Origin: Comamonadaceae bacterium
GTDB taxonomy: Bacteria; Pseudomonadota; Gammaproteobacteria; Burkholderiales; Burkholderiaceae_C
Assembly (NCBI GenBank): GCA_947372495.1
Contig: CANBTZ010000002.1
Location: 1-45,865, forward strand
Direction of reading: 5' to 3'
DNA length: 45,865 nt
In this document: positions 1 through 45,865 of the stretch, one piece after another
Layout: each line of letters begins with the position of its first letter
Numbering within the stretch: position 1 is the first letter of the stretch
Notes under the pieces: model-generated
Database searches by the model: none
The model's input: only the letters and a program-made list of their open reading frames with translations
Told to the model about the DNA's origin: nothing
Program-made: the position numbers and the translations under genes

Positions 1-959
1 AAAAACGCCATGCTGCCAATGCCGTCGCAGGTCGGGCACGCACCCATGGGCGAGTTGAATGAGAACAGACGCGGTTCGAGCTCGCTGATGGAATAGGTGC
101 ACACCGGGCAGGAGAATTTGGCGTTGAACAGGTGTTCTTTCCCCGTGTCCATTTCGAGTGCCACGGCGCGGTGTTCTGCCAGTTGCAGCGCGGCCTCAAA
201 GCTTTCGGCCAGTCGCTGGCGCAGGGCGTCGCGGGCTTTGGCATCCTCCTCAGCGCGCACTTTGATGCGGTCAACCACCACGTCGATGTTGTGCTTCTCG
301 GTTTTCTTGAGCGTCGGCAGGTTTTCGACTTCCACCGTCTGGCCATTGATGCGAAAGCGCACATAGCCCAGCGCCTGCATCTGCTCAAACACTTTCTCGA
401 ACTCGCCTTTTTTCTCGCGGGCAATGGGTGCCAAGATCATCAGCTTGGTGTCTTCGGGCATGTCCAGCACGGCGTCCACCATCTGGCTCACGGTTTGCGC
501 TTGCAGGGGGAGGTTGTGGTCGGGGCAATAGGGCGTTCCGGCGCGGGCATACAGCAAGCGCAGGTAGTCGTGGATCTCGGTCACGGTGCCCACAGTCGAG
601 CGCGGGTTGTGGCTGGTGGCTTTTTGCTCGATGGAAATCGCAGGCGACAGGCCCTCGATCAGGTCCACATCGGGCTTGTCCATCAGCTGCAAAAACTGAC
701 GCGCATAGGCCGACAGGCTTTCCACATAGCGGCGCTGGCCTTCGGCGTACAGGGTGTCAAAAGCCAGGCTCGACTTGCCCGAGCCCGACAAGCCTGTGAT
801 CACCACCAGCTGGTTGCGAGGGATGTCGAGGTCGATGTTTTTCAGGTTGTGGGTGCGGGCACCCCGCACGCTGATGTGCGTCTGGCGCAAAGCCGTGCCC
901 AGATAACGGTCGTTTTCGGTCTCGGAGTGGGTCAGCGGGGAGTGCGGTGCAGAAGTCAC
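1..959 (-). CDS. uvrA: Excinuclease ABC subunit UvrA, N-terminal part (truncated by window edge)
   Basis: Reverse-strand translation from a GTG at 959 reads ...[62 protein letters not shown]..., the classic UvrA N-terminus with Walker A; CPVC zinc cysteines near the window edge. Confidence 0.95.
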
Positions 960-1062
960 AGGTGTGCTCGGTCAGCAAAACCTTTGATTATCCGGTCTGG
1001 GCCGTTTTGTCGGGCAACCTGCGCCAATCGGGGACAATGGACGCCTTACCGACAGCTGCGCT

Positions 1063-2304
1063 TTGCGTTTTTCTGTGTCCGATCCTGTTCAAGTTCACAC
1101 TGCCGCCCCTGCCAGCGCGATGACGCCGCTGGAGCGTCGTGCCAGTGCCTCGTTGGCGTCCATTTTTGCCCTGCGCATGCTGGGTTTGTTTCTGGTTTTG
1201 CCCGTATTTGCGTTGGAAGCGCGCAAATACCCGGGCGGTGACGATCCGGCCCTGCTCGGGTTGGCCATGGGCATTTATGGCCTCACGCAAGGCGTGTTGC
1301 AGCTGCCCTTTGGCATGGCCTCAGACCGCTTTGGCCGCAAGCGCGTGATCGTGCTCGGGCTGCTGATTTTTGCTGCGGGCAGTTTTTTGGCGGCATCGGC
1401 CACGGATCTGCAGGGCCTCTTGATCGGGCGCAGCCTGCAGGGCGCAGGCGCCGTGTCGGCTGCCGTGACGGCTTTGCTGGCCGATTTGACCCGCGACGAG
1501 GTGCGCACCAAGGCCATGGCCCTGGTGGGCGCCAGCATCGGTCTGATGTTTGCCGTGTCTTTGGTGCTGGCCCCCTTGCTGGCGGCAGCGGTGGGTTTGT
1601 CCGGGCTGTTTGGCATCACCGGCACGCTGGCCCTTTTGGGCGTGGCGGTGGTGATTTGGGGTGCACCACCTGCACCGGTCATGGCCAACCAAGCCCGTGG
1701 GCGTTTGGTCGATGTGCTGCGCCACCCTGGTCTGATGCGCATGAACTTTGGCGTGTTTGTGCTCCATGCCGTGCAGCTGGCCATGTGGGTGGCTGTGCCC
1801 GCCTTGCTGGTGCAAGCCGGCTTGCCCAAAGACCACCATTGGCAGGTGTATCTGCCCGCTGTGCTGGCGTCTTTTGTCTTGATGGGCGGCATGTTTGCCT
1901 TGGAGCGGCGTGGGCACCTCAAAACGGTTTTCCTGGCCTCGATTGCATTGATCGCCCTGGTGCAGCTGGGTTTGCTGGTGCAGGCCTCGGGCACGGCCCG
2001 TTTGTGGCCCTTGGCGGGCTTGATGTTTGCGTTCTTTTGCGGCTTCAACATCCTGGAGGCCTCACAGCCCAGCATGGTCTCGCGCCTGGCCCCCATACCG
2101 GTGCGTGGCGCGGCCATGGGCCTGTACAACACGCTGCAGTCGCTGGGCTTTTTTGTGGGCGGCTGGTTGGGCGGCTGGCTGGTCAAATCCTGGGGCAGCC
2201 AGGCCTTGTTCCTGTGCTGCGCCTTGGCCATGCTGATCTGGTGGCTGGTGGCATTGCCCATGCAGACCCCAGCGCGCACCCCTGCTGTGCGCCAGGACGC
2301 ATAA
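1063..2304 (+). CDS. MFS transporter (start may be the internal ATG at 1120)
   Basis: 413-aa ORF, about 12 hydrophobic segments, MFS loop motif [13 protein letters not shown]; divergent from uvrA and upstream of ssb. Confidence 0.88.
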
Positions 2305-2329
2305 TTGCGGGATATCTGAGGAGTTCACC

Positions 2330-2851
2330 ATGGCATCCGTCAACAAAGTCATCATCGTCGGCAATTTGGGCCGCGACCCTGAAACCCGCTACATGCCGTC
2401 GGGCGACGCCGTGACCAACATCACAGTGGCCACCACCGACCGCTACAAGGACAAGCAGTCCGGCGAAATGAAAGAGGCCACCGAGTGGCACCGCATCAGC
2501 TTTTTTGGCAAATTGGCCGAGATCGTCGGCCAGTATCTGAAAAAAGGCTCGCAGGTTTACGTCGAAGGCAGCTTGCGCACCCGCAAATACACCGACAAAG
2601 ATGGCGTTGAGAAATTCGCCACCGAAATCCGTGCCGACACCATGCAGATGTTGGGCTCACGCCAGGGCATGGGCGGCGGCGGCGGTGGCGAAGACGGCGG
2701 CTACTCGCGCGAATCTTCGGGCGGCGGCGGTGGCGGTTATTCCCGTCCTGCAGCCCCGGCACAGCGCCCTGCAGCCGCTCCGGCAGCACGCCCAGCTGCA
2801 GCCCCCGCTCCGAGCGGTTTTGACGACATGGACGACGACATCCCGTTCTGA
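2330..2851 (+). CDS. ssb: Single-stranded DNA-binding protein
   Basis: [31 protein letters not shown]..., Gly-rich linker, acidic C-terminal tip DDMDDDIPF. Confidence 0.97.
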
Positions 2852-2873
2852 GTCAGACCTGCTCAGGCCAGCC

Positions 2874-2906
2874 AACCCGCTGATTGAAAGATCTGCGGGT
2901 TTTTTG
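2874..2906 (+). terminator. Rho-independent terminator of ssb
   Basis: AACCCGC-N14-GCGGGTT followed by TTTT, just downstream of the ssb stop. Confidence 0.8.
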
Positions 2907-2907
2907 T
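2887..2907 (+). repeat. Left copy of a 21-bp exact direct repeat AAAGATCTGCGGGTTTTTTGT
   Basis: Identical 21-mer at 14022-14042; the two copies bracket the PQQ locus. Confidence 0.85.
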
Positions 2908-3068
2908 GGCTTGGACCATAATCGGGTTTTCAGATTTGAAACTGAAACGAAGCTTTGACGCGTGTTTCAAGTGCATGCGCTGATTCGCGGCCAAGTGGAG
3001 TGACAAAGCCTAGCCTGATGGGGACGGTTTGGGCCTCGTTGGCCGGCAAGCACCTGCAGGTTGAGGAC

Positions 3069-4004
3069 TCAGTCGTTCATCAGGCTTTGCAAGCTGGGGC
3101 CGTTGGAGATGGCGGGTGAGGTAGGAGGAGACCAGCTCAGTCCTTCTTGCTGCGCCCATTGCTGCATTCGGCCATCGGCCATGCTTTGAGCGATGACTTG
3201 GTTGGTGACTTCCAGCAAACCCGAGGGGGCTGATGCCAAGGTCACGAAGCCCAGGTTCAATCCAATCGGGCGACGCACGGCCGCCAAGACAAAAGGCGTA
3301 TCGGTATGCAGCAGCTTGTAGGCGTCGTAGGTGGACGTGGGCATCAGCAAGCTGTCAACGCGACCGCTTTCAAGTGCCGTCCAAGCGTTTTCGCGTTGGG
3401 ACAAGGTGACCATTTGCTTGCGCAACACGCCTTGCCGGTAAACACTGATCAACGTTCCTGCCAATGTGCCGGTCACGGCACCCGGCCTGCGATCTTTCAG
3501 GTCTATCAACGTGTTGACGGGAGGCTGCTGGGGGCTTTGCACCACGCCGAATGTGTTGGTCTGGTAAGGCGCGCTGGCAACTAGTTCACCAAGAGCGATG
3601 AAGGGGCGATCGCGTTTGCGTTTGGCGCCGGGGTGGTCGGGCACGCGCGCATTGGGTCGCGTGGCAGGACCCAGGTCGGTTTTCAGCAAAGGAAAACCAC
3701 TGACCAAGTCGCACAAACCCAAGGACAGCAAGGCGTTGACTTCTTGCGACAGGGTGGATTCTTTTTCGAATTCGGTTTCGAAGGAGACGATTTTGAGCTC
3801 ACGGCCAGCGGCCTCGGCCACGGCTTGCGCCAAGCGGATGTCAAAACCTGTGGCCTTACCCCTGTGCACATTCGATTGCGGCGGGCTGTCTTCGCTGACG
3901 CAAACTTTCAGCGGCTCAGCCAATGCGTCGGTGCACATGCATAAGCTCAACATGGCGGGCAGCAGATGACGCCATTGCCAGCGCATGATTTTTCGGATTG
4001 ACAT
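3069..4004 (-). CDS. Periplasmic solute-binding protein of the quinoprotein-dehydrogenase-associated type (XoxJ/MxaJ-like)
   Basis: MSIRKIMRWQWRHLLPAMLSLCMCTDALAEPLKVCVSEDSPPQSNV...GFDIRLAQAVAEAAGRELKIV; signal peptide and SBP family-3-like fold; ATG at 4004 overlaps the cytochrome c stop (ATGA). The longer 412-aa ORF is an upstream artefact. Confidence 0.8.
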   Translation of the reverse strand: MSIRKIMRWQWRHLLPAMLSLCMCTDALAEPLKVCVSEDSPPQSNVHRGKATGFDIRLAQAVAEAAGRELKIVSFETEFEKESTLSQEVNALLSLGLCDLVSGFPLLKTDLGPATRPNARVPDHPGAKRKRDRPFIALGELVASAPYQTNTFGVVQSPQQPPVNTLIDLKDRRPGAVTGTLAGTLISVYRQGVLRKQMVTLSQRENAWTALESGRVDSLLMPTSTYDAYKLLHTDTPFVLAAVRRPIGLNLGFVTLASAPSGLLEVTNQVIAQSMADGRMQQWAQQEGLSWSPPTSPAISNGPSLQSLMND

Positions 4005-4336
4005 CAAAGCTCCTTGCCGCCGCGAGAGCCAACATAGGCCCACAGCAGCTTGATTTGCTCGGGAGTCAATGCCTCTTTGAACGAAGGCATATTGCCTTTG
4101 CCGTTGGTGACGGAATTGAGGAAACGGTCTTGCTGATCGACTGGAAACTTGCGCAAGTCGTAGGTGGTGGTACCCGCATTGACCATGTTGCGGCCATGAC
4201 ACTGAGCACAAGTTCGATGAAACTGTTCGCGGCCTTGGTCTACGGCGGCAGAGGTAAAGCGGGATTCGGTTTGCGCATGGGCGGCCCCATTCAGGGCCGC
4301 CACACACACCAGTACAAACTGGAGTTTCTGCATCAT
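4004..4336 (-). CDS. Small periplasmic c-type cytochrome
   Basis: 110 aa, signal peptide, single CAQCH haem motif, distal M in NMPSFKEALTPEQI. Confidence 0.88.
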   Translation of the reverse strand: MMQKLQFVLVCVAALNGAAHAQTESRFTSAAVDQGREQFHRTCAQCHGRNMVNAGTTTYDLRKFPVDQQDRFLNSVTNGKGNMPSFKEALTPEQIKLLWAYVGSRGGKEL

Positions 4337-6003
4337 CAGTTCAGGGCAAATGTCCAGACCGAACCGCCCGCTGGCACGTTGGCCATGCGTTCGTCACCCA
4401 ACAATGCCCACACGCCACCGGCGCCAGAAAGCACAGTCACGTATTGCTTGCCTTTGTGCTCCCAAGTCACAGGCAGGCCGATGATGCCCGAGCTGGTCTG
4501 GAACTCCCACAGTTTTTTGCCGTTGGTCGCATCGACGGCCATGAACTCGCCCGTGGCTGCGCCGGTGAACACCAAACCACCACCTGTAGACAGCGTACCT
4601 GCCATGCTGGGTTGGCCGGGCCAGGCCATTTGCCATTTGCTCTTGCCCGTCATGGGGTCAATGGCGCTCAGGTAACCGTGAGGTGCATCTTTGGGCATGT
4701 TCACGCCACGGAAGTTCACACCCAGATACCACTCGCCCTTTTTGTATTCAGGCTTGGCAAACTGGTAGGGCCAGCTGATGTTGAGGGTGTTGGCATAGGC
4801 CAGACCCGTGGCGGGGTTCCAGGACATGGGTGTCCAGTTTTTGCCGCCGAGCACCGATGGGAAAACTTCTTCATCACCGCCTGCACGGATGCGCTTGGTG
4901 ACTTCAGACTCAACTGGGCGTCCAGTGATCATGTCGATCTTGTCGGCCCAGTTGACCTTGACGTAGGGGTTGGCCGCCAGCAGTTTGCCGTTGGCACGGT
5001 CCAGCACATAGAAGAAACCGTTGCGGTTGGCCTGCGCCAGCACCTTGCGGGTCTTGCCCTCGATCTTCATGTCGACCAGCATGCCCACCTCGGTGGCGTC
5101 GTAGTCATAGGGGTCGTTGGGTGTGAACTGGTAGTGCCAGACCATTTCGCCAGTTTTGGGGCGAAATGCCACGACAGAGGCGATGTAGAGGTTATCTCCT
5201 TTGCGGGCTTCTGCGTTCCAGGGACCGCCGTTGCCGGTGCCCCAGTAAACCAAGTCCAGCTCGGGGTCGTAAGCGCCGGTCAGCCAGGTGGGCGCGCCGC
5301 CTTTCATGGCGGTGTCGCCAGGCCAGGTGTCTGCGCCTTTTTCATTGCCAGCTGCTGTGGTGTAGAAGCGCCAGAGTTTCTTGCCAGTGACCGGGTCCCA
5401 GCCGTCAATGAAGCCGCGTGTGCCGTACTCGCCACCTGCAATGCCGGTCATCAACACGCCATTGGCGATCAACGGGGCCGCCGTCATGGCTTGGCCTTCT
5501 TGGTAATCAGCCGCTTTGTTCTTCCACAGTTGTTTGCCGGTTTTGGCGTCAAGGGCCATCACATGGGCGTCGAGTGTGGTGCGGTAAATCTTGCCATCCA
5601 AAATAGCGGCGCCACGGTTCAAGATACCGCAGCAGGCCATCTTGAAGACGTCCTGAGGCAGTTCAATCTCGTGTTTCCACAGCTGTTTACCAGTCAGCGG
5701 GTTCAGGGCAACGGTCGTGTTGTGCGTGGTGACGTACATCACGCCGTCGTGCACGATGGGTTGGGATTCCTGACCTTGGGGGTTGTTCAGGCTGTAGGCC
5801 CACAGAGGTTGCAGTTTGCCCACGTTTTTGTTGTTGATCTGCTTGAGCGGGCTGTAGCGTTGGTTGTTGTAACCCATGCCATAAGTCAGCACGTCACCTG
5901 GGGTGGCCGCATCATTTTTGAGGGCATCGAGCCCTTGCGCTTGGGCACCTGAAAAAATCGCTGCGGCGATCAAGCCGCCGACGATCCGGCAATAAGAGGT
6001 CAT
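4336..6003 (-). CDS. PQQ-dependent methanol/ethanol-family alcohol dehydrogenase (XoxF/ExaF-like, no fused cytochrome domain)
   Basis: 555 aa, signal peptide, repeated beta-propeller W motifs (DAKTGKQLWK, DPVTGKKLWRF), vicinal Cys MACCGILNRGAA, GIAGGEYGTRGFIDGWD, YWGTGNGGPWN, NDPYDYDATEVG. Confidence 0.92.
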   Translation of the reverse strand: MTSYCRIVGGLIAAAIFSGAQAQGLDALKNDAATPGDVLTYGMGYNNQRYSPLKQINNKNVGKLQPLWAYSLNNPQGQESQPIVHDGVMYVTTHNTTVALNPLTGKQLWKHEIELPQDVFKMACCGILNRGAAILDGKIYRTTLDAHVMALDAKTGKQLWKNKAADYQEGQAMTAAPLIANGVLMTGIAGGEYGTRGFIDGWDPVTGKKLWRFYTTAAGNEKGADTWPGDTAMKGGAPTWLTGAYDPELDLVYWGTGNGGPWNAEARKGDNLYIASVVAFRPKTGEMVWHYQFTPNDPYDYDATEVGMLVDMKIEGKTRKVLAQANRNGFFYVLDRANGKLLAANPYVKVNWADKIDMITGRPVESEVTKRIRAGGDEEVFPSVLGGKNWTPMSWNPATGLAYANTLNISWPYQFAKPEYKKGEWYLGVNFRGVNMPKDAPHGYLSAIDPMTGKSKWQMAWPGQPSMAGTLSTGGGLVFTGAATGEFMAVDATNGKKLWEFQTSSGIIGLPVTWEHKGKQYVTVLSGAGGVWALLGDERMANVPAGGSVWTFALN

Positions 6004-6040
6004 GCATTGTCTCCGGTTGGGGATGTTGTTTTACAAGCCG

Positions 6041-6056
6041 TGCAACTGTCGTGCAA
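6041..6056 (-). promoter_or_regulatory. Candidate sigma-54 -24/-12 promoter for the PQQ dehydrogenase operon
   Basis: Minus strand TTGCACGACAGTTGCA against the consensus TGGCACGN4TTGCW; one mismatch, at a normally conserved -24 G; lies about 40 nt upstream of the start at 6003. Confidence 0.45.
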
Positions 6057-6118
6057 GGTGCCATCATGATTACTGGAGCAAGGTCTTTTTGCACGCCCGG
6101 GATTTCCCTGATAGGCAG

Positions 6119-6137
6119 TTGTTCTGTAATGGAACAA
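6119..6137. promoter_or_regulatory. Candidate operator/enhancer inverted repeat TTGTTC-N7-GAACAA
   Basis: Perfect 6-bp half sites in the divergent intergenic region, about 65-95 bp upstream of the sigma-54-like site. Confidence 0.45.
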
Positions 6138-6245
6138 CTTGGGTTGCGTTGTGTCATTCACAGGGTTGTATCGGTAGTTACCCGCTGGCTGTCTGGGGCG
6201 TGTGCTTGCAAACTGCGTGTTTTCTTGTTCAGGAAAGTGGTTCAG

Positions 6246-7523
6246 ATGCTCATGCGAACGACGCAGTCGCCATCTGCCAATGTGAGCCTTAGCCCGGGCC
6301 AGTTGTTTGCCAGTACGCGCAACGAGCGCATTGAACGTGCCCGGCAGCTTTTTTTCAACGAAGGCGTGCGTCCAACAGGCTTGGTTGGTGAAGCGGTGAT
6401 CCAGTCATGGCTGCGATGCGTTTCGGATCGCCAAGATGCGCGCCAAGTCTTGGCGTTCAATGCAGTCTCTTACAGCCGCATGCACGCCGCGCTGGCTCGC
6501 AACGAGGAGCTGCTGGCCGTGGCGCGGCATGAATTGCAGAGCATGGAGACGGCCCTGTCGGGTATTGAGTGCCGCGTGTTGTTGACCGACGGTCACGGGG
6601 TGATCGTGCACGGTACGCACAACCCGCTGGCCGCCCATGAACCCTTGTTGCGCCAAGCCACCCGGGTGGGCGTCAATTTGGCGGAAGCCCGCATGGGCAC
6701 CACCGCGCCGGGCATCACCACCCACTCGGGTCAAGCCTGCACGGTGAGTGGCGCCGAACACTACTTTGATTGTTTACAAACCCTAGAGTGCGCAGCCGCG
6801 CCCATCCGCAACGTGAAGGGGCAACTGGCGGCCGTGCTTGACATCACGGTGGAAGGGCGCAGCTTCAACTTCGATGCGGCCTCGATCGTTGGCGTGTACG
6901 CCACCGCCATTGAAAACCGTTTGCTGATGGCGCAATCGCGTGAGCATGTGGTTTTGCGTTTTCAGGCCAGCCCCGCGTTGTTGGCCACCCCCATGGAAGC
7001 GCTGGCGGGCATCACGGCCAGCGGCCAGGTGGCTTGGCTCAACACGGCGGCTTCTCGGTTGCTGGGGGTGCCAGCCTTTGGTGTGGGGCGTGACTTGCTG
7101 CCCCTGCTGGGCATGGAACTGACTGCGGTGCTGGCCATGATGCGCCAATCGAGTGTGGTCTCGATCCGGTTGCCCAATGGGCTGGGGGTGTGGGCTCAAG
7201 CTTCCATGCAAGGTGCGGACGGCATTGATTTTGATCATGCGAAGGCGTGGTCGTCGGCGCTTGCGCCGACGGTCTCTGCCCCAGCGCCAGCCCCGCTGGC
7301 CGCAGCGGCTGACTCAGAGGTGCTGCCCGGTCCCGATCAGGGTGACCAAGCGTCAAGCCCTGCCAGCCTGAGCGAGCATCACCAGCACTTGATTGACCGC
7401 ACGCTCGAAGAATGCAGCGGCAACATTTCTCGTGCTGCCCGGGCACTGGGCGTTTCACGCGGCTTGCTTTATCGGCACCTGCGCCAACGGCCGGGCGGTG
7501 ATCGCCTAGTGTCGTCCAGTTAG
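6246..7523 (+). CDS. AcoR-like regulator: GAF domain, PAS-like region and Fis-type HTH, without an AAA+ domain
   Basis: ERARQLFFNEGVRPTGLVGEAVIQSWLRC (AcoR N-terminus), GAF-like centre, C-terminal TLEECSGNISRAARALGVSRGLLYRHLRQ; no Walker A or GAFTGA. Start chosen at MLMRTTQ rather than 6051. Confidence 0.8.
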   Translation: MLMRTTQSPSANVSLSPGQLFASTRNERIERARQLFFNEGVRPTGLVGEAVIQSWLRCVSDRQDARQVLAFNAVSYSRMHAALARNEELLAVARHELQSMETALSGIECRVLLTDGHGVIVHGTHNPLAAHEPLLRQATRVGVNLAEARMGTTAPGITTHSGQACTVSGAEHYFDCLQTLECAAAPIRNVKGQLAAVLDITVEGRSFNFDAASIVGVYATAIENRLLMAQSREHVVLRFQASPALLATPMEALAGITASGQVAWLNTAASRLLGVPAFGVGRDLLPLLGMELTAVLAMMRQSSVVSIRLPNGLGVWAQASMQGADGIDFDHAKAWSSALAPTVSAPAPAPLAAAADSEVLPGPDQGDQASSPASLSEHHQHLIDRTLEECSGNISRAARALGVSRGLLYRHLRQRPGGDRLVSSS

Positions 7524-7602
7524 CGTGCTTACAAGGCGAAGTCGTAGGCATGGCGGCGCAGAACGACAATATGGTATTGCAATTCCTTACCCTATCGAAC
7601 GC

Positions 7603-7992
7603 ATGCTGAAATGGCTTAAATCCTGGGCGCGCCAAGTCAAGCAAGACGTGGTCGCAGTTTATTTTGCAGCGCGCGACCCGCGCACGCCGTTGCTGGCGCG
7701 TGTGTTGGCTTTGTTGGTGGCCGCTTATGCGCTCAGCCCGATTGACCTGATCCCTGATTTCATTCCTGTTGTGGGTTATCTGGACGACCTGATCATTGTC
7801 CCGCTGGGCTTGTTGGCAGTGATCCGTTTGTTGCCACCCTATGTGTTGGCCGCATCACGCGCCCGCGCAAGCGCCGAGCTGGCTCGGCCGCGCAGTCGGA
7901 TTGCTGCCGCGTGCTTTGTGCTGGCATGGCTTGCGGCGGGGGGCTGGCTGGTGCATCACGCCTGGTCTTTGGAGTGGTTCTCGGCGGGCTGA
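7603..7992 (+). CDS. YkvA/DUF1232-family membrane protein
   Basis: MLKWLKSWARQVKQDVVAVYFAARDPRTPLLARVLALLVAAYALSPIDLIPDFIPVVGYLDDLI with the diagnostic ALSPIDLIPDFIPVVGYLDD. Confidence 0.88.
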   Translation: MLKWLKSWARQVKQDVVAVYFAARDPRTPLLARVLALLVAAYALSPIDLIPDFIPVVGYLDDLIIVPLGLLAVIRLLPPYVLAASRARASAELARPRSRIAAACFVLAWLAAGGWLVHHAWSLEWFSAG

Positions 7993-8137
7993 AAACCAGC
8001 ACCCACAGACGACGGTCATCGCTGCGGACTTGGGCGGGATTTTTTCCCTGTCACAGGCGAGCCCTCTCCCCTAAAGTGATGCATCAATCAATGGCCAGTG
8101 ATCTGCTGGTCTGTAACCGTGGAAATGGCGGAGACAA

Positions 8138-10648
8138 ATGGTGTGCAACGTGCGGCTTTCATGGGGACCACTGGCCTGGGTGTTGGCGATGGGGTGCGTT
8201 GGCCAGGCAGCGTGGGGCCAAACTCAAACGGCGCAGCCGCAGGTGGTGAGCGTGATCTCTTCCTTGCCCTTGCCCGGTGTGGACCAGCCGCTGTCTGAAA
8301 TCGCAGCCGCCGTGCAAACGGCCACTGGCGCACAAATCGATGCCAGTCAGGCCGCCGATCTTGCCAGCTTCATGGACCAACACTTAGGTGGCGTGCATGT
8401 CAACGCAGTTCAGGGCAACCCCTTCCAGATGGATGTGAGCTACCGGGGGTTCAGCGCATCACCTTTGCTTGGCACGCCCCAGGGCCTGTCGGTTTACATG
8501 GACGGCGTTCGAGTGAACCAGCCCTTTGGCGATGTTGTGAGCTGGGATCTGGTGCCGCGAAGCGCCATCGGCAGTCTCACACTGATGCCCGGCTCCAACC
8601 CCATGTTTGGCTTGAACACCTTGGGGGGTGCTTTGTCAGTTCAGACCAAATCGGGGCTCACGCACCCAGGCACTTCCGTCACGGGCACGCTGGGCCAGTT
8701 CGGGCGGCGTTCGGCCGAGTTCGAGCACGGTGGGCGCAACGAGCAGGGGCTTCACTGGTTCGTTACCGGACAGGCCTACAACGAAGCGGGCTGGCGCGAT
8801 GCCTCGCCTTCGCAGGTGCGCCAGCTGTTCGGCAAGCTGGGCTATAAAAGTGGTGACACCGAAGTGGCACTGTCCCTTTCGCACGCTGACAACGCGCTCA
8901 CCGGCAACGGCATGCAAGAGTTTCGCATGCTGGCGCATGACCGCAGCAGCGTCTACACCCAGCCTGACCAGACCAACAACCTGGCTACGCAGGTCAATCT
9001 CACGGCCAAACACGCGTTCAGCGATGAATTGGTTTTTTCAGGCAATGCCTATGCCCGCACCGTGAGCACCCGCACCGTCAATGGCGACGTCAACGACAGA
9101 TCGCTCGACCAAGCGGTCTACCAATTGAGTGCAGCAGACCGCACCGCACTGCGCCAGGCAGGCTACGCCAACTACCCCAACAGCCCCAGCGGGGCCAGCG
9201 TCAGTAACACGCCTTTTCCCATGTGGCGGTGCATCGCACAGGCCTTGCAAGCCGATGAGCCCGCTGAGAAATGCACGGGCATGCTCAACCGCACCTACAC
9301 GTCGCAAAGCAACCACGGTTTTGCTGGCCAGTGGATTTGGCTCGCACCACTGGCTGGTCAGCGCAACCAGTTGACCGGTGGTTTGGCTTACGACAGCAAC
9401 CGCACCCGTTTTCAACAACTGGGCGAGCTAGGGTACATCAACCCCAACCGCAGCGTGACCGGGGTGAAAGCGTATGGCGACGGTGTGACCGGTGGCAATG
9501 TGGACGGGAAGGCTTTTGACAACCAGGTAGACCTGCGCGGTCAATCTACCACATGGAGCTTGTACGCCAGCGACACCTTGTCGTTGGCCGAGCGCTGGCA
9601 CCTGACGCTGTCAGCGCGCTACAACCACACCCATATCCGCAACAACGACCAAATCCGCCCTGGCGGGGACGCCGGATCGCTGGATGGCAACCAAGTGTTC
9701 AGTCGCTTGAACCCAGCACTGGGCTTGGCCTTTGCATTGAGCCGTGATGTTAGTGCGTATGCGGGCTACAACGAGGGAAGCCGTACCCCCACCTCGACCG
9801 AGTTGGGATGTGCCGATCCGGCCAGTCCCTGCAAACTGCCCAACGCCATGGCCGGTGACCCACCGCTGCGCCAAGTGGTCACCCGCACCTGGGAAGCGGG
9901 CTGGCGCGCCAAAGTGTCAGACCGCACCCAATGGACGGCAGGCGTGTTCCGTGCGGTCAGCACAGACGATATTTTGTTTGTCGCATCGGATACACAAAAC
10001 GGGTTTGGGTACTTCCGCAACTTTGGACAAACCAGGCGTCAGGGCTTGGAGCTGGGCGTGCAAAGCCGTCAGAGCGACTGGGCATTTGGCGGCCACTACA
10101 CCTGGCTTCAAGCGACATACCAAAGCCCTGAAACATTGGGTGGCTCGGCCAACAGCAGCAGCGATGCGAGCGCACCGGGTCTGGAGGGCCGCATCGCCGT
10201 GCGCCCCGGCGATGCGATCCCGCTGATTCCCCGGCACATCCTCAAGCTCCATGCCGACCACCAAATCAATGCGGCCTGGCGTGTTGGCACCAGCATGGTG
10301 GCCACCAGTGGCATGGTGGCACGGGGCAATGAAAACAACTTGCACCAGCCCGATGGCCTGAATTATTTGGGCTCAGGCCGCACCCCTGGGTATGCGGTGT
10401 TCAACCTTCATGTCCGCTACCAGCCCCGTATTGACAGCACTTGGACGCTCAACATCGCCAACCTGTTCAACACCGAGTACGCCACCGCAGCACAGCTGGG
10501 TGCCACGGCATTCAGCGCCAATGGCCAGCAGTTTGTGGCGCGGCCTTATGCCAAAGTCGGCAACGACTACCCCTTGCAAAACTCGATGTTTGTGGCCCCA
10601 GGCGCCCCCCGCACCGTCTGGCTGAGTCTGCGCCAGCGCTTTAACTGA
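8138..10648 (+). CDS. TonB-dependent outer-membrane receptor
   Basis: 836 aa; signal peptide, plug domain (SYRGFSASPLLGTPQGLSVYMDGVRVNQPFGDVVSWDLVPRSAIGSLTLMPGSNPMFGLNTLGGALSVQTK), beta-barrel ending in FN. Confidence 0.92.
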   Translation: MVCNVRLSWGPLAWVLAMGCVGQAAWGQTQTAQPQVVSVISSLPLPGVDQPLSEIAAAVQTATGAQIDASQAADLASFMDQHLGGVHVNAVQGNPFQMDVSYRGFSASPLLGTPQGLSVYMDGVRVNQPFGDVVSWDLVPRSAIGSLTLMPGSNPMFGLNTLGGALSVQTKSGLTHPGTSVTGTLGQFGRRSAEFEHGGRNEQGLHWFVTGQAYNEAGWRDASPSQVRQLFGKLGYKSGDTEVALSLSHADNALTGNGMQEFRMLAHDRSSVYTQPDQTNNLATQVNLTAKHAFSDELVFSGNAYARTVSTRTVNGDVNDRSLDQAVYQLSAADRTALRQAGYANYPNSPSGASVSNTPFPMWRCIAQALQADEPAEKCTGMLNRTYTSQSNHGFAGQWIWLAPLAGQRNQLTGGLAYDSNRTRFQQLGELGYINPNRSVTGVKAYGDGVTGGNVDGKAFDNQVDLRGQSTTWSLYASDTLSLAERWHLTLSARYNHTHIRNNDQIRPGGDAGSLDGNQVFSRLNPALGLAFALSRDVSAYAGYNEGSRTPTSTELGCADPASPCKLPNAMAGDPPLRQVVTRTWEAGWRAKVSDRTQWTAGVFRAVSTDDILFVASDTQNGFGYFRNFGQTRRQGLELGVQSRQSDWAFGGHYTWLQATYQSPETLGGSANSSSDASAPGLEGRIAVRPGDAIPLIPRHILKLHADHQINAAWRVGTSMVATSGMVARGNENNLHQPDGLNYLGSGRTPGYAVFNLHVRYQPRIDSTWTLNIANLFNTEYATAAQLGATAFSANGQQFVARPYAKVGNDYPLQNSMFVAPGAPRTVWLSLRQRFN

Positions 10649-11282
10649 CAGCGCGGGCGATGATGTGGTGGCGTTGTGCCAGGTGCACCAGCGCCGCTGA
10701 AGTGGTTGCACCCAGTTTGTCCCTGATCTGGGTTTGGTTGTTGGACACGGTTTTGAGACTCAGGTTGAGGAGCTGTGCGCATTCGGCGGCGGTGTGACCC
10801 AATGCCAGCAAACGCCAAATTTCAAGCTCGCGCAGCGTCAGGCTGGCCACACGATTCGCGCTGTCGTCTTTGGCCTCGCGCAGCCAACCGGGTGGCAAGT
10901 CTTCGCTCAGGTAAGGTTGCCTCGCCATTGAATCGCGCACGGCCTGCACCAGGTTGTCGGGCGGTGCGTTTTTGGTGACAAAACCCATGGCCCCGCCTTC
11001 GAGAGCGCTGCGCACCAAAGTCTGGCTGTCGTACATGCTGCACATCAACACCCGGGCCAAGGGGTCGCGCAGGCGGATTTTGCGCAGCAGCTCCAGCCCG
11101 CCTGTGCCGGGCATCGCGACATCAGAAACGGTGACGTCGGGCTGGTGAGCAACAAACGCGGCGTAGCCCTCTTGACCAGAGGCGACTTGCGCCACTACCG
11201 TTATGCCATCGGCTTGTTCCAACAGCCGCGAATAACCGGCGCGCACCACCGGATGGTCATCCACCAGCAGCACGCGGATCAT
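10641..11282 (-). CDS. NarL/LuxR-family response regulator
   Basis: MIRVLLVDDHPVVRAGYSRLLEQADG... receiver domain and C-terminal LTLRELEIWRLLALGHTAAECAQLLNLSLKTVSNNQTQIRDKL HTH. Confidence 0.92.
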   Translation of the reverse strand: MIRVLLVDDHPVVRAGYSRLLEQADGITVVAQVASGQEGYAAFVAHQPDVTVSDVAMPGTGGLELLRKIRLRDPLARVLMCSMYDSQTLVRSALEGGAMGFVTKNAPPDNLVQAVRDSMARQPYLSEDLPPGWLREAKDDSANRVASLTLRELEIWRLLALGHTAAECAQLLNLSLKTVSNNQTQIRDKLGATTSAALVHLAQRHHIIARAVS

Positions 11283-12235
11283 GAGTTCTCTTCTTTCAAG
11301 AGCCGGTCCAAAGGCAAGGTGGCCAGCACCCGCACGCCGGGCCCTGCGTCTTGCCAAGCAATGTCGCCGTGCAGGCTGGCCACACGCTCACGCATCCCTA
11401 TGCAGCCGAGACCGGATACAGGCAAGCCTTCAGCGGGCATGCCACAGCCGTTGTCTTCGATGCACAGCCGCAGCGTGTCGCTTTGCAAGACCACAGAAAC
11501 CTGCACTTGTGTGGCATCCGCATGCCGGGCCACATTGGTCAGTGCTTCCTGGGTGATGCGGTACAGGCTGATGCTGGCGTCATCATGCAGTGCAACGGGC
11601 AGGTGCTTGACCACAAAGGCGCAAGGCACACCACATTGCCCTTGCCAGCTGTTGCACAGCTCGTGCAAAGCGCTCTCCAAGCCCAGGCTGTCCAGTTGTG
11701 CCGGTCGCAGCCGGGTCAGCATGTCGCGCGCCAGGCGGTGCATGCGCTGTGCTACGGCATCCACGCGTTGCGCTGCGCTGACCACTTGCTCGGGTTGCGT
11801 ATGTGCGGCCTTGGCGATGTAAGTGGCCTCAATGCGCAATGCAGTGCAGGCCTGGCCTACCTCGTCATGAAGGTCACGCGCCAGCAATCGGCGTTCGTCC
11901 TCTTGTGCAGTGAAAAGGCTCTGGGTCAAGTCGCGGTTATGGGTCAGCAATTCAGACACGCGGGCTTGTGCGGCTTTGCGCTCGGTCAGCTCGGCTTGGG
12001 CATCGCCCACGCGCCGCCAAGCAAACCAGGCCAGACTCAGCGACAAGACCAGCAGCGTAATCGGCAATTCATCCAGCTGTAAGGCTTCGTGTTGTCGCAT
12101 CCAAGGCACCAGCCGCTCGGACAACTCCAGACGGGACGTCAGCAGGGCAAAGCCCAACACCACGGCCATTACGCGGGCGGCATCGCGCCATGGCCGTGAG
12201 CTCGCGTTGCGCAAATGAACGCCCATCGTTGCCAA
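11279..12235 (-). CDS. Membrane sensor histidine kinase (HisKA_3/NarX type)
   Basis: Two TM segments, LLARDLHDEVGQACTALRIEA H-box, RITQEALTNVARHADA and DNGCGMP ATPase motifs; 4-nt overlap with the response regulator. Confidence 0.9.
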   Translation of the reverse strand: MATMGVHLRNASSRPWRDAARVMAVVLGFALLTSRLELSERLVPWMRQHEALQLDELPITLLVLSLSLAWFAWRRVGDAQAELTERKAAQARVSELLTHNRDLTQSLFTAQEDERRLLARDLHDEVGQACTALRIEATYIAKAAHTQPEQVVSAAQRVDAVAQRMHRLARDMLTRLRPAQLDSLGLESALHELCNSWQGQCGVPCAFVVKHLPVALHDDASISLYRITQEALTNVARHADATQVQVSVVLQSDTLRLCIEDNGCGMPAEGLPVSGLGCIGMRERVASLHGDIAWQDAGPGVRVLATLPLDRLLKEENS

Positions 12236-12238
12236 ACC

Positions 12239-12841
12239 TCAAGCCTTGGGGTTTGGCGCAGCTTGCGATGCATGCCACATCCGTAAGAACACACCATCAC
12301 GACGCAGCGCATGCCAAAAGGCTGCGGCCACATGCAAGGCAAGCACGGTCATGAACACATAAGAGGCCCCCGCGTGCACGCAGCCCAAAAGCGCTTTCAG
12401 ATCGGAATTGGCTTGCCACAGTCGGGGCAACTGGGTGCCAAAAAACTTGATCGGGTAGGGCGTCAAGCTGGACCCCAAAAAACCACTCAGCGGCATGCCC
12501 AGCATGCAGGCATACAGCAGGGCATGAGAGGTGCCCGCGACCCGTTGTTGCCAGCGCGACATTGCTTGGGGCAGTTGTGGTCGTGCATGGGTGAGCCGCC
12601 ACAGACCGCGCAGCACGATCAGCAGGCCCAACACCAGGCCCACCGATTTGTGCCAGTTGAACCATTCGGCACGCAGCCCTGTCGGCGTCTTTGGGATGCC
12701 CTCCATCCAGAGGCCCAAAGCCAATTGGTAGATCAGGCCGATGGCCAACAGCCAGTGCAAGGCGATGGCCACCCGGTTGTAGCCCAGGCCGGTGGTGTTG
12801 GCTGCTGCTGCGTTGTCCGGCTGTTCAGTCAAGTGGTTCAT
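12239..12841 (-). CDS. Cytochrome b561 family protein
   Basis: YNRVAIALHWLLAIGLIYQLALGLWM...WFNWHKSVGLVLGLLIVLRGLWRL, four TM segments with conserved His. Confidence 0.9.
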   Translation of the reverse strand: MNHLTEQPDNAAAANTTGLGYNRVAIALHWLLAIGLIYQLALGLWMEGIPKTPTGLRAEWFNWHKSVGLVLGLLIVLRGLWRLTHARPQLPQAMSRWQQRVAGTSHALLYACMLGMPLSGFLGSSLTPYPIKFFGTQLPRLWQANSDLKALLGCVHAGASYVFMTVLALHVAAAFWHALRRDGVFLRMWHASQAAPNPKA

Positions 12842-12881
12842 TGGGGCAGTGTTCGGTTTGTCGGCGCGAGATCATTGTGGA

Positions 12882-13829
12882 TCAATTGGCTGCGGTGCCC
12901 CAGGGCAGTTTGCCTACCGCGATGCTTTTGAGTGATTCGAAAGTCTGAGCGTCCACCACGCCCACGGCGTGGCTGCGGCCTGCCGCAACATAGAGCTTTT
13001 TACCATCGCGGCTGATGGCCATGTTCCATGGGCGCTGGCCCACAGTGGCTTTGGCCACCACGGTGAAGCTTTGGGTGTCCACCACGGCCACGTTGGCATC
13101 ACCGCCGTTGCTCGCAAACAGCCATTGACCGCTCGGGTGCATGGCCAGGCCGTTGGTGCGCACGCCCACGGACAAGCGGCCTTTCACGCTGAGTGTGGGG
13201 ATGTCGATGGCCACCAACAGGTTGTCTATTTCAGCGGCCACGTAAGCGGTGCGGCCATCAGGGCTGAAGCTGATGCCTCTTGGCCGTTGGCCTACGCGCA
13301 CCGAACCGGTTTGGCGGCGTGTGGCCACATCCACCACGTCGAGTTGGTCGGCGTCTTCAGCCGAGACCAAAAGCATCTTTCCGTCGGGGCTGAACACTGC
13401 ATGCTCAGGATTTTTGCCTTTAACCGGGATGTTGGACTCAACCTTGAAGCTGCTGGTGGACACCAGGCTCACGCTGTTGCTGTCTTCATTGGCGATGGCC
13501 AACCACAGGCCATCGGGTGAGCAGTTCACGGCCTCGGGGGAGTTGCCCAAGGTGAGCGTCTTCACAATCTTATGGGTGCGGGTGTCGATGGCTTGCAACT
13601 GTGATTGGTGTTGGTTACTCACATACAGGTGCGGGTCATGGGCGCAGGTGGCCAAACCCCGGGGCTTGCCGCCCGTTGCAATGGTGGCCACGACTTGGTC
13701 GGTGTGGGAATCGATTACCGAGACATCGCCGCTGCCTTCGTTGGTGACAAAGATTTGGTCGCTGGCGTTGGCCAACGAGGACAGCGCAAAGCCAATGCTG
13801 ATGAACAGGAAAAAATGAGGCAGTTTCAT
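12882..13829 (-). CDS. YVTN/NHL-type beta-propeller protein of the PQQ-catabolism-associated type
   Basis: Signal peptide and repeated propeller blades (IFVTNEGSGDVSVIDSHTDQVVATIATGGKPRGLA; FSPDGRTAYVAAEIDNLLVAIDIPT). Start at MKLPHFF. Confidence 0.87.
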   Translation of the reverse strand: MKLPHFFLFISIGFALSSLANASDQIFVTNEGSGDVSVIDSHTDQVVATIATGGKPRGLATCAHDPHLYVSNQHQSQLQAIDTRTHKIVKTLTLGNSPEAVNCSPDGLWLAIANEDSNSVSLVSTSSFKVESNIPVKGKNPEHAVFSPDGKMLLVSAEDADQLDVVDVATRRQTGSVRVGQRPRGISFSPDGRTAYVAAEIDNLLVAIDIPTLSVKGRLSVGVRTNGLAMHPSGQWLFASNGGDANVAVVDTQSFTVVAKATVGQRPWNMAISRDGKKLYVAAGRSHAVGVVDAQTFESLKSIAVGKLPWGTAAN

Positions 13830-13982
13830 GGGGGCAACATCTCGGGCAGGGTCGGTCATAGGGGCTGGCGTTTTGGCAAGCGCGGCAGCCAACAGCGGTG
13901 CGGAGGCGCTGAACGCTTCGCACCACTGTAAAGCAAAAGAAGTTCTCGCCAGACACCTCGCAGACAGGGGAAATCCTCCTGT

Positions 13983-14021
13983 AAAAACAAGCAGTAGGGG
14001 CTGCGTTGACTTGGCAGTCCC
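13983..14021 (-). terminator. Probable terminator of the ModA-like gene
   Basis: Minus strand GGGACTGC-CAAGTCAAC-GCAGCCCC (one mismatch) followed by TACTGCTTGTTTTT. Confidence 0.5.
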
Positions 14022-14042
14022 AAAGATCTGCGGGTTTTTTGT
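14022..14042 (+). repeat. Right copy of the 21-bp exact direct repeat AAAGATCTGCGGGTTTTTTGT
   Basis: Identical to 2887-2907; abuts the stop codon of the minus-strand ModA-like gene. Confidence 0.85.
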
Positions 14043-14827
14043 TATTTGGCCGCCGGGTCCAACCCAGTGCTGCGCACAATGTCAGCCACGGCCGCAGACG
14101 TGAAAAAGCGGACCAGTTGCTTGGCCGCTTCAGCTTGCTCGGCGCCTTGCACCAGCGCCGACGAGAAGAAGATGGTTTGCTGCACAGCTTCGGGCAAAGT
14201 GCCCACGAAGTCGAGTTCCTTGAAGTAGATCAGCTCGCTGACTTGCTGAAAGCCCAGCTCGGCGTCGCCCCGTGCGACCACCGCACCCACGCGTTCGCTC
14301 ATGATCTTTTTGGCGGTTTTCTGCATCTGCTCGGCAATGCCCAGCTTGGGGAACAGCTCAGTAGACAGGTAGGTGCCGCTGGCGCTGGCCGAGTAGGCCA
14401 CCGACTTGGCGTTGAGCAGAGTCTGCTTGAGGGCTTCGACAGAGCTGATGTCGGGTTTGGGCGTGCCCTTGCGCACGGCCACGCCGATTTGCGAACGCGC
14501 CAGGTCCACGCGGCTGCCGGGCACGAGCTTGCCGTCTTTCATCAGGGCTTCGAGGCCGCCTTCGGACAGGATCACCAAATCGAACTTTTCGCCTCGCGCA
14601 AAGCGGCTGGGGATGGCGTCGGGCGCGTTGCCAATGGACGCACCGAACGCGCTGATGACCTTGTGGCCGCTGGCCGCTTCGTAGATGGGCACCAGCTTTT
14701 TATAGGCCTCGGTGAACGCGCCCGAAGTGATGACGCGGATTTCGGTGGCTTGTGCAGCCAAGGACGCGAAGGCCAGCAGGGCGCTGGCGAGCAGGTTGCG
14801 GCGGGTGACGGCGTTGTGCAGGGTCAT
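14042..14827 (-). CDS. ModA-like periplasmic substrate-binding protein
   Basis: Signal peptide, TEIRVITSGAFTEAYKKLVPIYEAASGHKVISAFGASIGNAPDAIPSRFARGEKFDLVILSEGGL. Confidence 0.82.
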   Translation of the reverse strand: MTLHNAVTRRNLLASALLAFASLAAQATEIRVITSGAFTEAYKKLVPIYEAASGHKVISAFGASIGNAPDAIPSRFARGEKFDLVILSEGGLEALMKDGKLVPGSRVDLARSQIGVAVRKGTPKPDISSVEALKQTLLNAKSVAYSASASGTYLSTELFPKLGIAEQMQKTAKKIMSERVGAVVARGDAELGFQQVSELIYFKELDFVGTLPEAVQQTIFFSSALVQGAEQAEAAKQLVRFFTSAAVADIVRSTGLDPAAK

Positions 14828-14848
14828 GTCGTGTCTTTGGGCAGTGGG

Positions 14849-15823
14849 TCAATCGACTGTGATCTTGCGGTCGCGGATCACGCGGCCCCAGGTGGCGGTT
14901 TCCTTGGCCATGTATTTGGCAAACTCATCGCGGGTGCTGGGCTGGGGTGTCAGGCCGTGGCTGTTGAGTTGTTCGATCACTTCGGGGTTCTTGAGCACCT
15001 TGACCAACTCGGTGTTCCAGCGGTCCAAAATGGCTTGTGGCACTTTGGACGAGGCCACAAAGGCATACCAGTTGGTGGCGGAAAAGCCGGGGAAGCCCGA
15101 CTCGGCGATGGTCGGAATTTTAGGGAAGGCGCTCAAGCGCATGGTGCCCGTGCTGGCCAAAGGGACCAGCTTGCCGCTTTCGATGTGTGGCAAGGCGGTG
15201 GACAGGGTCGAGTAATAAGCCGCCACGCGACCACCGATCATGTCTTGCATGGCAGGCGCGCCACCCTTGTAGGGCACATGCACGGTGTCGATGTTGGCCA
15301 TGTCGTTGAGCAATTCGCCGGCCAGGTGTGATGCCGAGCCCGCACCGGTCGATGCGAAATCGAGCTTGCCGGGGTTCTTTTTGGCGTAGGCAATGAATTC
15401 AGCAAAGGTCTTGATGCCGATCTGGTTATTCACCACCAGGATGTTCGGGAAGTTCACACCCATGGTGATGGGCGAGAGGTCTTTCACCGGGTCATAGGGC
15501 AGCTTCATCATGTGCGGCGCAATCGTCAGCGGACCGACCGAGCCAAACAAAATGACGCTGCCGTCCGCTGGCCCTTGGGCCGCAAACTGGTGCGCAATGT
15601 TGCCACCAGCGCCTGCTTTGTTGTCGATCACGACCGTGGCACCAATGTTCTCGCCCAGCTTCTTGGCGATGATGCGCGCGCCCGTGTCGGCCGCACCGCC
15701 CGCTGCAAAGCCGACCACCATGCTGATGGTCTTCTTGGGTGGGAAGGTTTGAGCCGAGGCATTCAAGCCGATGCAGGCCAGGGCCACGCAGGCCATGGCC
15801 TGGAGTGTGTTGCGTTTTGTCAT
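14849..15823 (-). CDS. Bug/TctC-family tripartite tricarboxylate transporter substrate-binding protein
   Basis: MTKRNTLQAMACVALACIGLNASAQTFPPKKTISMVVGFAAGGAADTGARIIAKKLGE...VVIDNKAGAGGNIA. Confidence 0.92.
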   Translation of the reverse strand: MTKRNTLQAMACVALACIGLNASAQTFPPKKTISMVVGFAAGGAADTGARIIAKKLGENIGATVVIDNKAGAGGNIAHQFAAQGPADGSVILFGSVGPLTIAPHMMKLPYDPVKDLSPITMGVNFPNILVVNNQIGIKTFAEFIAYAKKNPGKLDFASTGAGSASHLAGELLNDMANIDTVHVPYKGGAPAMQDMIGGRVAAYYSTLSTALPHIESGKLVPLASTGTMRLSAFPKIPTIAESGFPGFSATNWYAFVASSKVPQAILDRWNTELVKVLKNPEVIEQLNSHGLTPQPSTRDEFAKYMAKETATWGRVIRDRKITVD

Positions 15824-15840
15824 GCGGTTCTCCTCGGTGT

Positions 15841-17004
15841 TCAGTCGCTGCCCAGCCCGATGGGGTTGGGTTGTCGTTTCTCGACGGCATGGCGCAGCAA
15901 AGATGCTGTGCGGAAAATGCCGTGGGCAAATTTGTTGTAAGGCAAGGTGGCAAACAAGGCCATCACGGCGCCCAAGTGCACTGCCAACCAGGTGGGCATC
16001 GACGTGTGACCCCGCGCCAGCCACAGGCCCAGGCCGCTCACGCTGATCAGGAACAGAAGCGCGATGAAGCCCAGATCCATCGGTTTTTGCGCGGCGTCGC
16101 CTTGTTCAGGGTGGCGCTGCAGGTTCAGCTTGAGCAGGCCGACTGTGCCCATGGCCAGACTGATGCCGCCCACCACGCCCAGCAGTTTGGGCAGGCTGGG
16201 CAGGTCATAGGGCGCGGGCAGGTTCAGCGCGTAGTGGTAGAGCGTGGCCACGCTGGTGGCGGCAAAGCACAGCACGAAACCATAGAAGGTCAGGTGGTGT
16301 GCGCGTTTGCGCGACAGTGTGAAGGCATCGTCTTCGTTGTTGCAGCCTTCGCCATGGCCACCATCCAGGTACTTCAGGCGCAGCACATCGTGCGTGGCTT
16401 CTGCGGCCGCTGGCGTGGTGAGCGCTGCACCGCTGGTGGCTGGGGTGATGTCTTGCCAGAAGCGTCGCACACCCATGCCCAGGGCCAGCACCGCGAAGAG
16501 GAACACCGGGGCAAACAGGCTCACCAGCAGGTTGTGCGGGAAGATGCTGTAGAAGTTGCTGATGCCTGTTGTGTTCGTCTGCCCCTGCTGCGCCAGCCAC
16601 AAGAACAGCGCCAAGCCCGCAGCCAGTGCCAGGCTGAGCGTGAGCCCGTTGCGCTGGTACAGCTGACCCAAGGGCGCTGGCCAGGCGTAGTGCGCGTAAG
16701 TTTGGCCACGCACCTGCGCCATGACTTTGGGGATGTTCACCGCAAAGTCGTGCGGTGGTGCGTACTGGCAGGCGTGCAAGCAAGCGCCGCAGTTGTGGCA
16801 AAGGTTGGCCAGAAAGTGAATATCGGCCTGCGCAAACGAGAGGCGTCGCGTCATGGCCGGGAAGACCGCGCAAAAGCCTTCGCAATATCGGCAGGCATTG
16901 CAGATTTGCAACTGCCGCGCGGTTTCGCTCTCGGCTTCGGTGGGTGCCCATTGGCCGTTGGCCAGCGCCTTGGCTTCTTGTGTGAGCTGTTGCAGCGTGC
17001 TCAT
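15841..17004 (-). CDS. tcuB: TcuB-like Fe-S/membrane electron-transfer protein of tricarballylate utilisation
   Basis: [20 protein letters not shown] and [25 protein letters not shown] ferredoxin motifs, C-terminal TM segments. Confidence 0.88.
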
Positions 17005-18401
17005 GCCGGTGCTCCTTGACGGAGTGCAGCCTGGGCCGCTTGCGTGCCCGCGATGCGGCCAAAGGCGGTGCCGATCGACATGCCCACACCTGCGGTGTAG
17101 CCCTTGCCCAGCACATTGCCCGCCATCATTTCGCCCGCCACGAACAGGTTGTCGCTGGGCACGCCGCCAAAGCGCACGGCCGAGGTTTCGTCAGTTTCCA
17201 GCCCCAGGTAGGTGAAGGTCACACCGGGCCGCACCGCATAGGCGTAGAACGGGCCAATGTCGATGGTGCGTGCCCAATGGGTCTTGGCCGGACTCACGCC
17301 TTCGGTGTGGCAGTCGTCCAGGGTCGTGTGGTCAAAGGTGCCGGGGCGGCATGCCGCGTTGTAGTCGTTCAGGGTTTGCATGAAGGTGTCCACATCCAAG
17401 CCGATTTTTTGGGCCAGTTCGGGCAAGGTGTCGGCTTTGACGCCGTCGAACACCGGGGGCATGAAGCGCCCAATGGCCTTGCTGTCGATGATCGAGTAAG
17501 CCGTTTGTCCAGGTTGTTGGGCCACCAGGCGGCCCCAAATCGCGTAGCGCTTGGGCCAGAAGTCTTCGCCCTCGTCGTAAAAACGCTGGGCCTCGGTGTT
17601 GACCACCACGCCCAGCGACACGCAGTCGATGCGGGTGCAAATGCCGCCGTCGTAGAGCGGCGCGCGGGCGTCGATCGCCACCATGTGCGCCTGCGTGGCG
17701 TCGCCGATCGGGTCAGCGCCTTGCGCCAGCATGTGCTTGAGCAGCACGCCCTGGTTGAAGCGGGTGCCCCGGATCAAAAAGTTGTCGGCAGGCCATTCGC
17801 CGCGCTCGTTCTGGCCCCAGGCTTCGCGCAGCCACTCGCGGTTGGACTCAAAGCCCCCGGCGGCCAGCACACAGGTTTTGGCGGTGATGCGCTCGTTGCC
17901 GACCCAGGCGGCCACGAAGCGGCCGTTCTCGATTTCGAGCCGCTCCACAGGTGCGTTGTAGCGGATTTGCACGCCGAGTTTTTCGGCGCTGCGGTAGTAA
18001 GCGTTGACCAGGGCCTTGCCCCCGCCCATGAAAAAGGCGTTGGTGCGGGCCACATGCAGCGCGCCCGACAGCGGGGGCTGGAAGTGCACGCCGTGTTGTC
18101 GCATCCAATCGCGGCAGGTGCTCGACGCCCGAATGGTCAGGCGGGCCAGTTTTTCGTTGGTGATGCCCCCTGTGACCTTGAGCAGGTCTTGCCAGAATTC
18201 TTCTTCGGGGTAGGCGTCCACCAGCACATCTTGCGGGGCATCGTGCATGCAGCGCAGGTTGCGGGTGTGGCCCGAATTGCCACCGCGCCACTCGCGGGGG
18301 GCGGCTTCGAGCAGCGTCACGCTCGCGCCCGCTTCGGCGGCCATCAGGGCCGCGCACAAAGCGGCATTGCCGCCGCCAATCACCAGCACGTCGGTGCCCA
18401 T
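17001..18401 (-). CDS. tcuA: TcuA-like FAD-dependent tricarballylate dehydrogenase
   Basis: [52 protein letters not shown]-terminal [41 protein letters not shown]; 4-nt overlap with tcuB. Confidence 0.9.
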
Positions 18402-18471
18402 GTCACATCCTTGTTTGTCTTTTCAGGGCGCAGTGTCGGTGAAACGCCTGAATTTGTGAAATGAAATATTT

Positions 18472-18487
18472 ACGCAAATTATTGCGT
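18472..18487. promoter_or_regulatory. Candidate LysR-type operator ACGCAA-ATTA-TTGCGT
   Basis: 6-bp inverted repeat in the AT-rich tcuA/LysR intergenic region; flanked by a second TGCGAAAAACGCA-type repeat. Confidence 0.45.
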
Positions 18488-18501
18488 TTTTCGCATCAAT
18501 C

Positions 18502-19401
18502 TTATCGGCGGCGTTTGCCGAAGTGGGTCAAGGTCAGTTGGTGAAAGTTTTCTGCCGCCAGCGACAGGCTGGGCTGCTTGCGGCGCAGCAGGGTCACGCG
18601 CCGCTTGACCACCGGGCCGGTCAGCGGAATTTTGACCACATGGGGTCGGTCGCCATTTTCAAAGGTGGACGACGGCAAGATGGCGCAGCCCACACCTGCG
18701 GCCACCAGGTTGATGGCGGTGGCGTGGTGCTGCACCTCGTAGTGGCCGCTCAGTCGGATGCCGCGCTGGCCCAGTTGGTAGTCCAGGAACATGCGGGTGG
18801 CCATGAAGCTGCTCACCACAATCAGGTCCACGCTTTGCAGGTCGGTCCAGCTGACCGTGCGCCTGTCTTGCAGCGCATGGGGGGTGGGACACAACAAGGT
18901 CAGCGGGTCTTCAAACAGCGCCACTTCCTGCAGTTCGGCGTGCGGCTCGCCGTTGATGGCGATGCCCAATTCGGCCTGCCCGTCCAGCACGGCGGCACGC
19001 ACATCGTGCGAGGACGCGTCCAGCAGCCGCAAAGTGTTGCCCGGGCTTTGCTGGGCGTAAGTGCGGATGAGCTCTGGCAACACATGGGTCGTGAGCGAGG
19101 GCACGCAGGCCAGCGTGAAGTGACCGCCGCTGGCTTGTGCTTTGTCGCGCACGCGGGCCAGTGTGCGGGTGGCGTCCAGCACCAGATGCCGGGCCTGCGG
19201 CAAAAAGTCGCGGCCCGTGGCGGTGAGTTCCACCTTCCGGGTGGTGCGGTCCAGCAGCCGGGTGTCCAGCAAGCCCTCGAGTTTTTGGATGCGCCGAGTC
19301 AGCGCGGTTTGCGTCAGGTGCAACTGCTCAGCGGCTTTGACGAAGCTGCTGAATTCCGCCACGCAAACAAAAGCCTGGAGGCCATCAAAGTCGATTTTCA
19401 A
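18502..19401 (-). CDS. LysR-family transcriptional regulator (TcuR-like by position)
   Basis: MKIDFDGLQAFVCVAEFSSFVKAAEQLHLTQTALTRRIQKLEGLLDTRLLDRTTRKVELT, HTH_1 N-terminus. Confidence 0.93.
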   Translation of the reverse strand: MKIDFDGLQAFVCVAEFSSFVKAAEQLHLTQTALTRRIQKLEGLLDTRLLDRTTRKVELTATGRDFLPQARHLVLDATRTLARVRDKAQASGGHFTLACVPSLTTHVLPELIRTYAQQSPGNTLRLLDASSHDVRAAVLDGQAELGIAINGEPHAELQEVALFEDPLTLLCPTPHALQDRRTVSWTDLQSVDLIVVSSFMATRMFLDYQLGQRGIRLSGHYEVQHHATAINLVAAGVGCAILPSSTFENGDRPHVVKIPLTGPVVKRRVTLLRRKQPSLSLAAENFHQLTLTHFGKRRR

Positions 19402-19420
19402 GCGTGGCCCCAGTGCTGTC

Positions 19421-20554
19421 TCAGGCGTGGGGGATAGCGGCAGAGATCACGCCGCCGCCCAGGCACACATCGCCGTCGTAGAGCACGGCGCTTTGCCCGG
19501 GCGTCACGGCCCATTGGGCATCTGGGAACTGCAACTCGAACGCGGCTGCCATGTGGCCATCTGACCCGGCGAGCAGTTGGCAAGGCGCATCGGCTTGGCG
19601 GTAGCGCGTTTTGGCGGCGTATGGGCCGCAAGCCGGAGGCTCACCTGCGCACCAGCTGGCGTCATCGGCCAGCAGCGCGGGCGAGAGCAGCCAGGGGTGG
19701 TCGTGGCCTTGCACCACCCACAGCGTGTTGTGCGCCATGTCTTTGCGGGCCACAAACCAAGGGGTGTGTTCACCCGCGCCTTTTTGCGCTCCTTTGGCCT
19801 TGATGCCGCCAATGCCCAAGCCCTGGCGCTGGCCCAAGGTGTAGAAGCTCAGACCCACATGCTGGCCGATGGTGCGGCCGGTCGGGTCCTTGATCGGGCC
19901 GGGTTCTTTGCTGATGTAACGGTTCAAAAATTCACGGAATGGGCGCTCGCCGATGAAGCAGATGCCGGTGGAGTCTTTTTTCTTCGCGTTGGGCAGGCCG
20001 ATGTCTTCGGCAATGCGGCGCACTTCGGTTTTGTGCAGCTCGCCCACCGGGAACAAGGTCTTGGCCAGCTGCGCTTGGTTCAGGCGGTGCAAAAAGTAGC
20101 TTTGGTCTTTGGAGGGGTCCAGGCCTTTGAGCAGTTCGTGGCGGCCCGTCTGTTCATTGAGCCGAACGCGGCAGTAGTGGCCGGTGGCGATCTTTTCTGC
20201 CCCCAGGCGCATGGCGTGGTCCAGAAACGATTTGAACTTGATCTCGGCATTGCACAGGATGTCGGGGTTGGGCGTGCGCCCGGCTTGGTATTCGCGCACA
20301 AATTCCGAAAACACCCGGTCCTTGTAATCGGCTGCGAAATTGACGTGTTCGATTTCAATGCCCAGCACATCCGCCACGGCGGCGGCATCGACGAAATCGA
20401 TGTTGGAAGAGCAGTATTCGCTGTCATCGTCATCTTCCCAATTTTTCATGAAGATGCCGATCACCTCATAGCCTTGTTGCTTGAGCAGGTGAGCGGTGAC
20501 AGCGGAATCGACGCCGCCGGACAGGCCGACGACCACACGGGGTTTGGAAGACAT
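19421..20554 (-). CDS. mnmA: tRNA-specific 2-thiouridylase MnmA
   Basis: [52 protein letters not shown]-loop; [29 protein letters not shown]. Confidence 0.97.
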
Positions 20555-20612
20555 GGTGCGATTATCCCGTTTGTTGGAAAGTGCGAAAATCCCGCGACTC
20601 CCATCGATCGAC

Positions 20613-21341
20613 ATGACTGCACCTCACTCCCTGCGCCAAATCTTCAGGATGATCCTGAATGACGCTGCGCGCGGTTTGTTTTTGGTGACGCACAGTGGCC
20701 TGGCCATGGTGGGCCTGGCCGCAGCGGCTGCGGTAATGGCTTTGTGGCTGAAGCCGCAGTGGTTGAATGCGACCGAAACATTTGTCTTGAGTTGGCTGCG
20801 TGAGCAGCAGGTGTTGGTGTCCTGGTTGCCCGAGAACCGGCTGGATCGCGCCACGGCGGTGGATTTGCGTGAATTGCCCCCCAAGCAAGCCGCCGTGGCA
20901 GAGTGGCTGGCGCGCAAGTACCGCGTCGCCCCCGAGCCACTGGCCGCGCTGGTGGTCGAGGCCCAAGTCTTGTCCAAGTCGTCCAAATTGCCCCCGAACC
21001 TGATCCTGGCCGTGATGGCCGTGGAGTCGAATTTCCACCCCTACATTCAGAGCCAAGCAGGTGCCCAAGGCCTGATGCAGGTGATGACCGGCATACACAC
21101 CAAGCGCTACGAGGCCTATGGCGGCAACATGGCCGCTTTCGATCCCCGCACCAACATGCGCGTGGGAGTGGCGGTCTTGGTCGATGCCATCAAGCTCAAG
21201 GGGGGCTCGGTCGATGAAGGCCTCAGGTTCTACTTGGGTGGGGACGCCGTCACCGAGGACGGCGGTTACGTGGCCAAGGTGCTGTCCGAGCAAGCCCGCC
21301 TGGACCAGGTGGCTGCGGGCGTGAAGCTGCCTGTGCAGTGA
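20613..21341 (+). CDS. Lytic transglycosylase (SLT domain)
   Basis: [47 protein letters not shown]-terminal TM segment. Confidence 0.9.
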
Positions 21342-21384
21342 CCCTGCCGGTTTGGCATGGGCAGGCCCCAAGCGCTGTGGGCCC

Positions 21385-22137
21385 TTACAGGCGACTGAAG
21401 AACACCCCACTCATCACCAGCCCGGCTGCGATGACCAAGCGGCGCACCCACACCACGGGCAGGCGCTGCGCCAGCCGCGCGCCCAGCCAGCCGCCCAAGG
21501 TGGCCCAAGCCATCATCCACAGCGCTTGAGGCCAGACAATCGCGCCCGCAGCGGCAAAGGCGATCACCGACAGCAGTGACAGCACCAGCGAGTTGAGGTT
21601 CTTCAAGGCGTTGACGGTGGACAGGCGCGATTCGCCTGACAGGGTGTAGAGGGCCATCAGCAAAATGCCCAGTCCGCCATTGAAGTAACCACCGTAAATG
21701 GCCACCAGCAGCAGTCCTGGCTGACGCAGATTGGGGTGGCCTTGCCCGTGTCCCAACGCCGACAACCGTGGGCCCAGCGCAAACAGCGTGGTGGCCACCA
21801 ACAGCAGCCACGGCACGATGCCAGAGAAAAGCCGGGCAGGGGTGATCAGCAGCAGCGCCGCACCGATGAGTCCACCCAGGGCCGCCGTGAGCATTTCCCG
21901 GCGCAGAAGGGGCGGCGGTAACTCGCGCAGTTGGTCCTTGAAGCCCAGGGTGCTGCCCAGGTAGCCGGGGCTGACGGCCATCGCACTGGTGGCATTGGCC
22001 GCCAGTGGTGGCACACCCGCAAACACCAGGGCGGGAAACGTGAGGAAGCTGCCCCCGCCAGCGATGGCGTTGAGCACACCCGCGCCCAATGCGGCCACGC
22101 CGGTCAAGGCCCAGCTGCTGCCAATCTCGGGGATCAT
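21385..22137 (-). CDS. TauE/SafE-family sulfite exporter-like permease
   Basis: GVLNAIAGGGSFLTFPALVFAGVPPLAANATSAMAVSPGYLGS...; about 8 TM; ATG overlaps the Nudix stop. Confidence 0.9.
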   Translation of the reverse strand: MIPEIGSSWALTGVAALGAGVLNAIAGGGSFLTFPALVFAGVPPLAANATSAMAVSPGYLGSTLGFKDQLRELPPPLLRREMLTAALGGLIGAALLLITPARLFSGIVPWLLLVATTLFALGPRLSALGHGQGHPNLRQPGLLLVAIYGGYFNGGLGILLMALYTLSGESRLSTVNALKNLNSLVLSLLSVIAFAAAGAIVWPQALWMMAWATLGGWLGARLAQRLPVVWVRRLVIAAGLVMSGVFFSRL

Positions 22138-22634
22138 GCAGATGCAGGCAGAGGGGGCAATGCCATCACGGCGGCATCGGTGTAGATCAGCTCCAGCGGG
22201 TAACGTTGTCCAGCCAAGTGGTCTTCGATGCAGCGCAACACCAGCGGGCTGCGGTGGCGGTCGGCACTGGCGCGCACTTCGGTGGGCGTCATCCAGACGG
22301 TGCGCACGATGCCGTCGTCCAGTGCGCGTTCGGGCTGGAAAGCGCCCAGATCGCCACAAAAGGCCATGCGCAAATAGGTGATGTCTTCGCCCGTGGCAGG
22401 GCGCTGAAATCGCGACAAGTACACCCCCACCAAGGCGGTCGGCTTGAAGGGGTGCGCTGTTTCCTCCAGGGCTTCGCGGGCGCAGCCGTCAGCCGGGGAC
22501 TCGCAAGGGTCCAAGTGCCCGGCAGGGTTGTTCAGGCGCAGACCCTCTTGGGTGTGTTCCTCGACCAGCAGGTAGCGGCCATCGCGTTCGATGATGGCGG
22601 CCACAGTGACATTGGGTTTCCAGCGTGTGTCCAT
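22134..22634 (-). CDS. NUDIX hydrolase
   Basis: Nudix box GHLDPCESPADGCAREALEETAHPFKPTALVGVYL. Confidence 0.92.
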   Translation of the reverse strand: MDTRWKPNVTVAAIIERDGRYLLVEEHTQEGLRLNNPAGHLDPCESPADGCAREALEETAHPFKPTALVGVYLSRFQRPATGEDITYLRMAFCGDLGAFQPERALDDGIVRTVWMTPTEVRASADRHRSPLVLRCIEDHLAGQRYPLELIYTDAAVMALPPLPASA

Positions 22635-22745
22635 GGCGTGATTATCCTGAAATGCCGGTGGTGTTCCATCCGGTCTGACGCTGAGGCGTCAGTCCGTTGG
22701 GGTTGAAATTTGTCACAATGGCCGTTGGCGACTTCATTGTCGGTA

Positions 22746-22767
22746 CTTTCGAGGCCAAGCCCGAAAG
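22746..22767 (+). promoter_or_regulatory. Hairpin in the pntA leader
   Basis: CTTTCG-A-GGC-CAA-GCC-CGAAAG about 31 nt upstream of the pntA ATG. Confidence 0.45.
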
Positions 22768-22797
22768 CTCACCCACCACCATCCAGGAGACAGCACC

Positions 22798-24375
22798 ATG
22801 CGCATCGGCGTGCCAAGAGAGATTTACCCCGGTGAAAAACGGGTGGCCACTGTGCCCGATGTGGTGAGCAAGCTCATCAAACTGGGTTTTGATGTGGTGG
22901 TCGAGGGCGGCGCGGGCGAACTCGCCGACCTGTCTGACGGTGCCTATGTGCAAGCCGGTGCCACGATCGCGCCAAGCGCTGCAGAGCTCTGGCGCGCCAG
23001 CGACATCGTCTTCAAGGTGCGTGCGCCCACGGCCTCCGAAGTGGCGTTGATGCACGCAGGTCAGACGCTGATCGGCTTTTTGTGGCCCGCCCAAAACCCC
23101 GATCTGATGCAGCAGCTCGCGGCCCAAAAGGTCACAGCACTGTCGATTGACGCACTGCCCCGCACGCTCAGCCGCGCCCAGAAGATGGACGCGCTGACTT
23201 CGATGGCCGGTGTCAGCGGCTACCGCGCTGTGGTCGAGGCGGCCAACGCCTTTGGCCGTTTCTTCAATGGCCAGATCACGGCCGCAGGCAAAGTGCCCCC
23301 GGCCAAGGTGTTCATTGCCGGTGCTGGTGTGGCCGGCTTGGCGGCCATTGGTGCCGCTGCCAGCTTGGGCGCCATCGTGCGCGCCAACGACACCCGCGCC
23401 GAAGTGGCCGACCAAGTGGTTTCGCTCGGCGGTGAATTCGTCAAGGTCGACTACGAAGAAGAAGGCTCAGGCGGCGGCGGATACGCCAAGGTCATGAGCG
23501 AAGGTTTTCAGGCCGCGCAGCGCGAGATGTACGCGCAGCAGGCCAAAGAGTGCGACATCATCATCACCACCGCCCTGATTCCCGGCAAGCCCGCGCCCAA
23601 GCTGATCACGGCCGAGATGGTTCAAAGCATGAAGCCCGGCAGCGTGATCGTCGACATGGCCGCTGAGCAAGGTGGCAACTGCGAATTGACCGAACCTGGC
23701 AAGGCGGTGGTCAAGCATGGTGTGACCATCGTGGGCTACACCGACCTGGCTTCGCGCATGGCGCGCCAGTCGTCCACGCTGTACGGCACCAACTTGTTCC
23801 GCCTGACGGAAGAGTTATGCAAGACCAAAGACGGCATCATCGACGTCAACATGGCCGACGACGCGATTCGCGGTCTCACGGTCATCAAGGATGGCGAGAT
23901 CACCTGGCCCGCGCCCCCGCTCGTCGTTGCGCCCAAACCCGCGCCCAAGCCCACAGCTGCGGTCACCGAGAAAAAAAGCGGCCACGGCCACGGCAGCAGT
24001 GGCCCGATGCCTGCCAAAACATTGGCCATGGTGTTTGGCGTGGGGGCTTTGGCGTTTTGGGCCATTGGCGCCTACGCCCCGGCGGCCTTCTTGGGCCACT
24101 TCACGGTGTTTGTGCTGGCTTGCTTCATCGGCAACATGGTGGTGTGGAACGTGACGCCCGCGCTGCACACCCCGCTCATGAGCGTGACCAATGCGATTTC
24201 CAGCATCATCGTGATCGGTGCGCTGGTGCAGATCGTGCCGCCCGAGGCAGGCACCAACGGCCGGCCTGACCAGCTCATACAGTGGCTCGCCTTTGCTGGC
24301 ATTGTGCTCACGGCCATCAACATGTTTGGTGGCTTTGCTGTCACCCGCCGCATGTTGGACATGTTCCGCAAGTGA
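22798..24375 (+). CDS. pntA: NAD(P) transhydrogenase subunit alpha
   Basis: [44 protein letters not shown]-terminal TM helices. Confidence 0.95.
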
Positions 24376-24406
24376 TGACCTGCCCGATTTAAGAAAAGAG
24401 ACTTTC

Positions 24407-25822
24407 ATGACCTCTAGCTTGGCCACGGTCGCCTACCTCGGTGCGGCCATCCTCTTCATCCTCAGCCTGGGGGGCTTGTCCAACCCGGAAACGTCGCGCC
24501 GCGGCAACCTCTACGGCGTCGTGGGCATGGCGCTGGCGGTGCTCGCCACCATCGTGGGTCCGCGTGTGGCCACAGCCGGTATCCCCTGGATCATCGGCGC
24601 GCTGCTCATCGGCGGCAGTGTGGGCCTGTATGCCGCCAAGACGGTCAAGATGACCCAAATGCCCGAACTGGTGGCGCTGATGCACAGCCTGGTGGGCTTG
24701 GCGGCTTGCTTGGTGGGTTTTGCCAGTTATGTGGATACTTCGGTCCAGTTCCAAGGCGCTGAAAAAGCCATCCACGAAGTGGAGATCTACGTTGGCATCC
24801 TGATCGGTGCCGTCACGTTTTCTGGCTCGCTCATTGCCTTTGGCAAGCTCAACGGCAAGATCGGCGGCAAGCCGCTCATGTTGCCCGCACGGCATTGGCT
24901 CAACCTGGCGGCGTTGCTGGTGGTGGTCTGGTTCGGCCGTGAATTTGTGAATGCCCATGACGTGCAAAGCGGCATGCCCCCGCTGATCGTGATGACCGCC
25001 ATCGCACTGCTGTTTGGTGTCCACATGGTCATGGCCATTGGCGGTGCCGACATGCCGGTGGTGGTGTCCATGCTCAACAGTTACTCGGGTTGGGCCGCTG
25101 CGGCCACCGGCTTCATGCTGAGCAACGACTTGCTGATCGTGACCGGCGCGCTGGTGGGCTCGTCGGGTGCCATCTTGTCGTACATCATGTGCAGCGCGAT
25201 GAACCGCAACTTCATCAGCGTGATCGCAGGGGGTTTTGGCGGTGGTGCGCCTGCCGCGCCCAAGGCCGATGGGGCTGCCGCCGAGCCGCAAGGCGAAGTG
25301 GTGCCTGTGAGTGCCACTGAAACAGCCGAGTTGTTGCGCGATGCCAAGAGCGTGGTCATCGTGCCGGGCTACGGCATGGCGGTGGCGCAAGCCCAGCACA
25401 CGGTCAACGAAATCACCAAGACCCTGCGCGATCGGGGTGTCAATGTGCGCTTTGGCATCCACCCCGTGGCCGGTCGCATGCCCGGCCACATGAACGTGCT
25501 GCTGGCCGAGGCGCGTGTGCCCTATGACATCGTGCTCGAGATGGACGAAATCAACGACGACTTCCCGGACACCGATGTGGCCATCGTCATTGGTGCCAAC
25601 GACATCGTGAACCCGGCTGCGCAAGACGACCCGAGCAGCCCCATCGCGGGCATGCCGGTGCTTGAGGTCTGGAAGGCCCACACCAGCATCGTCATGAAAC
25701 GCTCCATGGCAAGCGGCTATGCGGGCGTGGACAACCCCTTGTTTTACAAGGAGAACAACCGCATGCTGTTTGGCGACGCCAAGAAGATGCTCGACGAAGT
25801 GTTGGTTGCACTCAAAGCCTGA
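24407..25822 (+). CDS. pntB: NAD(P) transhydrogenase subunit beta
   Basis: Polytopic N-terminus and [58 protein letters not shown] domain. Start at MTSSLATV. Confidence 0.95.
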
Positions 25823-25850
25823 CCGCTGCAACCACGACCGATTGGTCATG

Positions 25851-25880
25851 CGCCCTGGACGCCAGTCCGGGGCGTTTTTC
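25851..25880 (+). terminator. Rho-independent terminator of pntAB
   Basis: CGCCCTGGAC-GCCA-GTCCGGGGCG then TTTTT. Confidence 0.85.
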
Positions 25881-26024
25881 TTTGAGGGCTTGCGTGAAGG
25901 GGGCGCAGTTCGGCGAAGGCGATGCCCGGCGGCACAATCAGGCGTCCGGCGATGCCGTCAACCTCGGGAAACCCTGCATTTTTTCGCGTCAGTTTTCAGT
26001 CAGTTGTGCGTTAGACTGACCCGC

Positions 26025-27722
26025 ATGATGATTGACGCAATGACCCCCGACCGTGTTTGGCTCAGCAGCTACCCCGAAGGTGTTCCGGCTGACATTGATT
26101 CCGGCCAGTACAGCTCTTTGGTGGGCTTGATGGAAGAGAGTTTTGCCCGCTACGCCGACCGCACGGCTTACAGCTTCATGGGCAAGGACATCAGTTACCG
26201 CCGCACCGACGAGGAAAGCCAAGCGCTCGCTGCGTATCTGCAGTCGCTGGGTTTGGCCAAGGGCGATCGCGTGGCCGTCATGATGCCCAATGTGCCCCAG
26301 TACCCGGTGGCTGTTGCGGCCATCCTGCGCGCTGGCTATGTGGTGGTCAATGTCAACCCGCTCTACACCGCCCGCGAGCTCGAGCACCAGCTCAAGGACT
26401 CGGGGGCCCGTGCCATCGTCATCATCGAAAACTTCGCCGCCACGCTTGAAAAGTGCATCGCGCAGACGCCTGTGCAGCATGTGGTGCTCGCGTCCATGGG
26501 TGACCGTCTGGGTTGGCTCAAAGGGTCGCTGGTGAACTTCGTGGTGCGCCAGGTCAAGAAGCTGGTGCCTGAGTTTCAGCTGCCCCAAGCCGTGGCGTTC
26601 AACCAGGCCTTGAGCCTGGGTCGCCGATTGCCGCTGCGCCGTCCTGAAATCACCCCGGACGACATCGCTGTGCTGCAGTACACCGGTGGCACCACGGGCG
26701 TTTCCAAAGGTGCAGTGCTCTTGCACCGCAATGTGGTGGCCAACGTGCTTCAGTCCGAAGCCTGGAACGAGCCGGTGATGAAGCGTGTGCCTGCGAACGA
26801 GCAGCCCACCTCGGTGTGTGCGCTGCCGCTGTACCACATCTTCGCGTTCACGGTGAACATGATGCTGGCCATGCGCACGGGCGGCAAGACCATTTTGATC
26901 CCCAACCCCCGCGACTTGCCTGCGGTGCTGAAAGAGCTGTCCAAGCACACCTTCCACAGCTTCCCGGCAGTGAACACCTTGTTCAATGGCTTGGCCAACC
27001 ACCCTGACTTCCACAAGGTCAACTGGTCCAACCTCAAGGTGTCCGTGGGCGGCGGCATGGCCGTGACGCCGAACGTGGCCAAGCTGTGGCTCGAAAAAAC
27101 AGGCTGCCCCATCTGCGAAGGCTATGGCCTGTCGGAAACCAGCCCCTCTGCCAGTTGCAACCCCACCACCAGCACCGAATTCACCGGCACCATCGGCGTG
27201 CCGATTCCCGGCACCTGGATGAAGCTGCTTGACGACGATGGCCACGAGGTGACCACGCCCGGCCAGCACGGCGAGATCGCCATCAAGGGCCCGCAGGTCA
27301 TGGCCGGATACTGGCAGCGCCCAGACGAAACCGCCAAAGTCATGACGGCCGATGGCTATTTCAAGTCCGGCGATGTGGGTGTGATGGACGCTCGCGGCTT
27401 CTTCAAGATCGTGGACCGCAAGAAGGACATGATCCTGGTCAGCGGCTTCAACGTTTACCCCAACGAAGTCGAAGAAGTGGCCTCGGCCTGCCCTGGCGTG
27501 CTCGAATGCGCCGCCATTGGCGTGCCCGATGAAAAGACCGGCGAAGCGGTCAAGCTGGTGGTGGTGCGCAAAGACCCGGCGCTGACTGCCGAGCAGATCC
27601 AGGCCTACTGCCGTGAGAACATGACGGCTTACAAGCAGCCTCGCGTGGTGGAGTTCCGCGACGAGTTGCCCAAGACGCCGGTGGGCAAAATCTTGCGGCG
27701 CGAGTTGCGCAACCCGACGTGA
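26025..27722 (+). CDS. fadD: Long-chain fatty-acid--CoA ligase
   Basis: AMP-binding motif YTGGTTGVSKGAVL, GYGLSETSP, YFKSGDVGVMDARGFFKIVDRKKDMILVSGFNVYPNEVEE. Confidence 0.94.
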   Translation: MMIDAMTPDRVWLSSYPEGVPADIDSGQYSSLVGLMEESFARYADRTAYSFMGKDISYRRTDEESQALAAYLQSLGLAKGDRVAVMMPNVPQYPVAVAAILRAGYVVVNVNPLYTARELEHQLKDSGARAIVIIENFAATLEKCIAQTPVQHVVLASMGDRLGWLKGSLVNFVVRQVKKLVPEFQLPQAVAFNQALSLGRRLPLRRPEITPDDIAVLQYTGGTTGVSKGAVLLHRNVVANVLQSEAWNEPVMKRVPANEQPTSVCALPLYHIFAFTVNMMLAMRTGGKTILIPNPRDLPAVLKELSKHTFHSFPAVNTLFNGLANHPDFHKVNWSNLKVSVGGGMAVTPNVAKLWLEKTGCPICEGYGLSETSPSASCNPTTSTEFTGTIGVPIPGTWMKLLDDDGHEVTTPGQHGEIAIKGPQVMAGYWQRPDETAKVMTADGYFKSGDVGVMDARGFFKIVDRKKDMILVSGFNVYPNEVEEVASACPGVLECAAIGVPDEKTGEAVKLVVVRKDPALTAEQIQAYCRENMTAYKQPRVVEFRDELPKTPVGKILRRELRNPT

Positions 27723-27747
27723 TCGAACTTGCCATCTTTTGCTTTTG

Positions 27748-27772
27748 AGCGGCCCTTGGGGGCCGCTTTTTT
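27748..27772 (+). terminator. Rho-independent terminator of fadD
   Basis: AGCGGCC-CTTGGG-GGCCGCT then TTTTT. Confidence 0.9.
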
Positions 27773-27790
27773 CTGGAAAACATGACCCCC

Positions 27791-27864
27791 ACGTTCGTCA
27801 CTTCGTGTACTCACTGCCCCCCGAGGGGGCTGTGCCCTCCTTGGGGCGGCCCGGCAGAGGCCGC
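27791..27864. repeat. Possible Comamonadaceae-type intergenic GC-rich palindromic element
   Basis: ACGTTCGTCACTTCGTGTACTCACTGCCCCCCGAGGGGGCTGTGCCCTCCTTGGGGCGGCCCGGCAGAGGCCG; nested C/G-run palindromes resembling intergenic repeats I associate with Comamonadaceae. Single copy here. Confidence 0.45.
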
Positions 27865-27867
27865 GAC

Positions 27868-28620
27868 ATGACCCCCATCGGCATCATGAGTGCCATGCAC
27901 GAAGAACTGGCCGCGGTGTTGCAAGCCTTGCCCGACGAGCAGCGTGTGCAGGTGGCCGGGCGGGATTTTTGGCAAGGCCACTGGCATGGCCGCCCTGTGG
28001 TGGCGGTGCTTTCGCGCATCGGCAAGGTGGCGGCGGCCACCACGGCCACGGCCCTCATCGAGCGTTTTGGCGTGGGCCAGATCGTCTTCACCGGGGTGGC
28101 GGGCGGTCTGGGGTCGGGCGTGAAGGTCGGCGATGTGGTGCTGGCCCATGGCTTTGTGCAGCACGACATGGACGCGTCGCCCTTGTTCCCCAAGCATGAA
28201 GTGCCTTTGTATGGCCGCAGCCGTTTTGAAACCGATGTCGACTTGTCTGCATCATTGCGTGATGCGGCAAGGGCCGTGCTGGCGCAGGTGGCGGACCATG
28301 TTGGCCCCGAGGCGGTCAGCGAGTTTGACCTCCAGTCGGTCCGGCTGCATGAGGGCTTGATTGCCAGCGGCGACCGTTTTGTTTCCACCACCGCCGAGTG
28401 CCGCAGTCTGCAGCAGGCTTTGCCGGAGGCCCTGGCTGTTGAGATGGAAGGCGCGGCGGTGGCGCAGGTCTGTGCCGACTACGGTGTGCCGTTCGCGGCA
28501 CTGCGCACGATTTCAGACCGCGCCGACGACGACGCCCATGCCGATTTCAGCCGTTTCATTCGCGCCGTTGCCAGCCGTTACAGCGTGGCGATGTTGTCAC
28601 AATGGCTGAAAAACCCTTGA
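27868..28620 (+). CDS. mtnN: 5'-methylthioadenosine/S-adenosylhomocysteine nucleosidase
   Basis: MTPIGIMSAMHEELAAVLQAL...VFTGVAGGLGSGVKVGDVVLAHGFVQHDMD...VEMEGAAVAQVCADYGVPFAALRTISDRADDDA. Confidence 0.93.
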   Translation: MTPIGIMSAMHEELAAVLQALPDEQRVQVAGRDFWQGHWHGRPVVAVLSRIGKVAAATTATALIERFGVGQIVFTGVAGGLGSGVKVGDVVLAHGFVQHDMDASPLFPKHEVPLYGRSRFETDVDLSASLRDAARAVLAQVADHVGPEAVSEFDLQSVRLHEGLIASGDRFVSTTAECRSLQQALPEALAVEMEGAAVAQVCADYGVPFAALRTISDRADDDAHADFSRFIRAVASRYSVAMLSQWLKNP

Positions 28621-28627
28621 CGCCCGC

Positions 28628-28707
28628 ATCTGTCGGGCTCGGGCTGTGCGGGGTGACGATGTTGAGCTTGCGTTTGAGGAACCCGCCGCAGCCCGAGTCC
28701 GACAGAT
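28628..28707. repeat. Long-stem inverted repeat with a conserved 26-nt loop (copy A)
   Basis: 27-nt arms 28628-28654 (ATCTGTCGGGCTCGGGCTGTGCGGGGT) and 28681-28707 (ACCCGCCGCAGCCCGAGTCCGACAGAT), loop GACGATGTTGAGCTTGCGTTTGAGGA. Confidence 0.85.
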
Positions 28708-28738
28708 AACCACCAACACCCGGGCTTGAGCCTGAACC

Positions 28739-29725
28739 TTATTTCAACCAGCCACGCCGACGGAAATACCACATGGGCACCACGGCGCTGGCGGCCATCA
28801 AGGCGATGGCCATGGGGTAGCCCCAAGTCTGGTTCAGCTCGGGCATGTACTGGAAGTTCATGCCATAAATGCTGGCGATCAGCGTGGGTGGCAGCAAGGC
28901 GACGCTGGCCACCGAGAAGATCTTGATGATCTTGTTCTGGTTGATGTTGATGAAACCGACGGTGGCGTCCATCAAGAAGTTGATCTTGTCGAACAAAAAG
29001 GCCGTGTGCGAGTCGAGGGAGTCAATGTCACGCAGGATCTGGCGGGCCTCTTCAAACTGCTCGGCGTTGAGCATCTTCGAGCGCATCATGAAACTCACGG
29101 CGCGGCGCGTGTCCATCACGTTGCGGCGGATGCGGCCGTTCAAGTCTTCCTGGCGTGCGATGGCGCCCAGCACTTCGCCGGCCATGGCGTCGGTCACGTC
29201 GCCCGACAGCACTTTTTTGCCAGCGGTTTCCAGCTTGTCGTAAATGCCTTCGAGCGTGTCAGCCGAATACTCGGCGTCAGCGTCAAACAGCTTGAGCAGC
29301 ACTTCCTTGGCGTCTTCGATCAGGCCCGGCGCGCGGCGGGCGCGCATGCGCAAGAGGCGAAAAACCGGCACATCTTCGTCGTGGATCGAAAACAGCACAC
29401 CTTGGCTTTTCAGGTTGGCGTTGTGCTGGTTCAAGATGAAGGCGCAGCGCACCGTGCGGGGCTCGTCTTCGTCGGCGATCAAAAAGTCAGAACGGATGTG
29501 CAACTCACCGTTGTCTTCTTCGTAAAAGCGGGCGGATTCTTCGATGTCCTCGTCCATCGCGTCTTCGGGGATGGACAGGCCAAAGTACTGTTTGATCCAG
29601 CGTTTTTCTTCCAGCGTGGGCGATTCAAGGTCAACCCAGATCGGCTGAAAGCGGGACAGCTCTTCCAGGGATTCGATTTCTTCCTGGAACAGGCGACCGT
29701 TGGCGAGGGTGAAGATGTTGAGCAT
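28739..29725 (-). CDS. corA: CorA-type magnesium/cobalt transporter
   Basis: C-terminal LIASIYGMNFQYMPELNQTWGYPMAIALMAASAVVPMWYFRRRGWLK (YGMNF motif). Start at MLNIFTLANGRLF. Confidence 0.93.
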   Translation of the reverse strand: MLNIFTLANGRLFQEEIESLEELSRFQPIWVDLESPTLEEKRWIKQYFGLSIPEDAMDEDIEESARFYEEDNGELHIRSDFLIADEDEPRTVRCAFILNQHNANLKSQGVLFSIHDEDVPVFRLLRMRARRAPGLIEDAKEVLLKLFDADAEYSADTLEGIYDKLETAGKKVLSGDVTDAMAGEVLGAIARQEDLNGRIRRNVMDTRRAVSFMMRSKMLNAEQFEEARQILRDIDSLDSHTAFLFDKINFLMDATVGFININQNKIIKIFSVASVALLPPTLIASIYGMNFQYMPELNQTWGYPMAIALMAASAVVPMWYFRRRGWLK

Positions 29726-29822
29726 GGCGTTCTCCGTAAGGCCAGATGCCAAAGGTTCAAAAAGGGCGGCGTTGGGGTGTTGCGGCGGCTTTCGAACGTC
29801 TGGCGGCATGCTCAGGTCGTCC

Positions 29823-29848
29823 GAAAGCTACCGACTCGGGCAGCTTTC
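29823..29848 (-). promoter_or_regulatory. Stem-loop in the corA upstream region
   Basis: GAAAGCT-gcCCG-AGT-CGGt-AGCTTTC on the minus strand, about 100 nt upstream of the corA start. Confidence 0.45.
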
Positions 29849-30082
29849 CACGATGGAATCTCCAAAAATAAAAGTTGATTATCGCACCCGAACGGGCCGA
29901 TTCAAGGCGCAATTCATGACGGTTCCGTGTCATCGCAGCCCTGCCGGTGGCGATGGTACAGGCCACCAAGTGATCCTCCGAAAGATAGCACCCCCCAGCG
30001 CGATTGCCAAGCGGATTCCCACGCTTATGGGGGGTTACCTTGAGTGGCCTTGCATTTGTGCAGGTGCGGGCGCATAGTGAAT

Positions 30083-30125
30083 CCAACGGCTCTTGAAAAA
30101 GACCGTTGGGCTCCCGACAGGGGGC
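30083..30125 (+). promoter_or_regulatory. Tandem hairpins in the hpf leader
   Basis: CCAACGG-c-TCTT-GAAA-AAGA-CCGTTGG (GNRA tetraloop) directly followed by GCTCCC-GACA-GGGGGC, upstream of the AGGAGG Shine-Dalgarno. Confidence 0.6.
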
Positions 30126-30149
30126 TTTCATCCCAAGCAACAGGAGGCT

Positions 30150-30485
30150 ATGTCTATGAACTTGACGATCAGCGGTCACCACCTTGAAGTTACCCCCGCC
30201 TTGCGCACGTATGTGACCGGCAAGCTCGATCGCATCACCCGACATTTCGACCAAGTGGTCGATGTCAAGGTGCTGTTGACAGTGGAAAAGCAAAAGGAAA
30301 AGGAAAAACGACAGCGCGCAGAGTGCAACATCCATGTGAAAGGCAACGACCTGTTTGCCGAAAGTGCCCACGAAGACCTGTACGCCGCCGTGGACGAATT
30401 GATGGACAAACTCGATCGCCAAGTGGTCAAACACAAGACCCGGATCACAGACCATCACCACGATGCGCCCAAGCGCATGATGTGA
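30150..30485 (+). CDS. hpf: Ribosome hibernation promoting factor (HPF/RaiA family, short form)
   Basis: MSMNLTISGHHLEVTPALRTYVTGKLDRITRHFDQVVDVKVLLTVEKQKEKEKRQRAECNIHVKGNDLFAESAHEDLYAAVDELMDKLDRQVVKHK; AGGAGG RBS. Confidence 0.95.
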   Translation: MSMNLTISGHHLEVTPALRTYVTGKLDRITRHFDQVVDVKVLLTVEKQKEKEKRQRAECNIHVKGNDLFAESAHEDLYAAVDELMDKLDRQVVKHKTRITDHHHDAPKRMM

Positions 30486-30505
30486 AATTCTCACAGTTTG
30501 AAACC

Positions 30506-30532
30506 AGGGCTGCCTTCGAGCAGCCCTTTTTG
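30506..30532 (+). terminator. Rho-independent terminator of hpf
   Basis: GGGCTGC-CTTCGA-GCAGCCC then TTTTTG. Confidence 0.92.
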
Positions 30533-30554
30533 TTTTCATTGAAATTCAATAAAG

Positions 30555-30568
30555 AGTACCTAGGTACT
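30555..30568. promoter_or_regulatory. 14-bp perfect palindrome AGTACCTAGGTACT upstream of ptsN
   Basis: Self-complementary; located in a short AT-rich patch 58 bp before the ptsN ATG. Confidence 0.5.
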
Positions 30569-30625
30569 TGTTTGTTAAATATTTATATAAGGTGGGTGAC
30601 AAGGGGTGCATAATCCGCCTCGACC

Positions 30626-31093
30626 ATGAATCGACTCGCGTCCATCCTGCCCGTTGCCCAAGTTCTTGTCGGGGTTGAGGCCACCAGCAAGAAGCGTGCT
30701 TTTGAAGAAGCCGGGCTTCTTTTCGAGAACCTGCATGGTTTGTCCCGTGCACTGGTCACGGACAGCCTGTTTGCCCGCGAACGTCTGGGCTCGACCGGTT
30801 TGGGCCATGGTGTGGCCATACCGCATGGCCGCATCAAAGGTCTCAAGTCCCCCATGGCTGCCGTGTTCCAACTGGCCCAGCCCATCGGCTTTGATGCCCC
30901 GGACGAGTTGCCTGTCAATTTGTTGATCTTCCTCTTGGTGCCCGAAGCGGCCACCCAAAAACACCTTGAAATTCTGTCGGAGATTGCCGAGCTGCTGTCC
31001 GACAGCGCCTTGCGCGAAAACATCAAGAGCAGCGCCTCTCAAGACGTGCTGCACCAGCTGATTGCGCAGTGGCGCTCGGCCCAAGTCGCCTGA
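30626..31093 (+). CDS. ptsN: PTS IIA-Ntr (nitrogen regulatory IIA)
   Basis: [39 protein letters not shown]...[30 protein letters not shown] with the phospho-His motif IPHGR. Confidence 0.95.
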
Positions 31094-31115
31094 ACCTTTT
31101 GCCGGACAGCCCGCC

Positions 31116-32057
31116 ATGAAACCCACCGTGGTCAGTGCCGATGTACTTTTTGAAGACCACCGTGCCCAGCTGAAATGGCAGTGGGTCGCCGGGCTGGGGG
31201 CTTCGGAGCGCCGTTTTGACGAAGTGGCTGTGCGTGAAGCCACATCGGGCGCAGACCTGGTGGGCTACCTCAACTACATCCACCCCTATCGGATGCAGAT
31301 CCTGGGGCCACGCGAAGTGGCGTACCTCACCAACTCGACCCCGGAAGACTGTGCGCGTCGCATTTCGCGCATCGTGACCTTGGAGCCGCCTGTGCTGGTG
31401 ATCACCGATGGCCAGACGGCACCAGACGCACTCTTGTCCATGTGCGAGCGGGCCCAGATTCCGATGTTCTCGACCCATGCGTCTTCGGCGTTCGTGATCG
31501 ACGTGCTGCGGGCCTATTTGTCCAAGCACTTTGCAGATCGCACCACGATGCATGGCGTGTTCATGGACATTTTGGGCCTGGGCGTGCTCATCACGGGTGA
31601 GTCCGGTCTGGGCAAAAGCGAGTTGGGCCTGGAGCTGATCTCTCGCGGCAATGGCCTGGTGGCCGACGACGCCGTTGATCTGTACCGGATCAACCAGACC
31701 ACCATCGAGGGGCGTTGCCCTGATTTGCTGCAAAACTTGCTGGAAGTGCGCGGCATTGGCCTGCTCGACATCCGTGCCATTTTTGGCGAGACGGCGGTGC
31801 GCCGCAAGATGCGCCTGAAGCTCATCGTGCACCTGGTGCGCCGCGAAACGCTGGAGCGTGACTATGAGCGCTTGCCCAACGAGCCGTTGACGCAGGTGGT
31901 GTTGGGTGTGCCGGTTCGCAAGGCCGTCATTCAGGTGGTGGCAGGGCGCAACATCGCTGTGTTGGTGGAAGCGGCTGTGCGCAACACCATCTTGCAGATG
32001 CGCGGCATCGACACCTACCAGGAGTTCATTGAACGGCAGCGCCGGGCGATGGAATAA
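31116..32057 (+). CDS. hprK: HPr kinase/phosphorylase
   Basis: [41 protein letters not shown]-loop signature. Confidence 0.96.
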
Positions 32058-32066
32058 ACCGCCGGT

Positions 32067-32495
32067 TCAACGCTGGCGGTGAGGGCAGGGGTTTTGGGTG
32101 CAGTGGGCATACAGACTCAGTGCGTGGTCTGCAATCACAAATCCTTTGGCCTGCGCCACCGCTTGCTGGCGCTCCTCGATTTCGGGGTCATAGAACTCTT
32201 CCACCCGCCCGCAATCGAGGCACACCATGTGGTCGTGGTGCTGCCCCTCATTGAGTTCATAAACCGCCTTGCCACTTTCGAAATGGTTGCGGCTCAAAAT
32301 ACCGGCCTGCTCAAATTGCGTCAAAACCCGGTAAACCGTGGCCAAGCCAATGTCGGCGTTCTCGTTCAGCAACTGACGAAAGACGTCTTCGGCCGTCATG
32401 TGCCGCAGGCCGCTGCGCTGAAAAACGTCCAGAATTTTCATGCGAGGCACGGTGGCCTTGAGCCCGTTGCTTTTGAGTTCTTCGATCTGGATCAT
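32067..32495 (-). CDS. fur: Ferric uptake regulator Fur
   Basis: [61 protein letters not shown]...[16 protein letters not shown]. Confidence 0.96.
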
Positions 32496-32522
32496 GGCGT
32501 TTCGGGTTTACTTTGAGAGGCC

Positions 32523-32560
32523 GCTGGATTTGAATCCAGCCGCTACAATGATCAGATCAT
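32523..32560. promoter_or_regulatory. Two adjacent palindromes in the fur/bamE divergent intergenic region
   Basis: GCTGGATT-TG-AATCCAGC (32523-32540) and ATGATC-A-GATCAT (32548-32560) flanking a TACAAT -10-like hexamer. Confidence 0.5.
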
Positions 32561-32578
32561 ATCGGTGTGCCTCCAAAC

Positions 32579-33121
32579 ATGACAGCTTTACGGACTTTTC
32601 GCTTCTTGGGTGCTTGGGCGGCCATCGCGGCCCTGTCAGCGGGCCTTGTGGGCTGCGGCAGTTTCCAGAACCCCTGGAGTCAGGACACTTTCAAGCCCTA
32701 CGTGCCCGAGGTGGTGCAAGGCAATTTTGTGTCCAAAGAGCAGCGCCAGGCGCTGCGCATCGGCATGCCGCGCTCACAAGTGCGCGACGTGCTGGGCACC
32801 CCGCTGGTGTCCAGCCTGTTCCATGCCGACCGTTGGGACTACACCTTCAGCATCAAGCGCCAGGGTGTGCCAGAACAAAAATTCCACCTCACGGTCAGCT
32901 TCAAGAGCGATGCTTTGGCGGCGATCGAGGGCGACGAGTTGCCCAGCGAAGCCGAGTTCGTGCAGCGCTTGTCCAATGGCCGCAAGCCTGCCACTGTGCC
33001 GACACTCCAAGCGACCGATGCCCAGTTGAGCAAGTACCCCTCTGGTCGCCCTGTGGCCCCTGCGCAAGCGGCACCTGCTTTGCCGACCAGCTACCCCCCC
33101 CTCGAAGCCCCCGCACGTTGA
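32579..33121 (+). CDS. bamE: Outer membrane protein assembly factor BamE (SmpA/OmlA)
   Basis: Lipobox-like [62 protein letters not shown]. Confidence 0.94.
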
Positions 33122-33164
33122 TACGCGGGCAAAGGGGTTCACTGACCTTTTCTGCCATTTTCAA

Positions 33165-33980
33165 ATGACCGTCATGACTGAATTGCCCATTGCCGTGGCG
33201 GGTGCCACTGGCCGCATGGGCCACATGTTGATCGAAGCCATCCTGGCGGCCGACGACACCCGCTTGGCGGGCGCGCTCGACATCGCGGGCAGCCCGGCGC
33301 TGGGGCAAGATGCCTCGGCCTGGCTTGGGCAGACCTCGGGCGTGGCCGTGTCGTCTGACCTGCATGCGGGCCTGCAAAACGCCCGCTTCTTGATTGATTT
33401 CACCCGCCCCGAAGGCACGCTGGCTCACCTCAAGGTCTGTCGCACGCTGGGCGTCAAGGCCGTGATCGGCACCACCGGTTTTTCGGATGCGCAAAAGGCC
33501 GAGATCGCCGACATCGCCAAAGACATCGCCATCGTCATGGCCCCCAACATGAGCGTGGGCGTGAACGTGACCCTGAAGCTGCTGCAGATGGCGGCACAAG
33601 CCCTGTCCACGGGTTATGACATCGAAATCATCGAAGCCCACCACCGCCACAAGGTGGATGCACCCTCGGGCACCGCGCTCAAGATGGGTGAAGTGATTGC
33701 CGAAGCCATTGGCCGTGACCTCAAAGACTGCGCGGTGTACGAGCGTTATGGCCACACGGGCGAGCGCGACCCGTCGACCATCGGCTTTTCGACCATCCGT
33801 GGCGGCGACATTGTGGGCGACCACACGGTGCTGTTTGCCGGAATCGGCGAACGTATCGAGGTGACCCACAAATCTTCGAGCCGCTCTACCTATGCGCAAG
33901 GCAGCTTGCGTGCCGTGCGCTTCTTGGCCAATCAGCAAAACGGCTTGTTCGACATGTTCGATGTGCTCAGCCTGCGCTGA
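33165..33980 (+). CDS. dapB: 4-hydroxy-tetrahydrodipicolinate reductase
   Basis: [42 protein letters not shown]. Confidence 0.97.
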
Positions 33981-34001
33981 CCTGCTTGCCTTGCACCCGC
34001 C

Positions 34002-34646
34002 ATGAACCTGCACGACTTCCTCACCCACAGCGATGCCATCACCTTGTCCTTGGCTGCGCTCTTGCTGGCCTTGTCGGTGGCCAGCTGGGTGGTGATGGTC
34101 TGGAAATGGCGTCTGCTCTCTCGTGCGAGTCTGGATGTGCGCCGCAGCATTGCGGCGTTCTGGCAGGCCCCGGCCTTTGATGTGGCTCGCCAACGGGTGG
34201 GCCAGTTTGACCGTGATGCCTGCGTGGCCCCCTTGCTCGACGCCACGCTCTTGCCCGTGGGCGGCACGCTTGCCAGTGCCGGCGACCGGCACCAGCAACT
34301 CACCCGCGTTTTGCGCGACGCCCTGAACGCTGTGGTGCGCCGTCTGCAGTGGGGCCAGTTGCTGCTGGCCACTGCAGGCTCCACATCGCCATTCATTGGC
34401 CTTTTGGGCACGGTGCTGGGCATCTTCAGTGCCCTGACAGGCATGGCCGAAGCCGGGCAGCTGACCATCGACAAAGTGGCCGGGCCTGTCGGCGAAGCCC
34501 TGGTCATGACCGCCGTGGGCCTGGCGGTGGCCATCCCGGCCGTGCTGGGCTACAACCTGCTGGGCCGCCGCATCGGCCAGATCGAGGCCGAACTCGAAGG
34601 CTTTGCCCACGATGTGCGGGGCCTGCTGACCGAAGACCGCGGCTGA
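34002..34646 (+). CDS. MotA/TolQ/ExbB proton channel family protein
   Basis: TAGSTSPFIGLLGTVLGIFSALTGMAEAGQLTIDKVAGPVGEALVMTAVGLAVAIPAVLGYN. Confidence 0.92.
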   Translation: MNLHDFLTHSDAITLSLAALLLALSVASWVVMVWKWRLLSRASLDVRRSIAAFWQAPAFDVARQRVGQFDRDACVAPLLDATLLPVGGTLASAGDRHQQLTRVLRDALNAVVRRLQWGQLLLATAGSTSPFIGLLGTVLGIFSALTGMAEAGQLTIDKVAGPVGEALVMTAVGLAVAIPAVLGYNLLGRRIGQIEAELEGFAHDVRGLLTEDRG

Positions 34647-34649
34647 GCC

Positions 34650-35081
34650 ATGTCGTTCGGCCGCCTGGAATCCTCCAAAAACCCTGCGCCCATGAGCGAC
34701 ATCAACGTCACCCCCATGGTGGACGTGATGCTGGTGTTGTTGGTGATCTTCATCCTCACCGCGCCGCTGCTGACCAGCGCCATCCGCCTGGAGCTGCCCC
34801 AGGGCGAGGGCACCCAGTCCGGCCAAGCCCCGCAGTCGGTCACGCTCGTGGTCAACGCCCAGGGCGACTTGTTTTTCAACGACCAGCCCGTGACCGCGCC
34901 CGAGCTGCGCACCCGTCTGCAAGAAACCGCCCAACGCAACCCCGAGACCGAAGTGCAACTGCGGGCCGATCAGGCCATCGCCTACGGCCGCGTGGTTGAG
35001 GTCATGGGCCTGGCCCAGCAGGCTGGGCTCTCTCGCATCGGCTTCGTTGCAGAAGCCCCGCGATCCACCCCCTCCCGTTGA
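34650..35081 (+). CDS. ExbD/TolR biopolymer transport protein
   Basis: [37 protein letters not shown]. Confidence 0.93.
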
Positions 35082-35102
35082 ATCCGGCTTGCAAGTGCTG
35101 CA

Positions 35103-35178
35103 AGCGCTGAGGGTGGGCGGCTTGGGCAACGATGTTGAGCCTGCGTCTGAGGCGCCCGAGCCGCACACCCTCAGCGCT
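35103..35178. repeat. Long-stem inverted repeat with a conserved 26-nt loop (copy B)
   Basis: 25-nt arms 35103-35127 (AGCGCTGAGGGTGGGCGGCTTGGGC) and 35154-35178 (GCCCGAGCCGCACACCCTCAGCGCT), loop AACGATGTTGAGCCTGCGTCTGAGGC (22/26 identical to copy A). Confidence 0.85.
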
Positions 35179-35238
35179 CCCCGAGACCCATCAATAAGCC
35201 GATTCAGCCCCTCCTGCCCCTCTACAATTGGGCCCATC

Positions 35239-37929
35239 ATGCAAGACAAGTACACCCACCTCGACGTCGAAGCCGCCGCACAGGCCCGCTGGACGGCCCG
35301 CGACGCCTACCGCGTCACCGAAGACCAGAGCAAAAAGAAGTTTTACGCCTGCTCCATGCTGCCTTACCCCAGCGGCAAGCTTCACATGGGCCATGTGCGC
35401 AACTACACCATCAACGACATGCTCACGCGCCAGCTGCGCATGAAAGGCATGAACGTGCTCATGCCCATGGGCTGGGACGCCTTTGGCTTGCCCGCCGAAA
35501 ACGCGGCGCTCAAGAACAAAGTGCCGCCTGCCAAGTGGACGTACGACAACATCGCGTACATGAAAAAGCAGATGCAGGCGATGGGCTTGGCCATCGACTG
35601 GTCGCGTGAAGTGGCCACCTGCGACCCGACCTATTACAAATGGAACCAGTGGCTGTTCCTCAAGATGCTGGACAAAGGCATCGCCTACCGCAAGACCCAA
35701 GTCGTCAACTGGGACCCGGTCGACCAGACCGTGCTGGCCAACGAACAGGTCATCGACGGCAAAGGCTGGCGCACAGGTGCACCGGTCGAAAAGCGCGAGA
35801 TCCCCGGCTACTACCTCAACATCACCTCGTACGCACAAGAGCTGCTCGACCACGTGCAGATGGGCAATGAAAAAGCCACCTTGGACGGCTGGCCCGACAA
35901 AGTCCGCCTGATGCAGGAAAACTGGATCGGCAAATCCGAGGGCGTGCGCTTTGCGTTCCCGCACACCATCGCTGGCGCTGATGGCGCTCTGATCGGCGAC
36001 GGCAAGATGTATGTCTTCACCACCCGTGCCGACACCATCATGGGCGTGACGTTTTGCGCGGTAGCGGCCGAGCACCCACTGGCGCTGCATGCTGCGGCCA
36101 GCAACCCCGCGTTGGCGGCGTTCCTGGACGAATGCAAAACCGGCGGCACGACCGAAGCCGAGTTGGCCACGCAAGAGAAAAAGGGCATGGCCACGGGCTT
36201 GTTCGTCACGCACCCGCTGACGGGCGCACAGGTCGAGGTTTGGGTCGGCAACTACGTGCTGATGAGCTACGGCGACGGTGCCGTGATGGGCGTGCCTGCG
36301 CATGACGAGCGCGATTTTGCCTTTGCACTCAAGTACCAGCTGCCGATCAAACAAGTCGTGTCGGTCAAGGACCAGGCATTTGATGCCAGTGCCTGGCAAG
36401 AGTGGTACGGCGACAAGCAAAACTGCGTCTGCATCAACTCCGGCGAACTAGATGGCCTGAATCAGAAGGCCGCCGTCACCAAAGTGGCCGAGCTGCTCGC
36501 TGCCAAAGGTCTGGGCGAGAAGAAGACCACTTGGCGTCTGCGCGACTGGGGCGTGAGCCGCCAACGTTACTGGGGCACACCGATCCCGATCATCCATTGC
36601 GAGGAGCACGGCGCGGTGCCCGTGCCCGAAAAAGACCTGCCCGTGGTGCTGCCGCAAGACTGCATCCCGGACGGTTCGGGCAACCCGCTGCACAAGCACG
36701 AAGGCTTCCACGCGGGTGTGACCTGCCCGGTCTGTGGCAAACCTGCCCGCCGCGAGACCGACACCATGGACACCTTCGTGGATTCGTCCTGGTATTTCAT
36801 GCGCTATTGCGACCCGACCAACTCCGAGAAGATGGTGGCCGAGGGCGCCGACTACTGGATGCCGATGGACCAATACATCGGCGGCATCGAGCACGCGATC
36901 CTGCACCTGCTGTACGCGCGCTTTTGGACCAAGGTCATGCGCGATCTGGGTCTGGTCAAGGTCGACGAGCCCTTCAGCAAGCTGCTCACCCAGGGCATGG
37001 TGCTCAACCACATCTACTCGCGTCGCACTGCCAAAGGCGGCAAGGACTACTTCTGGCCGCACGACATCGAGCATGTGCTCGACGAAACCGGCAAAGTGGT
37101 GGGCGCCAAGCTCAAGAACGAAGCCGAGAGCAGCGACGGCCGCTTGCCTGTGGGCACCGCCATCGACTACGAAGGCGTGGGCACCATGTCCAAGTCCAAG
37201 AACAACGGTGTGGACCCGCAAGACCTGATCGAGCGCTACGGCGCCGACACCGCGCGCCTGTACACCATGTTCACCGCGCCGCCCGAAGCCACCCTGGAGT
37301 GGAACGACGCCGCCGTGGAAGGCAGCTACCGTTTCCTGCGCCGTGTTTGGAATTTCGCGGTCAAGAACGAAGCCTTGCTCAAGAAAGGCATTGCGGTCGA
37401 CCGCAGCCAGAACGTGGAATTCGGCAAAGCCGCCAAGGCGCTGCGCCTCGATATCCACTCCGTGCTCAAGCAGGCCAACTACGACTACGAGCGCATGCAG
37501 TACAACACCGTCGTCTCGGCGGTGATGAAGATGCTCAACACGCTCGAAGACGTGCAACTGTCGGACAGCGCCGAAGATGCCGCAGCCCTGGCCGAGTGCT
37601 TCTCGATCCTGCTGCGTGTGCTCTACCCCGCCTGCCCGCACATCAGCGACCAGCTCTGGAACGAACTGGGCTACGCCGCCTGCTGCGGTGACCTGCTCGA
37701 CGTGGCCTGGGCGAGCGTGGACGAATCCGCTTTGCAGCGCGATGAACTGGAACTCATGCTGCAGATCAACGGCAAGCTGCGCGGCGCCATCCTCGTGCCT
37801 GCAACGGCTGACAAGGCGCAAATCGAAGCTGCAGCGCTGGCGAGCGAAGCTTTCGTCAAGCAAGCCGAAGGCGCTGCGCCCAAAAAGGTCATCGTGGTGC
37901 CCGGTCGCTTGGTGAACGTGGTGCTCTGA
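35239..37929 (+). CDS. leuS: Leucyl-tRNA synthetase
   Basis: [51 protein letters not shown] (HMGH) and [11 protein letters not shown] (KMSKS-like). Start at MQDKYTHL. Confidence 0.98.
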
Positions 37930-37930
37930 G

Positions 37931-38476
37931 GTGAAGGGTCGTCGTCTGTTCTCGTTGGTGGTGATGGCTGCGGTCCTGACGGGTTGCGGCTTCAAGCTGC
38001 GCCAGACGGGCGACTACCCGTTCAAGACCCTGTACGCCAACTTTTCAGTGAACTCGCCATTGGGCACGGATTTGCGCCGCAACCTCTTGGGCACGGGCAA
38101 GATCGAGTTGCTGACCGATCCCGCCCAGATGAGCAAGGCCGATGTGGTCTTGGACATCCTGAGCGAGGTGCGCCAGCCCGTGGTGGTGGGCCTGAATGCC
38201 TCCGGCCAAGTGCGCGAGATGCAGCTGCGCCTGCGCGTGAATTTCCGCTTGCGCACCCCCTCGGGTGACGAACTCATTGAGCCGGTCGAGATGTACCAGC
38301 AGCGCGACCTGAGCTTCACCGAAACCGCTGCCCTGTCCAAAGAGATCGAGCAAGCCATGCTGTTCCGTGACATGCAGCTCGACATCGTGCAGCAGATCAT
38401 GCGCCGCTTGGCCGCCGTCAAACCGCGCGGCCTGCCTGTGGCGCCGACGCCCGCTGCGGCTGCGTCGCAACCCTGA
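37931..38476 (+). CDS. lptE: LPS-assembly lipoprotein LptE
   Basis: LFSLVVMAAVLTGCGFKLRQTGDYPFKTLYANF lipoprotein; position between leuS and holA. Confidence 0.93.
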   Translation: MKGRRLFSLVVMAAVLTGCGFKLRQTGDYPFKTLYANFSVNSPLGTDLRRNLLGTGKIELLTDPAQMSKADVVLDILSEVRQPVVVGLNASGQVREMQLRLRVNFRLRTPSGDELIEPVEMYQQRDLSFTETAALSKEIEQAMLFRDMQLDIVQQIMRRLAAVKPRGLPVAPTPAAAASQP

Positions 38477-38484
38477 CGCGCACC

Positions 38485-39537
38485 ATGCAACTGGCCCTTC
38501 CCCAGCTTGGCGCGCACCTGCAAAAAGGCTTGCGCAGCCTCTACACCCTGTATGGCGACGAGCCCCTCTTGATGCAGGAAGCGGCCGACACGATCCGCGC
38601 CACCGCCCGCAAGCAAGGCTACACCGAGCGCACCGTGCACACCGTGGCCGGGGCCCACTTTGACTGGAGCGAGGTGCTGGCCGCAGGCGGGTCTTTGAGC
38701 CTGTTTGCCGACAAACAGATCGTCGAAGTGCGCATCCCTTCGGGCAAGCCGGGCAAAGAGGGCAGCCCGGCCATTCAGCACTTGGCCGAGTCGGCCCAGG
38801 GCAACGATTCGACCCTGACCTTGTTTTTGCTGCCTCGCCTGGACGCCATGACCCGCAAAGGGGCCTGGTTCGGCGCGCTGGACAACATGGGCGTGACCAT
38901 TCCCGTCGACAACATCGAGCGCCAGGCCTTGCCCACCTGGATCGCCCAGCGCCTTCAGCAGCAAGGCCAGAGCGTGGTGTCGGGCGAAGAAGGCCAGCGC
39001 ACGCTGCAGTTCTTTGCCGACCGGGTCGAAGGCAACTTGCTGGCCGCCCACCAGGAGGTGCAAAAGCTCGGGCTGCTGTACCCGCCGGGCGAACTCGGCT
39101 GGGACCAGATCGAAGCGGCCGTGCTCAATGTGGCCCGCTACGACGTGTTCAAGCTGTCTGAAGCCGTGCTTTCGGGCCAGGTGGCCCGTGTGCAACGCAT
39201 GCTCGACGGCTTGCAGGCCGAAGGCGAGGCCGCCGTGCTGGTGCACTACACGTTGGCTGAAGACATCCGCGCCTTGAAGCGCGTGAAAGACGCGATGGCC
39301 GCAGGCAAGCCCTTGCCGATGGCCTTGAAAGAGCAACGCATCTGGGGCCCGCGTGAACGCCTGTTTGAGCGCGTGCTGCCCCGCCTGAGCGAAGCGCGGC
39401 TGAACAACCTGCTGCAGTCGGCCCACCAAGTGGACGGCATCGTCAAAGGCCTCAAAGTGCCTGAATGGCCCACCGACGGCTGGCAAGCGCTGCACCGCTT
39501 GGCACTGCGCTTTTCGCGCATGTGCATGGTGCGCTGA
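38485..39537 (+). CDS. holA: DNA polymerase III subunit delta
   Basis: [46 protein letters not shown]; genomic context. Confidence 0.94.
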
Positions 39538-39569
39538 CACCCATACCGGGCATCTGCGAAAATCAGCGC

Positions 39570-40850
39570 ATGAACGCCTCCAACACCACCGAGACCGTGC
39601 AGGCCCTGGGCCTGCAAGCCAAGCAGGCGTCAGCCCTGATGGCCAAGGCCTCTGCCGCTGTCAAGAACAACGCCCTGCGCCGTCTGGCCGCACTTTTGCG
39701 CGAAAACACCGATGCCTTGCAAGTCGACAACGCCAAAGACCTGGCCCGTGCCCAGGCCAATGGCCTGGCCGAACCCATGGTGGACCGCTTGCGCCTGACC
39801 CCCAAGGTGCTGGAGACCTGCGCCCAAGGCTGCGAGCAGTTGGCGGCCATGCCCGATGTGATCGGCGAGATCCTGGGTATGAAGCAAATGCCCAGCGGCA
39901 TCCGTGTGGGCCAAATGCGTGTGCCCATTGGCGTGTTCGGCATGATTTTCGAGAGCCGCCCCAATGTGACCATCGAGGCGGCCAGCCTGTCGATCAAGAG
40001 CGGCAACGCCTGCATCCTGCGCGGCGGCTCCGAGGCCATCGAATCGAACAAGGCGCTGGCGCTGCTGGTGCAGCAGGCCCTGACGGAGAGCGGCCTGCCC
40101 GTCAACGCCGTGCAGCTGGTGCAAACCACCGACCGCGCCGCCGTGGGCCAGCTGATCGCCATGCCCGAGTATGTGGACGTCATCATCCCCCGTGGTGGCA
40201 AGGGCCTGATCGAGCGCATCAGTGCCGAAGCCAAGGTGCCCGTCATCAAGCACCTGGACGGCAACTGCCACACCTATGTGGACGAGCCCTGCGACATCGA
40301 CATGGCGGTCCGCGTGGCCGACAACGCCAAGACCCAAAAGTACAGCCCCTGCAACGCGAGCGAAAGCCTGTTGGTGGCCAAGGGCGTGGCGGCTGAGTTC
40401 CTGCCCAAGATCGGCGCCATCTATGCCGCCAAAGGCGTCGAGATGCGTTGCTGCCCCAAGGCCAAAGCCATCCTGAGCCAGGTCAGCGGCGCGAACCTGA
40501 AAGACGCCACCGAGCAAGACTGGTCTGAGGAATACCTCGCGCCCATCATCAGCGTCAAGGTGGTTGAAGGCGTGGATGAGGCGATTGCCCACATCAACCA
40601 CTACAGCAGCCACCACACCGAAGCCATCCTGACCCGCGACCACATGCACGCCCAGCGCTTTTTGCGCGAGGTGGACTCGTCCAGCGTCATGGTCAATGCC
40701 AGCACCCGCTTTGCCGATGGCTTTGAGTACGGACTGGGGGCCGAAATTGGCATCAGCACCGACAAGTTCCACGCCCGTGGGCCTGTGGGCATCGAAGGCC
40801 TGACCTCGCTCAAGTACGTGGTGCTTGGCGAAGGTGAAGTCCGCCACTGA
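39570..40850 (+). CDS. proA: Glutamate-5-semialdehyde dehydrogenase
   Basis: [71 protein letters not shown]. Confidence 0.97.
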
Positions 40851-40944
40851 GCGGCCCCGTAACCAGCCCTGGTGTCCGATAGGCGCTTGCAAAGTGCCGA
40901 GTCGGGCCCATATCATTCTTTTGTTTTGTTCCTGAAGGTCGCCC

Positions 40945-42240
40945 ATGGTCCCGCATCTCGTCACCGCCCTGAACGGCCCCATCAATGAGCTGGAGCAGCG
41001 CATCCTCGATTCGATGCCCGCCATCGAGCGCTGGTTCCGTCTGGAGTGGATGGAGCACACCCCGCCGTTCTACAGCTCGGTCGACATCCGCAATGCGGGC
41101 TTCAAGCTCGCCCCGGTGGACACCAACCTCTACCCCGGCGGCTGGAACAACCTGACCCACGAAATGCTGCCCCTGGCGGTGCAGGCGGCGCAAGCCGCCA
41201 TCGAGAAGATCTGCCCCGAGGCCAAGAACCTCCTGATCATTCCCGAAAACCACACCCGCAACACCTTCTATTTGGCCAACGTGCTGCAACTGCAGCGCAT
41301 CTTCCACATGGCTGGCCTGAACGTGCGTATTGGCTCGATCAACCCCGAGATCAAGGAAAGCACCGACATCCAGCTGCCCAACGGCGAGACCATCCGGCTC
41401 GAACCCGTGGTACGCACCAAGCGCCGCCTGGGCCTCAAGGACTTTGACCCCTGCACCATCTTGCTCAACAACGACCTGTCTGCGGGCGCACCGGGCATTC
41501 TGGAAGAGCTGCACGAACAATTTTTGCTGCCGCCGCTGCACGCGGGCTGGAGCGTGCGCCGCAAGACGCGCCACTTCCAAAGCTACGAAGAAGTGGCCAA
41601 GCGCTTTGGCAAATTGCTGGGCATCGACCCCTGGCTGATCAACCCCATGTTCAACCAGTGCGGCGATGTGAACTTCGCTGAAGGCACAGGCATCGAGTGC
41701 CTGCGCAGCAACGTGGATGCGCTGCTGACCAAGATCAAGCGCAAATACAAGGAATACGGCATCAACGAAAAGCCGTTTGTGGTGGTCAAAGCCGACAACG
41801 GCACGTATGGCATGGGCATCATGACCGTGCGCGATGTGTCCGACCTGGACGCCCTGAACCGCAAGACCCGCAACAAGATGAGCGTCATCAAGGACGGCCA
41901 GACCGTCAACGACGTGATCATCCAGGAAGGCGTGCTGACCAACGAGCGCATTCACGATGCCGTGGCCGAACCGGTGGTCTACATGATGGACCGCTATGTG
42001 GTGGGCGGTTTTTACCGCGTGCATGCCGAACGCGGTGTGGACGAAAACCTGAATGCCCCGGGTGCCAGCTTTGTGCCATTGGCTTTTGCAGAGAGTGCGC
42101 ACTTACCTCAGCCGGGCATCAAACCCGGTGCGAGCGTGCCCAACCGCTTCTACATGTACGGCGTGGTGGGCCGTCTGGCCATGCTGGCGGCCAGCTACGA
42201 GCTCGAAGCGACCGACCCCGAGGCCGAGGTTTACGACTGA
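40945..42240 (+). CDS. gshA: Glutamate--cysteine ligase (proteobacterial GshA type)
   Basis: MVPHLVTALNGPINELEQRILDSMPAIERWFRLEWMEHTPPFYSSVDIRNAGFKLAPVDTNLYPGGWNNL. Confidence 0.93.
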   Translation: MVPHLVTALNGPINELEQRILDSMPAIERWFRLEWMEHTPPFYSSVDIRNAGFKLAPVDTNLYPGGWNNLTHEMLPLAVQAAQAAIEKICPEAKNLLIIPENHTRNTFYLANVLQLQRIFHMAGLNVRIGSINPEIKESTDIQLPNGETIRLEPVVRTKRRLGLKDFDPCTILLNNDLSAGAPGILEELHEQFLLPPLHAGWSVRRKTRHFQSYEEVAKRFGKLLGIDPWLINPMFNQCGDVNFAEGTGIECLRSNVDALLTKIKRKYKEYGINEKPFVVVKADNGTYGMGIMTVRDVSDLDALNRKTRNKMSVIKDGQTVNDVIIQEGVLTNERIHDAVAEPVVYMMDRYVVGGFYRVHAERGVDENLNAPGASFVPLAFAESAHLPQPGIKPGASVPNRFYMYGVVGRLAMLAASYELEATDPEAEVYD

Positions 42241-42256
42241 TTCTTTCGGTTTAAGT

Positions 42257-42271
42257 TGTTGCATTGCAACA
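42257..42271. promoter_or_regulatory. 15-bp palindrome TGTTGCA-T-TGCAACA upstream of kup
   Basis: Perfect odd palindrome in the gshA-kup intergenic region. Confidence 0.45.
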
Positions 42272-42324
42272 TTTACGCCAGGCAGGCGGTGACAGCGCTG
42301 CCCGACGAGCGCACAATTTGACCC

Positions 42325-44232
42325 TTGTCTATTCATGGCTCGGCTTGGTCCGGGCTTTTCAGTGTGTCTTCTACAAAATCCTCTCTCGCGGCACTGACTT
42401 TGGGCGCCATTGGCGTGGTGTACGGCGATATCGGCACCAGTGTGTTGTACGCGATGAAAGAGGTTTTCGGCTCGGGCCATGTGCCCTTCACGCCTGAAAA
42501 CATCTACGGCATCCTCTCGATCTTCTTCTGGACCCTGACGGTCATCGTTTCGCTCAAATACGTGTCGCTGGTGCTGCGGGCCGACAACCACGGCGAGGGC
42601 GGCCTGGTGGCCATGCTGGCGCTGGCCTCTCAGGCCGTCAAAGACAAACCCAATCTGCGCAAAGTGTTGCTGGTGGTGGGCATTTTTGGCACCTGTCTGT
42701 TTTATGGCGATGGCGTCATCACTCCGGCGATCTCGGTCTTGTCTGCAGTGGAAGGTTTGGAAGTCATTTCACCCAACTTCAAAAAATCGGTCATCCCGCT
42801 CACGCTGGTGATCTTGTTTTTGCTGTTCTGGGTGCAAAAGCGCGGCACCGCAGGCATCGGCAAATTCTTTGGCCCCATCACCTTGATCTGGTTTGCCGCC
42901 ATTGCCGTTCTGGGCGTTTCCCACATCGTCCAACGTCCTGAAATTTTGCTGGCCATCAGCCCGCACTACGCGGTGCGCTTCATTTGGGACCAGCCGGGCG
43001 TCACCTTCATCATCCTGGGCGCTGTGGTGCTGTGCGTCACGGGCGGCGAAGCCCTGTATGCCGACATGGGCCACTTTGGCAAAAAGCCGATCCGTCTGGC
43101 CTGGTTCAGCGTGGTCATGCCTTGCCTGACCTTGAACTATTTTGGGCAAGGCGCGCTGCTGCTGGCGCATCCTGAGGCGAAAGAAAACCCCTTCTTCATG
43201 ATGGCCCCCGATTGGGCCTTGGTGCCGCTCGTGGGCCTGGCCACCATGGCCACCGTCATTGCTTCGCAGGCGCTCATTTCTGGGGCGTTCAGCGTCACGA
43301 AACAAGTCATCCAACTGGGCTACTTGCCGCGCTTGCAAGTCCAGCACACCAGTGAAACCGACACCGGGCAGATTTACATGCCTTTCGTCAACTGGGGTTT
43401 GTTTGCCGCCATCGTCTTGGCCGTGGTCATGTTCAAGTCGTCCAGCAACCTGGCCGCAGCCTACGGCATTGCCGTGTGCACCGACATGCTGATCACCACC
43501 GTGCTGACGTATTTTGTGATCCGATATGCCTGGAAGATGCCGCTGCTGCTGTGCATCGCCGCGACCGGCTTTTTCTTCATGGTCGATCTGGCCTTCTGGG
43601 CCTCCAATTTGCTTAAGCTGTTTGACGGCGGTTGGTTCCCGCTGCTCATCGGCGCGGCCGTGTTCACCCTCATGCTGACCTGGCACGACGGCCGACGCCT
43701 GCTCAATGATTCGCTGCGCTCAGATGCACTGCGCCTGACGGACTTTCTGGAAGCCGTTTTCATTGCGCCACCCACGCGTGTGGAAGGCACAGCGGTGTTT
43801 TTGACGGCCGAGACAGGCGCGGTGCCCAACGCGCTGCTGCACAACCTCAAGCACAACAAGGTGCTGCACGAGCGCAATTTGTTTGTCACCGTGCGCAGCC
43901 ACGAAGTGCCGCGCATGGATGCCGACAAACGCCTGGGCGTGACACCGCTGGGGCATGACTGCTGGCAAGTCATCGTCAACTACGGCTTCAAGGACAACCC
44001 CGATCTGCCCTCAGCCTTGGCCACCATTCAAGGGGACGGCTACAAGCTCGACCCGATGATGACCAGCTACTTTCTGTCGCGTGACATCGTGATCCCGACC
44101 ATTGGCGGCGGCATGGCCCAGTGGCGCGAAAAGTTGTTTGCACAGATGCACCACAACGCCAGCGCTGCGGCCGAGTTCCTGAACCTGCCCACCAACGCCG
44201 TGGTCGAGCTGGGCTCCAAAATCGAGATTTGA
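42325..44232 (+). CDS. kup: Kup-family potassium transporter
   Basis: [31 protein letters not shown]...[17 protein letters not shown]; 12 TM. Start uncertain (GTG near 42363 possible). Confidence 0.95.
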
Positions 44233-44239
44233 TCCTCAG

Positions 44240-44264
44240 TTAATTGGGGTCAGATCCCAATTAA
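44240..44264. repeat. REP-like palindrome TTAATTGGGGTCAGATCCCAATTAA
   Basis: 9-bp perfect arms TTAATTGGG/CCCAATTAA with loop GTCAGAT, between convergent kup and psd. Confidence 0.65.
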
Positions 44265-44271
44265 ATCTTGA

Positions 44272-45129
44272 TCAATTCAGCGAGCCCATTGCTTCGCCCA
44301 TCACGATGGGCCGAGTGGGTGTCCAGTCCTTGTTGAACTGCATCACCCCTTGGGGGAAAAGCATCACCACGGTGGAGCCGAGCAAAAAGCGGCCCATCTC
44401 TTCGCCTTGAGCCAGTGCGATGTTGCCCATCTCGTAGGCCCACTCACGCACCGTACCGGGGCGCGGTGGGTTGACCACCCCGTGCCACACGGTGGCCATG
44501 CTGCCCACAATGGTGGCGCCCACCAGCACAATCACAAACGGGCCGTGCTCCCCCTCGAACACACACACCACGCGCTCGTTGCGGGCAAACAGCCCTGGCA
44601 CGCCGCGGGCTGTGGTTGGGTTCACTGAAAACAGATCGCCCGGCACGTAAATCATGCGCGTGAGCCGTCCCGCGCAAGGCATGTGGATGCGGTGGTAGTC
44701 GCGCGGGCTGAGGTACAGCGTGGCAAATTCACCGTCCTGAAACTGCGCAGCCAGCGCGGCGTCGCCGCCTACCAGCGCCTGCGTGCTGTAGCTGTGGCCC
44801 TTGGCCTGAAACACCTGATCGCCCGCGATCGGGCCACATTGGCTGATGGCGCCGTCCACCGGGCTGAGCAGGTCGGCCTGGGCCAGTGGGCGTGCACCAC
44901 CACGCAGCGGGCGGGTGAAGAACTCGTTGAAGCTCACGTAGCTGGCTGTGTCCGGGTTGGCTGCTTCGGCCATGTTCACGTTGTAGCGCCGCACAAAACG
45001 GTTGATAACCCCGGTGGTGAACGCGCCCCACTGGCGACTCGCCACCCAGCCGGCAAACACCGTGAGGGCTTGCTTAGGCATCAGGTACTGGGGCAAAACC
45101 GCCAGGCGGTCAGAGAAAGAAGGGGACAT
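44272..45129 (-). CDS. psd: Phosphatidylserine decarboxylase proenzyme
   Basis: [20 protein letters not shown]...[18 protein letters not shown]...[16 protein letters not shown] (LGST pyruvoyl cleavage site). Confidence 0.96.
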
Positions 45130-45200
45130 GTGGGGGCCGCCAAAGCGGTTCAGGACAATGCCCCGATTTTATCGGGCCAGTCGCAGGCACAATCCGGGGC

Positions 45201-45865
45201 ATGAACACCCCTTTGCTTTCGGTCGATCATCTGGTCAAGCGCTACGGCCAGACCACGGTGGTCAACGACCTGTCATTTCACATCCAGCCCGGCGAATGCC
45301 TGGGCGTGATCGGCCCCAACGGTGCGGGCAAAACCACCACGCTGCGCATGTGCCTGGGCTTGTCCCAGCCCGACAGCGGCAGCATCGCTTACTTTGGCGG
45401 CCAGCAAATGCCCCAAGACGCCTTGGGCATCAAGGCCCAGCTGGGCGTGGTGGCGCAGATGGACACGCTGGACCCCGACTTCAACTCAGAAGAAAACCTG
45501 CTGGTCTTTGGCCGCTACTTTGGCCTGCCCGACGCCACCATCCGCGAACGTATTCCCAAACTGCTTGAATTTGCAGCCCTCAGCCACAAGGCCAAGGCCA
45601 AACCGGGCGAGCTGTCGGGCGGCATGAAGCGGCGCCTGAGCCTGGCCCGCGCACTGATCAACGAGCCGCGCCTCTTGATGCTGGACGAGCCCACCACGGG
45701 CCTGGACCCGCAAGCGCGGCACCTGATGTGGGAGCGCCTGCAAGTGCTGTTGCAAGAAGGCAAGTCCATCTTGCTCACCACGCATTTCATGGACGAAGCC
45801 GAGCGTTTGTGCTCGCGCCTCTTGGTGCTGGACCAAGGCCGCAAGATCGCCGAAGGCAAACCCCG
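45201..45865 (+). CDS. ABC transporter ATP-binding protein (NodI-like), truncated by window edge
   Basis: [21 protein letters not shown] Walker [44 protein letters not shown] signature and Walker B. Confidence 0.93.

Follow-up and report, generated by a model that had tools for sequence, protein, structure and literature searches.

Hairpins with a constant internal-loop core and free stems in Limnohabitans and other Comamonadaceae: small DNA palindromes of a family that seems not to have been described

The gap between exbD and leuS in a Comamonadaceae genome (GCA_947372495.1, contig CANBTZ010000002.1) holds a long-stemmed hairpin, copy B, whose loop recurs on a different stem in a second hairpin, copy A, of the same 45,865-nucleotide stretch (the whole of the DNA analysed, here called the window). 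What kind of element keeps its loop and changes its stem? The geometry of copy B that was claimed in an earlier note on this DNA was reproduced (Table 1): its arms form 23 Watson-Crick pairs, one T.G wobble and one G.A mismatch around a 26-nt loop (35128-35153), in which the K position of the core, 35134 (G), stands opposite the M position, 35147 (C). The loops of the two copies are identical at 22 of 26 positions, as had been reported, and the closing segment changes from GGGT/ACCC in copy A to GGGC/GCCC in copy B, while the rest of the outer stems is unrelated. Copy A sits in the gap between converging nucleoside phosphorylase and CorA genes, and copy B in the arrangement dapB-exbB-exbD / leuS, with exbD and leuS both on the plus strand, so the settings were also given correctly. 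The folding energy of copy B is -57.2 kcal/mol (z = -5.5), a value that was not reached by any of 200 shuffles. Two loop matches with at most three mismatches were found against 0.01 expected, and the best 25-nt arm match in the window was 23, compared with a maximum of 21 among 60 Markov shuffles.

Table 1. Positions of the hairpins, their parts and neighbouring genes (window coordinates unless a contig or locus is named)
Feature	Position	Strand	Remark
Copy A left arm	28628..28654	+	
Copy A loop	28655..28680	+	core GACGATGT ... TTTGAGGA; K-M pair is G.T
Copy A right arm	28681..28707	+	
exbD	34650..35081	+	upstream of copy B, co-directional; PF02472, 9.9e-33
Copy B left arm	35103..35127	+	variable outer stem with GGGC collar at its end; partner 35154-35178
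Copy B core, 5' strand	35128..35135	+	AACGATGT; internal-loop core RACGATKT found in 136 distinct elements
Copy B inner segment	35136..35145	+	TGAGCCTGCG; variable, the inner mini-hairpin varies among sub-families
Copy B core, 3' strand	35146..35153	+	TCTGAGGC; core YMTGAGGM
Copy B right arm	35154..35178	+	pairs with left arm
leuS	35239..37929	+	downstream of copy B; leuS of relatives holds a third, in-frame copy (site C)
Site C, empty in the window's leuS	36355..36387	+	11 protein letters, not shown
RAYT beside uvrA	G000 contig C55 8109-8333 (L237); L228 427-888; L221 68-520; L232 7882-8394		

Thirty distinct hairpins were aligned without gaps over 78 columns, and their pairing was assessed on a stem named in advance. 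Paired cells amounted to 93.6% against 60.9% after shuffling, double changes were present in 23 of 26 pairs, and the covariation score reached 0.845, compared with 0.214 for shuffled alignments and at most 0.161 for slid partners. The covariation of the arms, proposed earlier as a check, is thus evident, and the opinion that copies A and B are not a simple duplication was borne out, the stems covarying yet being mutually unrelated. The existence of a hairpin family is virtually certain. A larger family was recovered when a covariance model of the 30 hairpins was run over the genus, and its matches share the edges but carry other inner loops. Matches below about 60 bits were at one stage taken for terminators, an assignment that was given up, many of them being true members with longer inner loops on inspection. 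The loop-defined family of the earlier note is therefore real, but only a sub-family had been seen, and the conserved part is an internal-loop core common to many inner-loop types.

In each element, an outer stem of variable sequence, about 20-26 bp long, leads to a GGGY/RCCC collar, an internal loop in which 5'-RACGATKT faces 5'-YMTGAGGM, and a variable inner mini-hairpin, such as CTGG-TACC-CCAG, CTGC-TC-GCAG or GGCG-TACCCC-CGCC. The fixed letters of the core were set by the search pattern, and the independent evidence comes from the K, M, outer-mismatch and second-base positions, which were free or partly free in that pattern, and from the pairs. Among 136 distinct elements, the K-M pair was T-A in 98, G-C in 36 and another combination in 2, the outer mismatch was G.A in 101, A.C in 32 and different in 3, and the closing pair was Y-R (C-G, T-A or T-G) with one exception. 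The internal loop can be read as a C-G pair, tandem G.A/A.G, T.T, and then T-A or G-C. A description of this motif was not found in the literature searched, with most subscription papers outside its coverage. No Rfam family matched at gathering score, and lax thresholds gave only miRNA-like chance matches. Apparently, this family of small DNA palindromes has not been described before.

The A/B-type loop was detected in Limnohabitans, Rhodoferax and other Comamonadaceae by an exact-pattern scan of 84,980 species. It always lay within a well-paired stem, except in chance matches and in one or two copies that are decaying. No viral contig contained it, and a single chance 19-mer was obtained from phage and plasmid records. 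Exact core matches were present in 81 of 90 genomes of the genus (a reversed-pattern control was near zero), with a maximum of 13 per genome and five in the window's genome. These five are copies A and B and one element each on contigs C21, C104 (in uvrA) and C241 (adjoining xseA), the latter three with inner loops that differ from the A/B type; no further A/B loop was found in this assembly (2.82 Mb, 310 contigs, 83% complete) with a 22-nt loop pattern at up to three mismatches. At the level of the family Comamonadaceae, the core pattern occurred in 21 of 201 genomes. Proper stems, with 16-20 of 20 flanking positions paired, were seen in the genus itself and in roughly eight further genera of the same family, and core matches elsewhere in the order, with 5-12 of 20 positions paired, are chance. 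The structured elements do not extend beyond the family to which Limnohabitans belongs. Two records look mis-binned or mislabelled: L052, titled Akkermansia muciniphila, whose leuS-region genes share 42-88% protein identity with those of the window, and L070, titled Gammaproteobacteria, whose uvrA is near that of Rhodoferax records.

Three sites for the A/B-type loop recur in the genus, namely A, B and a site C in leuS, where the in-frame element is antisense to leuS and inserts ...GASDASSTSLP... into the protein. Among 19 site-C loci, most of them chosen for holding the loop somewhere, 16 are filled, two (the window and L076) are empty, and one (L054) carries a different insert. This insert in L054 is unlike the hairpin and of similar length (ARNDEVVVHEYKDNVSGHAHRELRDAHTGDVLTEVGGRF). 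In L058, the exbD-leuS gap has a tandem repeat, ACAAGGGGATGGCTCCC, and no site B hairpin. The loop of site A is inverted in L060.

In Rhodoferax-like records, the A/B-type loop is found in frame in uvrA, in both orientations and up to four times per gene, and the uvrA linkers of many species hold an inverted pair of hairpins. Other in-frame copies are located in a NuoG-type gene (L044, L153) and in the DNA polymerase III alpha gene, dnaE (L164). Each strand of the element has one open phase, which the copies in long reading frames use. The loop length is 2 mod 3 in 86 of 90 coding copies against 20 of 62 elsewhere (Fisher p about 1e-17), counts in which uvrA is over-represented, about 30 uvrA sequences having been selected on purpose. 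Under a fold-back idea, in which one arm is native and the other copied, inspection by eye gave mixed indications: the arms of uvrA S3 and S4 hint either way, and in leuS both arms look added. Unrelated palindromes occupy other linkers of uvrA instead; at linker S3 in L214, L227, L216, L218, L220 and L223, the in-frame palindromes are of the GGCATGGATCC...GGATGAC type and the GCTTGCAGGCAAGCTCCTAC (GTAG REP) type. At site S1 of uvrA in L141, the hairpin was lost almost precisely between GGCC repeats, and a 16-base near-palindrome, GGCTCCGGCCGAAGCC, remains.

It might be supposed that such hairpins are transcription terminators or mRNA-end hairpins, in agreement with the convergent gap of copy A, the place of copy B after exbB-exbD and the location of some other copies near gene ends. 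Intrinsic terminators combine a short loop with a T-tract after the stem, whereas copies A and B have neither a T-tract nor a terminator-like match, the loops measure 26-35 nt, and many copies lie within coding sequence or antisense. The doubt that the earlier note had cast on this role was well placed, and we consider it extremely unlikely. Both coding and gap copies are frequently antisense to their genes, and the GA core is present on one strand only, the complementary strand being without it. Given the two orientations, a role in the sense mRNA does not cover all sites, and the antisense copies, with the core on one strand only, favour DNA over mRNA. Together with the lack of T-tracts at A and B, the orientations favour a DNA element that is recognised as a folded strand.

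How the copies are maintained is indicated by comparisons between species. The earlier note had held that retention at the same sites with fixed stems would mean ancestral local structures rather than a dispersed family. Sites A, B, C and those in uvrA are indeed kept in related species, but the family is dispersed as well. Stems from the same site remain homologous in lineages that have diverged, as expected of old, vertically kept structures, but they are not fixed: they drift with compensation, and the core hardly changes. For same-site stems in divergent lineages (kept at <75% identity each), the mean alignment score was 3.2, compared with about -1.35 for between-site pairs, and none of 2000 label permutations was as high. 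This homology implies that the copies are of long standing and have been inherited where they are. It speaks against the alternative, also considered, that one site received new stems by separate insertions. In uvrA, the arm identity between species is about 98% at S1, 96-97% at S2 and 93-95% at S3, against 53-55%, 75-78% and 61-67%, respectively, in the 30 nt outside the arms. No recent insertion was caught among the loci compared. Conserved terminal inverted repeats, as in MITEs, are lacking, since the termini are not common to different sites, and no target-site duplication could be delimited. Long retention at the same sites fits badly with a plain mobile element.

Palindromes without function could also be kept perfect by template-switch (quasi-palindrome) correction. 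The compensated drift of same-site stems, the loop inversion at site A and the hairpin loss between short repeats in L141 are all expected of palindromes, but this process leaves unexplained why unrelated locations share a fixed core although their stems and inner loops vary, and why arms are 93-99% identical beside flanks at 53-78%. Neutral correction is accordingly a very improbable account.

The same conservation in place would be expected of a host regulatory or structural site, such as a protein-binding hairpin in DNA or RNA, that is kept by selection, has a non-mobile origin and has been copied locally. The kink-turn is a protein-binding RNA module with tandem sheared G.A pairs beside a three-base bulge on one strand. 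The hairpin core resembles it in its GAT/TGA tandem G.A, its T.T (U.U in RNA) and the covarying Watson-Crick pair that follows. Sites with a conserved core are shared between species and between genera, and conservation is much higher in the arms than in the flanks. The core differs from a kink-turn in that the loop is symmetric, with a 3x3 part in which RAC is opposite GGM and no three-base bulge, and in being often antisense to host genes. Moreover, the genes and gaps in which the copies lie are unrelated, both orientations occur, and some copies are in coding linkers of uvrA, leuS, nuoG and dnaE. It is hard to name a role common to such places. In L060, furthermore, the loop is flipped at site A. 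We regard a host site of non-mobile origin as unlikely, though it deserves attention.

The possibility of a mobilising enzyme was raised by the earlier note, which suggested a RAYT-type transposase. RAYTs are present in the genus. Four genomes, the window's own among them, have a short RAYT (TnpA-REP) gene immediately downstream of uvrA, and GTAGGAG-type REPs flank each of these genes. In other bacteria, REPs have been reported from uvrA, dnaE and genes for tRNA synthetases, in frame like the hairpins here (PMC3733652). A RAYT as mobiliser therefore looked promising at first and was dropped, because GTAGGAG-type REPs of their own, and in no case core hairpins, flank the RAYT genes of the genus. 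No other RAYT or Y1 locus examined holds a core hairpin, and neither a mobilising enzyme nor a binding protein for the hairpins was found. GTAG REPs bear an unpaired GTAG tag at the stem foot, have a linked RAYT flanked by the repeats, and usually exceed 100 copies per genome; in the hairpins, foot and outer stem are not conserved between sites, no GTAG is present, and exact core matches number at most 13 per genome. That the hairpins are GTAG-type REPs mobilised by RAYT transposases of the genus is hence highly doubtful.

Rickettsia palindromic elements (RPE) are palindromes in frame within protein genes, and in-frame insertion in uvrA, leuS, nuoG and dnaE likens the hairpins to them. The hairpins differ in belonging to another lineage, in combining a constant core with a variable stem and in occupying gaps too, the RPE families being compared here by description and not by sequence. 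REPs of the GTAG and CGTC super-families are, like the hairpins, short dispersed palindromes, often in inverted pairs and in gaps; some are nested in longer palindromes, and the CGTC class has no linked transposase (PMC3733652). CGTC REPs share a common stem of 8-9 bp (PMC3733652), starting with A-T pairs and accompanied by a CGTC tag and a CCA tail, whereas the hairpin stems are 20-26 bp long, GC-rich and unrelated between sites. The hairpins have no CGTC foot tag; ATCGTC is restricted to the complementary strand of the internal loop, and it is this loop, near the tip, that is conserved. The hairpins stand closest to those REP/RPE palindromes that have inserted in genes, but without the tags, copy number and transposase of these.

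On balance, we think it probable, if by a modest degree, that the hairpins are REP/RPE-like DNA elements with a recognised core, kept as structure-specific recognition sites. Each element would work as a folded single strand, either a hairpin or a cruciform arm, and a putative structure-specific protein would read the internal loop RACGATKT/YMTGAGGM, by analogy with E. coli TnpA-REP, whose single-strand enzyme needs a conserved mismatch bulge on one folded strand (PMC8266576). The E. coli system requires GTAG (PMC8266576), whereas GTAG and a cognate enzyme were not found for the hairpins. The outer stem and the inner mini-hairpin would be clamps only, hence free to change while pairing holds. 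Copies may have been dispersed by a past mobilising activity, and those in genes would have survived only where the open frame was kept, as flexible linkers. At present they would be inherited in place, probably since a bound factor makes them useful or keeps repairing them. A further, tentative proposal, which we hold to be possible but rather less than probable, is that of a new nucleic-acid module with tandem G.A pairs in an internal loop of 8x8, borne on free stems at fixed sites. This module would be selected at the DNA level and read by a dedicated, putative structure-specific protein in Comamonadaceae, even within uvrA and leuS.

To our knowledge, the palindromic repeats described so far in bacteria retain their stem and a foot tag. 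The hairpin family reverses this arrangement, the core being constant, the stems free and the positions fixed. It supplies a putative recognition motif defined by covariation, together with long-standing in-frame insertions in essential genes. Its cultured hosts (Limnohabitans, Rhodoferax) make the persistence of palindromes without a transposase accessible to experiment. The window also contains an AT-rich inverted repeat with a 1-nt centre at 44226-44278, between ORFs 42325-44232 and 44272-45129, which is unrelated to the hairpin family.
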